In this document: positions 1 through 64,000 of the stretch, one piece after another
How the letters are laid out: every line of letters begins with the position of its first letter
How positions within the stretch are numbered: position 1 is the stretch's first letter
DNA from: Candidatus Gastranaerophilales bacterium
Lineage (GTDB): Bacteria > Cyanobacteriota > Vampirovibrionia > Gastranaerophilales > Gastranaerophilaceae
DNA length: 64,000 nucleotides
Direction of reading: 5' to 3'
Assembly (NCBI GenBank): GCA_944325515.1
Contig: CALVAO010000001.1
Coordinates: forward strand, 124,001-188,000
Program-made: the position numbers and the translations under genes
Notes under the pieces: model-generated
Database searches by the model: none
What the model was told of the DNA's origin: nothing
The model's input: only the letters and a program-made list of their open reading frames with translations

Positions 1-452
1 TGGCTTAAAGCCGCAATTGATGCCATTCCGATAAAGAAGGCGGGTTCTACAATTGTTGAAAAACACGCTTCTCTTGAAGCTCCCATTCCCTCAAAACTGC
101 TTCCTGTATCTAAAGCGGCAATTAATGAGAAGAATTTGCCAAACCCGAGAATGTAAGAAAAAACAACAAACGCAAACGGGATATTAAATATCGGTTTGCC
201 TGCTACAAGCGGTACAAAAAGCGCCGCAAACAATATTGAAGCAAATCCAGCAACCGGTGCAAACTTAAACACCCATGAAGTTGTTTCGCTTATAACAGAA
301 TCTTTTTTCATGAGTCTTAAAAAATCCCACATAGGCTGCATAATACTTACACCTTTGCGTCCAGCCCAAAAAGCTTTTGTCTTTTTTATTATACCTATCA
401 TTAAGAAAGGTACAAATAAAAGTATTAATATATTTATTAATAAACTAATCAT
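1..452 (-). CDS. hyfC: Hydrogenase-4 / formate hydrogenlyase membrane subunit HyfC-like, cut by window edge
   Basis: The first 150 residues are readable and run off the window, so the gene is partial at its C-terminus. It is a NuoH-like membrane subunit that docks the hydrophilic arm of group 4 [NiFe] hydrogenase-like complexes. The translation has an N-terminal membrane helix, then the loop WAGRKGVSIMQPMWD followed by LRLMKK, typical of HyfC/HycD, and two further hydrophobic segments. ATG lies 2 nt downstream of the hyfB stop, so the two are co-translated. No catalytic subunit is in view, so whether the complex is Hyf, Ech-like or another ion-pumping type is open. Confidence 0.8.
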   Translation of the reverse strand, partial: MISLLINILILLFVPFLMIGIIKKTKAFWAGRKGVSIMQPMWDFLRLMKKDSVISETTSWVFKFAPVAGFASILFAALFVPLVAGKPIFNIPFAFVVFSYILGFGKFFSLIAALDTGSSFEGMGASREACFSTIVEPAFFIGMASIAALS

Positions 453-454
453 TT

Positions 455-2440
455 CTAACCCCCAAAGTAAATTATTCCGACTATTGCCAATATCAGAAAT
501 ATTAATCCGAATAAAATATACTGCTGAATATTACCGCTCTGAATTCTTTCAAATTTTGCAAGTAATTTTTCATCCCACATAACAAGCGGTTTAACAATAT
601 ATGCTTCTTCAATATCTTCAATTTCAAGCTCATAATATGCTTCCTTCGGGAATAATTCCTTAGGTTTTTTAATATGAGTAACGCGTTTAAATAACGGTTT
701 TAAGGTTGAGATAAATAAATCTGCATAAGAAGATGCTGTATATTGCATATGATTATTGGCTCTGTCATAACCGCATCCCCATGTATTATGTATTTGCATT
801 TTTCTGTTAAACACTGCTCTTATAGCAAACAGCACAAGAAGCATTATTAAGAATATAAAGAAGTACCAGCTTAAAACACTGACTAATTCCATTACGGAAT
901 TAAATACCGGCATAATTGCTTCGCTTTTTATAAACATTGAAACCGGAACCAGCACCGCACCTATAAAATACTGCGGATACATGCCGATAAAAAATGTCAG
1001 AAATGCCAGAATTCCCATCGGTATAATCATTACTCTTGATACATCTCCTTGAATATTTATGGCATTTTCGCTTCTTGGATTCCCTAAAAACGTTATTCCG
1101 GAAGCTTTTGTAAAGCATAATATTGCCATCGTTCCAACCATAGCAAGACCGGCTATTGCGAATATTAAAGTAATAAACAAATTAATTTCGGAAGAGGGAA
1201 CTCCTTGAAGCATGCCGGCGTAAATTAAAAATTCACTTATAAAACCGTTGAAAGGAGGCAAACCGCAGATTGCAACAGAACCAACTATAAACATTAGTGT
1301 TGTATAAGGCATGTTTTTTGCAAGTCCGCCTAATTTTTCAATATTTCTTGTATGTGTTTTTAAATAAACACTGCCGGCTGCAAAGAACAATAGCTCTTTG
1401 AAAATAGAGTGGTTTAATATGTGGAGAATTCCGCCAGCGAATCCTAAAGCTGCAACTACAGGATTTGAATACGCGAGTCCCAGCATACCAATACCCATAC
1501 CAATACCTATAATTCCGATATTTTCAATACTGTGATATGCCAGCAGTCTTTTTATATCATGCTGGGTTATAGCATACAAGACACCATATAAAGCAGATAT
1601 TACGGAGATAATAAGTACTGTATAAGCAGCCAGCTTTGAAGGTGTACCAACAAACAGTAAAACTCTAAGAATTCCATAAATACCTGTTTTAATCATCACA
1701 CCGGACATAATCCCTGAAACATGACTGGGAGCTGCCGGGTGTGCATCTGGAAGCCAGTTGTGAAAAGGTACAAATCCAGCTTTTATTCCAAAACCGGCAA
1801 AAGCCAGCAGAAAAACTACATTTGCAAGATTCGTATTATTCTGCAAAGCAGACGCAAAATCTGCAAAACTTAAACTATTTGATTGAATATTTAATAAAAC
1901 AAAAGCCGCAATAATAAAGATTACGGACAAATGCATATAAACAAGATATTTAATCCCTGCAGAAATAACTTCTTTTTTTTCGCCTTCAAATATAACAAGA
2001 AAGAATGATGATAGTGACATTAATTCCCAAACAATCAAGAAGAACAGAGCATTTTGTACTGTTACAACAAGAATCATTGAAGTTATCAGCATCATCAAAA
2101 AGAAACAATGAGATGCAACATTCATTCCTTTATTAAAATACGGTTTCATATATCCATTAGCGTATATTGTTCCAAACAAACTCATAACAGATATAACTAT
2201 TACAAAAAATGCGGACAGAGGGTCAATAATAAATTCTACATCGCCCAAAATCGGCGACATATAAACCGTTTGCCCCATAGTTCCGCCGGTTAATAAAACT
2301 GCAGCTGCCGGTATAAATAACATAACAGAAGCAATTAAAGTAAAAACAGAACAAACTTTAAATTTCCATTGTTCTTTAACTGCAGCAGAGATTAAAGCTC
2401 CCGCGAACAGCATTCCTAAAGCTAAAAAATAAATTTCCAT
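455..2440 (-). CDS. hyfB: Hydrogenase-4 subunit B-like proton-translocating membrane protein
   Basis: 661-residue antiporter-like (NuoL/MrpD family) membrane subunit that would couple electron transfer to ion pumping. Visible landmarks are the WELMS segment with Glu139, the conserved GIKAGFVPFHNWLPDAHP block at about 218-236 (Lys220), VMIKTG with Lys251, and LHILNHSIFK at about 339-348. The C-terminal tail with TWGCGYD and MQYTASSYADLF is characteristic of HyfB rather than NuoL. It sits directly upstream of hyfC in the same operon. Length is normal for HyfB. Other group 4 complexes carry the same subunit, so the exact complex is not settled. Confidence 0.85.
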   Translation of the reverse strand: MEIYFLALGMLFAGALISAAVKEQWKFKVCSVFTLIASVMLFIPAAAVLLTGGTMGQTVYMSPILGDVEFIIDPLSAFFVIVISVMSLFGTIYANGYMKPYFNKGMNVASHCFFLMMLITSMILVVTVQNALFFLIVWELMSLSSFFLVIFEGEKKEVISAGIKYLVYMHLSVIFIIAAFVLLNIQSNSLSFADFASALQNNTNLANVVFLLAFAGFGIKAGFVPFHNWLPDAHPAAPSHVSGIMSGVMIKTGIYGILRVLLFVGTPSKLAAYTVLIISVISALYGVLYAITQHDIKRLLAYHSIENIGIIGIGMGIGMLGLAYSNPVVAALGFAGGILHILNHSIFKELLFFAAGSVYLKTHTRNIEKLGGLAKNMPYTTLMFIVGSVAICGLPPFNGFISEFLIYAGMLQGVPSSEINLFITLIFAIAGLAMVGTMAILCFTKASGITFLGNPRSENAINIQGDVSRVMIIPMGILAFLTFFIGMYPQYFIGAVLVPVSMFIKSEAIMPVFNSVMELVSVLSWYFFIFLIMLLVLFAIRAVFNRKMQIHNTWGCGYDRANNHMQYTASSYADLFISTLKPLFKRVTHIKKPKELFPKEAYYELEIEDIEEAYIVKPLVMWDEKLLAKFERIQSGNIQQYILFGLIFLILAIVGIIYFGG

Positions 2441-2617
2441 AACTATTTACATTCCCAAAACTATTTTACTAATTTTACCAAATACTTTTATATTGCTAAC
2501 AAAATAAAATTTCAAGGGGGGAAAATATCAAGCATAAGTAAAAGTTTTTCTCAATACAGTTTCCTGGATTAATTTGAAAATTATTGTAAAGATTTGCAAA
2601 GATTTGTTTTAAAAAAG

Positions 2618-2650
2618 ACAATTTTTTTATGATAAATGTTTTTATATACG
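2618..2650 (+). promoter_or_regulatory. Promoter-like block, ACAATT-N14-GTTTTTATATACG
   Basis: ACAATT at 2618-2623 is followed after exactly 14 bp by GTTTTTATATACG, about 30 nt before the ATG of the next gene. The same two-block arrangement with the same 14-bp gap recurs upstream of seven other genes or transcripts in this window. Promoter function is inference from recurrence and position. Confidence 0.5.
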
Positions 2651-2678
2651 TGTATCATTTTGTAGAAGGAAGGTAAGT

Positions 2679-2945
2679 ATGATTAATCCAATTAACTTTA
2701 GAGCAAACGCAGGGAATGTAACTTTAGAAACTCAAAAACAGGAAGAAGTTCTTAAGTCTGCACCTGTAACAACTCCTGTTGCTAATAGTGCATCTTTTAA
2801 AGGTGCAGATGCTATGTCTTCTTATAACAAAGCTATGATTGGCTTGAAAGAAGCTGAACCATCAGTAGAAAAAGCACCGGTTGCTTTTAAAGGCGATGAA
2901 AATGCTCCAGCAGAAACTGAGAGCAAAGAAGAAGCTGTTAAATAA
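2679..2945 (+). CDS. Small lineage-specific protein with SFKG/AFKG peptides
   Basis: 88-residue protein of unknown function. It begins MINPINFRANAG and carries two short repeats ending in FKG (SASFKGAD near residue 60 and PVAFKGDE near 70), then an acidic tail rich in Glu. Composition suggests a disordered protein; there is no signal peptide or membrane helix. A strong AAGGAAGG ribosome site precedes the ATG. It is a single-gene transcript between its own promoter block and a hairpin at 2999. The 59846 gene also contains SPSFKG, so FKG may be a lineage-specific linear motif. Confidence 0.75.
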   Translation: MINPINFRANAGNVTLETQKQEEVLKSAPVTTPVANSASFKGADAMSSYNKAMIGLKEAEPSVEKAPVAFKGDENAPAETESKEEAVK

Positions 2946-2998
2946 GACGAAAACTAAATAAGAGATACTACAGCATGGATGCAGAATTGAAATAATAA

Positions 2999-3029
2999 CC
3001 TGCCGGCATCAAAATTTTTTGCCGGCAGG
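2999..3029. terminator. Bidirectional hairpin between convergent genes
   Basis: A perfect 10-bp stem (CCTGCCGGCA with TGCCGGCAGG) and an 11-nt loop lie between the small gene ending at 2945 and cca ending at 3009. The right arm encodes the last residues of cca. T-rich flanks allow termination in both directions. Confidence 0.75.
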
Positions 3030-4454
3030 ATTATTTGTATTTTTGTAATTGCAAACAAAAGCAATTGCTTCTTCTTTTGTTGTAATATCTCCGTTTAGCT
3101 GTGCTTCATGGAGATTATTAATTATTTTTCCGAGGACAGGAGATTGGTTTATCTTTAAGATATCCATAATTTCTCTGCCGTCAAGCAGTTTGGGAAGCGG
3201 TTTAAGAGTGTCTTTTTTATCAAGATAAAATTTTAATAATCTTTCAAGACCGTTTAAGTTATTAACAATCATCTCTTCCGTAACATCTATCCCTCTGGCG
3301 GAAAGCCGGTCTGCCTTTGCAAGAATAATGTTATCGATGACATTATCTTCCATTTTTCTAATATAGCGCATCATTATTTTTTCATTTAAATCCTGTGCAG
3401 ATATAACACTTGAGGGGTAAATGTGATTCTTAATCATGCTTGATATATAATCTATTTGTTTTTTTGAGAATTTCAAATCTTTTAATAGAGGAACAGCCAT
3501 TTTAGAGCCGGTGTCATCATGCTTTATAAAGCGGTGCCTTGCATTACAGGAAGAACATTCCGGTTTGTTATACAAACAATCCTCCTTATTGCATTTACCA
3601 TTTTCAAGAGTCCAGGTGGAAAACTTTCCGATATCATGTAAAAATCCTGCAAGCTTCAAGTGGTTAAGCCTTGGAAAACCTCCAAAATCTATAGAATCCA
3701 GATGCTTTTTTATTTCTTCTTCCGAATTTTCATAAATAATCTCGATTTGTCTTACTGTTTCTATAACGTGGTGCAGTAAATCAAGATGGTGATGTGTATT
3801 TGGAGGAACTTTTTTTATATCGTTAACGCAGGGAAAAATTTTCTCTAAAAGCCCTGCTTCATCCAGAGCCAAAAGAGCCTTATCAGTATATTTACCGCCG
3901 AAAAGCTTCATTATTTCATAATTAATTCTTTCTTTAGCAGGATTTAGAGCCAGCTGCATATATTTCTTTAATGAAAATTTTAACTCCTCTGTCATCTCAA
4001 AGCCTGTAACGGCATAAAAGCGAAAAGCTCTTAAAATTCTGAGTGGATCATCTTCAAAATTTTCTTCCCGAATTCCCCGCAGAATACCTTTTTTTAAATC
4101 TTCAAGACCTCCTGTTACATCGATAAATTTTTCATTTTTTAAATCATAAGCAGCCGCATTTATAGTAAAATCTCGTCTTTTAAGGTCTTCTTCGATACAG
4201 CTCCCCTGTAATTCCGAAATATCAAGAAAATTGACTTTATCTACCAGTACAACTCTGTATATTTTGTTTTCGCTATCAAGAGTGATAAAGGTTCCATTAA
4301 AACGTTCTGCAAGCTTCTTAGCAAAATTTTCCGCCCCGCAAATTGCAATATCCCTGTCAAAAGTTTGTTTCCCCAGCAAAAAATCTCTTACAGCTCCGCC
4401 TACAAGATAACCTTCATTGATTTCTCTTAGAATAAAATCATCCTTGATATTCAT
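3009..4454 (-). CDS. cca: CCA tRNA nucleotidyltransferase with HD domain
   Basis: 481-residue class II polymerase-beta-type nucleotidyltransferase, predicted to add or repair the tRNA CCA end. The head shows GGAVRDFLLG at 19-28, metal-binding Asp33 and Asp35 (FDRDIAI), the RRDFTINA motif and DDPLRILRAFRF. A C-terminal HD domain follows (GFLHDIGKFSTW) with an unusual Cys cluster (CNKEDC...CSSC) just after it. Because tRNA-Ser in this window has no encoded CCA, the activity is needed. It overlaps rsmE by 17 bp and has its own GGAG site inside rsmE. Poly(A) polymerase activity is the alternative. Confidence 0.9.
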   Translation of the reverse strand: MNIKDDFILREINEGYLVGGAVRDFLLGKQTFDRDIAICGAENFAKKLAERFNGTFITLDSENKIYRVVLVDKVNFLDISELQGSCIEEDLKRRDFTINAAAYDLKNEKFIDVTGGLEDLKKGILRGIREENFEDDPLRILRAFRFYAVTGFEMTEELKFSLKKYMQLALNPAKERINYEIMKLFGGKYTDKALLALDEAGLLEKIFPCVNDIKKVPPNTHHHLDLLHHVIETVRQIEIIYENSEEEIKKHLDSIDFGGFPRLNHLKLAGFLHDIGKFSTWTLENGKCNKEDCLYNKPECSSCNARHRFIKHDDTGSKMAVPLLKDLKFSKKQIDYISSMIKNHIYPSSVISAQDLNEKIMMRYIRKMEDNVIDNIILAKADRLSARGIDVTEEMIVNNLNGLERLLKFYLDKKDTLKPLPKLLDGREIMDILKINQSPVLGKIINNLHEAQLNGDITTKEEAIAFVCNYKNTNNPAGKKF

Positions 4455-5178
4455 AAATAATATCTCCCAGAGCTGTAATAACTGCAGTATCTGCCTTTAA
4501 AATTAAATTCCCCAGGCTTATCAGAGGCAGATTTTTTGATTTAAAATAATCAAATTCTCTTTGTGAAAATCCCCCCTCCGGTCCGATTATTACAAGAACT
4601 TTTTCACCCTTGTGAACAGGGTTTTCTTTTAAATATTCTTTTAAGCTTTTTTCTGTAGAGCGTTCGGCAAAGACAATAATTTTGTCAAAGTTATTGTCTA
4701 AAATTTTATCGAATGACGATGGGTCATAGCAGGTTGGTATTTTAGCTCTTTCACATTGTTTTGATGCTTCATACATAACCCTCTGCCATTTTTCCCTCTT
4801 ATTTACTTTTAAAGCACAATTGTCTGTAAAAACCGGATAAACAGCTCTTACACCAAGTTCCGTGGCTTTCTCCATAATCGTAAGCTGTGAGTCGCTTCGT
4901 AAAGGGCTTTGTGCTAAATACAAATCAAAGTCTAAATCCCTTGCAGAAGGGTAAGAGTTTTCAATTTTGCAAATAATTTCTTTAGGATTTATTTCCGTAA
5001 TAATAGTTTCGTACTGAATTTGATTATCATCGATAAGCAGTAGTTTTTCTCCTGTTCTGGCTCTGAGTGAGCGCGCAATATGACGGTAATTGTCAGTATC
5101 TCTTATTGTAATAAAAGGAGGTTCTATTGTATTGGGATTTTCTCCTTTATTTATCTCCCCAATAAAAAACTGCGGCAT
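4438..5178 (-). CDS. rsmE: 16S rRNA (uracil1498-N3)-methyltransferase RsmE
   Basis: 246-residue SPOUT-class methyltransferase. The signature is VIIGPEGGFSQREFDYF near residue 200, then LGNLILKADTAVITAL, which forms the knotted SAM site. The N-terminal PUA-like part has HIARSLRARTGEKLLL. Length fits the family. It is first in a two-gene transcript with cca, both acting on RNA maturation. The ATG follows AAGGAAATGTT. Confidence 0.92.
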   Translation of the reverse strand: MPQFFIGEINKGENPNTIEPPFITIRDTDNYRHIARSLRARTGEKLLLIDDNQIQYETIITEINPKEIICKIENSYPSARDLDFDLYLAQSPLRSDSQLTIMEKATELGVRAVYPVFTDNCALKVNKREKWQRVMYEASKQCERAKIPTCYDPSSFDKILDNNFDKIIVFAERSTEKSLKEYLKENPVHKGEKVLVIIGPEGGFSQREFDYFKSKNLPLISLGNLILKADTAVITALGDIIYEYQG

Positions 5179-5417
5179 AACATTTCCTTATAATCTAAAC
5201 CCTAATTTTATGATACCAAAAAACCAGAAACAATGTCCGCGAGACAAATTATTTTTAAAATATTGTTACAATATTTTGCTAACATCTGTGTTGTTTGGAA
5301 CATTTGATTAGTCGTAGAATTGCTATTATTTGTTGAGTTTTACTTTGGTAATCTAATTTTTTACCGGTCAGTTGTGTTTTTATTATATAATTAATATAGT
5401 GAAGAAGGAGAATTGGT

Positions 5418-6440
5418 ATGGAAAAGAATATTGATTGGGCAAATCTAGGATTTGGCTATATGAAAACTGATTATCGCTTTGTAGCTAATTATAAAAACGG
5501 CAAATGGGATGAAGGTTCTATTATTACAGACGAAAATATTGTAATGAATGAATGCGCGTGTGTTCTTCAGTATGCTCAAACATGTTTTGAAGGAATGAAA
5601 GCTTATAGAACAGTTGACGGCAGGGTGGTTTGTTTCAGACCGGATTTGAATGCTAAGCGCATGGCAGATACTTGTGAAAGATTGGAAATGCCGGTATTTC
5701 CGGAAGACAGATTTGTAGAAGCTGTTGTCGAAACGGTTAAGAAAAATATTGATTATGTTCCCCCGTACGGAACAGGTGCTACATTGTATATTAGACCTTA
5801 TATGTTCGGGATAAATCCTGTTATGGGGGTCAAACCTGCCAGTGAATACCAGTTCCGAATTTTTATATCTCCTGTAGGTCCTTACTTTAAGGGTGGTGCA
5901 AAACCTATCAGCTTAAGAGTTCCGGATTTTGACAGAGCTGCTCCGCATGGTACAGGACACGTAAAGGCGGGGTTAAATTATGCAATGAGTCTGCATGCAA
6001 TAGTTGATGCTCACAATCAAGGCTTTAACGAAAACATGTATCTTGATTCCGCAACCAGAACAAAAGTTGAAGAAACCGGAGGTGCAAATATAATTTTTGT
6101 TACTTCAGATAAAACAGTTGTAACTCCAAAATCATCTACCATACTTCCTTCTATTACAAGACGTTCTTTGATGTATGTTGCAGAACATTATCTGGGGCTT
6201 AAGGCAGAAGAAAGAGAAATAAAGTTTGAAGAAGTAAAGGATTTTGCTGAATGTGCGCTCTGCGGAACGGCGGCAGTACTTTCTCCGGTTGGAAGAGTTG
6301 TTGATCACGGTAAAGAAATCTTGTTCCCATCCGGCATGGAAAAAATGGGAGAAATCACACAAAAGCTTTATGATACATTAACAGGTATTCAGATGGGAAG
6401 AATAGAAGCACCTAAAGGCTGGATTAAAGAAATTGCATAA
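5418..6440 (+). CDS. ilvE: Branched-chain amino acid aminotransferase (class IV PLP, long type)
   Basis: 340-residue PLP enzyme that interconverts Val, Leu and Ile with their 2-oxoacids. The start DWANLGFGYMKTDY and the GTGHVKAGLNYAMS block holding the PLP lysine are typical of the eukaryote/Bacillus-like BCAT subgroup. VEETGGANIIFV and TRRSL match the cofactor phosphate region. GAAGGAG lies 7 nt before ATG, and a TTGTGT-N17-TATAGT promoter is just upstream. A shorter-type second BCAT lies at 7293, so two subgroups coexist within 2 kb. Confidence 0.92.
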   Translation: MEKNIDWANLGFGYMKTDYRFVANYKNGKWDEGSIITDENIVMNECACVLQYAQTCFEGMKAYRTVDGRVVCFRPDLNAKRMADTCERLEMPVFPEDRFVEAVVETVKKNIDYVPPYGTGATLYIRPYMFGINPVMGVKPASEYQFRIFISPVGPYFKGGAKPISLRVPDFDRAAPHGTGHVKAGLNYAMSLHAIVDAHNQGFNENMYLDSATRTKVEETGGANIIFVTSDKTVVTPKSSTILPSITRRSLMYVAEHYLGLKAEEREIKFEEVKDFAECALCGTAAVLSPVGRVVDHGKEILFPSGMEKMGEITQKLYDTLTGIQMGRIEAPKGWIKEIA

Positions 6441-6449
6441 TAAAATAAT

Positions 6450-6478
6450 AAAACTCCCCGAATCCATCGGGGAGTTTT
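6450..6478. terminator. Bidirectional terminator
   Basis: An 11-bp perfect stem (AAAACTCCCCG with CGGGGAGTTTT) and a 7-nt loop separate the convergent aminotransferase and EF-hand genes. A and T runs flank it on both sides. Confidence 0.85.
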
Positions 6479-6501
6479 ATTTATCAATATATATTTAGAA
6501 T

Positions 6502-7179
6502 TTATCCGGCATTAAATTCTTTCTGTGCTTCGCCTAAATTGTATGTATTATAAATATTTGAATATAATTTTGCGGCTGCGGCGGCTTTGCTTTTTTGAGT
6601 ATATGCAAGAACTGCATCAAAGCCTTTTTTATTAATTGTTCCATCTATATTTGCAGGATTAGGAACATCTGCTTTGCTTAGCATATCTGCGGCAAGTATG
6701 CTGGAACTGTATTCGGCAATATCGATTTTGCCATCTTTATTGACATCTAAAGCTTCTGATGTAAAGCTTTTATCCGGTGCAAATCTGGCATCCAGTTCCT
6801 TTACATCCAGCTCTTTTACTCCGCCCATTTCTTCATATGCAGCACCGAGAACGGCTGCTTTATCTACCTGTCCTTTTGGCATGACCGGCATATATCTGTA
6901 TTCAAATTCAAGCGGAGGCAATGCACTCAAATACTCATCATTTTCCTTTAAAAACTTTTCCAGTTTATCGCCATTCTTTTGGGGCGCATCCGGACTTAAG
7001 CCGAAATCTAAAATCGGTGCAGTATTCATTGTATCTGCAATAAGAGGTTGTTCTAAATATGTATAATAATTTTCTACAGCATTTCTGCCGTATCTAACCG
7101 ATGGATTAGTTACTTTGTTATCATACTTGCCTTTGCTTCCATCTATCTTTGCGACATTACCAGATACTTCAAATACCAT
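6502..7179 (-). CDS. EF-hand domain protein of unknown function
   Basis: 225 residues from the ATG preceded by GGAGG with a 6-nt gap; a longer frame from GTG would place the ribosome site inside the gene and is less likely. The only recognisable element is a canonical calcium loop, DVNKDGKIDIAE, near residue 135, followed by a weaker second loop (NIDGTINKKGF). No signal peptide is seen, so it is probably cytosolic. It ends with an Ala-rich helix. It belongs to the group of lineage-specific genes with a GCAATT-type upstream block. Confidence 0.75.
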   Translation of the reverse strand: MVFEVSGNVAKIDGSKGKYDNKVTNPSVRYGRNAVENYYTYLEQPLIADTMNTAPILDFGLSPDAPQKNGDKLEKFLKENDEYLSALPPLEFEYRYMPVMPKGQVDKAAVLGAAYEEMGGVKELDVKELDARFAPDKSFTSEALDVNKDGKIDIAEYSSSILAADMLSKADVPNPANIDGTINKKGFDAVLAYTQKSKAAAAAKLYSNIYNTYNLGEAQKEFNAG

Positions 7180-7200
7180 ATTTAACCTCCACACTATATA

Positions 7201-7231
7201 TTATTAAAAACACAAAGGTTTAAAAAATTGC
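7201..7231 (-). promoter_or_regulatory. Promoter-like block, GCAATT-N14-GTTTTTAATAA
   Basis: On the minus strand GCAATT (7231-7226) is followed after 14 bp by GTTTTTAATAA, about 20 nt before the EF-hand start. It matches the other members in the first block and spacing. The second block is degenerate. Confidence 0.4.
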
Positions 7232-7292
7232 CAGATAATTTACAAAAATTAACACTTTACTGTTGTATAATTATCTGGTATAGGAGAATTTT

Positions 7293-8207
7293 ATGGTTGA
7301 ATACGTATTTATGAACGGGGAGTTTGTAGAGGCTGATAAGGCTTTTATACCGGTCAGAACACACGCTTTTTTGTACGGAACTTCCGTCTTTGAAGGGATA
7401 AGAGCATATTATAACGAAGAAGAAAATCAAATGTACGCTTTTAGAGTAAAAGAACATTACGAAAGACTGCTTAGAAGCGCAAAAGTTATGTGGATGAAAA
7501 CTCCTTATACTATTGAAGAGTATTGTAATATTACACGGGAATTGTTAAAGAAAAATAATTACAGAACAGATGTTTATATTCGTCCGACTCTATATAAGTC
7601 TTCTATCAAAGTAGGACCAACCTTAACAGATAATGAGGATTCTTTTTTAATCTTTACAACGCCGTTTGGAAACTATTTTGGAGAGGATGAGGGCTTAAAA
7701 TTGTGTGTTTCAAATTGGCGCAGAACTTCTGATAACGCAATTCCTCCAAGAGCAAAAGTCAGCGGTGCTTACGCTAATTCAGCATTGATTAAAACAGATG
7801 CTCATGAAGCCGGTTTTGATGATGCCGTTGTACTTTCTGAATCCGGACAGGTGACAGAAGGTTCTGCAATGAATATATTTCTTGTAATTAACGGAACTCT
7901 TGTAACTTCAAATACTACTGACGACATTTTAGTCGGGGTTACAAGAAATACGGTAATCGAAATAGCAAAAGAACTCAATATACCTGTAAAAGAAAGAGCT
8001 ATAGACAGAACAGAGCTTTATCTTGCTGATGAAGCTTTTTGCTGCGGTACCGGAGCTCAGATTGTTCCTGTTGCCAGTATTGATCACAGACCGGTCGGAT
8101 GCGGAAAAATCGGAAATATAACAAAACAGATTTCCGATATGTATTTTAATGTCGTACGCGGTAAAGTAGAAAAGTTTAAGGATTGGTGTACGCCTGTATA
8201 TGATTAG
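7293..8207 (+). CDS. ilvE: Branched-chain amino acid aminotransferase (class IV PLP, short type)
   Basis: 304-residue PLP-dependent aminotransferase of the bacterial IlvE subgroup. It starts VEYVFMNGEFVEADKAFIPVRTHAFLYG in two typical strands, with FEGIRAYY, then PPRAKVSGAYANSALIKT carrying the PLP lysine, and ITEGSAMNIF-like VTEGSAMNIFLV. A GGAG site sits 7 nt before ATG and TGTATAAT lies upstream. The stop overlaps the next gene by 8 bp. It may serve catabolism while the 5418 enzyme serves synthesis, or the reverse; sequence alone does not decide. Confidence 0.92.
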   Translation: MVEYVFMNGEFVEADKAFIPVRTHAFLYGTSVFEGIRAYYNEEENQMYAFRVKEHYERLLRSAKVMWMKTPYTIEEYCNITRELLKKNNYRTDVYIRPTLYKSSIKVGPTLTDNEDSFLIFTTPFGNYFGEDEGLKLCVSNWRRTSDNAIPPRAKVSGAYANSALIKTDAHEAGFDDAVVLSESGQVTEGSAMNIFLVINGTLVTSNTTDDILVGVTRNTVIEIAKELNIPVKERAIDRTELYLADEAFCCGTGAQIVPVASIDHRPVGCGKIGNITKQISDMYFNVVRGKVEKFKDWCTPVYD

Positions 8208-8931
8208 TTTTTTTGGCAAATGTATGCAAAATTTATGGCGTTCCTTTGTGTATTTAATCACAGGGCGCTCAAGAGTTGTACATGTAATGGCGCAGGCAGC
8301 TTCAATAAGCTATGATTCACTGGTTATATCTCTGGTAATAGCGTTCGTTTCCGCAGCTGTTATTGCAATACAGGTATCTAAACAGTTTCTTATGACAGGA
8401 GCGGAAGCATATGTAGGCGGCTCTATTGCAATTGTTATGATAAGAGAAATTGCACCTGGCTTTGTAGCTCTTGCAATAGGAGCCAGGGCAGGCACAGCAA
8501 TTTCTGCAGAAATTGCTAACATGCAGGTAACTTCTCAAGTAGATGCCATTAAGACATTAAAAGTAGATCCTGTAGGATACTATTTTGCTCCCAGAATTCT
8601 TGCAGCTGCTATTACTGTTCCAATGGTTGTTTTAATAGCAGAGCTTGTAGGAATTGCTGGAGGGCTCCTTGTTTCAAATGCGACTATTCATCTGCATCCT
8701 GCAAGATATATTAATTCTGTCTGGTTATGGCTCAGTACGAGAGATATCTATATAAGCTTATTTAAAGGATTTGTCTTTGGTATTCTAATTGCGCTGGTAT
8801 GTGCAACACAAGGGTATGAAACCAAAGGCGGGGCAAAAGATGTCGGTGAGTCTACGACAAAAGCCGCTGTTTTATCTACTGTTTATATGCTTATGGCGGA
8901 TTTTTTGATCAATCTGGTTTTTTATTTGTAA
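8200..8931 (+). CDS. MlaE/YrbE-family ABC transporter permease
   Basis: 243-residue integral membrane permease of the family that moves phospholipids between inner and outer membrane. Diagnostic pieces are the EIAPGFVALAIGARAGTA block near 86-103, EIANMQVTSQVDAIKTL and the conserved DPVGYYFAPRILA. About five hydrophobic segments are visible. It overlaps the preceding aminotransferase by 8 bp, so it is translationally coupled. No MlaF-type ATPase or MlaD-type substrate protein is nearby, so partners must be elsewhere. Confidence 0.88.
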   Translation: MISFFGKCMQNLWRSFVYLITGRSRVVHVMAQAASISYDSLVISLVIAFVSAAVIAIQVSKQFLMTGAEAYVGGSIAIVMIREIAPGFVALAIGARAGTAISAEIANMQVTSQVDAIKTLKVDPVGYYFAPRILAAAITVPMVVLIAELVGIAGGLLVSNATIHLHPARYINSVWLWLSTRDIYISLFKGFVFGILIALVCATQGYETKGGAKDVGESTTKAAVLSTVYMLMADFLINLVFYL

Positions 8932-9020
8932 GAAAGCCGAAAATATCTCAACTATGTTTAAATTGATAATATAATACTATCATGCTATTATATGTTGTAT
9001 GTAAAGCTGGAGCTTGAATT

Positions 9021-9812
9021 TTGGTAAAAAGTGAGAAACAAACTTATGAATTAGTTGCAGAGTGGCTTGAAGAATACCACTCTTCCAATAATAAATATAA
9101 GAAAGCAAAGGCAAAAGCACTTATTGTTACCAGTATGCTTCCGATTATAAAAAAGATTGCAAGAACAATCGCAAGACGTTCTTACGACCCGATTGAAGAT
9201 CTTGTGCAGGCTGGTTCTATCGGGCTTCTAAAGGCGATTGACAGTTTCTCAAAGGATGTAAATGATAATTTTAAAATTTATGCCGGTTATTTAATCATTG
9301 GAGAAATGAAACATTATCTTAGAGATAAACTTAATACCATCCGTGTACCGCGGCATATTCAAGAACTCACATATCGTATTAACAGCTTTACCAAAACTTT
9401 GACATTAGATGAATTAAACGAATTGACAAATGATGTTGTTGCTGATGCATTAAAAGTTTCTCCTAAAGATGTCGATTTTGTTATGCAAACAGATCGGAGA
9501 AGCACAACCTTATCACTGGATGAAATATATGGCAATGACTCTGACAATTTAAGTTATGAGGAAGTTTTAACAGGCAAAAACTATAAAGAGATGCGTGATA
9601 TAGAAGATGCCAAAATAATACTCAAAGAAGTTATAGAACGTCTGCCGGAAGACAGTAAAGAACTTGTTGAACTATATTATTATAAAGATCTTAATCAGAA
9701 AGAAATTTCAGAACATACCGGACTGACTCCTATGCAGGTTTCAAGACGCTTGAAAAAGGCATTCAGCTTACTTTATAAAATGATTGCCGATACGAGTGCG
9801 GGAGTTTTTTGA
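9021..9812 (+). CDS. RNA polymerase sigma factor of the SigB/SigF/SigG type
   Basis: 263-residue group 3 sigma factor. Region 2 contains YDPIEDLVQAGSIGLLKAID and FKIYAGYLIIGEMKHYLRD; region 3 begins IRVPRHIQELTYRI; region 4 ends with LNQKEISEHTGLTPMQVSRRLKKA. No FliA-specific features were recognised. It uses a TTG start after CTGGAGC. The prepilin peptidase start overlaps its stop, which suggests control of surface structures, as SigF does for pili in cyanobacteria (family knowledge; the link here is inference). No anti-sigma gene is adjacent; a STAS-like protein lies at 45741. Confidence 0.88.
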   Translation: MVKSEKQTYELVAEWLEEYHSSNNKYKKAKAKALIVTSMLPIIKKIARTIARRSYDPIEDLVQAGSIGLLKAIDSFSKDVNDNFKIYAGYLIIGEMKHYLRDKLNTIRVPRHIQELTYRINSFTKTLTLDELNELTNDVVADALKVSPKDVDFVMQTDRRSTTLSLDEIYGNDSDNLSYEEVLTGKNYKEMRDIEDAKIILKEVIERLPEDSKELVELYYYKDLNQKEISEHTGLTPMQVSRRLKKAFSLLYKMIADTSAGVF

Positions 9813-10720
9813 TGGATTTATTTCATTACATACTATTATGGTTATGTATAATAGGCTTATGCTTTGGCAGCTTTTTTAATGTGGTAATATTACGCTCTTT
9901 GAGTAATGAAAGTATCATTTTCCCCGCATCAAAATGCCCTAAATGCCAGCATAAATTATTCTGGTGGCACAATATTCCTGTTTTTTCTTATATTATACTT
10001 AGGGGCAGATGTTATTTCTGTAAAGAGAAAATAAGTATCCAGTATCCTATTATAGAACTCATTACAATGCTTTCGTTTGCTCTTACATTTATAAAATTCG
10101 GAATAAGTTATAAAACCCTGTTTGTTATACTCTGGCTCTCCGGTTTTATAATAATGACAACAACTGATTTAAAAGCAAAGCTTGTTGACTGCAATATTGC
10201 AATTTTAATTGGTATTTCGGGGCTTTTGTATAACTTTATTCAAACTGGTTTGGATGGAATTATAAGCTCTGTTCTGGGGCTGGCAGCAGGTGCAGTTATT
10301 CTTGAAGTTATTGCAAGGCTAGGTTATGTATTTGCAGGTACAAGAGCTATGGGAGAGGCGGATACATATGTCGCCGGTGCTATTGGTGCAATGTTTGGTA
10401 TTCAGAATATACTGCCGGTTCTTTTGTACGGACTTATTGCTTCTATGATTTTTATTGTACCAATGTTTTTATATAACCAGTATAAAAATGGCAATAAACT
10501 TACCTGTATATTATCGATATTGTTTATTTTAACAGGACTTGTTTACTGTAAATTATGGATGAATTATTGGATGATGGGGGTATTAATTCTTTTGGGAGTT
10601 TGGCTTTCAATTTCAATTCTTAAAAATATAAAACAGGAAGAGAACAGGAATTATCTTCCTTATGTGCCTGCACTCGCTCTTGGAGCTTTATATTTTATCT
10701 TTTTTAGTGTAAACTTTTGA
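9812..10720 (+). CDS. pilD: Type IV prepilin peptidase / N-methyltransferase (A24)
   Basis: 302-residue bifunctional membrane enzyme that cleaves and N-methylates type IV prepilins or pseudopilins. The N-terminal domain has the CPKCQ...CYFCKEK zinc site near residues 35-72, inside the usual NIPVFSYI context. Catalytic aspartates are in TTDLKAK and in AMGEADTYVAG. The second motif reads G-E-A-D where GxGD is usual. The true ATG overlaps the sigma-factor TGA by 1 nt and follows GGGAG. About eight membrane helices are visible. Confidence 0.88.
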   Translation: MDLFHYILLWLCIIGLCFGSFFNVVILRSLSNESIIFPASKCPKCQHKLFWWHNIPVFSYIILRGRCYFCKEKISIQYPIIELITMLSFALTFIKFGISYKTLFVILWLSGFIIMTTTDLKAKLVDCNIAILIGISGLLYNFIQTGLDGIISSVLGLAAGAVILEVIARLGYVFAGTRAMGEADTYVAGAIGAMFGIQNILPVLLYGLIASMIFIVPMFLYNQYKNGNKLTCILSILFILTGLVYCKLWMNYWMMGVLILLGVWLSISILKNIKQEENRNYLPYVPALALGALYFIFFSVNF

Positions 10721-10721
10721 T

Positions 10722-11126
10722 ATGACTGTATCGTATCCGAATCAATATAGAAATTACTGCGTTTTTGATATTAAAGAGCGCAAATCATTTGGAGAAATCA
10801 AAGCTTCACTTGAGAACCCGAAATCAGAAGATGAAGTTTTAGAGGATTTATATACACTTAACTTGATGCTCGATGAGGGCGCAGGGGAAAATCATGGAGT
10901 AAAAGAGAAGGTTGTATCTCTCTATCCTTTGTTATCAAAATATAATGATACAGCGTCTCCTAATATACAAACTTTTTTAGCCGGAATTTACCGCAAAACT
11001 AAAATTCCGGACGCATTTGGACCTCTTTGTTCAATGCTAATCAGAAATTCAATAAATCCGCCTAAAAACACGCATTTTGACCCAAATGAAGAAATCGGCG
11101 GGGCTATTTTAGATTATTTGGCATAG
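10722..11126 (+). CDS. Hypothetical helical protein at end of sigma/pilD operon
   Basis: 134 residues, function not recognised. It starts 1 nt after the pilD stop, so it is third in the sigma-factor operon. The sequence is mostly amphipathic helix with an EDLYTLNLMLDEGAG segment and an IQTFLAGIYRKTK segment that resemble HEAT/ARM-type helices. No signal peptide, membrane span or cysteine cluster is seen. Context suggests a role with pili or sigma control, but nothing in the sequence proves it. Confidence 0.65.
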   Translation: MTVSYPNQYRNYCVFDIKERKSFGEIKASLENPKSEDEVLEDLYTLNLMLDEGAGENHGVKEKVVSLYPLLSKYNDTASPNIQTFLAGIYRKTKIPDAFGPLCSMLIRNSINPPKNTHFDPNEEIGGAILDYLA

Positions 11127-11162
11127 TGGATGAATTTATAATTATTGTTTTGTCAAATAGTT

Positions 11163-11486
11163 TTATATCAAATTATTCTGCTCAAACTCTTGTGCAATAG
11201 TTTCAATAGCTTGATACACTCTTCTTAAAAAAGGAGTATCCCCTTCTTTTTTGACTTTAATAAAGCGCTCGGCATTAGAATTGTGTCCAAGGATTTCTAT
11301 ACTATCAAGATCTGAAGCATGCGGTACTAGAGTACATGGACTAATGTACACATTTAAATCTTTGTCTTTTAGATAGTTTTCCATTACACCTTTTGCTTGA
11401 TGCAGCTGGTCGCGATAAGGCTGTGGAACTACTGAAGATATTCTAACTTGCTCTACAGGTTTAGGATTTATTTTAAATATTTTCAT
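11163..11486 (-). CDS. Tandem paralogue B, unknown function
   Basis: 107 residues, clearly homologous to the adjacent 11497 gene. Both share MKIFK, an ISxxxxxxYxxQL segment, QAKGVxENYxKDK, an EIxGH motif and a near-identical tail TPFLRxVYQAIETIAQEF. Ten nucleotides separate it from its partner. The start has only a weak GAAAG site, suggesting coupled translation. Its fold is probably one strand and several helices; no known family is recognised. Confidence 0.7.
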   Translation of the reverse strand: MKIFKINPKPVEQVRISSVVPQPYRDQLHQAKGVMENYLKDKDLNVYISPCTLVPHASDLDSIEILGHNSNAERFIKVKKEGDTPFLRRVYQAIETIAQEFEQNNLI

Positions 11487-11496
11487 TTTTTAACTT

Positions 11497-11817
11497 TCAT
11501 TTTTTTCTAAATTCTTGTGCAATAGTTTCTATAGCTTGATATACATTTCTTAAAAAAGGGGTATTACTATCCGGCTTAATAAGCCCGTACTGCCTGCCTT
11601 TGTGCGGATGATGGTGCCCCATAATCTCTACAATAGAATCTCCTGTATCTTTACAGCAAACTCCGGGTTTATTAAATACAATATCAAAATTTTTATCCTT
11701 CATATAATTCTCAATAACGCCTTTTGCTTGATACAGTTGATTTTTATAAGAATCAGCAATGCAAGGCGAAATTTTTACGTGCTCTATAGGTTTAGAATTT
11801 ACCTTAAATATTTTCAT
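11497..11817 (-). CDS. Tandem paralogue A, coupled to oxidoreductase operon
   Basis: 106 residues, paralogue of the 11163 gene and more divergent in the middle, where it has CCKDTGDS and EIMGHHHPH. Its ATG overlaps the stop of the gamma-subunit gene in a GTATGA arrangement, so it is translationally coupled to the 2-oxoacid oxidoreductase operon. The His-rich stretch could bind metal, but that is speculation. Function unknown. Confidence 0.7.
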   Translation of the reverse strand: MKIFKVNSKPIEHVKISPCIADSYKNQLYQAKGVIENYMKDKNFDIVFNKPGVCCKDTGDSIVEIMGHHHPHKGRQYGLIKPDSNTPFLRNVYQAIETIAQEFRKK

Positions 11818-12353
11818 ACAGTTACCTCTTCTGATATTGCGTTTAGGGCTTTTATGTTCAAAGGAATTAAATCTTTTTTCTTGGCTCCGAGAACTTTTTC
11901 AATACCTTTTGCTAAGAATTCTTTTGATACAATACTGCAAGCAGATGCTAAAACGCCTAAAGATACGACATTTGTAACTTTACTTGTGCCTAAATCGTTA
12001 GCAAGTTCTGTCATTGGAGCAAAAACATATTTAATATCATTTCTTGGTCTTGCCTCGGCTACAAGAGTAGAATTCGCAATAATTGTTCCTCCGGATTTAA
12101 CTCTTGTTATAAATCTGTCGAAAGACTGCTGGTTAAGCACTATTGCATAATCTGTATCCTGTTTGTGAACAGAACTGACTTCACTGTCAGAAACAACTAT
12201 TTCGCAGTTTACGGTTCCGCCTCTCATTTCGGCACCATAGCAAGGATACCACGTAACATTTTTGCCTTCAATCATAAATGCGTTAGCTAAGATTGTTCCG
12301 GCAAGTAATATTCCCTGTCCGCCAAATCCTGCAAATATAAAATTAGTTTCCAT
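11814..12353 (-). CDS. korC: 2-oxoacid:ferredoxin oxidoreductase gamma subunit
   Basis: 179 residues from the ATG that follows AAGGAG; the longer frame adds 12 non-homologous residues. It shows the gamma-subunit start NFIFAGFGGQGILLAGTILA and the CYGAEMRGGTVNC segment. It forms part of the enzyme that oxidatively decarboxylates 2-oxoacids to acyl-CoA with ferredoxin as acceptor. Fourth in the ferredoxin-A-B-C operon, but separated from the B gene by a 182-bp hairpin-rich spacer. Confidence 0.88.
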   Translation of the reverse strand: METNFIFAGFGGQGILLAGTILANAFMIEGKNVTWYPCYGAEMRGGTVNCEIVVSDSEVSSVHKQDTDYAIVLNQQSFDRFITRVKSGGTIIANSTLVAEARPRNDIKYVFAPMTELANDLGTSKVTNVVSLGVLASACSIVSKEFLAKGIEKVLGAKKKDLIPLNIKALNAISEEVTV

Positions 12354-12370
12354 TTTTTTCTCCTTATATG

Positions 12371-12528
12371 CCGGATATATTACCGGCAATAGTTTTGTTG
12401 TATATCGGTAGACTGAAGTCTACCCTACTGTCTGTTCTATTGTTTTACCCCTCCTACAAAGAGCTGGGGAATTGGATTTAATTACATTCCCAAATCTGGA
12501 GTCTGTCGGTCGGGCATAACTGCCCGAC
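12371..12528. repeat. Cluster of small palindromes in the B-C intergenic spacer
   Basis: Within 160 bp there are at least three hairpins: GGTAGACT-GA-AGTCTACC (12407-12424), GGGAAT with ATTCCC (12467-12491) and GTCGGGCA-TAAC-TGCCCGAC (12509-12528). CCGG-N8-CCGG lies at 12371-12386. There is no open reading frame. The look is of REP-type extragenic palindromes inserted within an operon; an RNA-processing or attenuation role is possible. Confidence 0.6.
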
Positions 12529-12535
12529 AATAACT

Positions 12536-13276
12536 TTACCCGATATCTTTGAACACTCCAAGCGGGAATACAGGTATCATTTCGTTTCTAACTCTTTCAT
12601 GCGCCTCCTCCGGCGTCATATGCCAGTTAGTAGGACATGAAGAAAGTATTTCAACAAATCCAAAACCTTTTCCGTCAAGTTGGGTTTGGAAAGCTTTTTT
12701 TATAGCCTTCTTAGCTTCATTAATATGCGGAACACTATCCAATGCTACACGGGCTGAAAATGCTGTTCCGTCGCAGAGTGCAATATGTTCGGCAATTTTT
12801 ATTGGATACCCGAAATATTCTGCATTTCGTCCTGTGGGAGAAGTTGTTGTAATCTGACCCATCATAGTCGTAGGTCCAAGCTGTCCGCCAGTCATTCCGT
12901 AAGTTGTATTATTTATACAAATTGCAGAAATATTTTCACCTCTAAGAGCGGAATGCATAGATTCTGCAATTCCGATTGAAGCAAAATCACCGTCACCTGA
13001 GTATGTAAATACGAATTTATCCGGTCTTGCTCTCTTAACTCCTGTTGCAGAGGCTAATGCCCTGCCGTGCGGAGCTTCTACACAATCTATATCAAGAAAA
13101 TCATATAAAAACACAGAACACCCCACAGAAGTAGATGAAATAATATTTTCTCTTATACCCAACTCATCAATAACTTCCGCCACAAGTCTTATTGCAATAC
13201 CGTGGTCACAGCCGGGGCAGAATGTGTATCTGAAATCTTTTTTCATTGATTTAGGAATACTAAAAACCTGTTGCAT
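12536..13276 (-). CDS. korB: 2-oxoacid:ferredoxin oxidoreductase beta (TPP) subunit
   Basis: 246 residues. The FCPGCDHG start, GDGDFASIG and NNTTYGMTGGQ segments form the thiamine-pyrophosphate and magnesium site. SSTSVGCSVF matches the family region around the iron-sulfur or CoA site. The ATG follows AGGAGAAAATAATT and lies 12 nt after the alpha gene. The order D-A-B-C matches OorDABC-type and VOR-type operons. Confidence 0.9.
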   Translation of the reverse strand: MQQVFSIPKSMKKDFRYTFCPGCDHGIAIRLVAEVIDELGIRENIISSTSVGCSVFLYDFLDIDCVEAPHGRALASATGVKRARPDKFVFTYSGDGDFASIGIAESMHSALRGENISAICINNTTYGMTGGQLGPTTMMGQITTTSPTGRNAEYFGYPIKIAEHIALCDGTAFSARVALDSVPHINEAKKAIKKAFQTQLDGKGFGFVEILSSCPTNWHMTPEEAHERVRNEMIPVFPLGVFKDIG

Positions 13277-13288
13277 AATTATTTTCTC

Positions 13289-14377
13289 CTACAAACTTGC
13301 CGCTAATTGTTTTCCGCCCCTAAGGACATTTTCAACAGATGAAACAATTTCTTCGACGCTTAACCACTCACCGCAGGCTCTGTTTACAAGACTTACTTTA
13401 GAAAGCCCTTCTACAGCATATTTAACATCTTTAAACATCTGTCCCATATTCATTTCTACAACAACAAATTCTTTGCCCCTTTTAGCAAGATTGTGAATTT
13501 GTTTATGCGGGAATGGATTTAATGTTACCGGCCTAAAACAGCCGGCTTTAATCCCTTTAGCTCTTAAAACCTTCATCGCTGCTTTAATGTTTCTTGTCAT
13601 AGAACCGAAAGCTACAAGAACAATCTCAGCATCATCAACGCCAAATTCTTCGTATGTTGTTTCATTTTCGGCTATAATCTCAAATTTTCTGTGCAAATCA
13701 CAAATATGCTGAATTTGTTTCTTTTCATCAGTTGCAACCGAATATATCTTTCTTGCTTCTCTGCCTTTTGCACCGTTTAAAGCCCAGGAAGATACATCAA
13801 TCTCCGGATAAGGATATTCTCCAAAACTTGCAGGCTCCATCATTTGTCCCAAAAGCCCGTCTGCTAGAAGCATAACAGGATTTCTGTATTTTTGAGCAAG
13901 ATAAAATGCTCTATAAGTTAAATCAACACATTCCTGTACAGTAGAAGGAGCAAGTACAATTAAGTTATAATCACCGTTTCCTCCGCCATATACAGCTTGA
14001 TTGTAATCGCCTTGAGCAGGGTAAATATAACCCAGCCCCGGACCTGTACGCATTACATTAACAACAACTACTGGCAGTTCATCTGAGGCAGCATAAGATA
14101 AAGCTTCCTGCATTAAGGATATTGCACAGGAAGAAGATGATGTCATTGCTTTAACTCCTGTAGCGACAGCGCCCATAACCATATTAATGGCTCCAAGTTC
14201 ACTTTCTGCACATACATATCCACGTCCGAGTTCTTGCATTTTTCCGCTCAAATATTCTCCGATTTCTGTCTGAGGAGTAATCGGATATCCAAAATAACAC
14301 TGGCAGCCAGCATTCACTGCAGCCTGTGCTATTGCATAATTCCCTTTTATTAAAACTTTTTCATCTTTATTTGTCAT
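13289..14377 (-). CDS. korA: 2-oxoacid:ferredoxin oxidoreductase alpha subunit (KOR/VOR type)
   Basis: 362 residues, fused alpha/transketolase-like domains. Features are GCQCYFGYPITPQTEIGEYL, the AESELGAINMVMGA block, SSSSCAISLMQEALSYA and TGPGLGYIYPAQGDY. A C-terminal domain with VAFGSMTRNIKAA and FRPVTLNPFP follows. Substrate could be 2-oxoglutarate or branched-chain 2-oxoacids; the two aminotransferases a few kilobases away make branched-chain acids plausible (inference). CTGGAG precedes the ATG. Confidence 0.88.
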   Translation of the reverse strand: MTNKDEKVLIKGNYAIAQAAVNAGCQCYFGYPITPQTEIGEYLSGKMQELGRGYVCAESELGAINMVMGAVATGVKAMTSSSSCAISLMQEALSYAASDELPVVVVNVMRTGPGLGYIYPAQGDYNQAVYGGGNGDYNLIVLAPSTVQECVDLTYRAFYLAQKYRNPVMLLADGLLGQMMEPASFGEYPYPEIDVSSWALNGAKGREARKIYSVATDEKKQIQHICDLHRKFEIIAENETTYEEFGVDDAEIVLVAFGSMTRNIKAAMKVLRAKGIKAGCFRPVTLNPFPHKQIHNLAKRGKEFVVVEMNMGQMFKDVKYAVEGLSKVSLVNRACGEWLSVEEIVSSVENVLRGGKQLAASL

Positions 14378-14395
14378 TTTATCTCCAGTGGTTTG

Positions 14396-14502
14396 GTTAG
14401 TGAATAGTGATTAGTGATTAGACTTATTTTTTATTTACCATATTACTCGTGACTTAAAATAGTAAAATTCTATTCACTATTCACCAGTCACTAGTCACTA
14501 AC
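14396..14502. repeat. 107-bp inverted repeat built of TTAGTGA units
   Basis: The left arm starts GTTAGTGAATAGTGATTAG and the right arm, read on the other strand, starts GTTAGTGACTAGTGACTGG. Each arm is made of tandem 7-bp units of the form (A/C/T)TAGTGA. It fills the spacer between the ferredoxin and alpha genes. There is no reading frame; it is probably a mobile or amplified extragenic repeat that forms a long imperfect hairpin in the operon mRNA. Confidence 0.7.
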
Positions 14503-14503
14503 T

Positions 14504-14713
14504 TCATCTCCATACTTCCGTAATTGCCATATCCGAACATCTTTTAGCGCACATAGCACATCCGATGCATTCATTTTTCGTATCGTCAAATTCTACCATG
14601 TAATCTCCCAGCCTGTTTGTTTTATCACTTTTTTTAATAAGTCCTTTAGGACAGGTTGTTGTGCATATATAGCACGATTTGCAACGATTATTATCTATAA
14701 CTATCTTTCCCAT
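14504..14713 (-). CDS. korD: Ferredoxin-like delta subunit, 2x[4Fe-4S]
   Basis: 69 residues with two cluster motifs, CKSCYICTTTCPKG and CIGCAMCAKRCSDMA. It starts GKIVIDNNRC. It is the electron-carrying subunit of the oxidoreductase and the first gene of the operon. The ATG follows AGGAGTCGTT. Length fits the short VOR/KOR delta type. Confidence 0.88.
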   Translation of the reverse strand: MGKIVIDNNRCKSCYICTTTCPKGLIKKSDKTNRLGDYMVEFDDTKNECIGCAMCAKRCSDMAITEVWR

Positions 14714-14823
14714 AACGACTCCTATGTCTAATAAAAAATTATAGCACTAACAGCATTTTAAAGCCTTTATTGTAACGATTTGTAAATTTACTTTTCAAAA
14801 AGTGTTATTAAATTCTAATGTGT

Positions 14824-14888
14824 GGAATTAAAAAAATATAAGGACAAATGCAAGGACGCATTCGTAGGATGTGATCGCCAGAAAGGAG
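14824..14888 (+). promoter_or_regulatory. Flagellin 5-prime leader with repeated GGA motifs
   Basis: GGA occurs at 14824, 14842, 14854, 14867 and 14885; the last is the ribosome site AAAGGAG. Two copies read AAGGAC. Closely spaced GGA motifs covering the ribosome site are the hallmark of CsrA repression of flagellin mRNA in other bacteria. No csrA gene is in the window, so this is inference. Confidence 0.35.
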
Positions 14889-14894
14889 TAAAAA

Positions 14895-15785
14895 ATGGCA
14901 CTAACAATCAACACAAACATTTCATCCCTCATCGTTCAGTCGAACTTGAGCAAAGCAACAAGCTCTTTGAATGATGCAATCGAAAGAATGACCACAGGTT
15001 ACAAGATTAACCACGCCGCAGACAACGCAGCAGGTTATTCAATTGCTACAAACTGGGAAACTCAATTGGGTTCTCTGGATGTGGCAGCAGACAACGCAGC
15101 AACAGGTGCTGACATGTTAACAACATTAGAAGACACTTATGCACTTGTTTCTTCACACTTACAACGTGTTAGAGATTTGACAGAACAGGCTGCTAACGGA
15201 ACGTATGGTTCCGACTCATTAAAAGCTATTCAATCAGAAATCACAGCAAGACTTGAAGAAATTGATCGTATAGCTGCAAACTGTGAATTTAACGGTTTGA
15301 ATATGATGGATGGAACAATGGGAACAATTGCACTTCAAGTAGGCTTATATAGTGATCCTTCCAGTCAGATTGAACTGGATGAATCATTGTTTAAAGAAGG
15401 AGATGTAGAATCATTATTCCAGACTTACGCAACAGTTCCAGGCGGTGATAATTCGCTTGAAGGTATTGCAAAAGCATGTTCAGGCTATGATGGAACAAAA
15501 ATTACAGGCGGTCAGTCTGCAATGTTAGATGAAATTGACAAAGTTATCAATGAAATTTCAGCACGTGCTACAACATTAGGTTCTGCTCAAAACCGTATAG
15601 AATCAGCAATTGAATCAATTGATGTTCAGTCAGAAAACATTACATCATCATTATCCACATTGAGAGATGCCGATGTTGCAGAAGAATCTTCAAATTATAT
15701 TCAAGCGCAGATTTTACAACAGGCTTCGGCAACATTGCTTGCAACAGCAAACCAGACACCAAGTATCGCCTTGAACCTGTTATAA
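14895..15785 (+). CDS. Flagellin 1
   Basis: 296-residue flagellar filament protein. The N-terminal D0/D1 domain has LTINTNISSLIVQSNLSKA, RMTTGYKINHAADNAAGYS and LQRVRDLTEQAANGTYG. The C-terminal domain has RDADVAEESSNYIQAQIL and ends LATANQTPSIALNLL. The central region is short. It contains two cysteines (AANCEFNG and AKACSGYDG), unusual for flagellins. AAAGGAG lies 8 nt before ATG and a strong terminator follows. No other flagellar gene is adjacent except flagellin 2 at 35135. Confidence 0.95.
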   Translation: MALTINTNISSLIVQSNLSKATSSLNDAIERMTTGYKINHAADNAAGYSIATNWETQLGSLDVAADNAATGADMLTTLEDTYALVSSHLQRVRDLTEQAANGTYGSDSLKAIQSEITARLEEIDRIAANCEFNGLNMMDGTMGTIALQVGLYSDPSSQIELDESLFKEGDVESLFQTYATVPGGDNSLEGIAKACSGYDGTKITGGQSAMLDEIDKVINEISARATTLGSAQNRIESAIESIDVQSENITSSLSTLRDADVAEESSNYIQAQILQQASATLLATANQTPSIALNLL

Positions 15786-15813
15786 TAATTTTGGGGATAT
15801 ATTTACCCTGTGA

Positions 15814-15845
15814 AAAAGCAAGGATTTATGAAAATCCTTGCTTTT
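15814..15845 (+). terminator. Flagellin 1 terminator
   Basis: A perfect 14-bp stem (AAAAGCAAGGATTT with AAATCCTTGCTTTT) with a 4-nt loop lies 28 nt after the stop. The T-run is part of the right arm. Confidence 0.85.
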
Positions 15846-15894
15846 ATGTTTTAAATAACTCATTTTACAAGCTGGTATTCAAAAGTACCTAAGC

Positions 15895-16191
15895 TTATCT
15901 GTGGTAAAACAGTTTTCCGTCTTTGTCTATACTGTTTTTCATTCCTTCGTGTGTAAGTGTTTTATAGTTTGTAACATCAAACATATAAGGCGTCGGAAGA
16001 TCATCAAGTTCAAAAGCGATACCGGAAAGGGTTTCCTTATCCGACCAGATTGCAAAATCAATATCAGAGCCGGTTCGATAAGTTCCTTTTGCACGGGAAC
16101 CATAGATTACAACCTTTTCAATCTCCGGTTTTGACTTAAAATAAGCCAAAAGTTCATTCATAGTTCTTTCCGGAAGCCCAAATTCATTCAT
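15895..16191 (-). CDS. MNT-type nucleotidyltransferase, antitoxin of HEPN/MNT pair
   Basis: 98 residues of the minimal nucleotidyltransferase family. The active-site motif is VVIYGSRAKGTYRTGSDIDFAIW near residues 25-47, with the two catalytic Asp in DID. In HEPN/MNT systems this protein adds AMP to, and silences, a HEPN RNase. The ATG chosen follows CGGGGA and lies 1 nt after the stop of a truncated HEPN gene, so the pair is still coupled although the toxin appears inactivated. Confidence 0.85.
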   Translation of the reverse strand: MNEFGLPERTMNELLAYFKSKPEIEKVVIYGSRAKGTYRTGSDIDFAIWSDKETLSGIAFELDDLPTPYMFDVTNYKTLTHEGMKNSIDKDGKLFYHR

Positions 16192-16192
16192 A

Positions 16193-16348
16193 TTACAATC
16201 CCCGTACAAATTTCTGAAAATTTACTATTTCATTATAGTATAATTTTTCAATCTTTTCTAAAATCTCACTTATATATAAGTTATATGTTCTTTCAAACAT
16301 ATCAAAAGCCTTATTAAAATTTTCAATTCTTTCCGATAATCTTGACAT
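16193..16348 (-). pseudogene. Internally deleted HEPN (nucleotidyltransferase-substrate-binding) gene
   Basis: A 51-codon frame with a good CAGGAG site encodes MSRLSERIENFNKAFDMFER joined directly to TYNLYISEILEKIEKLYY and a short tail. The first part matches the N-terminal helix of the HI0074-like HEPN family and the second matches its C-terminal helix, which normally follows RNLTSHTYN. About 80 central residues, including the Arg and His of the RNase motif, are missing while the frame is kept. It is the expected partner of the downstream MNT gene. Confidence 0.7.
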
Positions 16349-16477
16349 AAAAACTCCTGTATATTCCACATGATATCATAAAATTTCATTATTTATTCAT
16401 TTTACGCTTCAAGTTCCACACTGCTGATGTTTGCTTTTATGTTACAATATAATAAAGAATAGTTGAATGAGGTTTTT

Positions 16478-18772
16478 ATGTACGAATTCCCTTTTGAGTT
16501 AGATGATTTTCAAAAAGAGGCATGCAAATGTATATCAGAGGGCAGAAGCGTTGTAGTCTGCGCCCCGACAGGTGCAGGGAAAACTGTTATAGCGCAGCAT
16601 GCGATTCACTGTGCTCTTCAAGAAGGGAAGAAAGTTTTTTATACAACACCGCTAAAAGCGCTTTCAAACCAGAAATACAATGATTTTTCCGAAAAATACG
16701 GTGCAGATAAGGTTGGACTTCTTACCGGTGATACTTCTATAAACAGAGGCGGACAGATTGTTGTTATGACGACAGAAGTCTTCAGAAATATGCTTTACGG
16801 CACTAATTTCGGCTCTGTAACAGATAACCTTAAAGATGTAAAATATGTTATCTTAGATGAAGTTCATTATATGAATGATGAACAGAGAGGAACTGTCTGG
16901 GAAGAAAGTATAATCTATTGCCCGACAAATGTCCAGATAATTGCACTTTCTGCAACGGTTGCAAACGCTGATAAGCTTACGGAATGGATTAATACAGTAC
17001 ATTCAAAAACAGAACTTATTAACACAGATTTTCGTCCTGTGCCGTTGAGATTTTATTATTTTGACTCATCTCAGCCAAATACATTGCTTCCTTTATTAAC
17101 TCCTAACGGAACTCTGAATAAAAAAATTAAGCCGGAGAAAAAAGTTTTTAGACGCGGAAAGGCTGTCCAAAAACGTAATACGGTAAAAGATGTGGTCAGA
17201 AACCTGCAGGAAAAAGATATGCTCCCTGTAATATATTTCACGTTTTCAAGAAAAAAATGTGATGAGCAGATGGAAAACTGTGCGTCACTCTGTCTGGTAA
17301 CTCCTAAGGAGCAGGAAGAAATCAGACAAATTATTGATGATTATATTGCGGAAAACCCGTATTTATATAAGAATAAGCATATTGAATATTTGCTTTTAGG
17401 AGTGGCATCGCACCATGCAGGGCTTCTTCCAGGCTGGAAAGTGCTTGTAGAAAAACTATTTCAAAAAGGTTTGATAAAAGTAGTTTTCGCAACTGAAACA
17501 CTTGCAGCAGGAATTAACATGCCGGCGCGTTCTACGGTTATAAGCTCAATAAGCAAAAGGACAGACAGCGGGCATAGAAATCTCACTCCGAGTGAATTCC
17601 TCCAGATGTCGGGTCGTGCAGGAAGACGCGGAATGGATGAAATCGGTTATGTTGTAATAGTCGGCTCTCCGTTCCAGACTCCGGAAGAAGTTGCAGAACT
17701 CGTATTAAGTGATGCAAACCCTCTTGAAAGCAAATTCTCGCCGAGTTATTCAATGGTTTTAAATCTCCTGCAAAGATTTACGCTTGATGAAGCAAAGGAA
17801 CTTGTATTGAAAAGTTTTGGCTATTACTCCTCAAATTCAAGAATAGAGCCTTTATTGCTTCTGAAAAAACAATATGATGAAAAGATTGATGAATGCAATT
17901 CTTTTGTATGTTATTGCAAAAAAACAAATGATGATTTGCTTGAATATAATAAAATAAGAGAAATATACGTACAAAACAGACGTGTATTTAAAACAATTCA
18001 AAAACAGGAAAAAAAGAAAAATCGCCCTCTGTCAGCAGAAGCAAAAGAGTTTGGCAGGCAGACCAAAGAAATGCTTCATAAAATGCATTCATATGAATGT
18101 GATACATGTAAACTTTTTAAAAAACATATGAAAAATATTGATGTCCTTAATCGATATGAAGTTAAACAAAAAGAGTTAAGCAAAGAAATTGAAAAACAAA
18201 AAGATATTTTCTGGAATAAGTTTTTATCCCATAGAGCAGTTCTACAGGAATACGGGTATTTGAAGGATGATTATCCGACAGAAAAAGGGGTTACAATTTC
18301 TCAAATCCGTTCAGAAAATGAACTATTCCTTGCGCAGATTATATTCTCTGGAGTTTTTGAAGGGCTTACGCCTGCAGAGCTTGCAAGTGTTGTTTGTGCA
18401 ATAACAACAGAGGACATGCGTGCGGATTTGTATTCAAGACTTCCTCTTTCACCTAATGTAAGAAAAAGATTGAATAAAATTAAGGATATCAAGAGGGATT
18501 TGGATAAAAAACAGAAAAAATACGATGTTGAAGATCCAATGTATATTAATGCCTTCTACTCTCCGCTCATTGAAATGTGGGCAACAGGCTCCGAATGGGA
18601 TGACATAATTGACCAGATAGATATGGGTGAAGGTGATATTGTAAGATGTTTTAAACGTGTTATTGATGTATTACGTCAATTCTGTACAATATCAAACATT
18701 CCGGAAGATTTAGTTTTCACAGCAAGAGAGGCAATAGATTTAATACAGAAAAGTCCTATCGATATTGATTAA
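16478..18772 (+). CDS. Ski2/Mtr4-like DEVH-box RNA helicase
   Basis: 764 residues from the ATG after GAGG; an upstream TTG is less likely. Superfamily 2 motifs are present: CAPTGAGKTVIA (motif I, near 33-44), TTPLKALSNQK (Ia), LDEVHYMND (II), ALSATVANA (III), GVASHHAGLLPGWK, FATETLAAGINMPA and QMSGRAGRRGMDEIGY (VI). A long coiled region and a DSHCT-like C-terminal helical domain follow. It is predicted to unwind structured RNA. The gene stands alone. Confidence 0.88.
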   Translation: MYEFPFELDDFQKEACKCISEGRSVVVCAPTGAGKTVIAQHAIHCALQEGKKVFYTTPLKALSNQKYNDFSEKYGADKVGLLTGDTSINRGGQIVVMTTEVFRNMLYGTNFGSVTDNLKDVKYVILDEVHYMNDEQRGTVWEESIIYCPTNVQIIALSATVANADKLTEWINTVHSKTELINTDFRPVPLRFYYFDSSQPNTLLPLLTPNGTLNKKIKPEKKVFRRGKAVQKRNTVKDVVRNLQEKDMLPVIYFTFSRKKCDEQMENCASLCLVTPKEQEEIRQIIDDYIAENPYLYKNKHIEYLLLGVASHHAGLLPGWKVLVEKLFQKGLIKVVFATETLAAGINMPARSTVISSISKRTDSGHRNLTPSEFLQMSGRAGRRGMDEIGYVVIVGSPFQTPEEVAELVLSDANPLESKFSPSYSMVLNLLQRFTLDEAKELVLKSFGYYSSNSRIEPLLLLKKQYDEKIDECNSFVCYCKKTNDDLLEYNKIREIYVQNRRVFKTIQKQEKKKNRPLSAEAKEFGRQTKEMLHKMHSYECDTCKLFKKHMKNIDVLNRYEVKQKELSKEIEKQKDIFWNKFLSHRAVLQEYGYLKDDYPTEKGVTISQIRSENELFLAQIIFSGVFEGLTPAELASVVCAITTEDMRADLYSRLPLSPNVRKRLNKIKDIKRDLDKKQKKYDVEDPMYINAFYSPLIEMWATGSEWDDIIDQIDMGEGDIVRCFKRVIDVLRQFCTISNIPEDLVFTAREAIDLIQKSPIDID

Positions 18773-18774
18773 TT

Positions 18775-18957
18775 CTATCTGGGAAAAATCACTCTGATAT
18801 GACGTCCGTTTGCTGTGTAGTATCCTAACTCTTCACCTGTAGTATTAATTTCTTCTGCTGTTTTTGGAAATTTGCTAATAACTTCTTTTGATGTTAATTT
18901 TTTAGGTGCAATTTTAGAATGTTTAATAATCGGGGTGTTTAACGGTCTTATTTTCAT
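18775..18957 (-). CDS. Small basic protein, unknown
   Basis: 60 residues beginning MKIRPLNTPIIKHSKIAPKKL, so strongly basic at the N-terminus, with a hydrophobic end RHIRVIFPR. AAGGAG lies 8 nt before ATG. It is convergent with the helicase, 2 nt away. The MKIxxxN opening resembles other lineage-specific proteins here (11163, 11497). No function can be assigned. Confidence 0.6.
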   Translation of the reverse strand: MKIRPLNTPIIKHSKIAPKKLTSKEVISKFPKTAEEINTTGEELGYYTANGRHIRVIFPR

Positions 18958-19006
18958 TATTATGACTCCTTACTGAAAATATAAAAACCGCTGAAAAATA
19001 AATTTG

Positions 19007-19405
19007 CTATTCTTCCGGAACTTCAATTTCTACGTCATCAACATCATCTTGATCTTCTTTTTTTATGATGTCTATAACATTTTTAGCCATTTCTTTTGCA
19101 ATAACACTTCTTGTTGAGTCCGGACAATTCTGTAAAAGACTTATCGCAGTCCTCAAAGTGCCGTCTAAATCATACCAACGTCCGTGTTTAGAGTCATCTA
19201 AAACATCTTCTGTAGCAGAAACAATATCTTCTACAGATTCATATTCCGTGCTTGAAAGGTGGTGCTCTGTAATTATTTTAATCAAGTTCAAAGCTACTTT
19301 TATTTGTGTTTCGTCATCGGATTCTTCCAGAGTTTTCATCGCAGAGGATAAAACAGGATCCTTATCATACCAGCGTCTGCTATTTGTTGTAAACTCTTCC
19401 TTCAT
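19007..19405 (-). CDS. Protein with two RWYD repeats
   Basis: 132 residues made of an internal duplication. Repeat one starts RRWYDKDPVLSSAMKTLEES near residue 10 and repeat two starts GRWYDLDGTLRTAISLLQNC near 75; each continues as a helix and the protein ends in an acidic tail. AGGAGG precedes the ATG. Family not recognised. It has a canonical TTTACA-N17-TATAAT promoter. Confidence 0.7.
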   Translation of the reverse strand: MKEEFTTNSRRWYDKDPVLSSAMKTLEESDDETQIKVALNLIKIITEHHLSSTEYESVEDIVSATEDVLDDSKHGRWYDLDGTLRTAISLLQNCPDSTRSVIAKEMAKNVIDIIKKEDQDDVDDVEIEVPEE

Positions 19406-19437
19406 AAAAACCTCCTAATGACCTTATCCACAAGTCT

Positions 19438-19466
19438 ATTATACTATAGTTTTTTATTTTTGTAAA
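19438..19466 (-). promoter_or_regulatory. Sigma-70-type promoter
   Basis: On the minus strand TTTACA (19466-19461) is followed by 17 bp and TATAAT (19443-19438), 33 nt before the ATG at 19405. Confidence 0.65.
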
Positions 19467-19469
19467 ATA

Positions 19470-20381
19470 TTAACAATTAGAGTTTACTGCTATATTATAT
19501 AAAATCCTCTTACGAATTGAGATAGGAAGAACTTTTGTTTCAATACTATTATCAATTAAGCTCATTGAATTTTTTTGTAAAACTTTATTATAAGAGGTTC
19601 TATCAGATTTTTGGCGTACTGCTCTAAAAAGATTTGCAATTATTAAATCTAAATCGTCTTCATTTGTATGAGGCTTTTTAAGCATAATATTATCCACATA
19701 ACTTGTATCTTTAAGGGTTATACTATGTTCGTTTAATGTAAACTTTGTTTCCACATAGTTTTCTTCCGTAAAGAAATTGGTAACAGATATCACATTACCT
19801 ATTTTATCAGTTATTGTGTAAGATAGCAATTCATTTTTTTTACTTATGCTGTTTACTATAATGTGTTGATTTTCATCTTTATATTCGATTACTCTATCAA
19901 GTATGTCATAATTATAGGATTGGTGAAAGACTCTTTCTTCATTAACTATTATGCTGCGTCCTATAATTCTATCCAGCGAATCATAATCGTATTTAACAAC
20001 AATTTTTTTGTTTTTCGATTCTTTACTTATTTTTGTAATATAGTTCTTATCATTGTATTCAAATTGAACTAAATAATTTAAATTGCCATCTTTATTGTAT
20101 ATATATTTATATAATAAAAGTTCTTTCTCATATTCTTCACGTATGGTTAAATTATTTTTGCGATAATAGTTGATGCCGCTTATAAGCTCTCCTTTATAAA
20201 ATATCTGTTTTTGTAAATTCCCGTCTTGAGAGTAGTAATTTAATACAGAAATTCTGCCTCGGCTGTCTTTGTTTATTTCAATATTAACCGCTGGCTGAAA
20301 ATAAAAATCTTCATCTTCTTCAATTAAATCATTTTTCTTAAAAGAGGTGAGTTCTGCAGGAATGGTCTGGGTGTAATACAT
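19470..20381 (-). CDS. YD-repeat-like protein
   Basis: 303 residues with several degenerate YD/RHS-type units: LNYYSQDGNLQKQIFY, YKYIYNKDGNLNYLVQFEY, VKYDYDSLDRIIGRSI and YNYDILDRVIEYKD, spanning roughly residues 45-180. No signal peptide, toxin core or RHS peptidase motif is seen, so it is not a classical RHS toxin. The C-terminal third is unlike the repeats. It carries the GCAATT-type promoter block. Confidence 0.6.
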   Translation of the reverse strand: MYYTQTIPAELTSFKKNDLIEEDEDFYFQPAVNIEINKDSRGRISVLNYYSQDGNLQKQIFYKGELISGINYYRKNNLTIREEYEKELLLYKYIYNKDGNLNYLVQFEYNDKNYITKISKESKNKKIVVKYDYDSLDRIIGRSIIVNEERVFHQSYNYDILDRVIEYKDENQHIIVNSISKKNELLSYTITDKIGNVISVTNFFTEENYVETKFTLNEHSITLKDTSYVDNIMLKKPHTNEDDLDLIIANLFRAVRQKSDRTSYNKVLQKNSMSLIDNSIETKVLPISIRKRILYNIAVNSNC

Positions 20382-20420
20382 TTATAGCTCCTGTTAATAA
20401 ATGGTAAAACTTCTCTCCTC

Positions 20421-20454
20421 GTATATATAAAGTATATATTAATTATAAAATTGC
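20421..20454 (-). promoter_or_regulatory. Promoter-like block, GCAATT-N14-TACTTTATATATAC
   Basis: On the minus strand GCAATT (20454-20449) is followed after 14 bp by TACTTTATATATAC, 40 nt before the start at 20381. It is one of the best-matching members of the window-wide set. Confidence 0.55.
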
Positions 20455-20479
20455 TTTTTTTTAGAAAATCTTTACAAAA

Positions 20480-21175
20480 CTAAATATTTAATTTGTATCC
20501 GCCGCCATAAATTGTTTCTATATATTTTTTGCCGTCAGAAATTTTATCAATTTTACTGCGTAAATGTCTTATATGAACTCTTATGGTTTCTACGTTATCA
20601 TCCGGTTCATATCCCCAGATTTCCTTAAGCAGTCTTGCTCCGGATACCATATTGCCGTGGTTCTGAAATAATAAATTAAAAATATCAAATTCTATGGGAG
20701 TAAGTTTTTGAATTTTGTCATTAATTTGTACACTGTATGTTTCCGGAAGCAGTGTTATTTCTTTATATGTTTGAAGTTCTCTTACAGCAGAAGATTTTGG
20801 TATCTGTTTTGTTCTTTTTAAAAGTGCACGTACTCTTACAGTTAATTCATCTATTTCAAAAGGTTTTGTTAAATAATCGTCTACACCGATATTGAAGCCG
20901 GTCACTTTATCATTTAACTGGGATAATGCAGTTAACATAATAATAGGAGTTTCGGCTATTTCCGGACATTGTCTAATTCTTTGTGCAACGGTAAATCCAT
21001 CGACTTCCGGCATCATAACATCAAGAATGATAAGAGCAGGTTCTTCCTGTTTTGCAAGGGCAAAACCTTCAATTCCGTTATAAGCCTGTATAACTTCATA
21101 ACTTTGTAATTCTAAGTTGATTTTAATAAGTTCATTTATTGCTTTATCATCGTCTATTACTAAAATTTTAGTCAT
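20480..21175 (-). CDS. OmpR/PhoB-family response regulator
   Basis: 231 residues. The receiver domain has the acidic pair DDD near 8-10, the phosphoacceptor in LIILDVMMPEVDG near 52, MLTAL and the conserved Lys in YLTKPFEIDEL. A winged-helix DNA-binding domain follows (LTPIEFDIFNLL, RVHIRHLRSKI, YIETIYGGGYKL). It resembles RpaA/RpaB-type regulators. No histidine kinase is adjacent. The start overlaps rmuC by 8 bp. Confidence 0.9.
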   Translation of the reverse strand: MTKILVIDDDKAINELIKINLELQSYEVIQAYNGIEGFALAKQEEPALIILDVMMPEVDGFTVAQRIRQCPEIAETPIIMLTALSQLNDKVTGFNIGVDDYLTKPFEIDELTVRVRALLKRTKQIPKSSAVRELQTYKEITLLPETYSVQINDKIQKLTPIEFDIFNLLFQNHGNMVSGARLLKEIWGYEPDDNVETIRVHIRHLRSKIDKISDGKKYIETIYGGGYKLNI

Positions 21176-22355
21176 TTGCTAAGACTCCTTCCGTTGTATC
21201 TTCTGGTTCTTCCAAAAGTTTTGCAGGAATCTCTTTAGGGGTATTTATTCCAAAATCCCTTAAAGCTTCAACTTGTGAGAACAGGCTCGGTTTGTTTTTG
21301 TTTCCGCGTTTAAACCGGTTTATTGTTGTATTTAGCTTTTTATTAACATCTTCAAATCTCTTTTGAACATCCATTAAATCCTCGCAGAATTGAACAAAAG
21401 TTTCATACAGATTTGTTCCTGCTGATACAATCTGGTTTACGCTTTCACATTGCTTCTGCTGTGCAAATAGTTGATTTACAAGCCTTATGGTCGCAAGAAG
21501 CGAAGCAGTTCCTACAATGATTATATTTGCTCTGTAAGCGCTGTTTACCAGCTCGTAATCCTCATATAAAATATTTAAAGATGTTTCAACCGGCATGTAC
21601 ATTAATACAAAGTCCGGCTGCCATAAATTCCCTGCAGATTGATAATTCTTGTTTGCAAGGTCTACAACCCTCTTTTTAACTTCGGTTTTAAAATCTTTAA
21701 TTTTAGATTCATCTTCGACACACTCGAGATAGCTTGTTAGTGTGACTTTAGAGTCAATAATGAGATGCCTGTTCTCGGGTAGATTAATTACGATATCCGG
21801 TCGTACTGTATGTTCAGTATCATCTTTTAAGCTCGAAGATGTTGTTACAAACTGTTTTGTGTAATGGATACCTTCTTGCATACCACATGATTGTAATATA
21901 GTATCAAGAAGATTTTCGCCATAAGATCCTTTTATATTTTGATTTTTTGTCAATGCTTCTGTTAGGTTTTTTGCTTCCTGTGCAATAAGTTTATTATTTT
22001 TTTCAAGATTTAATATTTGTTCAATAATTTTGGTTGTATTTTCAACCCCTGCAAGGTTAAATTTTTCAACTTTTTCTTTAAATTCGCCGAGTTCATTTTT
22101 TAATGGAAGTATTTTTTCTTCAAGAGCTTCTCTGTTTTGTTTTCTCAAATCTTCCTGTTCATTTTTAATTGTTTCATTTGCAAGTCTTACAAAATCACGT
22201 TTAATTATTTCCTGTAAGTTATCAGAGGCGTCTATTTTAGCTTTTAATTTAATTAATTCTTCTTTTGTAGAGCTTTCCCGCTTAGAAAACACTATATAAA
22301 ATACAACAGCAGATAATAATACACCTGTTAAAAATGAAACAATGGCTGTGAACAC
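21168..22355 (-). CDS. rmuC: RmuC-family DNA recombination protein
   Basis: 395 residues. A membrane anchor at 1-25 is followed by a coiled coil and the RmuC nuclease-like core (GSYGENLLDTILQSCGM, IVINLPENRHLIIDSKV, SNIIIVGTASLLATIRLV-like block). It is predicted to limit inversions at repeats. It uses GTG, preceded by AGGAGG. It is co-transcribed with the response regulator. Confidence 0.88.
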   Translation of the reverse strand: MFTAIVSFLTGVLLSAVVFYIVFSKRESSTKEELIKLKAKIDASDNLQEIIKRDFVRLANETIKNEQEDLRKQNREALEEKILPLKNELGEFKEKVEKFNLAGVENTTKIIEQILNLEKNNKLIAQEAKNLTEALTKNQNIKGSYGENLLDTILQSCGMQEGIHYTKQFVTTSSSLKDDTEHTVRPDIVINLPENRHLIIDSKVTLTSYLECVEDESKIKDFKTEVKKRVVDLANKNYQSAGNLWQPDFVLMYMPVETSLNILYEDYELVNSAYRANIIIVGTASLLATIRLVNQLFAQQKQCESVNQIVSAGTNLYETFVQFCEDLMDVQKRFEDVNKKLNTTINRFKRGNKNKPSLFSQVEALRDFGINTPKEIPAKLLEEPEDTTEGVLAND

Positions 22356-22375
22356 TTGAGATTCCTCCTGTAAAA

Positions 22376-22408
22376 AATAAGCTTCTTTTATTATAAAAGA
22401 AGCTTATT
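22376..22408 (-). terminator. Terminator between Bax1-I gene and rmuC
   Basis: A 15-bp perfect stem (AATAAGCTTCTTTTA and complement) with a 3-nt loop lies 8 nt past the Bax inhibitor-like stop. Confidence 0.85.
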
Positions 22409-22415
22409 TAAAAAT

Positions 22416-23138
22416 CTATCTTCTGTCTTGAAATTTAGCAAGTAACCTTAAAATTTCCATATACAGCCATACAATTGTAACCATAAGTCCGAATGCACCG
22501 TACCATTCCATATCTTTCGGAAGCAAATTCTGTGCACCGCGTTCTATAAAGTCAAAATCTATTATTAGATTGAAAGCTGCTATTATACATATAACTGCAC
22601 TGATTGCAATCCCTGCGTTAGAAGATGAATTAAGCAGCGGAACTTGAAGCCCGAAGAAACTTCCTATAAAATTTACTAAATAAACAGCTGCAATGGAAAA
22701 TGTTGCTATAAATATAACACTTCTAAACTTATCTGAACATCTTATCACATTTGTTCTGTATAAAATCAGCATAGAGAATAAAGCGGCAAAGGTTCCTGCT
22801 ACAGCCTGTGATACGATTCCGGGATAAGATGATTCAAACGTGGCAGAAATTCCGCCAAGAAATAAACCTTCACAAACTGCGTAAACCGGAATTAAATACT
22901 TTATTCTTGTAAAAGCTATTATCATTGCTAAAATAAAACCAACAATCAGTCCGCCTGCTGTAAGCATCATTGCTAAATCCATATAGCCAAGAGTGTAACG
23001 TGACCATGCAAAAGCTGCGGCTGCAACAACTAAAATACCGAGGAAAGCAGTAATTTGGATGGTTCCATTAACTGTCATCGGCTCAGAGTCAAGAACTCTT
23101 TCCTGCTCTGCAAAATTATTTAATACAGGATTTGCCAT
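22416..23138 (-). CDS. Bax inhibitor-1 / YccA-like membrane protein
   Basis: 240 residues with seven hydrophobic segments. Features are the N-terminal MTVNGTIQITAF, YAVCEGLFLGGISATFE, and the final DFDFIERGAQNLLPKDMEWYGAFGLMVTIVWLYMEILRLL region in pieces. It belongs to the bacterial Bax1-I family, ion-leak or protease-modulating proteins of uncertain role. AGGAGG precedes ATG. A single-gene unit ending in a strong hairpin. Confidence 0.85.
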   Translation of the reverse strand: MANPVLNNFAEQERVLDSEPMTVNGTIQITAFLGILVVAAAAFAWSRYTLGYMDLAMMLTAGGLIVGFILAMIIAFTRIKYLIPVYAVCEGLFLGGISATFESSYPGIVSQAVAGTFAALFSMLILYRTNVIRCSDKFRSVIFIATFSIAAVYLVNFIGSFFGLQVPLLNSSSNAGIAISAVICIIAAFNLIIDFDFIERGAQNLLPKDMEWYGAFGLMVTIVWLYMEILRLLAKFQDRR

Positions 23139-23228
23139 AAAACCTCCTTCTCTTATTGATTAAATTATAGCACATTTAAAAATATTTATACCATGATATT
23201 AATCTTTTTTTAATGTACTATTAATTAT

Positions 23229-24959
23229 ATGAATTCTTTAAGAAAATTTTTTGATTATTTTGTTAGAGATAAAAAAGCCATCATAAATTATTCTTTTTTA
23301 TCTCTCATAGTCGGTATACTGGAGCTTTTGGGAGTTGCTCTGACTTATCCGTTTGTATTACAGCTTTTATCTGATGGGCATAAAGCTCACAACGGTTTGA
23401 AATCTCCAATTATTCTCGGAATACTGATAATCTGTCTTTTTCTGGCTAAAAATATTTTTATGATTTATTATACTTATTTACAGGCTAAATTCACTAAAAA
23501 TATAGAAGCTGAAATGAATTTGAAATTTATGAGATTTTTTCTCTCTGCACCTTATCAGACAACAGCATCTATTTCGTTTGCGAAAAAGAACAACATCCTA
23601 GGGTATTTAATTCCGTCAGTGATAAATAATTATTTATTACGATTACTGAATTTAAATGTTAATTTTTTTATTTTCGGACTTATATCGCTTCTTCTGATTA
23701 TAAAATTTCCGCTTGCAACTGTTTTAACTGTTATTTTTGCTTTTTTTCTGCTTACAATACAAAACAGTTATTTTAAACCGCGGCTTAGAAGGATATCTCA
23801 AAACATAAGCAGTTCTTCGGTTCTCTACAATCAGAGAACTAATGAGGCTCTTTTAAATATTAAAAGTGTTAAGGCTTCTAACTGTGAAAAACACTTTTTC
23901 AATAATTATAAAGAAGCTATTTTGAAGTTTTATAAATTAAATAGAGATGGGGCGTTTTTTAGTACAATTCCGCCATATATAACTGAACCTTTTGTTATAA
24001 TACTTCTTTTTGTACTGCTGGCAATAATTTCCTGCCAGACAATAGAAGAACCTCATAAGCTGCTGGCTTCATTTGCAGTAATCGTTTCGGCAATATTCCG
24101 CCTGGCCCCGACAATATCAAGAATTCAAGTAAATTTAAACGGAATTAATGGAACGATGCCGCTTGTAAAAGAACTTATTAATCTATACGAGCAGCTGGAT
24201 ATAAAGAATACAAAACCGCTTGTTGATAAAGAATATTGTGATTTTAAATCCGAAATTAGATTAAGCGGCGTATCATTCCGGTATAAACAAGATAAACCAG
24301 TTCTGAATAATATAAACCTTACAGTATTCAAAGGCGAGTTTATTGGTATCGCAGGACTTTCTGGTGCAGGCAAAACAACGCTTGTTGATATAATTGCTAA
24401 TCTCTTAAATGTCGAGCACGGTGAAATTCTGATTGACGGCAAGGCTTATACAAAACCTCTTCGTATCGGATATATACCACAGGAATTTAATATTCTAAAC
24501 GCTTCTATAAGAGAAAACATAGCTTTCGGCTACTCAGAAATAGATGATAAGAAAGTAATCGCCTCTCTTAAAAAGGCTCAATTATATGATTTTATAACAG
24601 AAAACTTTAAGGAAGGGATTTATGCCAATCCTTTTGTCGATACAAACGGATTTTCACAGGGGCAAAAACAGAGAATTGCTATTGCAAGAGCTTTATATAC
24701 GGATCCAGATATACTTATTCTGGATGAAGCAACCTCGTCACTGGATTTAAAAACTGAAGATGAAATATGCAATGTCTTGAAATCCCTAAAAGGTGAAAAA
24801 ACGATTATTGCAATTGCTCACAGACTCTCTACAATAAAATCTGCAGATAGAATTGTATATATGACAAACGGAACAATATCTGACATTGCTCCGTTTAATG
24901 AACTTATTCATAAAAGCGCCGGTTTCAAAGAACTTGTTGAGCTTGCATCCTTTAAATAG
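23229..24959 (+). CDS. ABC exporter, fused membrane and ATPase domains
   Basis: 576 residues. Residues 1-310 hold about six membrane helices; the ATPase has Walker A GLSGAGKTTL, Q-loop GYIPQEF, signature NGFSQGQKQR (LSGGQ degenerate to FSQGQ), Walker B ILILDEATS and the switch His in IAIAHRLST. The type resembles PglK/MsbA half-transporters that flip lipid-linked glycans. There is no Shine-Dalgarno site; TACTAT lies 7 nt before ATG, so the mRNA may be leaderless. Confidence 0.85.
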   Translation: MNSLRKFFDYFVRDKKAIINYSFLSLIVGILELLGVALTYPFVLQLLSDGHKAHNGLKSPIILGILIICLFLAKNIFMIYYTYLQAKFTKNIEAEMNLKFMRFFLSAPYQTTASISFAKKNNILGYLIPSVINNYLLRLLNLNVNFFIFGLISLLLIIKFPLATVLTVIFAFFLLTIQNSYFKPRLRRISQNISSSSVLYNQRTNEALLNIKSVKASNCEKHFFNNYKEAILKFYKLNRDGAFFSTIPPYITEPFVIILLFVLLAIISCQTIEEPHKLLASFAVIVSAIFRLAPTISRIQVNLNGINGTMPLVKELINLYEQLDIKNTKPLVDKEYCDFKSEIRLSGVSFRYKQDKPVLNNINLTVFKGEFIGIAGLSGAGKTTLVDIIANLLNVEHGEILIDGKAYTKPLRIGYIPQEFNILNASIRENIAFGYSEIDDKKVIASLKKAQLYDFITENFKEGIYANPFVDTNGFSQGQKQRIAIARALYTDPDILILDEATSSLDLKTEDEICNVLKSLKGEKTIIAIAHRLSTIKSADRIVYMTNGTISDIAPFNELIHKSAGFKELVELASFK

Positions 24960-25104
24960 TTTTTATTTTTTCCATTAATCTTGCAACTCTTTCTCTAAAC
25001 ATAGGGTCAACTGGGATTGAAGTATAACCGTCAATTCTTGCTGCTTCTTCCTGTTCTTGAAAACTTTTTTCCAGCATAGCCAATTTTCTTAATGCAATAT
25101 TCAT
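24952..25104 (-). CDS. Small 50-residue protein with strong ribosome site
   Basis: A short frame beginning MNIALRKLAMLEKSFQEQEE and ending LMEKIKTI, mostly charged helix. Support comes from AGGAGG 8 nt before ATG and a GCAATT-type block at the usual distance upstream. Its end overlaps the ABC exporter stop by 8 bp, tail to tail. Function unknown. Confidence 0.6.
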   Translation of the reverse strand: MNIALRKLAMLEKSFQEQEEAARIDGYTSIPVDPMFRERVARLMEKIKTI

Positions 25105-25151
25105 GATAACCTCCTAAATTCCTTATCTATCACCTATTTTTCAATCTTACA

Positions 25152-25184
25152 TATATATAAAGTCATTTTTTTTTCTAAAATTGA
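25152..25184 (-). promoter_or_regulatory. Promoter-like block, TCAATT-N14-GACTTTATATATA
   Basis: On the minus strand TCAATT (25184-25179) is followed after 14 bp by GACTTTATATATAT, about 48 nt before the 50-residue gene. Confidence 0.5.
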
Positions 25185-25225
25185 CTTTATGTTAAGAAAT
25201 ATTACAGAATTTAGCTTTAAAAATT

Positions 25226-25609
25226 TTACCACTGAACTTTTTCAATAAGTTCTATTTCATATCCGTCCGGATCTTTTATAAATGCGATTTTTGAGCCTTT
25301 GCCGTTTAAGTCAAAAGGGGCATATAGATATTCGTAACCTAATTGATTAATTTTTTCGGTAAATTTATCTAAAGACTCTACGGAAAAAGCAAAATGACCG
25401 AAGCCGCTTCCTATTTCATAACCGTTTGCAGGAGTTTCATCATTTACAGTCAGCTCTATCTGACATGTATTTTCTTCATCTGTTAGAAAATACAACCAGC
25501 AGTCGTCAAGTCTTTTTTTGTGATCAAATTTCATATTCAAAACTTCTGTGTAAAACTTCATAGAAGCTTCTATATCTTTAACCCTAATCATTGTATGTAA
25601 AAATTTCAT
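25226..25609 (-). CDS. Lactoylglutathione lyase-like (glyoxalase I) protein
   Basis: 127 residues of the vicinal-oxygen-chelate fold. The pattern MKFLHTMIRVKDIEASMKFY, CQIELTVN, GFGHFAFSVE and DPDGYEIELIE places metal ligands at His5, Glu near 56, His near 74 and Glu near 122, as in GloA. It would detoxify methylglyoxal adducts. AGGAGG precedes the ATG. Confidence 0.88.
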   Translation of the reverse strand: MKFLHTMIRVKDIEASMKFYTEVLNMKFDHKKRLDDCWLYFLTDEENTCQIELTVNDETPANGYEIGSGFGHFAFSVESLDKFTEKINQLGYEYLYAPFDLNGKGSKIAFIKDPDGYEIELIEKVQW

Positions 25610-25654
25610 ATTCTCCTCCTTACTTTATTTAGTATATCATGATAGAATAACATT

Positions 25655-26068
25655 ATGAAACATACTATTGAACAAAAAGTTTATTATTCTGATACGGACT
25701 CATTCGGAATTGTCTGGCATGGTTCTTATCTTCGCTGGTTAGAGATGGGAAGAGTTGAACTTTGCGAAGCTATGGGGCTTAATATGCTTGAGCTGGAACA
25801 GCAGGACATAGTGCTTCCGGTTACAAATATGAATATACGTTATAAAGCTTCCGGCAAACTCAATGATATTGTAGTAATTGAAACAGGTATCAAAAAATTA
25901 ACTCCGGTTACAATAGTCTTTGAACAGACTATTAGAAATAAAGAGAGCGGCAAGTTATTCCTGCAGGCGGAATTTGAAGTTGTAGCAGTCCATAATGACG
26001 GTTCTCTTCACAGAAGGATGCCGGAAGTTATAAAAAATGCTTTTAATAAAGCAGAATGCCTAGTCTAG
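25655..26068 (+). CDS. Acyl-CoA thioesterase, YbgC/4HBT hotdog family
   Basis: 137 residues. YYSDTDSFGIVWHGSYLRWLEMGR has the catalytic Asp (DTD) and the HG(S)Y turn of the 4-hydroxybenzoyl-CoA thioesterase family. There is no ribosome site; TAGAAT lies exactly 6 nt before ATG, suggesting a leaderless mRNA. It is convergent with the zincin gene with a 9-bp overlap. Confidence 0.85.
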   Translation: MKHTIEQKVYYSDTDSFGIVWHGSYLRWLEMGRVELCEAMGLNMLELEQQDIVLPVTNMNIRYKASGKLNDIVVIETGIKKLTPVTIVFEQTIRNKESGKLFLQAEFEVVAVHNDGSLHRRMPEVIKNAFNKAECLV

Positions 26069-27196
26069 TTTATCTTGTTCTTCAATCAATTTTTTTACAA
26101 GTTCAAAGGTCTTAGGGTAGACTTTTGCAATTGTGAATTCACTTTTTGCGTGACCTGTTACCAAAAGGCAGTAAGCTTCTGCGACAAATTCATATACATT
26201 TTTTGCGCAATAACGTGTATTATCCATCTCCGGTGCATATTTATCAAATTTTTTCAAAGCCTCATGTATTTCCGCCATAGTTTTTAAATCATTATTTCCT
26301 GCATCAAATGAAGACTCTATCTCAAAAATTTCTGCATTATAAATATCCGTTTCCTCTGCAAATATTTCTTCTAACTCTTCATTAACAGGCATGTCATCAG
26401 TATAATAGCTGTGACCTGCTTCATGAGCTATACGCCTTTGCAGGATACGCACTTCCGAATTATCAGGTTCTATATAAATAGTTTTTTCAAATGGCAGCCA
26501 CTGCGCATCACCGCCATCTGGAGGAGTTTCAAATTTTATCCTTATACCCTGTTTTGCTATTCTGAATAATGCGGCTGGATTTGCACCGAACAGCACTTTT
26601 TTCATAGCTTCCGGTATATTGGATGTATCGATGGAAAACTGTTCTCCATTCTTTTTTATAAAAATTTTATCAGTATCAAGTTTTACTTCAAAATTAACAT
26701 TATTTATTTTCTGACTGTATTCAGAATCAGTAATAAATATTTTTCCTTCTTGTTTATAAAGTTTATCTGCAAAATCTGTATCTTCAATATTAAATTTATC
26801 CCAATTTTCCTGTGAATTTTCTTTATATAAAGCTTTAGTTATAACACTTTGTGTACCGTCTTTATGATATATTCTCTTTGCGATAGAACCGAAACCGCGG
26901 GCATAATTTGTCAAATATTCAAGTACATAATCTCCGTTATCCTGTAAGGTGACAGAATAATCTATTCCGGCTTTCATCCCGTTATTGTTTAAATACTCAA
27001 TTTCTGCCTTAATTTCGTCCGGCAGTAAGTCTGTATTTAATGAATCAGAATTTTTTGCATTTTCATCTGTAAACACAGATAAAATTTTATTATCAGAAAC
27101 TTGCTCTGTACTGAGTCTTGATTTACCACTCAAGTCAAGTTGTACAGGCGAACTAATCAAACAATCTTTTAAAAATTTATTAGAGCCGTGCTGCAT
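26060..27196 (-). CDS. Putative zincin metallopeptidase (HEAGH)
   Basis: 378 residues. The C-terminal part has RRIAHEAGHSYYTDD, an HExxH zinc motif near residue 250, a following EELEEIFAEETD, and VYEFVAEAYCLL near 340 that could supply a third ligand as in lethal-factor-like zincins. The N-terminal 200 residues have beta-rich YHKDGTQS and DNGDYVLEY segments. No signal peptide is seen. The family assignment is tentative. Confidence 0.6.
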   Translation of the reverse strand: MQHGSNKFLKDCLISSPVQLDLSGKSRLSTEQVSDNKILSVFTDENAKNSDSLNTDLLPDEIKAEIEYLNNNGMKAGIDYSVTLQDNGDYVLEYLTNYARGFGSIAKRIYHKDGTQSVITKALYKENSQENWDKFNIEDTDFADKLYKQEGKIFITDSEYSQKINNVNFEVKLDTDKIFIKKNGEQFSIDTSNIPEAMKKVLFGANPAALFRIAKQGIRIKFETPPDGGDAQWLPFEKTIYIEPDNSEVRILQRRIAHEAGHSYYTDDMPVNEELEEIFAEETDIYNAEIFEIESSFDAGNNDLKTMAEIHEALKKFDKYAPEMDNTRYCAKNVYEFVAEAYCLLVTGHAKSEFTIAKVYPKTFELVKKLIEEQDKLD

Positions 27197-27293
27197 AAAT
27201 AAACCTTTCTTTGTTTATATATAACGACATAATTAAAAAATACTTTAAGAAATATTTACAAATCTTTACAAAAATATATTGTAAAATTTACTT

Positions 27294-28055
27294 ATGCCAA
27301 GATTGAATAAATACATAGCGTCAACGGGAATTTGTTCCAGAAGAAAAGCGGATGAACTTATTACTGCAGGCAGAGTTAGGGTTAATGACAAAATAATTAA
27401 TGAACTCGGATTTTACGTGCGGGAAAAAGATCGTGTATATGTTGACAACAAACTTGTTAAACCTCAAAAGCTTGAGTATTACAAGTTTTATAAACCTGCA
27501 GGATACATAACAACAGCCGATGATGAAAAAGGCAGAAAAACTATTTATGACATAATTCCAGACGAGCTTCATCATTTGAAACCGGTTGGAAGGCTTGATA
27601 AAGATTCTACAGGGCTAATCATTTTAACAAATGACGGGGATTTTATTAATGAAATGACACACCCGTCTGTTAAAGTTCCAAAGGTATATCTTGTGACAAT
27701 AAACGGAAAATTCACTAAATCCGATGCCGAAAAAATGCAGAATGGCATTGAGATTGAAACCGATTCCGGCGAGAAAAAAACTGCATATGCAGAAACTCTG
27801 CCTTTGGAAATTACAAACAAAAATTCTAAAATACAGGTGGTATTGTATCAGGGAATAAACCGTCAAATCCGCAAAATGTTTGCCAGATTAGGTTACGAAG
27901 TAGAGCATCTTAAACGCATTCAGCACGCAACACTGACAATAGAAGGGCTGAAAAAAGGTGAGATTAAAGCTATAAAGCCCAAACAGGTTAAAGAATTGAA
28001 AACTTATATTGCAAAAATTAAGAGGAAATATGCTGAAAATAGCAATAACGGGTAA
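27294..28055 (+). CDS. RluB/RsuA-family pseudouridine synthase
   Basis: 253 residues. An S4 RNA-binding domain (RLNKYIASTGICSRRKADELI) precedes the catalytic domain with PVGRLDKDSTGLIILTNDG, where the Asp of RLD is the nucleophile, and NRQIRKMFARLGYEV. It is predicted to modify 23S or 16S rRNA. TAAAAT lies 6 nt before ATG with no ribosome site, so it may be leaderless. It overlaps coaE by 26 nt. Confidence 0.9.
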   Translation: MPRLNKYIASTGICSRRKADELITAGRVRVNDKIINELGFYVREKDRVYVDNKLVKPQKLEYYKFYKPAGYITTADDEKGRKTIYDIIPDELHHLKPVGRLDKDSTGLIILTNDGDFINEMTHPSVKVPKVYLVTINGKFTKSDAEKMQNGIEIETDSGEKKTAYAETLPLEITNKNSKIQVVLYQGINRQIRKMFARLGYEVEHLKRIQHATLTIEGLKKGEIKAIKPKQVKELKTYIAKIKRKYAENSNNG

Positions 28056-28551
28056 TATAGCCTCCGGAAAATCTGAAGTCGAAAAAATTCTTATCTCCAG
28101 TGGATATAAAGTTTTTGATACAGATATAATGGCACATGAGATTTTAGGTAATGTCGACCGGAAAAAACTGGGTGATGAAGTCTTCAGAAATCCGCAAAAG
28201 AAAAAAGAATTGGAAGAATACATTCATCCCAAAATAAAGGAAAAGATAAAAAAGATTTTCAACAGCAACCATGATATTGTTTTCATCTCTGTTCCTCTTC
28301 TATTTGAAACAGACTTTTATAAATTGTTTGATAAAGTCATACTTGTAGTCTGCGATGACAGGTTACGTCTTGAACGCCTTATGAAACGTAATAATTTTAC
28401 AGAAGAGGAAGCTTTAATCCGGATGAATGCGCAGCTCCCGCAGGAAGAAAAAATCAATAAATCCGACTACGTAATTTATAATAACACTACAAGAGAAGAT
28501 TTAGAAAAACGTGTTAATGATTTGATAAAAAACTCTTTTATTAATTTATAA
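28030..28551 (+). CDS. coaE: Dephospho-CoA kinase
   Basis: 173 residues, last step of CoA synthesis. The P-loop is ITGNIASGKSEV at 5-16, followed by VFDTDIMAHEIL and HPKIKEK, then VPLLFET. The ATG inside the end of the synthase gene, preceded by AGAGGAAAT, gives the canonical MLKIAITG start. It is slightly short for the family (about 190-200). Confidence 0.9.
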   Translation: MLKIAITGNIASGKSEVEKILISSGYKVFDTDIMAHEILGNVDRKKLGDEVFRNPQKKKELEEYIHPKIKEKIKKIFNSNHDIVFISVPLLFETDFYKLFDKVILVVCDDRLRLERLMKRNNFTEEEALIRMNAQLPQEEKINKSDYVIYNNTTREDLEKRVNDLIKNSFINL

Positions 28552-28872
28552 TTAAATTAAAAATGTACGGATATATTTATGCGCTAAAGAGAGTTCTCTA
28601 TTATCAAGTTTATCCAGCATAGCAATGATATCAGCCTTCAAGTCATCCGGTTCTTGAAGATAGTAAAATTCAAATAAATCTTTTGGTTCAACTTCCAGAG
28701 CTCTTGCCAGCCTGTCAATTAAATCTGCAGAAGGAAAGCTTTTGCCGCTCTCTATACAGCTTATGTGCTTGTCATCAACATTAACCATTTCTGCAAGCTG
28801 AGCCTGTGTATAATTATTTTTCTTGCGGTATTCTTTTATCTTTTTGCCAAATAAACTCTTTAACTCTGACAT
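28552..28872 (-). CDS. XRE-family transcriptional regulator
   Basis: 106 residues. A helix-turn-helix at 10-65 (KEYRKKNNYTQAQLAEMVNVDDKHISCIESG in the HTH core) is followed by a small helical tail (DDLKADIIAMLDKL). The same architecture appears in the 54664 regulator. It is divergent from the GT9 gene, with an inverted repeat between them, so autoregulation is likely. Confidence 0.88.
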   Translation of the reverse strand: MSELKSLFGKKIKEYRKKNNYTQAQLAEMVNVDDKHISCIESGKSFPSADLIDRLARALEVEPKDLFEFYYLQEPDDLKADIIAMLDKLDNRELSLAHKYIRTFLI

Positions 28873-28948
28873 TTGCTACCTCTTCAACAATTGTAAGCGT
28901 AATAACAAATATTCAAAATGGTGTATTAAGTAAATTATTGACATGATT

Positions 28949-28984
28949 TTACCTATATGATAACTTTTATATTGTTATAGGTAA
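28949..28984. promoter_or_regulatory. Inverted-repeat operator between XRE and GT9 genes
   Basis: Perfect 9-bp arms TTACCTATA (28949-28957) and TATAGGTAA (28976-28984), with inner arms ATAAC and GTTAT. A further half-like TTTACCTG lies near 29000. A TTGACA is at 28939. Likely bound by the XRE protein. Confidence 0.5.
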
Positions 28985-29020
28985 TTTATTGTTTTATATT
29001 TACCTGTTTTACGGAAAACT

Positions 29021-29956
29021 ATGAAGAAGAAAATCTTTGTTATTATTGCAAATGCATATATGGGCGATATTCTTTTGTTGAATTCGCTGGTTCAGAATAT
29101 AAAGAATTTATTTGAAAACGCTTTTGTAGTAATTCTCACTGACAAAAAAAATGAAGACGCAGCCCGCTGGCAAAAAGGGGTTGATGACGTTGTTATCTGG
29201 GACAGAGGCGGCGAACATAAAAGTCTAGGAGGAACAATAAGGTTTGTTCTTAATTTTCCTTACAAAGATATTTTCGCTGCTTTTCCTTTATACAGTTCTG
29301 ATAGAATGATATTATTATCAGTGATGCTTAGAGCCAGATATATTTTATTTTATAAAAAGGGTAATATCTTTGATATTTTTCAAAAAACTAAGTACCGTAT
29401 AATACAGGAGGATGTATCTGTGCAAGAAGCGGATGCACTGCTGCTTAGAGGAATTACAAAAAAGCCTCTCCAGAATTTTCCTATCAAATATATCACACCT
29501 GTGAATGAAAAGTTTAAATTTAATAAAGACAGTATTGCAATTTGTGCAGTGACTTCTAAAGAAGAAAAAGATATACCGCTTGAAACCGTAGAAAGTCTTA
29601 TAAAAACATTTCACTCAAAGCAGATAATATTTGTCGGCTGCGGCAAAAAAGCAGAGAATATGGGAAGAGAAATTGATTTAAAAAACTATCCTAATTTTAT
29701 AAATCTTATTAATAAAACTTCTGTTACTGAGCTTGCAGATATATTAAAAAACGTATCGGGGCTAATTTCTGCTGATACAGGGACTATGCATCTTGCCTGT
29801 GCCGTAGGCTGTCCTGTAGTTGGAATTTTTTATAAAAACAATACAAGAGGCTACAAGCCGGATATGAAATTGTACAAAGCTGTAATAATAGACCAAAATC
29901 AATCTCCGTCTAATATTGCTCAGCAATTTTCAGACCTTCTGGCTAATACTTATTAG
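29021..29956 (+). CDS. Glycosyltransferase family 9 (heptosyltransferase-like)
   Basis: 311 residues, GT-B fold. The start IFVIIANAYMGDILLLNSLV and the C-terminal SGLISADTGTMHLACAVGCPVVGIF are typical of ADP-heptose:LPS heptosyltransferases. It points to lipopolysaccharide or glycan synthesis. The genes on either side are an XRE regulator and an MFS transporter, which overlaps it tail to tail by 14 bp. Confidence 0.85.
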   Translation: MKKKIFVIIANAYMGDILLLNSLVQNIKNLFENAFVVILTDKKNEDAARWQKGVDDVVIWDRGGEHKSLGGTIRFVLNFPYKDIFAAFPLYSSDRMILLSVMLRARYILFYKKGNIFDIFQKTKYRIIQEDVSVQEADALLLRGITKKPLQNFPIKYITPVNEKFKFNKDSIAICAVTSKEEKDIPLETVESLIKTFHSKQIIFVGCGKKAENMGREIDLKNYPNFINLINKTSVTELADILKNVSGLISADTGTMHLACAVGCPVVGIFYKNNTRGYKPDMKLYKAVIIDQNQSPSNIAQQFSDLLANTY

Positions 29957-31181
29957 ATAACTTCATAGCCTTGTACATCTCAAAGACACTCAAGAGGAAG
30001 AATGTTCCGAATACCGCTAAATACGAAAGGTTGGAATAAACCATTACATTTCCGTATTTTACCGGTTCAAACAGGTTTAATAAAAATCCGCTTAGTGTTC
30101 CTAAAATACCAACCATAGTAAAGAAACAAAAATTCATAATGCTTACAGCAGTGCCGGAAACCATTTTTCTGTTAGTTAAGTGCAAAACAGGTACCAGTAT
30201 AGAGGTTAAGCTTGCGTTTGCGGCGAGTATGCAGAATAATAGTGCAATAAGCTTTGTTCTTATACAAAATCCCAGACAGATACAAATACATAAAAGAGTA
30301 GAAAAAGTTACTATAGAAGCATATTTTAAATAAATTACCCTGTGATTATGGCATAATTTACAGACAGATGCATTTACAATATTGAAAACAGCCGCAATAA
30401 CAGCCATAATAGATAATACCATTGCGGAATCTGCGCTTTGCATTAGACAAAAGTCTTCAAGAAATTTTTTCCCGATTATGGACTGTATAACATACGATAT
30501 TCCAAAGTTACAGCATGCAAAGCTAAATAAATTACGGTTGTGCTTTTTATGTAGAACAAGTCTAAATGGAAGCAGACGCATTTTTACATTCTTATTAACA
30601 GGCGGAACTGTAACCTGTTTTGTTAAAACAAAAAATATAAATGCAGCCAGAGCAATAACACCGGAAAGTATAAATAGAATTTCTCTCCACGACATATATT
30701 TCATAGCAAATACAAACGGTGCATTTGCTGCAATACCTCCTGCATATCCGATAAAAAGCATTATAGAAATTGCAATTCCAAAATCCTTATCCGGAACAAT
30801 TGCTTTAATTTCTCTTATTAAGCTCAAATAAAACATACTGGCGCCTAATCCTACTAATGCTCTAGAAAAGTACATTAGTATTAAATTAGAAGAGATAGGA
30901 AACAATAGAGTTCCAAGAGCCAGAATTACGGCTCCGGCTAAAATTACTCTAAGTCCTCCAAACCTCTCGACCATCACTCCTATAACAAGCTGATTAAATG
31001 CGTAGATATACATAAATATAGCGCCAAAAGCGGTTATATAAGGCGCACTCAGCTTTAATTCTTCCTGCAGAATGTCAAACACCGCTCCAGGGATGGCAAT
31101 TCTATGAAAGTTTGCGAAGAAGTAAAATAAACTTCCTATTAGAATTAATAATAATGGTACCAGGGTTTTCTTGTCTTTCAT
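29943..31181 (-). CDS. Major facilitator superfamily transporter
   Basis: 412 residues with about twelve membrane helices. The loop between helices 2 and 3 reads VMVERFGGLRVILAGAV, close to the MFS motif A. The substrate cannot be told; the FYFFANFHRIAIPGAVFDIL opening resembles nitrate or oligosaccharide-type permeases only weakly. Confidence 0.82.
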   Translation of the reverse strand: MKDKKTLVPLLLILIGSLFYFFANFHRIAIPGAVFDILQEELKLSAPYITAFGAIFMYIYAFNQLVIGVMVERFGGLRVILAGAVILALGTLLFPISSNLILMYFSRALVGLGASMFYLSLIREIKAIVPDKDFGIAISIMLFIGYAGGIAANAPFVFAMKYMSWREILFILSGVIALAAFIFFVLTKQVTVPPVNKNVKMRLLPFRLVLHKKHNRNLFSFACCNFGISYVIQSIIGKKFLEDFCLMQSADSAMVLSIMAVIAAVFNIVNASVCKLCHNHRVIYLKYASIVTFSTLLCICICLGFCIRTKLIALLFCILAANASLTSILVPVLHLTNRKMVSGTAVSIMNFCFFTMVGILGTLSGFLLNLFEPVKYGNVMVYSNLSYLAVFGTFFLLSVFEMYKAMKLSNKY

Positions 31182-31508
31182 ACTCTTGTTAGAGTACAGC
31201 TAACAGACAAGTGTGTCAACGACTGCTTTTATAAAAATACTATTATTTGTTGCGTATTGCTTTGTGAAGCTAAATTTTACCCCGTTAGTCTTGACTTTAA
31301 TCTTGTCGATACAGAGCTATAATACAATTATGGAAAAATATCTATGTGCGTAGCGCAAAAAAAAAGGAATTCTTTACAGAATTCCCATGGTTGTTTTTCT
31401 TTTTTTCGTGTTAAATTACTCTTTCTCTTTTTTTTCCTCGCTTTTTTTCGTGTTTATTCTAAATCCCCTCCGGTAAATAAAATTAATTATTTACCTGCCT
31501 TTCTCACG
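31182..31508. other. 327-bp intergenic region without a credible gene
   Basis: It holds a TTGACT and a TATAAT on the plus strand (spaced 21 bp, too far for a standard promoter), a minus-strand terminator at 31366-31385, and an A-rich minus-strand stretch with AACACGAAAAAAAG present twice. A GGAGGGG on the minus strand is followed only by an ATA codon, so no gene is called. Confidence 0.5.
31366..31385 (-). terminator. Terminator of the RHH gene
   Basis: On the minus strand GGAATTCT-GTAA-AGAATTCC is followed by nine T residues. Confidence 0.75.
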
Positions 31509-31697
31509 TTAGTCCAGTAGCGCCTCTAAAATTTTAGCATTTTTATCTGCTAAAGTATTCTGTCTGACTTTAGACCGTGTAATGTAGCTTCTCAAAGCTT
31601 CTCTAATCAATTCTGAACGAGATCTGCTTTCATTTTCTGCAACTTCATCAATTTTGCCTAAAAAACTTTCCGGCATTGAAATCAAAACTCTTGCCAT
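31509..31697 (-). CDS. Ribbon-helix-helix (CopG/Arc) DNA-binding protein
   Basis: 62 residues with the RHH pattern: strand RVLISMPESFLGKID, then SRSRSELIREALRSYI. It is probably a dimeric repressor or an antitoxin. No toxin is adjacent; the neighbours are a PurD-like gene and an MFS gene. AAAAGGAG precedes the ATG and a GCAATT-type promoter block lies 43 nt upstream. Confidence 0.85.
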   Translation of the reverse strand: MARVLISMPESFLGKIDEVAENESRSRSELIREALRSYITRSKVRQNTLADKNAKILEALLD

Positions 31698-31739
31698 GAT
31701 GTACTCCTTTTATACTCTGTATATTTATTTATTACTCGT

Positions 31740-31773
31740 ATATATATAAAGTATTTTATTTATAAAAAATTGC
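31740..31773 (-). promoter_or_regulatory. Promoter-like block, GCAATT-N14-TACTTTATATATA
   Basis: On the minus strand GCAATT (31773-31768) is followed after 14 bp by TACTTTATATATATAC. It matches the 20421 and 59301 copies almost exactly. Confidence 0.55.
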
Positions 31774-31806
31774 CTTTTTTGTTATTAAATATTAAGATTT
31801 GTAAAG

Positions 31807-33045
31807 TTAAATATTAACTTTGCAAATATCTTTTCTGTAAGACATCCCTTTAAAATCAAGTTCTTCAACTTCGTTATAAACTTTTTTGACAGCACCGGTA
31901 ACAGTAGAAGCAGATGTTGTAAGTGTAATTAAAGCTCCGTGTGAAGCTTCCAGCTCAAGATATTTATTCTTTTTAACAGACGGATAAAAGGATACAAGCG
32001 TGCTGCTGTCCAAATTTTCCAGCCCGCAGATTGAATTTTGTATATTTTCTCTGGTTTTGCAGGTAACAACTACTGAAGCCGCATATTTATTAAACAGATT
32101 TATTGCGTCTTTTTCATCACTGAATGAACCTATGATACAGGATTCAAACAAATCATATAAATCTTCATTAAGCACTTCAAGCACAGCTGCAGCGTCGCAA
32201 TCCTGCATAAAGGACTGCCAGCCTAAAACAAAAATCCTGCCGTCATCTGTTAGCAGACCATTAACACCCAGAATACCCAAATATGGATTTCCACCAATTT
32301 CGAGATAATCCAGTGTCGGATAAATAACATTGTCCATAAGATAATATACATTCTCCAGACTCAGTTTGTAGTTAGGCGCACAAGCCCCCATTCCATCCGT
32401 CAACTGTCCTCCGTCACCTTCCAGAGCGTGCTTATAGGATATTGAAGAGCCTATAGGGAGTGCTTTATAACCATCCGTTATGGTATAAAAAGAAAACGGG
32501 GTGCCATAAATATAATCTTCTATTATAATGCGTTTTCCTTTTTCAATGAAACTTAAGTCTAAAAGTTTTTTAGCTGTTTGATATGAAGTGAATACCGCGG
32601 CGCTTTTACTGTCATTAGTCTTTAATACAAAAGGATTTTTAAGATTTTTAATATAGTCGAGCACCATATTTTGTTTTTCAAAAATTCCGAATTTAGGAGT
32701 CGGTATTCTCAATTTATAAAGAACTTTTTTTGCATAAGCCTTATCAAAAATCAGATTTACAGCTTCTTTGCAGGGGGCAAATACTTGCTGATTATTATTG
32801 TTAAAAGTTGAAACAATATCAGAGGCAAGGGCTTTAGCAGATATAGGAACAGTTAAATCTATTCCGTTTTCCACAACAAATTCCAGCAGTTCAGATACGT
32901 TATCCTCTCTGATATCCAGACAGTGCGCAAATTCTTTAAGTGTATCACTTGCGGGAGTAATAAACACATCATGCTTTTCTGATAATTTCTTTGCAAGTGC
33001 ATATTCTTTAGCACCATTTCCAATAATTAAAATTTTCTTTTGCAT
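31807..33045 (-). CDS. PurD-like ATP-grasp protein, diverged
   Basis: 412 residues from the ATG giving MQKKILIIGNGAKEYALAKKL. Architecture follows phosphoribosylamine-glycine ligase: Rossmann-like N domain, ATP-grasp (FVLKTND, IIEDYIYGTPFSFYTITDG), GMGACAPNY and a C-terminal domain. Key PurD motifs are altered: GREHAL reads AKEYAL, GPNTGGMGA reads GQLTDGMGA, and the RFGDPETQ metal site is replaced. TATAAT lies 6 nt before this ATG (leaderless), while a longer frame from 33081 overlaps the upstream gene. It may be a true GAR synthetase or a repurposed paralogue. Confidence 0.7.
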   Translation of the reverse strand: MQKKILIIGNGAKEYALAKKLSEKHDVFITPASDTLKEFAHCLDIREDNVSELLEFVVENGIDLTVPISAKALASDIVSTFNNNNQQVFAPCKEAVNLIFDKAYAKKVLYKLRIPTPKFGIFEKQNMVLDYIKNLKNPFVLKTNDSKSAAVFTSYQTAKKLLDLSFIEKGKRIIIEDYIYGTPFSFYTITDGYKALPIGSSISYKHALEGDGGQLTDGMGACAPNYKLSLENVYYLMDNVIYPTLDYLEIGGNPYLGILGVNGLLTDDGRIFVLGWQSFMQDCDAAAVLEVLNEDLYDLFESCIIGSFSDEKDAINLFNKYAASVVVTCKTRENIQNSICGLENLDSSTLVSFYPSVKKNKYLELEASHGALITLTTSASTVTGAVKKVYNEVEELDFKGMSYRKDICKVNI

Positions 33046-33074
33046 AAAAGCATTATAGCACAGAAAAGACTCCT

Positions 33075-33743
33075 CTAGCATTCATATTGTACTATCTTTT
33101 TATATTTTTCGGAAAATTTTTCAGAAATATTTAATGCTTTTTCCTCTGGACTAGATTTAAACAAGGCTTTTAAAATTTGCCATGTATAATTAGCGCGGCT
33201 GTATGTTCCCGTTTCAAGCATATTATCTACAATCATATCAATATCAGCATTTCCGACTTTCTTTATGATATTTGCAGGAATAACTTTTTGATAAATATAC
33301 TCTATTGGTTTTTTATTTCGTGTATAATGTTTTTGATTTAATGCCGTATCTCCATTTTTTATGTGTGTATCAGGCATTTCATCTTCTAATTCAACCCTGC
33401 ACCTTAAATTATTTGTGTCCAGATTTTTTGTCGGAATTCTCAATATAACTATTTTAGGATTTCTGTATGCACATCTTGAAAATAGCGCCATTGATAATGA
33501 TACCAAAGAGTCAGATACTGAAAACCAGGTATTGCACCAAAACTTTAAAAAATTTTTGAGGTCGAAGAGAAATACTCCGTTCAAGTTAGATTCCAAATAT
33601 GCATCGTGAGATGTCTTAATAACGCCATCCTTCATTATGGAATTGTAATTCTTCTCATTTGTAACATGGTACAAATAACGGGGAATTTTTTTCCCTTTTG
33701 ATGTAATAAAATTCTTTTCAGAGGTATAGTTATAAACTTGCAT
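33075..33743 (-). CDS. Possible ADP-ribosyltransferase-fold protein
   Basis: 222 residues, no firm family. IPRYLYHVTNEKNYNSIMKDGVI followed by GVFLFDLKNF resembles the His-containing first strand and the following segment of ART-fold proteins such as DarT, Tpt1 and related enzymes. PIEYIYQKVIPANIIKKV is like the usual closing strand. A catalytic Glu in the third motif is not obvious. The stop overlaps the alternative start of the PurD-like gene. The assignment is inference from short similarities. Confidence 0.4.
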   Translation of the reverse strand: MQVYNYTSEKNFITSKGKKIPRYLYHVTNEKNYNSIMKDGVIKTSHDAYLESNLNGVFLFDLKNFLKFWCNTWFSVSDSLVSLSMALFSRCAYRNPKIVILRIPTKNLDTNNLRCRVELEDEMPDTHIKNGDTALNQKHYTRNKKPIEYIYQKVIPANIIKKVGNADIDMIVDNMLETGTYSRANYTWQILKALFKSSPEEKALNISEKFSEKYKKIVQYEC

Positions 33744-33808
33744 TACATTACCCTACAAAACTTTTAGATTAAAACCCGCTAAAATTTTTTTTTGCCAATC
33801 GCTAAAAA

Positions 33809-33837
33809 GCGGACACAAACTAAAAGTTTGTGTCCGC
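33809..33837 (-). terminator. Terminator of fba
   Basis: A 13-bp perfect stem (GCGGACACAAACT and complement) with an AAA loop lies 115 nt after fba; on the minus strand it is followed by TTTTTAG. Confidence 0.75.
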
Positions 33838-33951
33838 CAAATTACTTATCACCTGTAGTCACACCATTGAGGCGACCCCGGAGTTTCTATACCAGCCGGT
33901 AATTATCACTTAAAAGCCGACCGATATATTTACCCCTACATTTACCTCTCC

Positions 33952-34911
33952 CTAGTCGTCAGCGTGACCTGCTGTTCCGAGAACGTCGCGCATTTTGTGC
34001 ATAACCATTTCTTTAACAGCTGTTCTGCCTGGTCCCATGTATTCACGCGGGTCAAATTTTTCAGGGTGTTCAATGAAGAATTCTCTGATTGTAGCTGTCA
34101 TTGCTAATCTTAAGTCTGTGTCGATGTTAATTTTAGCAACACCGTGCTTAGAAGCATAGTTAAGCATTTCTTCCGGAACACCTTGAGCATCAGGCAATTT
34201 ACCACCAAATTGGTTACATTTAGCAACAAATTCTTTCGGAACTGATGAAGAACCGTGAAGAACCAGCGGATAATCAAAGCCAACGATTTCGTTTACAGCT
34301 TTTTTGATTTCAGCAAGTCTTTCAAAGTCTAATTTTGCTTCGCCTTTGAATTTGTATGCACCGTGTGAAGTTCCGATAGCAACAGCTAAAGAATCACAGC
34401 CAGTTTCTTTAACGAATCTTGCAGCTTCTGCAGGGTCTGTATAAGTTGAATCTTTAGCGTGAACTTTAACATCATCTTCAACACCGGCTAATTTACCTAA
34501 TTCAGCTTCTACTGAAACTCCGCGCGGATGAGCATAATCAACAACCAGTTTAGTTAACTTAATATTTTCTTCTAACGGGAATCTGCTGCCGTCAATCATA
34601 ACAGAAGAGAAACCACCATCAATACAAGCTTTGCAAATTTCAAAATCTGCACCGTGGTCTAAGTGTAAAGCTATAGGTACAGTAGTTGTAGCAAGAGCAG
34701 CTTCAACCAATTTGATTAAATAAGTTTGGTTAGCATATTTTCTTGCACCTGCTGAAACTTGAAGAATGATTGGTGATCTTGTTTCTTCAGCAGCTTCTGC
34801 AATAGCTTGAAGTATTTCCATGTTGTTAACGTTGTAAGCACCGATAGCATAACCGCCAGCCAATGCTTTTTTGAACATTTCGCCTGTTCCGACTAATCTT
34901 CTTTCACTCAT
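33952..34911 (-). CDS. fba: Class II fructose-bisphosphate aldolase
   Basis: 319 residues from the ATG after AAGGAG. Features: AYNVNNMEILQAI, zinc ligand region IALHLDHGADFE, MIDGSRFPLEENI, VEAELGKLAG and AIGTSHGAYKF, VLHGSSSVP, KINIDTDLRLA. It serves glycolysis and gluconeogenesis. Single-gene unit; an upstream start would add 12 unlikely residues. Confidence 0.95.
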   Translation of the reverse strand: MSERRLVGTGEMFKKALAGGYAIGAYNVNNMEILQAIAEAAEETRSPIILQVSAGARKYANQTYLIKLVEAALATTTVPIALHLDHGADFEICKACIDGGFSSVMIDGSRFPLEENIKLTKLVVDYAHPRGVSVEAELGKLAGVEDDVKVHAKDSTYTDPAEAARFVKETGCDSLAVAIGTSHGAYKFKGEAKLDFERLAEIKKAVNEIVGFDYPLVLHGSSSVPKEFVAKCNQFGGKLPDAQGVPEEMLNYASKHGVAKINIDTDLRLAMTATIREFFIEHPEKFDPREYMGPGRTAVKEMVMHKMRDVLGTAGHADD

Positions 34912-35059
34912 TTGAGTTCTCCTTCTTTCTTTTTCGATAGAGGTCAAAACCTCTTTACATGCAATAAGTACTACAAAAGGGGCAAAATGTAAAGAGGGAT
35001 TATTAGTATAAAAGGCAAAAAATATTTATATTTAAATACCCTGAACAGCATAAGGCAAA

Positions 35060-35084
35060 CCCCCGATGCGCACAACACCGAGGG
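35060..35084 (-). terminator. Terminator of flagellin 2
   Basis: On the minus strand CCCTCGGTG pairs with CATCGGGGG (two G-U pairs) around a 7-nt loop and is followed by TTTGCC, 51 nt after the flagellin stop. Confidence 0.6.
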
Positions 35085-35134
35085 TCATTGAAAGGACCTT
35101 TATTATCTCTATTATTATTTGCTTAATTAATTTA

Positions 35135-36223
35135 TTAGATTAAGTTCAAAGCGATTGACGGCATCTGGTTAGCAGTTGCTAACAGAGTTGCTGTTGACTG
35201 CTGAAGAATCTGGTATTTTATGTAGTTAGAAGATTCTGTCGCAACGTCAGCATCCTTGATTGTTGAATTAGCTTCAACAAGGTTTTCTCTCTGAACATCG
35301 GTAGATTCAATTGCTGAATCCAGTCTGTTCATATAAGCACCTATTTTTGTTGATCTCAAAGATACGTTATCAATAGCATCATCTATAAAGTCAATAAATT
35401 CGCGGGCAGAGCTGTCATTTCTGTAGATTGCGGCACACATAGCTGTTATCGTAAACTGTCCGTTTACAGTTGCATCGCCGTCATTTGCAGTGATAACTCC
35501 GTTTTCTGCAAGCGCTGCAGCAAGTGCTGATTCATAAGAGCCCGCAAGGTACTGAACTTCACCAGCAGCGTTTGTCACAGGTTTTCCTTCAGCATCCAGC
35601 TGTCTTGCACGATATTGATATGTATCATCTGCAGTGCTTGATGTCAAGTTGATATAACCCCCGTTAGTTGTGGAATCAAAGCCCATCAATGATGTTGTTT
35701 CTGCACTTGCAAACAAGAATGCGTCGAGTTTTATAACGCATCTTGCGTCTGAATACAAACCTACCTGCAGGTTAATATCTGTTGTTCTTGAACCGTCCAG
35801 AAGGTATGTATCATTAAAGTCTGTAATCTGGCATAAACGGTTAATTTCATCCATTCTTTGTACAACTTCTGTTGCGATAGCATCTAATGAAGCTGAACCG
35901 TAAGTTCCGTTTGCTGCCTGCATAGTCAAGTCACGAATTCTTTGCAGATAATCATTAATGATATCCAAGACGCCTTCTTGAGTTGTTAACATGTCCAAAC
36001 CCATTTGAGCGTTAGTCTCAATAATGTCGTAACCGTTAATTTTAGCTTCCATTCCGGCAGATACTGCGTAGCCGGCTGCGTCATCAGCTGCAGAGTTAAT
36101 CCGGAAGCCCGTTGATAATCTCTCCATTGCTGTGTTCATACCCTTAGTAGCATCTCTAAGGTAAGATTGACAGGTTAATGACGCCAAGTTTGTGTTAATT
36201 GTAATTGTTGATGTCGCTGTCAT
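35135..36223 (-). CDS. Flagellin 2
   Basis: 362-residue filament protein. Conserved ends are ITINTNLASLTCQSYL, RLSTGFRINSAADDAAGY, YLQRIRDLTMQAANGTYG and, at the C-terminus, KDADVATESSNYIKYQIL, LATANQMPSIALNLI. A variable insert at about 185-265 makes it larger than flagellin 1. It has four cysteines (LTCQS, RLCQI, DARCV, TAMCA), which is odd for an exported filament protein. It has its own sigma-28 promoter and a GAAAGGA ribosome site. Confidence 0.95.
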   Translation of the reverse strand: MTATSTITINTNLASLTCQSYLRDATKGMNTAMERLSTGFRINSAADDAAGYAVSAGMEAKINGYDIIETNAQMGLDMLTTQEGVLDIINDYLQRIRDLTMQAANGTYGSASLDAIATEVVQRMDEINRLCQITDFNDTYLLDGSRTTDINLQVGLYSDARCVIKLDAFLFASAETTSLMGFDSTTNGGYINLTSSTADDTYQYRARQLDAEGKPVTNAAGEVQYLAGSYESALAAALAENGVITANDGDATVNGQFTITAMCAAIYRNDSSAREFIDFIDDAIDNVSLRSTKIGAYMNRLDSAIESTDVQRENLVEANSTIKDADVATESSNYIKYQILQQSTATLLATANQMPSIALNLI

Positions 36224-36264
36224 AATAAATTCCTTTCAATAATTTATTTGCCTTTCTGCATGAT

Positions 36265-36291
36265 TTAACGGCAAGATAAAAAAGAACTTTA
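36265..36291 (-). promoter_or_regulatory. Sigma-28 (FliA-type) promoter
   Basis: On the minus strand TAAAGTTC (36291-36284), exactly 11 bp, then GCCGTTAA (36272-36265). The consensus is TAAAGTTT-N11-GCCGATAA. It lies about 42 nt before the flagellin 2 ATG. Confidence 0.85.
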
Positions 36292-36497
36292 CAACTTTAG
36301 TTATAGAATCCTCCGTTTGGTGTATTATTTAGTATTTATAATGCTTTTAACCGGCACTTTCTGCATTTTTATTGATATTTTTTAAAATTTCTATAACTTA
36401 AGTTTGAGAAAATAACCTGTCTGTCATGGTAAATCGGGGAGTAAAAATAAAGCTTTGGTTTGTGTACTTTTATTTATACATAAAGGAGATTACGGAA

Positions 36498-37070
36498 ATG
36501 AAACTAGAAAATTCAGAAACATTACAGTGCCTTGTAAACGCGTTTGCGGGAGAGTCACAGGCAAGAAACAGATACACATTTTTTGCAAAGGTTGCCAAAC
36601 AAGAAGGGTATGAGCAGATAAGCCAGATATTTTTGGACACGGCATCCAACGAGCAGGAGCATGCCAAATTGTTTTATAAACATATTCCAAATGCCGAACA
36701 CCTTGAGGTTACGGGCTCTTATCCTTTCTTTTTCGGGGGAACATATGAGAACTTGATTTCTGCCTCAAAGGGCGAGAGAGAGGAGTGGGAAATTCTTTAT
36801 AAAAACTTTTCTCAAACAGCTAAAGAAGAAGGTTTTGATGAAATATCGCGACTTTTTAGCGGTATAGTTGAAATAGAGAAACGCCACGCTCACAGATTTG
36901 AAATCCTTGCGGAGGAATTGAAGGAAGGGCGATTGTTTAAGAAAGAAGAAGTTACACAATGGATATGCAGAAAGTGCGGACATACACATATAGGCAAGGA
37001 AGCACCGTGTAAATGTCCTGTTTGCGCTCATCCACAGGGGTATTTTGAAATTTTTACCGAAAAGTTTTAA
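36498..37070 (+). CDS. rbr: Rubrerythrin
   Basis: 190 residues from the ATG after AAAGGAG; a longer upstream frame is unlikely. The ferritin-like diiron domain has AFAGESQARNRYTFFA, NEQEHAKLFY and EIEKRHAHRFEIL, and the C-terminal rubredoxin-like iron site has CRKCG and CKCPVCAHP. It is predicted to reduce peroxide in anaerobes. CTATAACTTAAGTT lies upstream, a variant of a motif shared with flagellin 2. Confidence 0.93.
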   Translation: MKLENSETLQCLVNAFAGESQARNRYTFFAKVAKQEGYEQISQIFLDTASNEQEHAKLFYKHIPNAEHLEVTGSYPFFFGGTYENLISASKGEREEWEILYKNFSQTAKEEGFDEISRLFSGIVEIEKRHAHRFEILAEELKEGRLFKKEEVTQWICRKCGHTHIGKEAPCKCPVCAHPQGYFEIFTEKF

Positions 37071-37145
37071 ATTTATCGTGGTCAATAGTGCCATCCTGTG
37101 AAGGAGATTGCGTGTAATATTATTATGTTAGAAAATATATTTTTT

Positions 37146-37163
37146 TGTAACATTTTTGTTACA
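37146..37163. promoter_or_regulatory. Dyad upstream of autotransporter
   Basis: TGTAACA-N4-TGTTACA, perfect 7-bp arms, about 75 nt before the autotransporter start. Probably an operator; the regulator is unknown. Confidence 0.35.
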
Positions 37164-37237
37164 TGCTAACGGTTATTTCTTTATTTTTGATAGTATAAAA
37201 AGAGAGGGAATTAAGTTACTAATTTAATGGAGTCTGT

Positions 37238-40200
37238 ATGAATAGAAAAAGATTAATTTCTGCACTTTTGCTTTGTAGTATGGTCGTTCTGTCTTCAAAA
37301 GCTGCAGATGTGAGTATTGTAGAGCAAGTTATAAAAGATCACACAGGTGCTGGAACTGGTGCTGGAGTTGCGGTAAATGCGGCTGGCGATACTCTAACTA
37401 TTACAAATTCTACTTTTACGAACAATTCCGGCGGATTTAGCGGTGGTGTTTATAATTCTGGAAATTTAATAATAACAGATGGAAATGCTGATACACATAC
37501 GACTTTTGAGGGTAATCATAATTCAGAGGGATGGGGTGGCGGCGGTGCTATCTACAGTTATGCATCCGGTTCCAAAGTAGATATAGGGGATTATACATCT
37601 TTTGTCAATAACCATAGTAATAATAAAAATGGTGGTGATTCCGGCGGGGCTGTATATGTAGGTGATGCAACACTTAATATTGGTAACAATGTAAACTTTT
37701 CTGGCAATACTGCAACATCAGGACGTATAGAAAATGAATGGGGTATTGTATCGTATGGCGGAAAGGGCGGTGCTATATATGCTCAGAATAGTGATGTTGT
37801 AATAGAAGATCATCTCACTGTAGATGGCAATCAGTCTATTTATTCAGGTGGTGGTATCGGTATTTATAACGACAAGGATGGTCATTCTACAAAAATTGGA
37901 GAATATGCAGAATTCACCAATAATAAATCTCTTGAGGAAGCGGGTGGTGCAATAAGTAATACTGGCGGATCTCTGGAAATAGGAAACAATGCAACTTTTC
38001 AAGGAAATTCCGCTGCAACAAACGGCGGTGCGATTTATAATACCGGAAATCTTACACTAAATGGCGGAACTTTTACGAGAAATTCTGCGACAAACGGCGG
38101 GGCTATATATAATGCTGGTAATGCCAGTTTAACTGGTGTAAAATTTGATGCAAAAACTGAAACTGCTTCAAATAGTATTTATAATGCAGGAACTGTTACT
38201 ACAGCCGGAGAAAATTCTTTCGGCAGTGATATCCATACAACTAACAGCTGGACTTTTGACGGAACAAATGATGTTCTTGCAACATCAAATATTACCGGAA
38301 GTGGCGGGATTATTAATGAAGGCACAACAAATCTTGCAGGTGATGCATCCGGATATACCGGTACTTACACACAAACAGAAGAAGATGCTGTAACCACTGT
38401 AACCGGAACTTTCTACGGAGGCGAATCAACAATCAGCGGTGGTACTCTTAACTGGAATACAACGAGTAATCCCGATACTGGTTCTTTAAAAGTTTCCGGT
38501 GAGAATACCAATTTAAATATCGGTACAGATAGTACTGCAACAACACAAGCAATTGGCGATCTTGTTTTAGGAACGGATAGTTCCATAAGTGCAGAAGTTA
38601 ATACCATTATAAACAGCGGTTCCTCTTTGACGTTAAATGGAGGAGATGCTGTATTAAACTCTGATGATACTTGGGCAGGAACTATTAACTTATCAAATGC
38701 TGATAGTACTTTGACAGTCGAAGGTCTGAATTCTTATGGTAAGATTATTGCTACAAGTGGTACTCTGGATATATCCGGAGATTTTACTCTTGCAGAAGGA
38801 AGTTCTATTGCAAAAGAAGTTGTAACCCAAATTGATGACGGTGCTAATTATACAATAGTAGCCGGAAGTGAATACACCTTAGATGATAATGATAATTGGC
38901 TGGGAAGCGTCACTATAGCCGGAGGCACGCTTAATGTAGACAGCAGAGATCCTAATACAGGAAATGGTGCTTTATATACAGATGATACGAACGGCGGTAA
39001 TCTCAATATTATAAATAACGGGAATTTAGATATTACAAGCGGAAGCAAGGTTGCAGAAGCTATAGTTACAAATATTGCAACAGGTTCTTCTTTAACTGTT
39101 GAAGGCGGAGATGTAACACTCAACACCGGCGACACTTGGAATGGTACAGTTAATCTTGAGTCTGGTAAGCTTACAGTTAATGGTGTAACAAATGGTGCTA
39201 TTAATGCAACCGGCGGTACTTTGGACTTAGTAAACCAAAACTTCAATCTCGCAACAGGAAGCCAAATTACAGGTGATGTTACAACAAGTATTGATTCAAC
39301 GTCAGTTCTAAATGTAAATGGCGGTAGTGCAACACTTAATAGCGGTGATGATTGGGATGGAGGTTTGACTCTAAATGGAGGCTCTTTAAGTGTTGATGGA
39401 AGTGTTCAAGATACTACAACAAGTTTTATACAAGCAAATACTGGAACTCTTAATATTACGGGCGGAACCGTAACTGTAGGAACTAACAATAATGGCATAA
39501 GCAGTGCTATTCAAAATGAGGTTGCATTAAATGTTTCAAATGGTGCAAATATAGATATAACAAAAGGCGGTGTAGTTGGAGTAGATGACAACGATACATT
39601 AGGCGGTACAACAACACTAAACGGCGGTACGCTTAATTACGGAGTGACAGATCCGCAGAATGCAACTAATATAACTGCTAATACAGGTTATCTTAACTTG
39701 CTTGAAAATTCTGTACTGGAAATTCAAGACCCCAGTAACATAAAAAATGAAGTTGTTGTTGATATCCAAAGGGGTGCGACACTTGAAACTAATGCGAATA
39801 CAGTTTTTAACCTCAACGGCGGAAATGCTGATCCTTCTCAAAACGATAAGTGGAGCGGGTTAATCCGAAACTGGGGAGGCACTGTTAATGCAACAAACAT
39901 GGTAAATGACAGTACATCTGCTCTTCAACAATATGGCGGAACTACAAATATTGATTCAAATTCTAATATTATACTTGATAATGTCATGAGTGAAGTTACA
40001 AGCGGTGTTGTCAATGTAAAAAACAATTCTACGCTTTCTGCTATAGATGCTTCAATTCTGCAGGGCGGGGATTTGAATGTAGACAGTACTTCAAAGTTTG
40101 TTTCTTTTGATAACGGGTTCAACATGACAAACTTGAACCACTCCGGATCATTAATTGGACTAAATAATGCAATAGAAGATTATACGTTAACTTCTAGTAT

Positions 40201-41536
40201 GAATATCGGAACCACAGGCGACAATCAAGGCGATTTTACTCTTGATGTCTACGGCAGAAGCAACGGAGAAGGATATAATGATGCGGACCGTTTCTTTGCG
40301 GATGTTATCCGTAACGCATCTGACTCTGAGTCCGCAACAATTAATATTTCGGACTGGAATCTCGGAGGAGATATATTCGGATGGGATGCGCCGATTGATA
40401 AGCATATTAATCTCGGACGAATTTTTAACTACAATACATTAGAAGGCAACGTAAACTTTACCGAAACTGATAAAGAAATCTTTACGCCTATCGGATGGTA
40501 CAGGCTGAATAATACCGGCGGACTCGGCGGAAATTATACAATGGATTTAACAAGATTCAATCCGCAGGTATACAGAGGACAGGTCACAACACTTGCTCAA
40601 TGGATGAACCAGCTGGCTATTGATGATATGTTATTCAATCACTCAATGCTCCTTCCAAGCTTTAAAGAAGAAGACGGAGGTACTGCTTATACGGGTATGA
40701 TGGCAAACAGATACGCCGCTACAATGCCTCAATACGCACCATATCAATATTCGCGTAAAAACGGCGGGCTGTGGTGCAAAATGTACGGTACTTTTGAAAC
40801 TCTGCAGATGAGTCAAGGGCTAAATAACGTTGGCAACAATGCTTACGGTACTTTAATCGGTGCAGACTTCGGACTAAAAGAACTTAAGCACGGCTGGAAA
40901 TTTATGCCGACAGCTTATATCGGTTATAACGGTGCTCACCAGTACTATTCCGGTTTAGGCGCTTACCAGAACGGCGGACAGGCTGGTTTCTTAGGAACAT
41001 GGTATAAAAATAACTTCATAATCGGCGGTTTAATCTATGGCGGTGTTTATCAGAACAGCTTAGATATCGCAGGTCATACTGATAATACATTTAACTATTT
41101 TGCAGGTGCTGCAACCAAACTTGCTTATAACTGGAGATTCCACAGAGATTGGGTATTACAGCCTAACTTATTCCTAGCTTATAACTTCTTCGGTCAGCAA
41201 AACTGGCATTCTGATTTCGGTCAGATGGGTATGATGTCCGGATTATTAAACGGTATTAACCTTGCTCCGGGGTTAAACTTAATCTGGGAAAAAGAAACTT
41301 TCAGTATATATGCAACTTTACAATATATGTATAACTTGAACGGTGCTGTCGGAGGTCGTGCAGGTAATGTAGATTTACCACACCTATATATGGATAGAGG
41401 ATATATACAGTACGGTATCGGCTTTACAAAACGCTTTACAGACCGCTTCTCCGGATACTTCCAGACAGTATTCAGAAATGTAGGAAGAACCGGTGTCGGA
41501 TTCCAGCTCGGGTTTAACTTCCTGCTCGGCAAGTAA
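37238..41536 (+). CDS. Autotransporter adhesin with Pmp-like beta-helix passenger
   Basis: 1432 residues. A signal peptide covers about 1-22 (RLISALLLCSMVVLSSKA). The passenger, roughly 30-1130, is beta-helical with repeated NNGGAIYN, GNLTLNGG, TFTNNS and GDTWNGTVNL units, like chlamydial Pmp and other polymorphic autotransporters. The C-terminal 290 residues (from about LWCKMYGTFETLQ) form a beta-barrel domain with alternating aromatic strands ending FNFLLGK. It should be a type V-secreted, surface-exposed protein. GGAG precedes the ATG; a terminator follows. Confidence 0.88.
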   Translation: MNRKRLISALLLCSMVVLSSKAADVSIVEQVIKDHTGAGTGAGVAVNAAGDTLTITNSTFTNNSGGFSGGVYNSGNLIITDGNADTHTTFEGNHNSEGWGGGGAIYSYASGSKVDIGDYTSFVNNHSNNKNGGDSGGAVYVGDATLNIGNNVNFSGNTATSGRIENEWGIVSYGGKGGAIYAQNSDVVIEDHLTVDGNQSIYSGGGIGIYNDKDGHSTKIGEYAEFTNNKSLEEAGGAISNTGGSLEIGNNATFQGNSAATNGGAIYNTGNLTLNGGTFTRNSATNGGAIYNAGNASLTGVKFDAKTETASNSIYNAGTVTTAGENSFGSDIHTTNSWTFDGTNDVLATSNITGSGGIINEGTTNLAGDASGYTGTYTQTEEDAVTTVTGTFYGGESTISGGTLNWNTTSNPDTGSLKVSGENTNLNIGTDSTATTQAIGDLVLGTDSSISAEVNTIINSGSSLTLNGGDAVLNSDDTWAGTINLSNADSTLTVEGLNSYGKIIATSGTLDISGDFTLAEGSSIAKEVVTQIDDGANYTIVAGSEYTLDDNDNWLGSVTIAGGTLNVDSRDPNTGNGALYTDDTNGGNLNIINNGNLDITSGSKVAEAIVTNIATGSSLTVEGGDVTLNTGDTWNGTVNLESGKLTVNGVTNGAINATGGTLDLVNQNFNLATGSQITGDVTTSIDSTSVLNVNGGSATLNSGDDWDGGLTLNGGSLSVDGSVQDTTTSFIQANTGTLNITGGTVTVGTNNNGISSAIQNEVALNVSNGANIDITKGGVVGVDDNDTLGGTTTLNGGTLNYGVTDPQNATNITANTGYLNLLENSVLEIQDPSNIKNEVVVDIQRGATLETNANTVFNLNGGNADPSQNDKWSGLIRNWGGTVNATNMVNDSTSALQQYGGTTNIDSNSNIILDNVMSEVTSGVVNVKNNSTLSAIDASILQGGDLNVDSTSKFVSFDNGFNMTNLNHSGSLIGLNNAIEDYTLTSSMNIGTTGDNQGDFTLDVYGRSNGEGYNDADRFFADVIRNASDSESATINISDWNLGGDIFGWDAPIDKHINLGRIFNYNTLEGNVNFTETDKEIFTPIGWYRLNNTGGLGGNYTMDLTRFNPQVYRGQVTTLAQWMNQLAIDDMLFNHSMLLPSFKEEDGGTAYTGMMANRYAATMPQYAPYQYSRKNGGLWCKMYGTFETLQMSQGLNNVGNNAYGTLIGADFGLKELKHGWKFMPTAYIGYNGAHQYYSGLGAYQNGGQAGFLGTWYKNNFIIGGLIYGGVYQNSLDIAGHTDNTFNYFAGAATKLAYNWRFHRDWVLQPNLFLAYNFFGQQNWHSDFGQMGMMSGLLNGINLAPGLNLIWEKETFSIYATLQYMYNLNGAVGGRAGNVDLPHLYMDRGYIQYGIGFTKRFTDRFSGYFQTVFRNVGRTGVGFQLGFNFLLGK

Positions 41537-41570
41537 TGGATGAAAACAAGCAATAAAAAGTAAGCAATAA

Positions 41571-41600
41571 AAAAGAGTTTAGAAATATCTAAACTCTTTT
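41571..41600. terminator. Bidirectional terminator after autotransporter
   Basis: A 13-bp perfect stem (AAAAGAGTTTAGA and complement) with an AATA loop, and T and A runs outside. Confidence 0.85.
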
Positions 41601-41622
41601 TATTATATTAAATTTAACTTCA

Positions 41623-41979
41623 TTAACTTAATGCTAATAAAGATTTTACTGAACGAGCATTTTCTTTTACAGCTTCGTCAGAATGCATATTGATTGTATC
41701 GTCTAAAATCTTTATAACTTCAGACTTATCTTTTAAAGCAAGAATTTCATTAATCGTACTCATTGCAACAGCCGGTGAAAGGTCATTAATACCTTTTCCT
41801 TGATTGATAATAACAATTTTTAAAGAATCATGAACATTCTTTCTTACAAGAGCACGGGAAGTATATTCTCTGACTTCATTATCCGGAGAATTAGTACCTA
41901 ATTCTTCCAGAACTTCTATAGAAGCATGGTCTTGATGTGCTGCAAGTGCGTCGATAATTTCTGCTACGTTTCTATTCAT
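41623..41979 (-). CDS. HEAT-repeat-like helical protein
   Basis: 118 residues, all helical. Units such as IIDALAAHQDHASIEVLEEL, REYTSRALVRKNVHDS and AVAMSTINEILALKDKSE look like HEAT/ARM repeats used for protein binding. The ATG overlaps the upstream stop in a TAATG arrangement and AAGGAGG lies just before. No function known. Confidence 0.7.
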   Translation of the reverse strand: MNRNVAEIIDALAAHQDHASIEVLEELGTNSPDNEVREYTSRALVRKNVHDSLKIVIINQGKGINDLSPAVAMSTINEILALKDKSEVIKILDDTINMHSDEAVKENARSVKSLLALS

Positions 41980-42578
41980 TATGCAACCTCCTTGCTTGCA
42001 GAAGCAGCAATTTCAGCTTCCCACATAGCTTTTAATTCATCAACGGTTGTATCTTTTGTAATTTTATTAGTATGAACTTTACTGATAAGAGAGTTCCATT
42101 TTTCAGAAAGTCCTTTACCAATATCTGTAACATCAGTATTAAGGAATGCCATTTTAGAAGCAATACCTTTACCCATACCCGAGATAGAATTACCTATACC
42201 TTTTCCTATATCAAGAATATCAGCATTCATAACTTTATTAATAGCTTTAACTCCTGCTAAGTCAGAAACATTGGTATTTTTTGCATAATCCCATGCACTA
42301 GACATTCCTTCTTTAATTCTGTTAACAAAATTGATAATTGGTTCTGTTATGCTGGAACGCAATTTTGTCATGCTTCCTGCTACTGAAGATGTAATCATTT
42401 TTAATTTGTTGTTTGTGCTGTGTTTAGAACCCTCAAAAACATCAGCGTATTCAAATTGCAAAGTGTTTCCTTCAAAATTTGAGTATTTGAATGGATTTGT
42501 TGTTGAATTGCGAGATGTCTTGAATGGATTAGCAATTTTCTGACCCAGGTTTAAACCTACATTGTTAATTTTTGCCAT
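41979..42578 (-). CDS. Lineage-specific helical protein, unknown
   Basis: 199 residues. The N-terminus MAKINNVGLNLGQKIANPFK and a second NPFKYSNFEG resemble the FKG-type openings of other proteins here. The middle has GKGIGNSISGMGKGIASKM, in which glycine repeats lie in amphipathic helix. No signal peptide or clear membrane span. It is co-translated with the HEAT-like gene. AAAGGA precedes the ATG. Confidence 0.6.
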   Translation of the reverse strand: MAKINNVGLNLGQKIANPFKTSRNSTTNPFKYSNFEGNTLQFEYADVFEGSKHSTNNKLKMITSSVAGSMTKLRSSITEPIINFVNRIKEGMSSAWDYAKNTNVSDLAGVKAINKVMNADILDIGKGIGNSISGMGKGIASKMAFLNTDVTDIGKGLSEKWNSLISKVHTNKITKDTTVDELKAMWEAEIAASASKEVA

Positions 42579-42708
42579 ACTATTCCTTTCTATTTTCTCA
42601 GATAACTTTACATATATAGATTAACAATATTAAAAGTAAAATAAATCATAAGAATAGAGGATAATTTTATGCAAATGATGTACAACTTTAGTTATAGAAG
42701 GTTGGTAT

Positions 42709-42736
42709 TTGCAATAAATTATATCTAATGTATAAT
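42709..42736 (+). promoter_or_regulatory. tRNA-Ser promoter
   Basis: TTGCAA (42709-42714), 16 bp, then TATAAT (42731-42736) with an extended TG before it. The tRNA begins 15 nt later. Confidence 0.65.
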
Positions 42737-42750
42737 AAAGAAAGAGCCAT

Positions 42751-42837
42751 AGAGGGGTGTCCGAGAGGTTTAAGGTGCAATCTTGGAAAGGTTGTGTGGG
42801 AGCAATTCCACCGTGGGTTCGAATCCCATCCCCTCTG
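42751..42837 (+). tRNA. tRNA-Ser(GGA)
   Basis: The acceptor AGAGGGG pairs with CCCCTCT, the anticodon loop is TTGGAAA (anticodon GGA), a long variable arm marks it as class II, and the T-arm holds GGTTCGAATCC. The discriminator is G. No CCA is encoded. Confidence 0.95.
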
Positions 42838-42847
42838 TTTTTTTGTA

Positions 42848-42921
42848 TGTAGTTTCTTGTATACAAAATAAAGTTAAGAGCAGATTAGCCATTGCCTAAC
42901 AAAAATATTGTAGTTTCTTGT
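42848..42921 (+). repeat. 13-bp direct repeat after tRNA-Ser
   Basis: TGTAGTTTCTTGT occurs at 42848-42860 and 42909-42921. The spacer between has no gene. It could be a remnant of a past insertion next to the tRNA or chance in AT-rich DNA. Confidence 0.4.
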
Positions 42922-43010
42922 TCATGGCGATTATCACAAACATTTAGATTTTTTGTAATATATCCACCTCTTATTACATGTTAAGTTTTGTAACAAAATT
43001 TATAGATTAT

Positions 43011-43045
43011 GAAATTTTATAAATTGTATATACTTTATATACATG
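43011..43045 (+). promoter_or_regulatory. Promoter-like block, GAAATT-N14-TACTTTATATACATG
   Basis: GAAATT (43011-43016), 14 bp, then TACTTTATATACATG. It has the spacing and second block of the window-wide family, and lies just before the G-poor transcript candidate. TGTATATA-CTT-TATATACA is also a perfect palindrome here. Confidence 0.5.
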
Positions 43046-43049
43046 TAAA

Positions 43050-43178
43050 ACAAATGACAAACATTAAATAACACGAAACACATAACACAACCTTTCATAC
43101 AACCTACACACTAACCTTCTACACATGAGGAATTATTAAAAAGATTCCAAGCCTTTCTAAACAGAAAGGTTTTTTTTT
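43050..43178 (+). ncRNA. Candidate small RNA, about 130 nt, almost free of G
   Basis: Between 43046 and 43125 the plus strand has only two or three G residues and is rich in ACA, CAC and AAC, so it should be unstructured. A classical terminator, CCTTTCT-AAAC-AGAAAGG plus nine T (43152-43178), ends it, and a family-type promoter block begins it. The only reading frames are under ten codons and lack a ribosome site. This is inference from promoter, terminator and composition. Confidence 0.5.
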
Positions 43179-43257
43179 GACTTTGTTACAAAATTTAAAT
43201 ATTGAGCATATAATATCTTTGTGATAATATATTTATATATGAGGAGCTTTATTTTTT

Positions 43258-44097
43258 ATGAGCTATAAAATATTATCAAAAAAAGAGCTTTGTCCTAATC
43301 AGTATGAAATAACTGTAGAAGCTCCATATATTGTAAGAAACGCAAAAGCTGGACAGTTCATTATATTTAGGGTGGAAGAAAACGGTGAGCGGGTTCCCTT
43401 AACTATTGCAGATGCTGACAAGGTAACAGGAACTTTAACCCTTGTATTTATGGCAGCCGGCTATACAACCAAGAAACTTGCAGAGCTTAATGCCGGTGAC
43501 GAGCTGGTTGACATTGTAGGTCCTCTCGGGCAGCCAACACATATAAAATATTATGGCACGGTTGTCTGTCTTGCCGGAGGATATGGCGCAGCTCCCTGCT
43601 ATTTGATAGCAAAAGCATTTAAAGAAGCAGGTAACAAAGTGTACATGGTCATGGGTGCAAGAAATAAGGATTTAATATTCTGGCAGGATAAAATGAAAAC
43701 AGCCTGTGATGAATTATTTATTACAACGGATGATGGTTCCTTAGGGCAGAAGGGTTTTGTAACCCAGGTTTTAGATGAAATTATTAACCGTGAAAAAGTT
43801 GATTATGCAATTGCAGTCGGTCCAATGCCTATGATGAGAGCAGTTGCTGATATGACAAGAGATAAAGGTATCTATACAGAAGCAAGTATGAATCCGATTA
43901 TGGTGGACGGTACCGGTATGTGTGGAGCTTGCCGCCTAACCGTCGGTGGAGTTACAAAATTTGCCTGTGTAGATGGTCCGGATTTTAACGCTCATGAAGT
44001 AGATTTTGATGAGGTTATAAATCGTACAAAAATATACAAAGACCAGGAACGTAAACGCAGCGAAGACTGCAATTTATTGAAAATGACAAACAAATAG
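43258..44097 (+). CDS. Ferredoxin-NADP reductase-like FAD/NAD protein (NfnA/SudB type)
   Basis: 279 residues of the sulfide/dihydroorotate dehydrogenase-like FAD/NAD-binding family. VPLTIADAD is the FAD site, CLAGGYGAAPCYLIAKA the NAD site, and DGTGMCGACRLTVGGVTKFACVDGPDF the C-terminal [2Fe-2S] site split across Cys pairs. In bifurcating NfnAB the GltD-like partner usually follows; here it does not. GAGGAG precedes the ATG. Confidence 0.82.
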   Translation: MSYKILSKKELCPNQYEITVEAPYIVRNAKAGQFIIFRVEENGERVPLTIADADKVTGTLTLVFMAAGYTTKKLAELNAGDELVDIVGPLGQPTHIKYYGTVVCLAGGYGAAPCYLIAKAFKEAGNKVYMVMGARNKDLIFWQDKMKTACDELFITTDDGSLGQKGFVTQVLDEIINREKVDYAIAVGPMPMMRAVADMTRDKGIYTEASMNPIMVDGTGMCGACRLTVGGVTKFACVDGPDFNAHEVDFDEVINRTKIYKDQERKRSEDCNLLKMTNK

Positions 44098-44107
44098 GAG
44101 AATTATA

Positions 44108-44320
44108 ATGGGACCTCGCGATCAAGAAAAATCAATACCTTTATGCCCTCTGATGAGTGTAGGCTCACAGGTAGAAATTGTATGTATGCAGGAAAATTGT
44201 GCTTGGTATTTGAAAAATTACAAAATATGTTCTGTGTATATGATGGCACATAATTCTATGCTGGATGTACAGGCAAAACAAGCTGCAAAGGCAAAGATGC
44301 AGGCACAGAAAAACGGATAA
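44108..44320 (+). CDS. Small cysteine-containing protein
   Basis: 70 residues, lying 10 nt after the FAD/NAD gene and probably co-transcribed. Five Cys are in CPLMS, VEIVCMQENCAWYL and YKICSVYMM, a pattern that could hold a metal. The tail is Ala/Lys/Gln-rich helix. The function is not recognised. GGAGAATTATA precedes the ATG. Confidence 0.7.
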   Translation: MGPRDQEKSIPLCPLMSVGSQVEIVCMQENCAWYLKNYKICSVYMMAHNSMLDVQAKQAAKAKMQAQKNG

Positions 44321-44334
44321 AAGATAGAGATTTT

Positions 44335-44354
44335 AAGCCGGTATATACCGGCTT
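44335..44354 (+). terminator. Short hairpin before purA
   Basis: AAGCCGGTA-TA-TACCGGCTT plus TTT lies 14 nt after the preceding stop and 24 nt before purA, so it may end the previous transcript or attenuate purA. Confidence 0.65.
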
Positions 44355-44378
44355 TTTAAATTTAAAATGGAGTTTGGA

Positions 44379-45665
44379 ATGAAAAATACTGTAGTAATCG
44401 GTGCACAATGGGGTGATGAAGGTAAAGCAAAAATTACGGATTTATTAGCGGAACAGGCAGACTTGATTATAAGATATCAAGGAGGTTGTAACGCCGGGCA
44501 TACGGTTTGTACTAACGGAAAAACATACAAATTCCATCTTATTCCCTCCGGAATTTTATATGACAAAACAGTGTGCTTTATTGGTGCGGGAACTGTTATA
44601 CATCCGGAGTCTTTTGAAAGAGAACTTAATGAACTAAAAGCAGAAGGGGTTGATTTTAAAAACTTGAAAATATCGCCTCTGGCTTCAATTACTATGCCGT
44701 ATCATATAGAAATCGACGGTTACAGCGAGGCTCATGCCGGTAAAGGCAAAATCGGAACAACAAAACGGGGAATTGGTCCTACATATACGGATAAAATGGG
44801 ACGCTGCGGTTTTAAAATACAAGATTTATATTCTTTTGAAGCTCTAAATGAAAAACTCGATTTAATACTACCATTGAAGAATAAAATGTTAAAGCATGTT
44901 TACGGGCTTGAAGGGTATTCAAAAGAGTGCATTATTTCACTTTGCGAAACATATGCAAAGCTATTTAAGCCTTATGTTTGTTTTGACTGGCAGGATATGC
45001 TGAACAGGTATAAAGACAGAACTATATTATTTGAAGGTGCACAGGGGGTTATGCTTGATGTAGATTATGGCACATATCCTTTTGTTACAAGTTCAAACCC
45101 GATTGGAGGCGGTGCGGCTGTAGGCAGCGGCTATGGACCTGCTATGATACAAGAGGTAATCGGGGTTTCTAAAGCCTATGTTACAAGAGTCGGTGAAGGA
45201 CCATTTGTAACAGAGCTCAATGATGAAACAGGAGAAAAAATCCAAAGAATCGGCAGAGAATTCGGAGTAACGACAGGAAGACCCAGACGCTGCGGATGGT
45301 TTGATTCTGTTATAATGAAATATGCAGTACTTGTCGGAGGGATTACGAAAGTTGCGCTGACAAAAATTGATGTGTTTGATACGTTTGATGAAATAAAAAT
45401 TTGTACTGCTTATAAAGATTGCAGGAATGACAGAGTCTACACCACTTATCCTACGGATGTATTTATTCATAAATATTTAGAGCCAATATACGAAACTATG
45501 CCCGGCTGGAAAACATCTTTAAGCGATATTCGTAACTATGAGGATTTGCCGGATAATGCAAAAAAATATATTGCAAAGGTCGAAGACTTAATCGGTGCGC
45601 CAATTGGTATTATTAGCGTAGGTCCGGATAGAGAACAGACTATATTTCTGCCGGAAAAAAGATAA
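44379..45665 (+). CDS. purA: Adenylosuccinate synthetase
   Basis: 428 residues, committed step of AMP synthesis. GAQWGDEGKAKITDLL with the catalytic Asp, GCNAGHTV, FIGAGTVIHPE, TTKRGIGPTYTDKMGR, FEGAQGVMLDVDYGTYPFVTSSNP in adjoining blocks, and TTGRPRRCGWFD are visible. The second in-frame ATG is chosen because GGAG overlaps the first. Confidence 0.96.
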   Translation: MKNTVVIGAQWGDEGKAKITDLLAEQADLIIRYQGGCNAGHTVCTNGKTYKFHLIPSGILYDKTVCFIGAGTVIHPESFERELNELKAEGVDFKNLKISPLASITMPYHIEIDGYSEAHAGKGKIGTTKRGIGPTYTDKMGRCGFKIQDLYSFEALNEKLDLILPLKNKMLKHVYGLEGYSKECIISLCETYAKLFKPYVCFDWQDMLNRYKDRTILFEGAQGVMLDVDYGTYPFVTSSNPIGGGAAVGSGYGPAMIQEVIGVSKAYVTRVGEGPFVTELNDETGEKIQRIGREFGVTTGRPRRCGWFDSVIMKYAVLVGGITKVALTKIDVFDTFDEIKICTAYKDCRNDRVYTTYPTDVFIHKYLEPIYETMPGWKTSLSDIRNYEDLPDNAKKYIAKVEDLIGAPIGIISVGPDREQTIFLPEKR

Positions 45666-45740
45666 AATCATCATAAAGTTATAGATTTTTCATAACTTTT
45701 GGTAATATATATAAGGCGTAAACAATTTTAAAATAAAAGT

Positions 45741-46070
45741 ATGGAAATTAGAATTTCTGATAAATACTTTATACTAACCCCGTTAACGCCCAAAATTGAC
45801 GCTTCATATTGCGAACGTCTTTTTTCTGAAGTGAATGAGAACTATTCATTTGAAATAGGAATCGATTTAAGCTGCGTTAATGACTGCACTATAGAATTTC
45901 TGGAAACTTTAAAGTTGTATAATAAGGTTAGTTTATTCAATATTCCTTCTAATATATTTGTGCTAATAAATATTATGAATATTGATAAGTTTGTAAAGAT
46001 ATTTGTTAGTGAATCCGATTTTAAAAGCGGGAAAAGAAGAATTTTGAACCGCCATTTCAGTGTAGTTTAG
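45741..46070 (+). CDS. STAS-domain-like protein
   Basis: 109 residues. The pattern ILTPLTPKIDASYCERLF, IGIDLSCVNDCTIEFLETL and VLINIMNIDKFVKIFVSE follows anti-sigma-factor antagonist STAS domains. The usual phosphorylated Ser in DSSG is replaced by DCTIEF, so regulation by phosphorylation may be lost. TAAAAT lies 6 nt before ATG with no ribosome site. A partner of the 9021 sigma factor is possible but unproven. Confidence 0.6.
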   Translation: MEIRISDKYFILTPLTPKIDASYCERLFSEVNENYSFEIGIDLSCVNDCTIEFLETLKLYNKVSLFNIPSNIFVLINIMNIDKFVKIFVSESDFKSGKRRILNRHFSVV

Positions 46071-46162
46071 TTTAATTTTTATTCACAGGGTTGAAAAATT
46101 GTTGTGTTTGTATTAATATATGCATGACATAAATTCTGTATAGTTATTTATCCAAACCGGAG

Positions 46163-46270
46163 TGCGGGGAATACTAAGAAGAGTCGCCTAACAAGTTTTT
46201 GGTGCAAGGTAACAAAAAATTTAGGAAAGAGGTCTTAATAGGAACCAAACGAGAACATAGCGAAACCGCA
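46163..46270 (+). other. Structured 5-prime leader of the SLT gene
   Basis: TGCGG (46163-46167) can pair with CCGCA (46266-46270), closing about 108 nt. Inside, CCTAA (46187-46191) pairs with TTAGG (46221-46225) and TTTTTG (46196-46201) with CAAAAA (46213-46218). The leader lies 58 nt before the SLT start. It does not match a riboswitch class I can name. Confidence 0.35.
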
Positions 46271-46327
46271 GGGAGGATTTTGAGAATGGTATACAGAATC
46301 CAATTTACAAATAATAAGAGGATTTCA

Positions 46328-46942
46328 ATGATTAGAAAAACAGTCTTAACAACTATTGCATTGCTCGGATTGCTATGCGTTAGGGTGCAAGCTGCTCCGA
46401 CACCGGAAAATGTAATTAAAGAAACTATAGTAAAACATTCTTTGGAAATGGATGTGGATCCTGCGTTAGCTTTAAGCATTGCTAAAAAAGAATCCGGATT
46501 TAAACATGAATTAAGGAGTCCTTACGGTGCAGTGGGAGTTTTCCAGCTGCTTCCATCAACAGCAAACAGAATGGGCTTTAATCCATATTACTTAAGCGAG
46601 AATATTAAAGCAGGACTTACATATTATAAAATGATGTACAAGATGTTCGGTTCAACAGAACTTGCTCTTGCTGCATATAATGCCGGTCCGGGAAATGTAA
46701 AAAAGTTTGGAGGGACAATTCCTCCGTATAGTGAAACAAGACGCTTTGTAAATCAGATTATGCTTGAATACAACAGGCAAAAAACAAATCCGGATCCTGC
46801 TATCGCAAAAGTAAAACAGGCAACGGCAAAATTGCCGGATGAAAAGACCGAGGTAAAAAATACGCCTAAACCTATTGAGCTTCCAAATCTTAAAGAAATT
46901 CCGGAAATAAAACATTCAGATCCGGTTATGGAAATTCTATAG
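46328..46942 (+). CDS. Secreted lytic transglycosylase (SLT/LysM-less)
   Basis: 204 residues. A signal peptide covers about 1-22 (TVLTTIALLGLLCVRVQA). The SLT domain has catalytic Glu in IAKKESGFKHELRSP, GAVGVFQLLPSTA, and ALAAYNAGPGNVKKFGG. It would cleave murein in the periplasm. The ATG after GAGG is chosen; an upstream frame lies in the leader. Confidence 0.9.
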   Translation: MIRKTVLTTIALLGLLCVRVQAAPTPENVIKETIVKHSLEMDVDPALALSIAKKESGFKHELRSPYGAVGVFQLLPSTANRMGFNPYYLSENIKAGLTYYKMMYKMFGSTELALAAYNAGPGNVKKFGGTIPPYSETRRFVNQIMLEYNRQKTNPDPAIAKVKQATAKLPDEKTEVKNTPKPIELPNLKEIPEIKHSDPVMEIL

Positions 46943-46950
46943 TATAAATA

Positions 46951-46979
46951 AAAAACCTCTCTTTTTATGAGAGGTTTTT
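46951..46979. terminator. Bidirectional terminator
   Basis: AAAAACCTCTC pairs with GAGAGGTTTTT around a 7-nt loop, between the SLT gene and the convergent sugar transferase. Confidence 0.85.
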
Positions 46980-46984
46980 TTATT

Positions 46985-48331
46985 CTATTTACATCTGCCA
47001 CTCAATACTTTTGCAAAATATTGAACAAGTATTGTAAATTCCCAAAGAATGTGCCTGTGTTTTATATAATACAAATCGTATTCCAATCTTTCTTCTGCAG
47101 AAGGTTCACAAGAATTTACCTGCTGCCATCCGCACCATCCCGGACGAACCCAGTTGCGGCATTCCCAGAAAGGAATTCTTTCTTTGTTTTCATAGTAGAC
47201 TTCTTCTCTAACAGGACGCGGTCCAACAAGGCTCATTTCACCGCGCAGCACATTTATCATCTGCGGCAGTTCGTCAATATGGAATTTTCTTAAAATTTTA
47301 CAAAACGGCATAATTCTTTTGTCATCATACTTAACTTCGTTTATATCTTCATCAAAATCTTCGCTCACAGTATCTTGATACATTGTTCTGAATTTAAGCA
47401 TTTTAAAAGGTTTGCCGAATTTACCGATTCTTGTTTGTGTATAGAATACCGGTCCAAAGTCTGACAGCTTAATACCTACTGCTGCTATTAGCGAGAGCGG
47501 AGAGGTAATTATCATTATAAGTATTGATGCAATTATATCGCAAAACCTCTTTATATATGCAAACAGAAGAGCCTTTTTCTTTACGCATGAATAAAAGAGC
47601 CAGTTTACCGTCATTTTTGAAACAAGGTACCTATGTGTAATTTTTTCATAGAATTTAGGCATTCTCCAGACTTTAACACCCAGAGGAATTCCTTTTACTA
47701 AATCTGTAAGTATAGAAGCATCCATTCTTGATTTAACTGCAATAATAACAAGTTTTACATTGTTGTCTTTAATAACAGCTTCAGAATCGCATGTCAGTCC
47801 TAAAATTGGAATTGAAGAGTCCTCGTCTTCTATAGTATTCATATTGTCATCAAGAAATCCTACAACTTTCATTCCAAGCTCCGGACAAGCTTGAATTTTT
47901 TCTGCAATAAGTTTTCCATCCTGCCCTGCACCTACTATAAGAACATTCTTTACGGACTTGAAAACCTTGCCGAATAATAAAAATATTAGTCTAAAAATCA
48001 AAAGAGCTGTATATATTCCTATTGCATTTATTGCGAGCAAAATAAAAGTTATAATATTAAATCCGAGCAATATCAACGGGATGCCGGAAATAACAGCGGA
48101 TATCGCCACCCCTTCAAATAAAAAATACAAATCTTTAATATCATATTTTCTTATTCTGTAGAAACCTTTGGAATATAAAATGAAAAAGTTAACTATTAAA
48201 AACCACAGAACAATTAATATCAGCACCGTAAAAGAATTAACAAAGTTAACAAAAGTGAACATTGACATAAAAGTAATAATCAATGCATCAATAATAGCTA
48301 GTACATACACAGATTTTGATATTGCCGGCAT
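46985..48331 (-). CDS. Polyprenyl-phosphate glycosyl-1-phosphate transferase (WbaP/ExoY type)
   Basis: 448 residues. Four N-terminal membrane helices (1-120) precede a CoA-binding-like domain (VLIVGAGQDGKLIAEKI), a fifth helix, and the catalytic C-terminus with MLKFRTMYQD, RKFHIDELPQMINVLRGEMSLVGPRP in adjoining blocks, and WVRPGWCGW. It starts lipid-linked exopolysaccharide or O-antigen synthesis. Confidence 0.92.
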   Translation of the reverse strand: MPAISKSVYVLAIIDALIITFMSMFTFVNFVNSFTVLILIVLWFLIVNFFILYSKGFYRIRKYDIKDLYFLFEGVAISAVISGIPLILLGFNIITFILLAINAIGIYTALLIFRLIFLLFGKVFKSVKNVLIVGAGQDGKLIAEKIQACPELGMKVVGFLDDNMNTIEDEDSSIPILGLTCDSEAVIKDNNVKLVIIAVKSRMDASILTDLVKGIPLGVKVWRMPKFYEKITHRYLVSKMTVNWLFYSCVKKKALLFAYIKRFCDIIASILIMIITSPLSLIAAVGIKLSDFGPVFYTQTRIGKFGKPFKMLKFRTMYQDTVSEDFDEDINEVKYDDKRIMPFCKILRKFHIDELPQMINVLRGEMSLVGPRPVREEVYYENKERIPFWECRNWVRPGWCGWQQVNSCEPSAEERLEYDLYYIKHRHILWEFTILVQYFAKVLSGRCK

Positions 48332-48433
48332 AAACTCTCCTTGGTTAAAAGACTCTTAACTTACTTATTATAACATATTTGAGCCAAATATAACAGAGAG
48401 AAAATAAATAACAGGTTTTGAAACAAAAAAAAT

Positions 48434-48451
48434 AACCGGTAAAAACCGGTT
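48434..48451 (-). terminator. Terminator of the 48575 gene
   Basis: On the minus strand AACCGG-N6-CCGGTT is followed by ATTTTTTTTG. Confidence 0.65.
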
Positions 48452-48574
48452 TATATGTTCTTCCCAAATATTTAACTTTTAATAAATACCCCAAATTAAA
48501 AATAATTGGAACCAAATTTTAACAGAACTTCATAATATTTATGAACTAAGAAATGTTGCGTAATAATTTAATAT

Positions 48575-49255
48575 TTAACACTTGTAGCGTTTTGATTTTA
48601 AATTCATAAATTGTCTTAGCTTAGAGAGGTTTTTAAAATTTTTAAATGCTACAAAATTTTCGGCTTCTTCATATATATATTTCACGGCTTCATCCATTAA
48701 ATCATTTTCTATTAACTTATTTTTAATAGCTTCCATGTTAGGGTTACAAGTAAAATTACCCACAGAACTAGTATTAAATAAGCCGTGAAATTCATTATAA
48801 AGATTTACTTTGTTAGTACCATTTAAATTTTCAACCATTGAACACAGTACATCAAAAAGTATTGAATTGTTAATACCATCTATTTTTTCTTTTACCCTAG
48901 AATCATTAATACAATGCTTTTCAGTAAATTTTTGTACCATATCTCTATTTAAAAGCCTCTCTTCTATAGTAGGAGCACCACTCCACCTTCCAGTCTTAGC
49001 TAACATATCTAATACAGGTATGTACATTGTAATTGCTAGCTCTTGTAAATCATTAATAGTTTCTTTCGCTTTTTGTAACTCTAGCCCGTCTTTGGTAACT
49101 TTAAGCACATTTAAGTTAGATATTAATTCTTTTATTTGTTTATGAAACAAAATTGCAGTTATTAAAAATACAAAAGACCAGTGTTTTAATAAATCTACAA
49201 AGATAAAAAATGCCATAGAAAATATTTGTTGTATTGAATGAAAAACTGGTTCCAT
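48575..49255 (-). CDS. Membrane-anchored protein of accessory cluster
   Basis: 226 residues. One strong membrane segment at about 22-40 (HWSFVFLITAILF) is followed by KQIKELISNLNVLKVTKDGLEL and a long cytosolic helical domain. No known family. It is divergent from the 49413 operon, with palindromes between them, so the two units may be controlled together. Possibly a membrane effector or sensor. Confidence 0.6.
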   Translation of the reverse strand: MEPVFHSIQQIFSMAFFIFVDLLKHWSFVFLITAILFHKQIKELISNLNVLKVTKDGLELQKAKETINDLQELAITMYIPVLDMLAKTGRWSGAPTIEERLLNRDMVQKFTEKHCINDSRVKEKIDGINNSILFDVLCSMVENLNGTNKVNLYNEFHGLFNTSSVGNFTCNPNMEAIKNKLIENDLMDEAVKYIYEEAENFVAFKNFKNLSKLRQFMNLKSKRYKC

Positions 49256-49300
49256 ACTCCTCCTTTTTTTAGTATTGTATCATAATTAATATAGCATATC

Positions 49301-49388
49301 CTTAGAATTTCTAAGAATTTTAAAAAATTAAAATATTATTAATTTAGTCATTGTTTCTATAAAGCTTTGCTATACTTTTCTTAGAAAA
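49301..49388. promoter_or_regulatory. Two related palindromes in the divergent promoter
   Basis: CTTAGAA-T-TTCTAAG (49301-49315) and TTTTC-TTA-GAAAA (49376-49388) share CTTAGAA. The second directly follows TATACT (49371-49376), a likely -10 of the plus-strand operon. Confidence 0.4.
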
Positions 49389-49412
49389 CATGTTGAATAA
49401 GGGGTAAATGCA

Positions 49413-50000
49413 ATGAATACAGTAAATTTTACATTAGAAGAAAAAGAAAAATACATTGATAAACTTTTACTTTTTTTCAAAGAAGAGATTGAAAATGTAG
49501 GTTCTAAGATTGACCAAATTTGGTTTAATTTTCATACTAAATGTGCATCTTGGGATGAAGAAGATGGCGAAGATTTTATAAAGTTTAAAGAAATATCTTC
49601 TTTGTCAAACGCTGAGATAAATAAAATTATAAATATATGTATTTCAAATGAATATTTGTCTGGCAGACCGCATAGGTTGCAATTAACAAGGCAAGGGTAT
49701 GCAAGAGCTAATTCTGTAGAGAAAGCAAAACTATATAAACCTAATGAGTCTAATGCGAATTTTAATTTTCATGGAACAGTTAATCTTAATAACTCTCAAA
49801 TAGGTAATAACAATCAATTACAAATACATATTGTAAATGATTTAGAAAATTTACTTAAATATATCGAAAACTCATCAGCTACGACTGATGAAAAAAAAGA
49901 AGCTAAGAATTTGTTATTGGCATTTATGAAGCATCCGCTTATTACTAATACAGTTGGTAAAGTTCTTGACCTTTTAATAAAATCACACTTTGGAGGCTAA
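49413..50000 (+). CDS. Winged-helix-like protein with SQIGNNN motif
   Basis: 195 residues. The N-terminal half resembles a winged helix (INICISNEYLSG, RLQLTRQGYARA). The centre has NFNFHGTVNLNNSQIGNNN, a short beta motif that I associate with proteins of bacterial conflict loci. A helical C-terminus follows. AGGGG precedes the ATG. First of three genes ending with an AlbA_2 protein. Function unknown. Confidence 0.6.
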   Translation: MNTVNFTLEEKEKYIDKLLLFFKEEIENVGSKIDQIWFNFHTKCASWDEEDGEDFIKFKEISSLSNAEINKIINICISNEYLSGRPHRLQLTRQGYARANSVEKAKLYKPNESNANFNFHGTVNLNNSQIGNNNQLQIHIVNDLENLLKYIENSSATTDEKKEAKNLLLAFMKHPLITNTVGKVLDLLIKSHFGG

Positions 50001-50001
50001 T

Positions 50002-50253
50002 ATGAAAAAGATGGATAAGACAACTAGCATCAATCTTGAATGTGTTTTTTGTAATTCTTTGGAGTTTGAATTACCGTATGAAGGATATGTGCCTTATGAA
50101 GGAGAAATGATAAAGTGCTCAAACTGCGGTAAACTAAATGATTATTCTTCAATAAAAGAAGTGGCAATCGAAGCAGGGACAAAAGAACTCACACAATATG
50201 CACATGCTGAAATAGAAAAAGAATTAAAAAAAATGTTAAAAAAATTTAAATAG
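50002..50253 (+). CDS. Small zinc-ribbon protein
   Basis: 83 residues. CVFCNSLEFEL and IKCSNCGKLNDY give a CxxC-CxxC zinc ribbon at about 15-50, followed by a charged helix. The ATG 1 nt after the preceding stop is chosen because TTTGGAGG sits 5 nt before it. Likely an accessory nucleic-acid or protein-binding factor. Confidence 0.7.
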   Translation: MKKMDKTTSINLECVFCNSLEFELPYEGYVPYEGEMIKCSNCGKLNDYSSIKEVAIEAGTKELTQYAHAEIEKELKKMLKKFK

Positions 50254-50262
50254 TGGGTTATT

Positions 50263-51414
50263 ATGCTTTGGGATAAATTATCAGCATCTGTGGAAAATGA
50301 TTACATTGATTTTAAGCGGGATTGGTACACTAAAGATAAGCTTGGTGAAGTTAATTTAGTACATGATATTTTGTGCATGAGTAACTCTTTATCAGACAGT
50401 GCAGATAGATATATCGTAATAGGCGTTGAAGTTGATAAAACTAATGGTTTAAAGCATATAACTGACGTCTTAAAAGATGTTAATAATCGTCAAAGTGCTG
50501 ATTTAATACAAACATTACGAAATTATATGTCAGTTATTCCAAATATTGAATTAATCAGAGAACAAACCGATTGCGGTTTTATTGATATTATAAAAATTAT
50601 GCCAGTTGCTAGGGAATTGCCGTATGTTTTGAATAAAGAGTGCCAAGCACAGAAACCTGATGGCAAAAAAGTTACAGTTAGGAAAGAATGGATATATTCA
50701 CGAAATTCAGATAGAAATACTCCCAAAGATGAGTGTTGCACAAAAGCAGAATTAGAAGAATTATTTGCACGCAAGCGGGGAGAACATCTTCCTGTATTAG
50801 AAAGGTTCTCAATGTATCTTGATGATATCCATAATTGGAAACATCCGAAAAGTGAATATGAAATAGCCGAAAGCGAAACCGCATATTACTACTCTCTGAA
50901 TCATAAATTTAAAATTGTAAGAAGTAATAGGGATTTAGACAAAACAATATCACTATCACTTGCTAATTCTTATGATGAACTTCTTACTGATACATGTATA
51001 GGTGTAGATTATTGGAATTATCGCAATACGCAAAATTATTGCTACGATGACAGTATCAATTTATTCAATGTAGAACTATGGGCTGATAATACGCTTATAG
51101 AAGTTTTTAATATTACAGAAATATTTATTAAGCATTTTAATTACGATAGGTATTATGGTTCTTACTATGTGCCTAATCGAATGCATTTGATTGAAAGTAA
51201 CATAGCTATTAACAATATTAGCGACATAGAAAAACTACTAGTTTGGAAAATATGTAAACTACTTTTTCATTTTAACTTATATGATGGCTGTAATTTAGTT
51301 ACAGACGATGCTTCAAGAATATTAGAAATATTAAACTATGACTATTTGCAAAATCCGAGAGAATATCGTAAACGAAATGAAGATTGGCTTTATCAACCAA
51401 TTAAAATTAAATAG
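50263..51414 (+). CDS. AlbA_2 (Schlafen-type) domain protein
   Basis: 383 residues. SVENDYIDFKRDWYTK near 9-24 carries the E...DFK motif of AlbA_2 domains, followed by VHDILCMSNSL and DRYIVIGVEV, as in Schlafen-like nucleic-acid-binding or nuclease proteins. The C-terminal 200 residues match nothing I know. It lies 9 nt after the zinc-ribbon gene, in one operon. A defence role is plausible but unproven. Confidence 0.7.
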   Translation: MLWDKLSASVENDYIDFKRDWYTKDKLGEVNLVHDILCMSNSLSDSADRYIVIGVEVDKTNGLKHITDVLKDVNNRQSADLIQTLRNYMSVIPNIELIREQTDCGFIDIIKIMPVARELPYVLNKECQAQKPDGKKVTVRKEWIYSRNSDRNTPKDECCTKAELEELFARKRGEHLPVLERFSMYLDDIHNWKHPKSEYEIAESETAYYYSLNHKFKIVRSNRDLDKTISLSLANSYDELLTDTCIGVDYWNYRNTQNYCYDDSINLFNVELWADNTLIEVFNITEIFIKHFNYDRYYGSYYVPNRMHLIESNIAINNISDIEKLLVWKICKLLFHFNLYDGCNLVTDDASRILEILNYDYLQNPREYRKRNEDWLYQPIKIK

Positions 51415-51437
51415 TAGTAATATAAAAATATAATAAA

Positions 51438-52982
51438 TTATTTAATGAAATAATATTCTTTTTTCTGTACTCTATTCCAATATTCCGCCTGCGGAACTTC
51501 TTTGAATTTGTAAATTTTTCTATTAACTCCAAGGGTATTTGTATAAGTATAATAACCATCAAAAACTATAACCATACCTTCTCTTAACCATTCATCGTCA
51601 ACGAATTGTCTTTTTGTTGCTACAAAAACAGTTCTTGGATTTGATAATCTTGTCACATCTGTTGTTAATAATACTCCACCCGAAACTGACTGAAGAACCT
51701 TTGCCCCTGCCTGTGATGTGATTATATAAATTCCATTCTTCTGTGGTTGTTTTGCCGTTTGCCATCCCCAAAGAATTTCACGAAAATCCATGTTGTCAAT
51801 AAAATAAGGTGTTGTAACTTTAGGTGCAGATTGCTTTTGTTTCGTTTCGTAGGCAACACTATAATCTTTAATTTCTTTAGCCATTGCCGTCCAAGTATTA
51901 ATAGAGTGTTTTCTACTCTCAATTTCATTTATAAAATAATTGCTATTTTCAACTTTTGCCGAAGTGATATAATTAAATACTTCTTTTTCGGATGCTGAAT
52001 TATCTAATTCTCCGTAGGAAACTAAAATATTTTTAACCGTTTCAATTTCCCATTTATTTAATTCTTTATACTGGCTAATAAATGTATTAATTCCATCGTA
52101 TAAGTTCTTATTAAATTTCATATTGTTCTTATTTGATTTAAATTCTAAATAAGGCTTTTGAAGTTTTTGAATATCTTCTTCAGCGATTTCTTTATTAGTC
52201 ATGCCATTTGTACGGTCATAATCAGGATTAAAAGTATTGAAGTATTCTGCTAAAACTTTTTCTTTTGGATTATCTTGAGAAAAAGCAAGCATAGCCTTGC
52301 TTAAAACCCAGCCTTTTTCGGCTTTCTTTACCTCATTTGCATAATAACTTTGAGGGGTTAATCTATAATTTTTCACATTATTGTTTTGCAAATCTGTAAC
52401 TTCCAGCTCCAGTTTTTTATTATTTAGCAACTTTTCGCATTCCGCAACAGTTAACTCTTTTGTTGATTTGTTGTTTATTTTTAGAATTATTGTATTCTTT
52501 TGTATTCCTGCAATTTCAGCAGGCGAACCTTTTTCTACGCTAGTTATTATTAAAGGCATATTTAAGTCTAAGTCGTATTTATAAATACCCAACCCCACCC
52601 CTTTTGTTTTAGGGACATATTTTATAATATTTGAAAAACCTTCTTCATTGGCAAGTGTTAATCTAACAGCGTTTTGATTATAAATGTTTTGTATTGGAGA
52701 GATAAATAATTCTATTCGTGTACGGTTGTTTAGCAATTCCAAACAATCTTGGTTGGTTAAGTCTTTAGTTATCTTTCCATCAATGCTTATAATATACCAA
52801 TTTAACGGAATATTTGCTTTTTCAGCAGGTGAATTAGGCTGAATACTTCTTATCTGTAAAGGTGCAAAAAGGTTTTCCACTCCACCTTTTCTTATCGCCT
52901 CAATTCCTAAACCACATTCTTGAGCATTTGCGATATTTGAAATAATCAGAAAAATAAAGCTAGTTAAAATAAATTTTTTCAT
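51438..52982 (-). CDS. Exported protein with two PDZ domains
   Basis: 514 residues. The signal peptide is about 1-20 (ILTSFIFLIISNIANA). PDZ-like units occur at about 25-105 (SIQPNSPAEKANIPLN) and 125-200 (SVEKGSPAEIAGIQKN), each followed by a CLELL/CEKLL helix. The rest has no protease motif. The ATG after GGGGG is chosen. The C-terminal 100 residues may form a beta domain (KNGIYIITSQAG). Divergent from 53090. Confidence 0.75.
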   Translation of the reverse strand: MKKFILTSFIFLIISNIANAQECGLGIEAIRKGGVENLFAPLQIRSIQPNSPAEKANIPLNWYIISIDGKITKDLTNQDCLELLNNRTRIELFISPIQNIYNQNAVRLTLANEEGFSNIIKYVPKTKGVGLGIYKYDLDLNMPLIITSVEKGSPAEIAGIQKNTIILKINNKSTKELTVAECEKLLNNKKLELEVTDLQNNNVKNYRLTPQSYYANEVKKAEKGWVLSKAMLAFSQDNPKEKVLAEYFNTFNPDYDRTNGMTNKEIAEEDIQKLQKPYLEFKSNKNNMKFNKNLYDGINTFISQYKELNKWEIETVKNILVSYGELDNSASEKEVFNYITSAKVENSNYFINEIESRKHSINTWTAMAKEIKDYSVAYETKQKQSAPKVTTPYFIDNMDFREILWGWQTAKQPQKNGIYIITSQAGAKVLQSVSGGVLLTTDVTRLSNPRTVFVATKRQFVDDEWLREGMVIVFDGYYTYTNTLGVNRKIYKFKEVPQAEYWNRVQKKEYYFIK

Positions 52983-53010
52983 TAAACCCCCATATTGCAT
53001 ATCCACATGT

Positions 53011-53059
53011 TACAAATTTAAACTGTATTGTCAAGCTAAAACTACATTTTAAATTTGTA
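53011..53059. promoter_or_regulatory. Shared operator, copy 1
   Basis: TACAAATTTAAA (53011-53022) and TTTAAATTTGTA (53048-53059) are perfect 12-bp inverted arms. The right side (53031-53059) matches 54578-54606 at 24 of 29 positions. It lies between the PDZ gene and the 53090 gene. Confidence 0.6.
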
Positions 53060-53089
53060 TTTATAACTAAAGTAGTGTAATATATTAGT

Positions 53090-53464
53090 ATGACTTATTC
53101 ATTAGAAGATTTTACAAATTATATCAGTAGTAAGACTTGGAAAAATGCAAAGACTTTTGAAAACTTTGCTCCGCATGAATACATTTTAAGTTTTCCTTGT
53201 GAAAAAACAAAAACTGAGGGGAAATGCACAAATAACTGCGACATCTGCAAAGCTGAACGAAAGGCCTTTGAGGATGCTGTTATATTTATTCGACAAAACG
53301 GCGAACGAGCAAAATTTCAAAAACGCATTTACACAATGCTTTGTATCGAAGATTATCAATACTGGACGATGGGAGACCCGCTTGAAACTACTTGGGTACT
53401 TAATAAAGCTTTAATTAATGACCCTCGCTGTAAAGTAAAAACATACTGGCTTGATAGAGCCTAA
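53090..53464 (+). CDS. Small Cys-containing protein, unknown
   Basis: 124 residues. CEKTKTEGKCTNNCDICK could bind zinc, and the end has YQYWTMGDPLETTWVLNKA, a pattern I have a vague sense of from small proteins near restriction genes, without a name. There is no ribosome site; TAATAT lies 6 nt before ATG, suggesting a leaderless mRNA. It overlaps the nuclease gene tail to tail by 4 bp. Confidence 0.6.
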   Translation: MTYSLEDFTNYISSKTWKNAKTFENFAPHEYILSFPCEKTKTEGKCTNNCDICKAERKAFEDAVIFIRQNGERAKFQKRIYTMLCIEDYQYWTMGDPLETTWVLNKALINDPRCKVKTYWLDRA

Positions 53465-54495
53465 AGAAGGTCAATATACTCTTTTGCTTGTTTTATCAAG
53501 TCATCAACCATTTCAAACTCATTTGTATTGCGTTTGGGATAAAGTGGTACAATCAGCATATCTGACTTATCAGATTTTTCAATTATGAATTTTTTGCCCT
53601 TATCATCCAAGTTGTAACGGAGTTTTGGTGAATATGCAACCCAATTATTGTTTTCATCAATAGTTTTAAATGTCATCCAAAATGGAGTTGTTTTTCCGCA
53701 AATCCCTTTTTGCCATAAATTACAACTAAATTGAATGCTTAAGCCAGTCGAAGGATTATCTATTCTTAAGTAGCGACAGTACCCACCTTTTTGTGGAGTG
53801 GCTTTAACACCTTTTGAATTACAAATTTTATGAATTAAAAGACTATCAGCAATTTTGTCAACAATTCTGTAGTAATCTACGATGCGATTTGCCATGTTAG
53901 AGCTTAAATCACCTGCTGAAAACGGCTTAAAATTCTGATTATCCATTTCTCCTGTAAGCCCTTTTAACTGCAGCAAATCATTATATAAAATATCTTCCTG
54001 TAAAACATTATCAAGCAGATTAAGGACTTCTTCCCATGATAAAACGAGCATTGGAGGCTTGCCTTCTTTTAGCAATAATCTGCCTTGTGGTTTTTCGTAT
54101 TCTGCGGAAGCTGCAAGTTCATCAACGAGCGATATAATTCTTGATTTAGGGCATACAAATATAAGTCCTTTCCCACCCTTTTTCTCCAAGCGTTCAAGGT
54201 AGGTATTTGGTTGATTATCAGTTAAATTTGCCCAAAACTTCATCTCAAAAATAAGGATTTCATCATTATGCGTATTCCTTAAAGACATATCAGGTCTTTC
54301 AAGATTTTCTCCGCATGATTGAAGCTCAAAATGTAAATCTTTTTCAAACGGGAGACCTAATTCAGTTCCGATATAGTCCAATAAAGTATCACGAGCAGTT
54401 GTCGAATTTTGTAGGATATAATGCAGACTCATTGTTGCAATATCTTCAGTTGATGTTCCAACACTATTAGCAATATGACACAATAATAAACTCAT
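53461..54495 (-). CDS. PD-(D/E)XK nuclease-like protein
   Basis: 344 residues. ERPDMS near 67 and ILIFEMKFWA near 83, with NQPNTYLERL after, give the PD...ExK core and following helix of the PD-(D/E)XK fold. The C-terminal half (TPFWMTFKTIDENNNW) is unfamiliar. It is divergent from an XRE regulator with an operator in between. No methyltransferase is nearby, so it is not a standard restriction system. Confidence 0.7.
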   Translation of the reverse strand: MSLLLCHIANSVGTSTEDIATMSLHYILQNSTTARDTLLDYIGTELGLPFEKDLHFELQSCGENLERPDMSLRNTHNDEILIFEMKFWANLTDNQPNTYLERLEKKGGKGLIFVCPKSRIISLVDELAASAEYEKPQGRLLLKEGKPPMLVLSWEEVLNLLDNVLQEDILYNDLLQLKGLTGEMDNQNFKPFSAGDLSSNMANRIVDYYRIVDKIADSLLIHKICNSKGVKATPQKGGYCRYLRIDNPSTGLSIQFSCNLWQKGICGKTTPFWMTFKTIDENNNWVAYSPKLRYNLDDKGKKFIIEKSDKSDMLIVPLYPKRNTNEFEMVDDLIKQAKEYIDLL

Positions 54496-54540
54496 TGCGT
54501 TCTCCTTTCAAGTTCAACTGTAAAAATAACTAAAATCTCT

Positions 54541-54606
54541 AATTCAAAATGATTATATCTCAACTGAAACAATTTAATCAAGCCAAAACTCCATTTTGAA
54601 TTTATG
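54541..54606. promoter_or_regulatory. Shared operator, copy 2
   Basis: AATTCAAAATG (54541-54551) and CATTTTGAATT (54592-54602) are perfect inverted arms. 54578-54606 matches copy 1 at 24 of 29 positions. Located between the nuclease and XRE genes. Confidence 0.6.
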
Positions 54607-54663
54607 TAAATTAACATTTTAATTTAATACCATGATGTTAATGCTTAAATTGAGGTATTAACA

Positions 54664-54978
54664 GTGGATAACAGAAAATTATTAGGGTTAAGAATAAAAG
54701 AATTACGCAAAAGAGCTTCACTAAGCCAAGAAGTTCTGGCAGAGAAAGCAGGAATTGAACCAACATCACTTAGTAATATTGAGAATGGTAGAAATTTTCC
54801 ATCATTTATTACATTAGAAAATATTATGCGGGTATTGAATGTCGGGTACTTTGATGTATTTCAGTTTGCACAATATGCACCCGCTGATGATTTAATTCAA
54901 GAAATCACAACAATTTTAAAAGATAATCCTGAACGAGTAAAAGATGCTTATAGAATTATAAAAGCTCTTGTTGATTAA
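54664..54978 (+). CDS. XRE-family regulator of the nuclease module
   Basis: 104 residues, GTG start after GAGG. HTH at about 10-65 (RIKELRKRASLSQEVLAEKAG, then TSLSNIENG). The tail APADDLIQEITTILKD resembles that of the 28552 regulator. Being divergent from the nuclease with shared operators, it probably represses its own and neighbouring promoters. Confidence 0.88.
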   Translation: MDNRKLLGLRIKELRKRASLSQEVLAEKAGIEPTSLSNIENGRNFPSFITLENIMRVLNVGYFDVFQFAQYAPADDLIQEITTILKDNPERVKDAYRIIKALVD

Positions 54979-55041
54979 TTTAACGGTGGCTGACGGTGGA
55001 GTTTGTAAAATTTTATTAAAACTTCGAAGAATTATACTTGC

Positions 55042-55089
55042 ATGTATATTTTAACTATGTCAATATAAAAATATACATTAGTGTATAAT
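55042..55089 (+). promoter_or_regulatory. Operator and -10 of the MerR-like gene
   Basis: ATGTATATTTT (55042-55052) and AAAATATACAT (55068-55078) are perfect 11-bp arms with a 15-bp gap. TATAAT follows at 55084-55089. Confidence 0.55.
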
Positions 55090-55107
55090 TTTAAAAAGAG
55101 GTTATTT

Positions 55108-55968
55108 ATGACAAGTTCTAAAAAGCCAAGTTCCATAAGTCAAAAGACATTTTTACAAATTAATTCCCTTTTGGAATTTGATAACATAGTTGAAACTATA
55201 GATTATAAAAAAGTCTTATTAGAAGTTGAAAATATTAATAAACCTCGTTACTATCCGCAACAAATTATTAAATTAATACCCGAAATAACATCACGAAAAT
55301 TAAACGATTGGGATGCTAAGGGATTACTGGTTAAACATCGAGAGAGTAGCAGCGGGTGGCGGTTATTTTCACTTGCAGATGTCGTTCGGTTACGGATTAT
55401 TCAGGATTTAAAAACTTATGGAATGTCTAATATTCAAATACAAAAAGCACTGACTGATATTTTTGAATTAAACGACACGAAACGACAGTATTTATTTGAA
55501 ACATTTTTAAATGTATGTGCGACAACAAGAAAAGTCGTTATTATTGTAGAATTTGAGGGGAGTGCATCTTTATTCCTTGAGGACTCTGCTTATATTAATT
55601 TAAAAATGGATAAAAGCTGTTGTAAACCTGTTTTAATTCTTCCGTTTTACGACTACTGTATGCCGTTTATGCCTCATAAAGAATATAACATGACAGTTAA
55701 TACCTGTGATGTTGTAAACAAGCAAAATAGAGGTAATCTGAGTGCAATAGCGGATTGTTTAATAGATGATGAATGTAAAGAAATTAGTTTAAAGAAAAAT
55801 ATTAATGGTTTACTTATTAAACCTAAAAAATATAACCATAGTATTTCTAAAGAAGATTTTATCAAATACATCGAAAATCTTGATGAAAAAAGTTTTAAAG
55901 AAATAAGAATATCTTTGCAAAATGGAGAAATTAAAACATTAAGCGAAGAAGACTCAATATTGAGCTAA
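55108..55968 (+). CDS. MerR-like transcriptional regulator
   Basis: 286 residues from ATG after GAGG; a GTG 27 nt earlier is less likely because the operator lies there. TSRKLNDWDAKGLLVKHRES and WRLFSLADVVRLRIIQDL form a MerR winged helix near 60-110. The C-terminal part, with VVIIVEF and PVLILPFYDY, is unlike typical effector domains. Probably autoregulated. Confidence 0.7.
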   Translation: MTSSKKPSSISQKTFLQINSLLEFDNIVETIDYKKVLLEVENINKPRYYPQQIIKLIPEITSRKLNDWDAKGLLVKHRESSSGWRLFSLADVVRLRIIQDLKTYGMSNIQIQKALTDIFELNDTKRQYLFETFLNVCATTRKVVIIVEFEGSASLFLEDSAYINLKMDKSCCKPVLILPFYDYCMPFMPHKEYNMTVNTCDVVNKQNRGNLSAIADCLIDDECKEISLKKNINGLLIKPKKYNHSISKEDFIKYIENLDEKSFKEIRISLQNGEIKTLSEEDSILS

Positions 55969-56071
55969 ATTATAACGGAAACCCTCCGAGTAATTTGGCG
56001 GTTATTACAAATATATCTTAAGGCAACGGAAACCATCTGAACCTTAATACAACTGCAAAGGATAGATAACT

Positions 56072-56278
56072 ATGCTTAGTATTAAGGCGTGCCGCAAATG
56101 CCTAAAAAATTATTCAAAAGACCTAACTGACGATGAAATTGAAAATGTTAGGGATTTAATGTACCAATTTGCATTTGTTATGGTAGAAGATTACCTAAAT
56201 AATTGCAAAAATGTTGTGCCGATATCGGCAGAAAGGAAAGAAAATGGAAAATCAAGATTTTATGAAAGATGTATTTAA
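56072..56278 (+). CDS. Small protein upstream of recombinase
   Basis: 68 residues with CRKCLKNYSKDLTDDEIENVRDLM at the start, a helical region, and a basic tail. Weak AAGGAT site. It overlaps the next small gene by 35 bp in another frame. A directionality factor for the recombinase is a guess from position. AACGGAAACC occurs twice just upstream (55974 and 56025). Confidence 0.45.
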   Translation: MLSIKACRKCLKNYSKDLTDDEIENVRDLMYQFAFVMVEDYLNNCKNVVPISAERKENGKSRFYERCI

Positions 56279-56423
56279 TTCACCAAGTATGAGTATGGCA
56301 TCTAAAGAATTGTTAGAAACTATTCAAAATGCGTTTAAACAGTATGAATGGAAAGTTAGAAGTGAACGGATTAAAGCGGGTATTAGAGAGGCAAAATTAA
56401 GAAAGACAAGCAAAGCGGAGTAA
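56244..56423 (+). CDS. Small helical protein before recombinase
   Basis: 59 residues from ATG after AAAGGAAAG. It ends SERIKAGIREAKLRKTSKAE, reminiscent of the arm region of serine recombinases. Located 26 nt before the recombinase ATG. Possibly an accessory factor; unknown. Confidence 0.5.
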   Translation: MENQDFMKDVFNSPSMSMASKELLETIQNAFKQYEWKVRSERIKAGIREAKLRKTSKAE

Positions 56424-56449
56424 AATCCGCTTTTGTGAAAGGAGAAACA

Positions 56450-57946
56450 ATGAGTCAAAATGCTTTAATTTATACAAGAGTATCAACAAAAGAACAAGCT
56501 GAAGGCGGATATAGTTTATCAAACCAAGACAAGGAATGTAAAAAATTCGCAATCGATAATAATTATTCAATTCTTAATGTATATGAAGAACGAGGTGAAA
56601 GTGCAAAAACAACTGATAGAACTGAATTGCAAAAATTGATGAAATACTGTTTCCAAAACAAAAAAGATATAGATGTACTAATTGTATGGAAACTTGATAG
56701 ATTAGCACGTAATATGGAGGATTTTTATTCTCTTACTAATTATTTTAATAAATTAAATATTCGGGTACTTTCTGCAACGGAAGTAAACGGTGAGTCCGCA
56801 ACCGAAAAATTAACTCGGAATATGTTGGGAGCTTTTGCTCAATTTGAAAATGACCAAAAATCTGAAAGAGTAACAGCAGGCATGAAAGAAGCTTTTAAAC
56901 AAGGAAATTGGTTATGGAAAACTCCGAAAGGATATACGAGAAAATTTGGTATGGTTATTCCTGACCCCGAAACCGCTCCGATTATTATTAAAATTTTTGA
57001 AAAATTTTCAACAGGTTTATACCAACAAACACAGCTAATAAAATATGCCGAGAAAAATGGTATTAAGATGCAAGCTTCTACAATGAACCATATGCTAAGG
57101 AACCCATTTTATATCGGTTACATGGTAAAGGGAAAATGGTCGGAAGAACCAATACGAGGAAGTTTCGAACCAATTATATCAGAAAAGATTTTTAACAAAG
57201 TACAAGCTATATTAGACGGCAGAAAACCTATTATATCAAGCTATAAAAGAAATAACCCCGACTATCCTCTTAGGCAGTTCATTACATGTCCGAATTGCAA
57301 CCAACCATTATCAGGCAGTCTATCAAAGGGAAGAAATAAAAAATATCCTTATTACCACTGTTATAATAAAGATTGTTCAATAAACTTCAGAGTACCAGTA
57401 GATAGATTGCATAAAGTATTTGTAGAATATTTGAAAGAAATAAAACCAGCATCCGAATTTCTTGATTTATTTCAATTAACAGTTGAAGATGTTTATAATC
57501 AAAGGACTGAAAATAGGCTAAATAAGTCAAATGAATTAGATAAAAGACTTATTAAATTAAAGGCAACTAAAAGCAAACTAATAGATTATAAGTTAGACGG
57601 CTCTATATCGCAAGCGGATTATATGTTTAAATCAGAGCAATTAAATTCACAAATAAAAGAGGTTGAATATGAACTCTCTACCCTTTCAGATACAGAAGAA
57701 GACCTTACGAAATGTCTAAAATATACTTGTAATGTAGTGGCAAATCTGGACGAAGTATGGCTTAATGGAAGCTTAGAAATAAGACAACGGTTGCAGAGAT
57801 TAATTTTTCCAAAAGGCTTAACTTATGATTTAAGTAATTTTCGAACCGCTGAAATGTCAAGCCTATTCAAAATAATAGGCTCCTTTAAGGAGCCTTCTTA
57901 TAATATGGTACCCCCAAGCGAATTCGAATCGCTGTCTACACCGTGA
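56450..57946 (+). CDS. Large serine recombinase (integrase)
   Basis: 498 residues from ATG after AAAGGAG. The resolvase domain has nucleophile Ser in ALIYTRVSTKEQ, then VWKLDRLARNMED and LGAFAQFENDQKSERV. The recombinase domain (NHMLRNPFYIGYMVKG) and a zinc ribbon (CPNCNQPLSG, CYNKDC) follow, then a coiled coil near 380-440. The last residues, PPSEFESLSTP, are read from the antisense of tRNA-Glu, and the stop lies inside the tRNA. Confidence 0.92.
   Translation: MSQNALIYTRVSTKEQAEGGYSLSNQDKECKKFAIDNNYSILNVYEERGESAKTTDRTELQKLMKYCFQNKKDIDVLIVWKLDRLARNMEDFYSLTNYFNKLNIRVLSATEVNGESATEKLTRNMLGAFAQFENDQKSERVTAGMKEAFKQGNWLWKTPKGYTRKFGMVIPDPETAPIIIKIFEKFSTGLYQQTQLIKYAEKNGIKMQASTMNHMLRNPFYIGYMVKGKWSEEPIRGSFEPIISEKIFNKVQAILDGRKPIISSYKRNNPDYPLRQFITCPNCNQPLSGSLSKGRNKKYPYYHCYNKDCSINFRVPVDRLHKVFVEYLKEIKPASEFLDLFQLTVEDVYNQRTENRLNKSNELDKRLIKLKATKSKLIDYKLDGSISQADYMFKSEQLNSQIKEVEYELSTLSDTEEDLTKCLKYTCNVVANLDEVWLNGSLEIRQRLQRLIFPKGLTYDLSNFRTAEMSSLFKIIGSFKEPSYNMVPPSEFESLSTP
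57860..57895 (-). terminator. tRNA-Glu terminator within recombinase 3-prime end
   Basis: On the minus strand AGGCTCC-TTAAA-GGAGCCT is followed by ATTATTTTG, ending the tRNA transcript. An alternative hairpin, AGCCTATT with AATAGGCT (57860-57881), shares the AGGCT arm, so the two exclude each other. Confidence 0.6.
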
Positions 57947-57981
57947 AAGGGTGTTGTCCTAGGCCTCTAGACGATGGGGGC
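57906..57981 (-). tRNA. tRNA-Glu(TTC)
   Basis: The acceptor GCCCCCA pairs with TGGGGGT (last pair G-U), the anticodon arm is ACACC-CTTTCAC-GGTGT (anticodon TTC) and the T-arm AGCGA-TTCGAAT-TCGCT. Discriminator A and CCA follow in the DNA, unlike tRNA-Ser here, perhaps contributed by the inserted element. The 3-prime end faces the recombinase. Confidence 0.93.
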
Positions 57982-58102
57982 TTATCGACAATTTCTATAG
58001 TACCAAATCAATTTATATTGTCAAGCGGTATGACTTGTTTCTGTTTTGACTTGAAATGATTGTTTTTTAGTCTTAATATTATACAAGAGAATTGAGGTTA
58101 TT

Positions 58103-58855
58103 ATGATAAACAGAAAGTCAAGAGATGAAATAAAAAGAATGAGGCATGCCGGTCATATTGTGGCTCTTGTGCATAAAAAAATGAGAGAAGTTGTTGAACC
58201 GGGTATATCAACAAAAGAATTAGATAATATAGCAATGAAAGTTATAAAGGAAAATAAGGCTATTCCGACTTTTCTAGGATATAACGGTTTCCCCGCAAGC
58301 ATATGTACTTCTATTAATGAAAAAGTTGTACATGGAATACCTTCAGAATCTGAAATTTTAAAAGAGGGTGATATAATTGCGATTGATGTGGGTGCAACAT
58401 ACGGCGGTATGGTTGGTGATAGCGCATGGTCATATGCAGTGGGAGAAATTTCAGAAGAGAAAAAACTCTTGATGAAAGCAACAGAAGAATCTTTATACGC
58501 AGGAATAGCACAGATGAGAGCCGGTAATGTTCTTGATGATATATCCGGTGCCATAGAGGATGTTGCTAATAATTATAAATTAGGCATAGTACGCCAGTAT
58601 GGCGGGCATGGGGTTGGACATAGCATGCATGAAGAGCCGTTTTTGTTTAACTACAGGGTCGGCGATCAAACACTTATCAAGTCAGGTATGGTTATTGCGA
58701 TTGAACCGATGTTAAATCTCGGCGGAGATGAAGTTTTTGTCGAAGACGATAAGTGGGGGGTTGTGACAAAAGACAGAAAACCGTCTGCGCATTTTGAACA
58801 CACTGTTCTTGCTACAGACGGCGATCCAATTCTTATGACAACTTTAATGGATTAG
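58103..58855 (+). CDS. map: Methionine aminopeptidase type I
   Basis: 250 residues. Metal ligands are in IIAIDVGATYGGMVGDSAW (Asp, Asp), GGHGVGHSMHEEPF (His), AIEPML (Glu) and HFEHTVLAT (Glu region). It removes the N-terminal Met. TTGAGG precedes the ATG. It overlaps the next gene tail to tail by 4 bp. Confidence 0.95.
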   Translation: MINRKSRDEIKRMRHAGHIVALVHKKMREVVEPGISTKELDNIAMKVIKENKAIPTFLGYNGFPASICTSINEKVVHGIPSESEILKEGDIIAIDVGATYGGMVGDSAWSYAVGEISEEKKLLMKATEESLYAGIAQMRAGNVLDDISGAIEDVANNYKLGIVRQYGGHGVGHSMHEEPFLFNYRVGDQTLIKSGMVIAIEPMLNLGGDEVFVEDDKWGVVTKDRKPSAHFEHTVLATDGDPILMTTLMD

Positions 58856-59271
58856 TCAAAATCAAACATAAACGGATTTGAATCATTTGCAGAAGTGTAT
58901 ATACCTGTTACTTTAGCCTCTGCGTCGTACCTTACTGCAAATATGCCCAGTTGTTTCTGCAGGGCTTTGTTCTGCTTTAAGAGCTGAAGATCTTTCTGGC
59001 TTAAATCGTTAGCATTACCATCTAGAGTTCTTAATTTATTAAAAATATTGTATTTTGTTGAAGAAAGGTTTAATGCTCTCTGAGGGGTATTTTTTTTATC
59101 GCCGGGCTGACAATAAAAATTTGTGACTTTTCCGTTTTTAACGGTTGTACGGACTTCCCCCGGCTTCAGTTCGCCGTTATGTTTATGATTCTTTATTGTT
59201 AAATCACCTTTAATACTAACTGAAAAGGTTTCACCATTTGATTTGTTTGCTACTGTAAGATTTGCTGTCAT
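58852..59271 (-). CDS. Lineage-specific protein, unknown
   Basis: 139 residues starting MTANLTVANKSNGETFSVSI, beta-rich in the first half, with DLSQKDLQLLKQNKALQKQLG helix and a final strand FAVRYDAEAKVTGIYTS. No signal peptide. GGAG precedes the ATG and a GCAATT-type block is 30-60 nt upstream. Confidence 0.65.
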   Translation of the reverse strand: MTANLTVANKSNGETFSVSIKGDLTIKNHKHNGELKPGEVRTTVKNGKVTNFYCQPGDKKNTPQRALNLSSTKYNIFNKLRTLDGNANDLSQKDLQLLKQNKALQKQLGIFAVRYDAEAKVTGIYTSANDSNPFMFDFD

Positions 59272-59300
59272 AAATTTCTCCTTTATTAATATCCCTTATA

Positions 59301-59333
59301 TGTATATAAAGTATTTAACGCGAAAATAATTGC
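59301..59333 (-). promoter_or_regulatory. Promoter-like block, GCAATT-N14-TACTTTATATACA
   Basis: On the minus strand GCAATT (59333-59328) is followed after 14 bp by TACTTTATATACA, about 30 nt before the 58852-59271 gene. Confidence 0.55.
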
Positions 59334-59422
59334 TTTCTTGTAAAGAAATGTTAAATATATACCCCTAGACAAAATCTTATGTGTGTTATACAATCAATAC
59401 AAAACTAGTTGAAGAGGTAAAA

Positions 59423-59665
59423 ATGGATCAAATTATTAAAGTAGCCTGGGAATTAAACGAAAAAAGCGAAAACCGATATAAGTTAGTATATGAGATTGCA
59501 GAACTCGCTAAGAAATTGGTTGATGAGATGCAAATGAAAAAAGCCCGAGATGAGTTTGGCTTTGAAGAAGCTGTTAACGAGAATGCATACAAAAAAGAAA
59601 ATCCAGTTGAACATGCAATTATGGTTAAAGCTTCAGAGGCGGATGATACCGAACTTGTAGGTTAA
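59423..59665 (+). CDS. rpoZ: RNA polymerase omega subunit
   Basis: 80 residues from ATG after GAAGAGG. KSENRYKLVYEIAELAKKL matches the NRY/F-LV...A..A core of omega, and PVEHAIMVKASEADD the second conserved helix. It assists RNA polymerase assembly. A strong terminator follows, so it is a single-gene transcript. Confidence 0.75.
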   Translation: MDQIIKVAWELNEKSENRYKLVYEIAELAKKLVDEMQMKKARDEFGFEEAVNENAYKKENPVEHAIMVKASEADDTELVG

Positions 59666-59683
59666 GTTTTAAGATTTTCTTAT

Positions 59684-59719
59684 AAAAAAGAACTTCCCTA
59701 TAAGCGGAAGTTCTTTTTT
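59684..59719 (+). terminator. Terminator of rpoZ
   Basis: A 14-bp stem (AAAAAAGAACTTCC with GGAAGTTCTTTTTT) with an 8-nt loop. Confidence 0.85.
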
Positions 59720-59743
59720 TTGTAAAATTTTCTTAATAAAAAA

Positions 59744-59773
59744 GCAATTTTTAAGTTTTAGAATACTTAATTT
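59744..59773 (+). promoter_or_regulatory. Promoter-like block, GCAATT-N14-TACTTAATTT
   Basis: GCAATT (59744-59749), 14 bp, then TACTTAATTT, before a short leader frame and the 59846 gene. Confidence 0.5.
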
Positions 59774-59793
59774 GAAAGAAAGGTTGTGTAGTT

Positions 59794-59841
59794 ATGCATA
59801 AGCACAGTAAAAAGTTAATGAATTTAATATGGGGTTTGTGA
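59794..59841 (+). CDS. 15-codon leader peptide
   Basis: A frame MHKHSKKLMNLIWGL with GAAAGAAAGG upstream ends 4 nt before the ATG of the next gene, which has no ribosome site of its own. Translation of this short frame would be needed to start the larger one. Its existence rests only on position and ribosome site. Confidence 0.4.
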   Translation: MHKHSKKLMNLIWGL

Positions 59842-59845
59842 TTGT

Positions 59846-61129
59846 ATGATATGGAATGCTGCTAAGATATATTCAACATTAGGAAACCCCGATTCACTTG
59901 TACCTTTATGCGTAAAGGATGTTTCCAGTTCTGTAGGAATGACGACAGGCTCGTATATTACCGGAAAAGAAGAGGGGTTTGACAGATTTATAGATGAATT
60001 TGGAACAGAAGCTCTATGGCTGGGTGGAATTCCTGGTTTGAGATGGATATTTGATAAAACAGCATTTAAAGTCTGCGGACTTGATGCTAAAATTGATCCA
60101 AGAAATTTGAAAGATATGGAGCTGTATAAAAAGATTAAAGAATATGCTCCTGATGAAAAAATAAAAAACAGTTTGGAAAAAGCTGAAAAAAATAAAAAAC
60201 TCTTTAAAAACCTTGCGGCTTCAAAATTTGTATTTTCAACGCTGGTTGCTGCTGGAGCTTATATCGGATTAACAAAATTAAAACAGCATTATACTCACAA
60301 AAAGATAAGAGAGAATTTAATTAAAGAATACAATGAATCAAAAGAGCAGAACAAGAAGCCGGATAATAATCATACTGCTCAAAGTCCTTCTTTTAAAGGT
60401 ATTGGAAAGCTTGTCGAAGAGTTTGCTTTTTCTCCGGTTAAAAATATGTATATTATGGATGGTTTTATTACAACCGAGAGGTTAACTGATGCAAGAAATG
60501 CTCAAGAGTTTGCCGGATATGCCATAAAAGAGGGTTCTACACTATTTTTCTTATATTATGCGGGTAAAAAGATACAGCAGATGTTTGAAAAGACCGCACA
60601 AAAGAAACACAACAAGTCGATTACTCTTGATTCACGTGTCTTAGAAGGTAATAGACTTAAGGAAATATTTGATAACGGGCAAGTGGTTAAGAGTATTGAA
60701 GAATTTAATGCTGCAAATACTTCAAAAATTAATCTATACGAATTTTTGCATAAAAATCCGGATAATGAAATTGTTAAAATCGCAAAACAGTCTGACGCAA
60801 TAAAACTTCTGAAAAACTCTGATAAAATTGATACCAGAGCGTTTATTGATTTAGAGGAGATAAAAGGCATAAATAACAAGGTTACTGAATTGTACGGACA
60901 ATATAAAGATGCACTAAGCAAAGGTGAAACTTCCGAAAAATTCTTTCAAGGTTTAAGGAGATTAAAAAGACAATCAATTATCGGTAACATAGGTGCATGT
61001 ATACTGGCACTCGGAGTAATCACGCCCGGCATAATGCTTCTTAAAAGATTAACCGATAAATCCGGCAAGGAATTTCAAACAAAAAGAGAAATAAAAGAAC
61101 AATTAATCAGAGAGGGAATTATATCTTAA
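59846..61129 (+). CDS. Lineage-specific membrane-associated protein with SFKG
   Basis: 427 residues. A hydrophobic segment near 128-145 (FVFSTLVAAGAYIGLTKL), another near 230 (STLFFLYYAGKKI) and one near 395 (IGACILALGVITPGIMLL). SPSFKGIG occurs near 188. Charged helices lie between. No known domain. Probably started by re-initiation after the leader peptide. Confidence 0.65.
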   Translation: MIWNAAKIYSTLGNPDSLVPLCVKDVSSSVGMTTGSYITGKEEGFDRFIDEFGTEALWLGGIPGLRWIFDKTAFKVCGLDAKIDPRNLKDMELYKKIKEYAPDEKIKNSLEKAEKNKKLFKNLAASKFVFSTLVAAGAYIGLTKLKQHYTHKKIRENLIKEYNESKEQNKKPDNNHTAQSPSFKGIGKLVEEFAFSPVKNMYIMDGFITTERLTDARNAQEFAGYAIKEGSTLFFLYYAGKKIQQMFEKTAQKKHNKSITLDSRVLEGNRLKEIFDNGQVVKSIEEFNAANTSKINLYEFLHKNPDNEIVKIAKQSDAIKLLKNSDKIDTRAFIDLEEIKGINNKVTELYGQYKDALSKGETSEKFFQGLRRLKRQSIIGNIGACILALGVITPGIMLLKRLTDKSGKEFQTKREIKEQLIREGIIS

Positions 61130-61167
61130 TAAAAACCTGTTAAAATAAAAAAAACAAAGGAGTTTTT

Positions 61168-61581
61168 ATGAGGAAAATATTTTGTACGTTTTTATTGCTG
61201 GCATGTGCCTCTGCAGTCAGTGCAGAAACTGTTTTTACATCCAATCCTAACGGAACCAGATTTGGTTCGTACCGTCCAAATTATAATAATTATGAAAATA
61301 TCTATAACAATGATTATCAAAGAGCTTGGACAAGGCATAATTCGGGCAGAAACAGTTTGAGAAACTACAGACGAAATCCAAGAGGCAATTCTGTCGTTTT
61401 TGATAATGCCGGCAATAAAGTAGGAACAGTAAGACCGCTTTCAAACGGTAATGCGTATTCTTATACAAATCAATATGGCTCGGAAAATGCAGGTGTTTTT
61501 AAAACATTTCCGAGCGGAAGAGGTGTCCTAATGGATAATAGCGGGAGAATCAGAGGTGCAGCACCTTTTAGAAGGTTTTAG
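61168..61581 (+). CDS. Small secreted Asn/Arg-rich protein
   Basis: 137 residues. Signal peptide at about 1-19 (IFCTFLLLACASAVSA), mature part rich in Asn, Tyr, Arg and Gly, with FDNAGNKVGTVRP and MDNSGRIRGAAP repeats. Probably periplasmic or surface-located. AAAGGAG precedes the ATG. Function unknown. Confidence 0.7.
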   Translation: MRKIFCTFLLLACASAVSAETVFTSNPNGTRFGSYRPNYNNYENIYNNDYQRAWTRHNSGRNSLRNYRRNPRGNSVVFDNAGNKVGTVRPLSNGNAYSYTNQYGSENAGVFKTFPSGRGVLMDNSGRIRGAAPFRRF

Positions 61582-61597
61582 CCAAAATGACAGTCCT

Positions 61598-61636
61598 AAA
61601 ATAGAGCGTAACCTTTTTAGGATTACGCTCTATTTT
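61598..61636. terminator. Bidirectional terminator
   Basis: A 14-bp stem (AAAATAGAGCGTAA and complement) around an 11-nt loop, between the secreted protein gene and gltX. Confidence 0.85.
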
Positions 61637-61658
61637 TAAATATTACTTATTACATTTA

Positions 61659-63122
61659 TTATTTAACGGCTTTTTTGGCTCTTGCAAGCGAATTATCTTT
61701 ACCAAGTATTGCAAGTGTTGCTACCATATCAGCTCCGCAGAGTCTTCCTGTAACAGCAGCTCTAATTGCCCACATTGTAAATTTTGGTTTGTAACCTTTT
61801 TCTTTAAAGTCGGCTCTGAATTTTTCAAGCTTTTCATGGAGATTTTCTTCTGTCCATTCCCAACCTTGAGCCTGTTCAATAAATGTTTTTAATACATCTT
61901 GAGATAATTCAGTCTGCAGATTTTCTGCAGCTTTTTCATCAATTTCAACATTTTCCCCGCCAAAGAAATATGAAACAGCATCTGTAATATCTGATAACAA
62001 AGTCAGTGGTTCATATGTAATATCAACCATTCTGTTATACTGTTCCTCTGTCAATTCATTTAAATTATATTTTGTAAGATATTTTTTCAATTTTTCTCTT
62101 AACACCTCTTTAGGAAGCATTTTAATATAGTGGCTGTTCATCCATTTTAGTTTATCGTATTCAAAAATTGAATTAGAAGATGAAATTTCATTAATTCTAA
62201 AATCCTTTGCGATTTCATCTACTGTTTTGATTTCAACACCGTCAGAGGGTGACCAGCCGAGAAGTGCAACAAAGTTTACCAGAGCTTCCGTCAAATATCC
62301 TTGTTCTACAAAGTCTGAAACTGCAGTTGCGCCGTGTCTTTTTGAGAGCTTGCTTCTGTCTGGAGCAAGAATCATTCCTAAATGTCCGAATTTAGGTACT
62401 TCAAATCCCAGAGCTTCAAATATCAGAATTTGTTTATATGTATTTGAAATATGGTCTTCGCCTCTTATAACATGAGTGATATGCATAAGCGCATCATCGA
62501 TAACAACAGCATAGTTATAAGTAGGAGTTCCATTAGACTTCATAATAACAAAATCTCCGATGAGATTTGTATCCATATGGAGTTTTCCTTTTACCATATC
62601 TTCAAATTCCAGAACAGATGAGTCATGAAAAGCTTTTTGAGCTTTTGCAACATTAAATCTTATTGCCGGTTTTCTGCCTTCAGCTCTTAGTTTTGCTTTT
62701 TCTTCTTCTGTTAAGTTTTCACATTTTTTAGAATAAACATAAGCTTTTTTATTTTTTGTAGCCTCTTCTTTTTCAGCTTCAAGCTCTTCCGGAGTACAGA
62801 AGCATTCATAAGCAAAACCTTTGTCTAAAAGTTCCTGTATATATTTAGGATAAATATCAAACCTTTGAGATTGAGTATAAGGACCATAGTTTCCGCCGAC
62901 ATCCGGACCCTCATCCCAATTTAATCCTAATGCTTTCAAGCTGTCAAAAATATTGTCAACATATTCCTGGCTTGTGCGTTCAGCATCAGTATCTTCTATT
63001 CTTAAGATAAATTTACCGTTATTTTTTTTCGCAAATAAATAATTAAATAATGCTGTTCTTGCCGTTCCGATATGCAGATTACCGCTCGGTGACGGTGCTA
63101 TTCTTACTCTAACTTCTGACAT
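61659..63122 (-). CDS. gltX: Glutamyl-tRNA synthetase
   Basis: 487 residues, class I synthetase. HIGH-type motif PSGNLHIGTARTALFNY near 11-27, KMSKS-type KLSKRHGA near 250, and VIRGEDHISNTYKQILIFEAL. The C-terminal anticodon-binding region ends RAKKAVK. It charges tRNA-Glu such as the one at 57906. AAGGAAGG precedes the ATG. Confidence 0.95.
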   Translation of the reverse strand: MSEVRVRIAPSPSGNLHIGTARTALFNYLFAKKNNGKFILRIEDTDAERTSQEYVDNIFDSLKALGLNWDEGPDVGGNYGPYTQSQRFDIYPKYIQELLDKGFAYECFCTPEELEAEKEEATKNKKAYVYSKKCENLTEEEKAKLRAEGRKPAIRFNVAKAQKAFHDSSVLEFEDMVKGKLHMDTNLIGDFVIMKSNGTPTYNYAVVIDDALMHITHVIRGEDHISNTYKQILIFEALGFEVPKFGHLGMILAPDRSKLSKRHGATAVSDFVEQGYLTEALVNFVALLGWSPSDGVEIKTVDEIAKDFRINEISSSNSIFEYDKLKWMNSHYIKMLPKEVLREKLKKYLTKYNLNELTEEQYNRMVDITYEPLTLLSDITDAVSYFFGGENVEIDEKAAENLQTELSQDVLKTFIEQAQGWEWTEENLHEKLEKFRADFKEKGYKPKFTMWAIRAAVTGRLCGADMVATLAILGKDNSLARAKKAVK

Positions 63123-63186
63123 AATGTAATATCCTTCCTTTTCTTAACTTTATTATCCCACAAATAAATCATGTTACAATATAAAT

Positions 63187-63963
63187 ATGCAGAGAAGAAC
63201 ATACTTGAACGGCAGTGTAAAAAACGGGAATATTATGCGATGGCCTGTAAATAATCTGGTCGTTTATATTGCACCTATGAAATTTTATTCCAAACCCGGC
63301 GAGGATGCCAAATACAGGAAAATGGTAATGGATGCATTTACAGTATGGTCAGCTGCAACCGGCGGAAAATTAAAATTCCGTATAACAAGTGTGCTTCTGG
63401 AATCAAATATTAATGTTGATTGGAAACGTGTAGACCGTCAAGCTCTCGGGCATTGTTATTTTAACTGGGATGCACAAGGCAGACTATATGGTGCAGAAGT
63501 TTCAATAGGGCTGACAGATGGAAGAATTCACCAGCAGTATGACAGTGATATAGAGGTCTATCACACAATTTTGCATGAAGTAGGTCACGCGCTGGGTTTA
63601 AATCACAGCCCTTATAAAGAAGATATTATGTACACTCCGCATCAGTACGGTGTTGCATCGCTTTCCGAAAACGATAAATATAGTATAAACTGGCTGTACA
63701 GACTTCAAGCCGGTGCTTCCGTAAAGCAGATTGCTTCCAAATACGGAATTACCACTTCTACAGATATAGATTCGGTAATTAGCAAGATTGACAGGAAAAA
63801 AGAACAAAGTGAAAGTTCTGATAAAATTCAGATAACAACAAAGCGCGACTTGCTTGAAGAAGCAGCTAATATAGGCGATTTGAAGCGGTATAATATGATG
63901 CTTCAAAATATTTCTATTTCTCCAAATGTTAAGAATTATTTAAAAAATAACAGAAAAAATTAA
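63187..63963 (+). CDS. Matrixin-like zinc metalloprotease
   Basis: 258 residues. HTILHEVGHALGLNHSPYKEDIMY near 117-140 has the HExxHxxGxxH zinc site and Met-turn of matrixins. There is no signal peptide, so export is unclear. TACAAT lies exactly 6 nt before ATG and there is no ribosome site. A C-terminal charged helical tail follows. Confidence 0.85.
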   Translation: MQRRTYLNGSVKNGNIMRWPVNNLVVYIAPMKFYSKPGEDAKYRKMVMDAFTVWSAATGGKLKFRITSVLLESNINVDWKRVDRQALGHCYFNWDAQGRLYGAEVSIGLTDGRIHQQYDSDIEVYHTILHEVGHALGLNHSPYKEDIMYTPHQYGVASLSENDKYSINWLYRLQAGASVKQIASKYGITTSTDIDSVISKIDRKKEQSESSDKIQITTKRDLLEEAANIGDLKRYNMMLQNISISPNVKNYLKNNRKN

Positions 63964-64000
63964 AAATTAGGCAATTTTTTTCAACAAAATGTTTTTATAA

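Follow-up and report, generated by a model that had tools for sequence, protein, structure and literature searches.

A conserved small RNA with a G-free core as a candidate antisense regulator of co-regulated genes in Gastranaerophilales

The window analyzed here is a 64,000-nt stretch of DNA from a Candidatus Gastranaerophilales bacterium, and positions 43046-43178 of its plus strand hold a candidate small RNA (sRNA) gene of about 130 nt, whose 5' end was placed from the promoter and whose 3' end from the T tract. The gene lies downstream of a tRNA-Ser gene and 80 nt upstream of a pyrK-like gene on the same strand (43258-44097). Further upstream, 37238-41536 of the plus strand is occupied by a repetitive ORF of 1432 aa that begins like a signal peptide and by eye resembles an autotransporter. 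All elements of the sRNA locus are on the plus strand. The predicted promoter (43011-43041) is of an alternative-sigma-like type, with GAAATT and ATACTTTATATA separated by 13 nt, and is preceded at 42983-42998 by a box, AAGTTTTGTAACAAAA, that may serve as an activator or UP-type site. Three 12-nt units (AACCTTTCATAC, AACCTACACACT and AACCTTCTACAC) make up a putative unpaired pairing core at 43089-43124, within which AACCTAC is found at 43101-43107 and CTAACCTT at 43111-43118. The core is followed by hairpin 1 (43129-43148), where GGAATT pairs with GATTCC in the fold and in the copies described below, and by the hairpin and T tract of an intrinsic terminator (43149-43178), recognized from the fold and from the retention of the hairpin across copies.

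The original prediction was of a G-depleted plus-strand stretch of about 80 nt, and letter counts agree, with 3 G, 23 C, 40 A and 16 T in the 82 nt from 43043 to 43124; in the sRNA segment, G amounts to 3.5% and C to about 30%. Low G content is not unique in the window, where equally G-poor 80-nt stretches start at 2406 and 25080 (regions 2406-2495 and 25080-25190), but the C-minus-G excess of the locus is the plus-strand maximum when 60- and 80-nt windows are used. The predicted fold is more stable than those of shuffled sequences (z -3.41, with 1 of 200 shuffles equally stable). This stability comes from the two 3' hairpins, and the G-poor part is essentially unpaired, matching the single-stranded state originally proposed. 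The terminator had been described as a perfect hairpin plus T residues, which is slightly too strong because one of the 10 pairs in the stem (43149-43172) is a G-T pair; the stem itself, its 4-nt loop and the T tract are as described. At gathering scores, Rfam yields just the two tRNAs in the window and no match at the sRNA locus, and it yields none in 12 loci from relatives or the same genome that hold sRNA or target regions. Assignment to a known Rfam family was rejected after a permissive scan returned only sub-threshold matches, the best being Phe_leader with 26.4 bits against a threshold of 55.

The promoter places the sRNA within a larger regulon. Searching the genome with AATT-N9-17-ATACTTTATATA gave 30 exact sites as opposed to none for the reversed pattern, and one of these is the sRNA site (43013-43041), so that the promoter block claimed originally is real. 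The spacing is 13 nt at 28 sites and 12 nt at 2, GC or GA directly precedes AATT at 23 of the 30, and 14 have a TTTTGTAA-like box no more than 45 nt upstream. Such fixed spacing suggests a dedicated sigma factor. Twelve sigma region-4 matches, including FliA/WhiG-like and SigF-like ones, were found in the genome, and none of them could be assigned to the promoter; a SigF/SigB-like gene at 9021-9812 (plus strand) in the window is one candidate. Most of the promoter sites are followed within about 50 nt by the start of an ORF, often for a small protein, and Pfam gave no match over the cut-off for those regulon proteins that were scanned. Three sites precede RNA-like units, namely the sRNA at 43046-43178, a second copy of it on contig C3 and a diverged C-rich unit on contig C6. 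The latter (C6:12272-12400; L010/L192) is C-rich and G-poor, ends in a hairpin and T tract, and is possibly a second sRNA family. Within the window, the exact promoter also occurs on the minus strand at 20424-20452, 31743-31771 and 59303-59331, with ORFs of 303, 62 (ribbon-helix-helix-like by eye) and 139 aa, respectively, behind these sites.

The organism is probably flagellated, judging from flagellin and flagellar export matches. Two FlhA-like export-gate proteins are encoded in the genome (C22:4298-11472 and C10:9473-11563); the C22 gene adjoins FlhB/FliR/FliQ/FliP-like genes, and the C10 protein scores under both the FlhA and the SctV cut-offs. Type III secretion was considered as a theme of the regulon and dropped because the C22 export genes fit flagellar models best and flagellins are present.

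Besides the C3 copy, a search of the 2.1-Mb genome returned places that match the upstream block alone. Among 57 sampled genomes (34 from the same genus and 23 from outside it), G003 was the only one of the same-genus 34 without the full sRNA, which was present in the other 33, usually in two copies each, and the matches listed by the same sequence search for the other 23 were to the promoter block alone. All 59 genus loci counted as copies hold the core string. Alignment of 56 of them, three cut by contig ends being left out, revealed a 32-nt unpaired core (AACCTTTCATACAACCTACACACTAACCTTCT) that is invariant in every copy and preceded by a variable leader. Of the 56 genus copies whose upstream sequence was long enough to judge, 55 keep the promoter block, as do 38 of 41 copies found in other genera. 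Of 99 3' ends searched by a strict scan, 75 gave a terminator stem followed by a T tract, with 36 different stems among them, and most of the 24 remaining ends show by eye a stem with a mismatch or bulge followed by a T tract; the letters of the stem thus vary between copies, and the hairpin and T tract are kept. The conservation of promoter and terminator, on which the original prediction was to be checked, is therefore seen on both counts. Hairpin 1 was paired in 100% of cells across 42 copies, with only 2 cells changed on both sides, which amounts to little covariation.

A covariance model extended the family to 210 of 286 genomes of the order and 30 of 50 genera, all of the matches listed being from one family, and with laxer settings the sRNA was found in 14 of 15 chosen genomes. 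Most other genera retain the GAGGAAT hairpin and CACACTAACCTT; in the half of the core that lies upstream, CTACCTACTACACAC replaces AACCTACACAC, and, g1 and g31 apart, most genera do not keep the array of 12-nt units. Genus g30 has a more diverged version, encountered on the opposite strand of a match to the target pattern described below. One genome of another genus (G067) carries two tandem copies about 260 nt apart (L313:326-436 and 590-700). Conserved across the family, furnished with a promoter and a terminator of its own and built around an invariant core that is predicted to be single-stranded, 43046-43178 almost certainly encodes a real sRNA.

Its position next to tRNA-Ser is incidental, since an origin as a tRNA tail or read-through terminator is ruled out by the promoter of its own and the copies elsewhere. 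The downstream neighbor raises the question of a cis-acting leader or attenuator, as in pyrimidine operons, because the terminator-ended RNA is found upstream of pyrK on the same strand not only here but in 24 of 80 pyrK loci. However, in three of these loci (L085, L105 and L111) the RNA is on the opposite strand, in 53 none was found upstream, and the C3 copy lies far from pyrK in the same genome. The opposite orientation together with the second copy excludes a pyrK leader for practical purposes, and we give this reading a negligible probability. Equally negligible is the prospect that the transcript is a short mRNA for a small peptide. The core can be read without a stop in one frame for about 15 codons, but this frame has no start codon after an in-frame TAA, insertions of 1 or 2 nt, some inside the core and some ahead of it, set the copies apart and break the frames, and the core is invariant at every position, with no variation at synonymous sites. 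The features of the locus are instead those of a trans-encoded sRNA, a non-coding unit with its own promoter and terminator and independent of its neighbors.

Candidate targets are found within the same regulon. AGGTTA occurs in only one of the upstream regions of the 30 promoter sites, that of a gene for a 171-aa protein on contig C13. Just before its ATG, this gene carries AAGGTTAG and GTTAGGTAGGTT, which are perfect complements of CTAACCTT and AACCTAC in the sRNA. The protein, which gave no Pfam match and no convincing PDB match, is present itself or as a weak homolog in 36 of 38 same-genus genomes, and GTTAGGTAGG adjoins the start codon in all 30 genus loci of the gene, with one to several copies of AAGGTTA upstream. 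Homologs outside the genus share about 20-30% protein identity with it, and their UTRs still contain repeats of AGGTTA, usually together with TAGGTAGGAG or a variant of it ahead of the ATG. Altogether, AGGTTA was found in 73 of 77 upstream regions of homologs of the gene, a count that covers every UTR read, including one (L238) that is cut 37 nt upstream. The four UTRs without it are both copies in G150 and those in G173 and G141. In G150 the sRNA is present, yet the UTR element is missing from both target homologs. The G173 UTR has CGGTTAGTAA, which by reading contains a 9-nt complement of the sRNA of that genome, and in G141 no sRNA was found either. Of 69 target UTRs counted, 67 contain, one to three times, a perfect complement of 8-9 nt to the most conserved unpaired sRNA segment.

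A pattern combining the two elements, AAGGTTAG-N0-30-AGGTAGG, matched in 52 of 98 genomes of the order, and a control pattern matched in 4. It was found in 46 of 71 same-family genomes with a covariance-model match versus 2 of 22 genomes of other families, a comparison that is confounded by relatedness. The 30 loci returned comprise 25 with an ORF 2-10 nt downstream, 4 with the g30 sRNA on the opposite strand and 1 with neither. Of the ORF-leading loci, 15 belong to the 171-aa gene class and 9 to a second class, represented in the same genome as the sRNA by a 209-aa protein and in other genera by proteins of 258-296 aa that contain a hydrophobic, glycine-rich segment. A comparable promoter-like block precedes the sites of this second class, whose last letters lie 2-7 nt upstream of the ATG. 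At least two gene classes under the same promoter type thus have the complement of the core in their 5'UTR. The one remaining ORF-leading locus (L355, genome G047) is from family f7, outside the family of the sRNA matches; there, a GCAATT block precedes a 94-aa ORF whose start is marked by AAGGTTAG..AGGTAGG, a hint that the system may extend beyond the family.

To quantify the complementarity, UTRs were compared with shuffled versions of themselves. The sRNA segments tested included 25 of the 40 stretches from other genera (L295-L334), 13 of 25 loci (L385-L409) and the four g30 loci. The UTRs included 34 from the genus, found via the string GTTAGGTAGG with none of those tried failing, and 13 of 20 late stretches (L335-L354), L339, L340, L345, L350, L351, L353 and L354 being left out; L345 and L354 are without the UTR element. 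The fraction of UTR G positions inside perfect complements of at least 7 nt was 0.525 versus 0.120 for shuffled UTRs, a level of 5% or lower being reached in 38 of 56 genomes. Duplex energy gave a mean z of -1.58, and 26 of 56 genomes beat 95% of shuffles. Covariation between sRNA and UTR seemed likely by eye and failed two permutation tests, in which matched pairs were compared with permuted ones at genus level; it was absent both in G coverage (p 0.46 and 0.68) and in duplex energy (p 0.56), and we do not claim it. Since own-genus pairing is no better than cross-genus pairing, the case for pairing rests on the two conserved complementary elements and not on covariation. An RNAduplex ranking of 243 upstream regions showed no enrichment over shuffled cores, and the 171-aa target was not the top match. 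The composition of the target UTRs (C 5%, G 24%) mirrors that of the sRNA, which is weak evidence because co-regulated UTRs are C-poor in general (C 6.8% in 27 of them).

Several known systems offer comparisons. The C-rich-motif sRNAs of Firmicutes (RsaE/RoxS and IsrR type) pair through unpaired C-rich segments with Shine-Dalgarno regions, whereas the motif of the present RNA is of ACCU type with no long C runs and belongs to a different lineage. Protein-sequestering RNAs of the CsrB/RsmY type carry many GGA motifs in hairpin loops; the present RNA has a single GGA, at the base of hairpin 1. Membership among Hfq-dependent sRNAs is not indicated, as the PF17209 profile had no match in the host genome, although this profile matched only 5 of 14 controls, Synechococcus not among them, and a diverged cyanobacterial-type Hfq could be missed. 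The closest analogue, by comparison of features, is Yfr1. This cyanobacterial sRNA is 54-69 nt long, presents ACUCCUCACAC unpaired between two stem-loops, is mostly found at a fixed locus and inhibits translation at the 5'UTR (PMC2190773, PMC6778093). Both RNAs have a 3' terminator hairpin and an unpaired motif that is ultraconserved, and both are spread through a lineage of the same phylum (PMC2190773, PMC6778093); the likeness in mode of action is proposed on the side of the present sRNA. However, the latter is about 130 nt long, has the motif CACACUAACCUUC and no conserved 5' stem-loop, and usually occurs in two copies at varied loci behind a regulon promoter. By reading, ACUCCUCACAC is absent from the aligned copies, the consensus fold has no 5' hairpin, and no Rfam match was obtained. 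Because size, motif, 5' stem-loop and locus differ, we did not file the RNA as Yfr1. A parallel in wiring is provided by CJnc170 (FliA-dependent) and CJnc230 (RpoN-dependent) of Campylobacter, which are sRNAs in alternative-sigma regulons that act on genes of the same system (PMC11187230). The present sRNA, of unrelated sequence and from an unrelated organism, is likewise predicted to be wired into an alternative-sigma-like regulon and is proposed to act on its genes.

We propose that this RNA of about 130 nt acts in trans as an antisense sRNA and occludes the ribosome-binding sites of co-regulated genes, a reading to which we assign a probability of roughly 0.6 from the sequence evidence. This evidence consists of a promoter common to the roughly 30 sites of the regulon, three AACCU units within an unpaired core free of G, a hairpin, a terminator, conservation across a bacterial family and conserved complementarity to mRNA translation starts, the last with no detectable sRNA-target covariation. 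Activation of the regulon would turn on transcription of the sRNA from its own promoter. The segments CUAACCUU and AACCUAC (or CUACCUA) of the sRNA would pair with the AAGGUUAG repeats of the UTR and with the GUAGGUU or UAGGUAG element, which overlaps the ribosome-binding site, and pairing would thereby block translation of the co-expressed genes. As the same type of promoter stands before the sRNA and before its targets, this circuit would form an incoherent feed-forward loop. With the core nearly G-free and the target UTRs C-poor, each partner could stay single-stranded and pair with the other, and given that no Hfq is detectable with PF17209, pairing would work without classical Hfq. That the sRNA pairs with these target UTRs is probable. 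Repression is the default outcome, as pairing would mask the ribosome-binding site immediately ahead of the start codon, and we put it at even odds.

The most serious competitor, which we regard as unlikely, is that this conserved sRNA has other targets or another partner, with the AAGGTTA of the UTRs used for some other purpose, for example as an unusual ribosome-binding site or a site for a protein, and matching the sRNA by coincidence. The two tests without covariation, the bulk duplex ranking that does not discriminate and the G150 exception all speak for it. Coincidence fits poorly, however, with a perfect complement of the best-conserved unpaired segment in nearly all target UTRs counted, with its recurrence in two unrelated gene classes behind the same promoter type, and with the confinement of the element to a single upstream region among the promoter sites of the genome. 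The original prediction had left a choice between a base-pairing and a protein-titrating RNA, and of the two the former fits better because co-regulated genes carry at their start codons the complement of the core (AAGGTTAG, GTAGGTT) and not the same motif; we found no support for titration. Three AACCU units spaced 12 nt apart in an unpaired, invariant core could in principle bind several copies of an RNA-binding protein, but, apart from g1 and g31, most genera lack the array while keeping CACACTAACCTT, and the complements in the partner mRNAs are not what titration would lead one to expect, leaving it improbable.

Regulation in the non-photosynthetic gut cyanobacteria of the Gastranaerophilales has been little explored, and in open-access full text we found no work on sRNAs of this order and no report of the present RNA. 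The antisense reading of the sRNA can be extended, tentatively and with less confidence than the reading itself, to a family-wide network without classical Hfq. In such a network, one alternative-sigma-like promoter would drive both a G-free sRNA and C-poor targets bearing several tandem complements, and mutual titration, through repression and sponging, might set the dose of lineage-specific proteins. The target elements are specific enough for a heterologous reporter test that does not require culturing the organism. The sRNA family is present in most of a bacterial family, and its promoter motif delimits a regulon of about 30 sites. Its action would apparently proceed without classical Hfq in a sister lineage of the cyanobacteria, where Yfr1 works similarly.

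Follow-up and report, generated by a model that had tools for sequence, protein, structure and literature searches.

A putative operator shared by a regulator and exchangeable cargo genes in a tRNA-Glu island of Gastranaerophilales

The window analyzed here is a stretch of 64,000 nucleotides of a Gastranaerophilales genome. An earlier note had singled out four of its genes, which encode a PD-(D/E)XK-type nuclease, a protein with invariant cysteines (Cys), an XRE-family regulator and a PDZ protein. These genes are the cargo and the regulator of an island of about 9.5 kb at a tRNA-Glu gene. The open reading frames, their strands and their divergent and convergent layout are as that note described them; the island setting, with its MerR gene and serine recombinase, had been overlooked. 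The genes and landmarks, in window coordinates, are as follows.

48409-57896, no strand: integrated island, about 9.5 kb, approximate extent, inserted at the 3′ end of tRNA-Glu
50263-51414, plus strand: neighboring cargo, AlbA_2 protein, candidate defense family PDC-S50 (PADLOC, E=6.3e-39)
51438-52982, minus strand: PDZ gene, 514 aa from the MKK start, with a signal-peptide-like N-terminus, two PDZ domains and a C-terminal domain without known family
53090-53464, plus strand: Cys protein, 124 aa, invariant Cys 37, 46, 50, 53, 85 and 114 (alignment)
53461-54495, minus strand: nuclease of the PD-(D/E)XK type, P68-D69 ... E84-M-K86, Q95
54664-54978, plus strand: XRE-family regulator, 104 aa, GTG start (HTH_31, E=3.8e-13)
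55108-55968, plus strand: MerR-like regulator, island backbone (MerR_1, E=2.9e-10)
56438-57946, plus strand: large serine recombinase (Resolvase, E=2.9e-36; Recombinase, E=3e-14), 3′ end overlapping tRNA-Glu
57906-57981, minus strand: tRNA-Glu(TTC), integration site (ARAGORN)

The island ends were defined via the empty site of a relative (G007), where only 174 bp separate the sugar-transferase flank (to window position 48408) from the tRNA flank (from 57897), compared with about 9.5 kb between the sugar-transferase gene and tRNA-Glu in the window. The element thus has the recombinase, the tRNA site and the empty counterpart that mark a mobile genomic island; a search for long direct repeats as attachment sites found none. 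The backbone order of xre, MerR, two small ORFs and recombinase is repeated across related islands with varying recombinase identity, and the MerR-like regulator occurs in 14 of 287 family genomes. The cargo to the left of xre varies. It includes the AlbA_2 protein, which matches the PADLOC family PDC-S50, as well as an HNH-like protein and a DUF4209 protein (PDC-S39); G069 carries a CBASS set of cyclase, E2 and HNH-SAVED effector, and G575 a four-gene set without identification. Candidates of the families PDC-S50, PDC-M14A and PDC-S39 lie within islands, the PDC-M14A match in the window being an 87-aa zinc-ribbon protein at 49990-50253. The cyclase, E2-like protein and HNH-SAVED effector of G069 (L017:12225-15219) follow the CBASS type II pattern and directly adjoin the Cys-nuclease pair. 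G069 also contains, at L137 (C15), a second island with this backbone; its XRE is a different one, and the slot next to that XRE is occupied by a zinc-ribbon protein. A literature search on Gastranaerophilales mobile islands or defense found nothing specific.

The description of the nuclease as lacking a methyltransferase was upheld for the island genes scanned. Its PD-(D/E)XK-type catalytic residues (P68 D69 ... E84 M85 K86) and Q95 are invariant in an alignment of five orthologues; no methyltransferase, the nearby cognate partner that characterizes type II restriction-modification (R-M) systems, was found among the main island ORFs scanned. For the core alpha-beta-beta-beta-alpha-beta fold of the superfamily, residues 6-167 of a structural model of middling quality (pLDDT 64.6) gave a match list led by restriction enzymes and including EcoT38I, BspD6I, PaqCI, Shedu and McrBC (best Foldseek E=0.015); the absence of a family from this VIA-align list is no exclusion. 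The best fold match of the nuclease domain was EcoT38I (Z 7.6, rmsd 4.7, 142 aligned), from which it differs in sharing only 8% identity over the aligned part and in having no methyltransferase partner that we could find. The Pfam family PDDEXK_4, only one family of the superfamily, scored below threshold (E=0.047, 14.1 bits vs a cutoff of 22.3), and a sequence search in the PDB returned nothing. The Cys gene lies tail to tail with the nuclease gene with a 4-bp overlap (53461-53464). The Cys protein had no match in family libraries, and its model (pLDDT 48.7) was too poor for use. No PADLOC model of a described anti-phage system matched nuclease or Cys.

The PDZ protein (Pfam PDZ, E=3.8e-14) carries two PDZ domains, and its signal-peptide-like start makes export apparent on inspection, which agrees with the earlier description of an exported double-PDZ protein. 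Homologues were found in G051 (92%), G201 (53%), G046 (53%) and G041 (41%), as well as in G338 and G575. Elsewhere, the PDZ protein or its lone C-terminal domain adjoins Mu-type transposase/ATPase genes or faces a 90-aa XRE in another recombinase island (L080:3784-5334 in G041, L114:6007-7044 in G126 and L096:6676-7623 in G060). The PDZ-type protein would thus be an exported accessory gene in several kinds of mobile element. No relatives of nuclease, Cys or PDZ were found in IMG/VR viral contigs, nor of the nuclease in phage records; therefore, there was no hint of a phage home.

Two similar sequences lie between the divergent genes, next to promoters that we located by sequence inspection.

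53007-53034, minus strand: probable PDZ promoter, −35 TTGACA (53034-53029), −10 TAACAT (53012-53007), 16 bp; the −35 element overlaps site 1
53031-53059, no strand: site 1, read as box L of the XRE control region and carried with PDZ, 24/29 to site 2
53055-53083, plus strand: probable Cys promoter, −35 TTGTAT, −10 TAATAT, 17 bp; the −35 element overlaps the right end of site 1
54530-54554, no strand: degenerate box L′ in the nuclease-XRE region, CTAAAATCTCTAATTCAAAATGATT, aligning to site 1 of the PDZ-XRE islands
54552-54581, minus strand: probable nuclease promoter, −35 TTGATT, −10 TATAAT, 18 bp; the −35 element overlaps site 2
54578-54606, no strand: site 2, read as box R of the XRE control region, in 11/11 islands with XRE 96-99% identical

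The coordinates and the 24/29 identity of these 29-bp sequences, both reported in the earlier note, proved correct. Both intergenic regions were resampled 2000 times from a first-order Markov model, and the best of all alignments in any trial matched at no more than 23/29 positions; the next-best 29-mer in the whole window scored 22/29. Across the 2.1-Mb genome, a 25-bp core with at most 3 mismatches matched solely these two places, and the reversed control gave 0 matches. The likeness ends at the box and the flanks are unlike, in contrast with a fresh duplication. The perfect inverted arms (TAAAA-N5-TTTTA and CAAAA-N5-TTTTG) that the note had also pointed out are present, but such 5-5-5 palindromes arise by chance in DNA this rich in AT (mean 0.77; at least two in 18% of shuffles), and their outer pair is broken in relatives, as in TAAAA..TTTTC at site 1 of G051 and TAAAA..TTTTG at site 2 of G051, G082 and G284. 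What is strong is the direct resemblance of the two sites; the palindrome is weak and not conserved. A compensatory change from T:A to C:G between the arms of the two sites was considered and rejected, the pair being broken in relatives. Just downstream of site 2 (window 54607-54626), there is a separate perfect palindrome, TAAATTAACATTTTAATTTA, with 7-bp arms and a 6-bp spacer; part of it is altered in G552, G338 and G575.

We compared 12 islands, the window's own (G000) among them. A first survey of 193 relatives gave strong nuclease matches in exactly the five genomes with Cys, each of which also carries a related XRE; G113 gave only a weak, partial match (about 95 residues at 30%). Further searches brought in G201, G284, G302 and G552; the first three hold the nuclease-Cys pair, and the contig of G552 ends inside the nuclease. 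Wherever the contig reaches, nuclease and Cys genes are invariably paired. The pair occurs with XRE and without PDZ in five islands (G055, G069, G082, G284 and G302), and PDZ occurs with XRE and without the pair in three (G046, whose xre is truncated by the contig end, G338 and G575). Together with the window's island, G051 and G201, PDZ is thus present in six islands. Because of this distribution, nuclease and Cys form one unit, PDZ forms another and XRE belongs to the backbone.

The earlier note had proposed that the XRE protein governs all four genes as one functional, co-inherited module. All four genes, with both sites, are indeed found together in G000, G051 and G201, that is, in 3 of the 12 islands and in 3 of the 11 whose XRE is nearly identical. 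Against the module, the promoter that belongs to Cys lacks the site in five islands, and PDZ directly adjoins xre without nuclease and Cys in three. The four genes do not travel as a unit, co-inheritance is already contradicted by these layouts, and we regard the four-gene module as very unlikely.

The placement of the boxes is more informative. A box of the site 1 type adjoins PDZ in 6 of 6 PDZ islands and stands before Cys in 0 of 5 islands without PDZ (the five named above), although the islands are kin and these are therefore not independent counts. Judged by these arrangements, site 1 goes with PDZ and not with Cys. PDZ is directly divergent from xre in G046, G338 and G575, where one intergenic region holds both boxes, the site 1 type next to PDZ and the site 2 type next to xre, with a start-to-start spacing of 58 bp, or a little less if the boxes are taken to begin elsewhere. 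Within these islands, boxes L and R match at 15-16 of 22 positions, which taken alone is not beyond chance. The nuclease-XRE region of the window aligns with this PDZ-xre region. Because three islands hold both boxes together, sites 1 and 2 are best read as two boxes of one XRE control region that now lie apart around the nuclease-Cys pair. The nuclease-Cys pair may have been inserted into the simple layout or lost from the composite one. In the composite islands, site 1 resembles box R more closely in its right half than it does in the PDZ-XRE islands, in keeping with a possible fusion through recombination at the box. The distant island G606 has a different XRE, again divergent from a PDZ protein and followed by MerR and recombinase.

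The regulator itself resembles R-M controller (C) proteins. It is a short XRE-fold protein related to C proteins, matches PADLOC R-M control-protein models from E=1.2e-9, and has SinR, C.BclI and C.Csp231I among its relatives, the last two among solved structures (C.BclI at E=9.4e-9 with a profile). C proteins bind a palindromic operator pair upstream of their own gene; here two boxes lie upstream of xre, and their palindrome is weak. Site 2 shows some base changes among the 11 islands, e.g., in G302, and is only partly kept in G069 and G114. The XREs of these two genomes are 62% identical and have the same recognition helix, and there AAAATGATT, the deeply conserved part of box L′ (at 54546), and TTTATG are conserved better than the site 2 core; therefore, the true contacts may differ from the 29-mer. 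AAAATGATT lies about 116-120 bp before xre and at nearly equal distance in G069 and G114. Upstream of 26 XRE homologues, no convincing shared motif emerged apart from words resembling ribosome-binding sites and stretches that close subgroups have in common. Members of the 104-aa XRE family are numerous in Gastranaerophilales, with 22 places in the window's genome, and are often divergent from an unrelated gene, such as a glycosyltransferase, acyltransferase or prepilin-like gene (L081-L095). Long inverted repeats accompany some of these XRE genes, such as AATTAAAATCATTTTTCA-ATG-TGAAAAATGATTTTAATT upstream of the one in L091.

A different account of the two sites holds that their likeness reflects common descent of promoter DNA, through cassette fusion by recombination at a shared stretch, or simply two back-to-back sigma-70 −35 elements, and that XRE binds elsewhere, e.g., at AAAATGATT. 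The −35 hexamers do account for the letters TCAA and TTGA at the outer ends, no block is better kept across diverged XREs than AAAATGATT, and site 1 of the composite islands has a box L-like left half and a box R-like right half, as after recombination between boxes. However, both sites conserve the core AAAACTNCATTTT although it is not part of the −35 hexamers, and no third copy exists anywhere in the genome; we consider this account unlikely. The cargo raises another question, independent of the sites, as nuclease and Cys might be a toxin-antitoxin-like pair that stabilizes the island and not an anti-phage system. Their strict pairing, the small partner, the mobile island and the distant likeness of XRE to antitoxin regulators such as Y4mF/HipB speak for such a pair. 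Tail-to-tail genes with separate promoters, as found here, are unusual for toxin-antitoxin pairs, and the surroundings are defense genes, so that we think this role possible but doubtful.

Overall, we favor with moderate confidence a prediction from sequence that xre, the nuclease and PDZ are under common XRE control; any control of Cys is incidental, by position. The two sites would be operator copies of the island's XRE regulator. The simple layout of G046, G338 and G575 has xre and PDZ divergent, with L next to the PDZ −35 (the promoter reads TTGACT-N16-TAATAT in these islands) and R next to xre. In the window's island the nuclease-Cys pair lies between them, with PDZ retaining site 1, xre retaining site 2 and the predicted nuclease promoter directed leftward out of the xre region. 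Since the promoters of PDZ, Cys and the nuclease have their predicted −35 hexamers at box edges, bound XRE should interfere with them. An XRE dimer at each box could cover the back-to-back −35 elements and repress xre, nuclease and PDZ together; repression is the presumed direction, although XRE might, in the manner of C proteins, activate at one of the boxes.

Because related islands hold CBASS and candidate defense genes, we view the nuclease as defense cargo, probably a restriction-type enzyme that defends the island or the host, with Cys as its likely obligate partner and PDZ as a putative exported accessory ("moron") protein. The ensemble reads as repressor-controlled defense or conversion cargo and suggests exchangeable cargo genes under one island regulator via a common putative operator. 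We speculate, tentatively and with more doubt than confidence, that the island is a plug-in platform in which cassettes bring a copy of the island repressor's operator, or fuse at one, and thereby join its regulon, and that nuclease-Cys is an undescribed, methylation-free two-gene defense system. The result bears on the question of how integrated islands control newly acquired defense genes without harm to the host. Across the rearrangements seen in six islands, the same box accompanies the regulator and a single cargo gene, a natural layout series suited to asking whether operators move with cargo. The analysis also brings to attention an uncharacterized nuclease-Cys pair without an adjacent methyltransferase.

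Among the closest known systems, R-M controllers of the class of C.Csp231I and C.EcoO109I resemble this island in having a small XRE-fold regulator adjoining a restriction-type nuclease gene. C.Csp231I binds CTAAG-N5-CTTAG at two 15-bp sites 18 bp apart (PMC4321490), and its 5-bp arms, 5-bp spacer and two boxes in one control region (PMC4321490) recur here, a resemblance and not proof. Unlike these controllers, the island has no methyltransferase found adjacent, its box reads CAAAA-N5-TTTTG, its palindrome is not conserved, its boxes lie 58 bp apart from start to start in the PDZ-XRE islands, and a second box precedes an unrelated gene at a distance of 1.5 kb. RptR, a small repressor of a phage defense island promoter in enteropathogenic E. 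coli (PMC12255303), likewise places a single small repressor over a defense island promoter. However, RptR binds repeated TAGCTA within a single promoter of its Type I R-M island, whereas two separate divergent promoters of a serine-recombinase island are involved here. The "moron" genes of temperate phages and satellites are similar in that an exported accessory protein adjoins the element's repressor, and PDZ or its C-terminal domain recurs both in a further recombinase island and beside Mu-type transposition genes. In contrast to such genes, PDZ is accompanied by a second box of the repressor's type, at a distance from the repressor gene itself.
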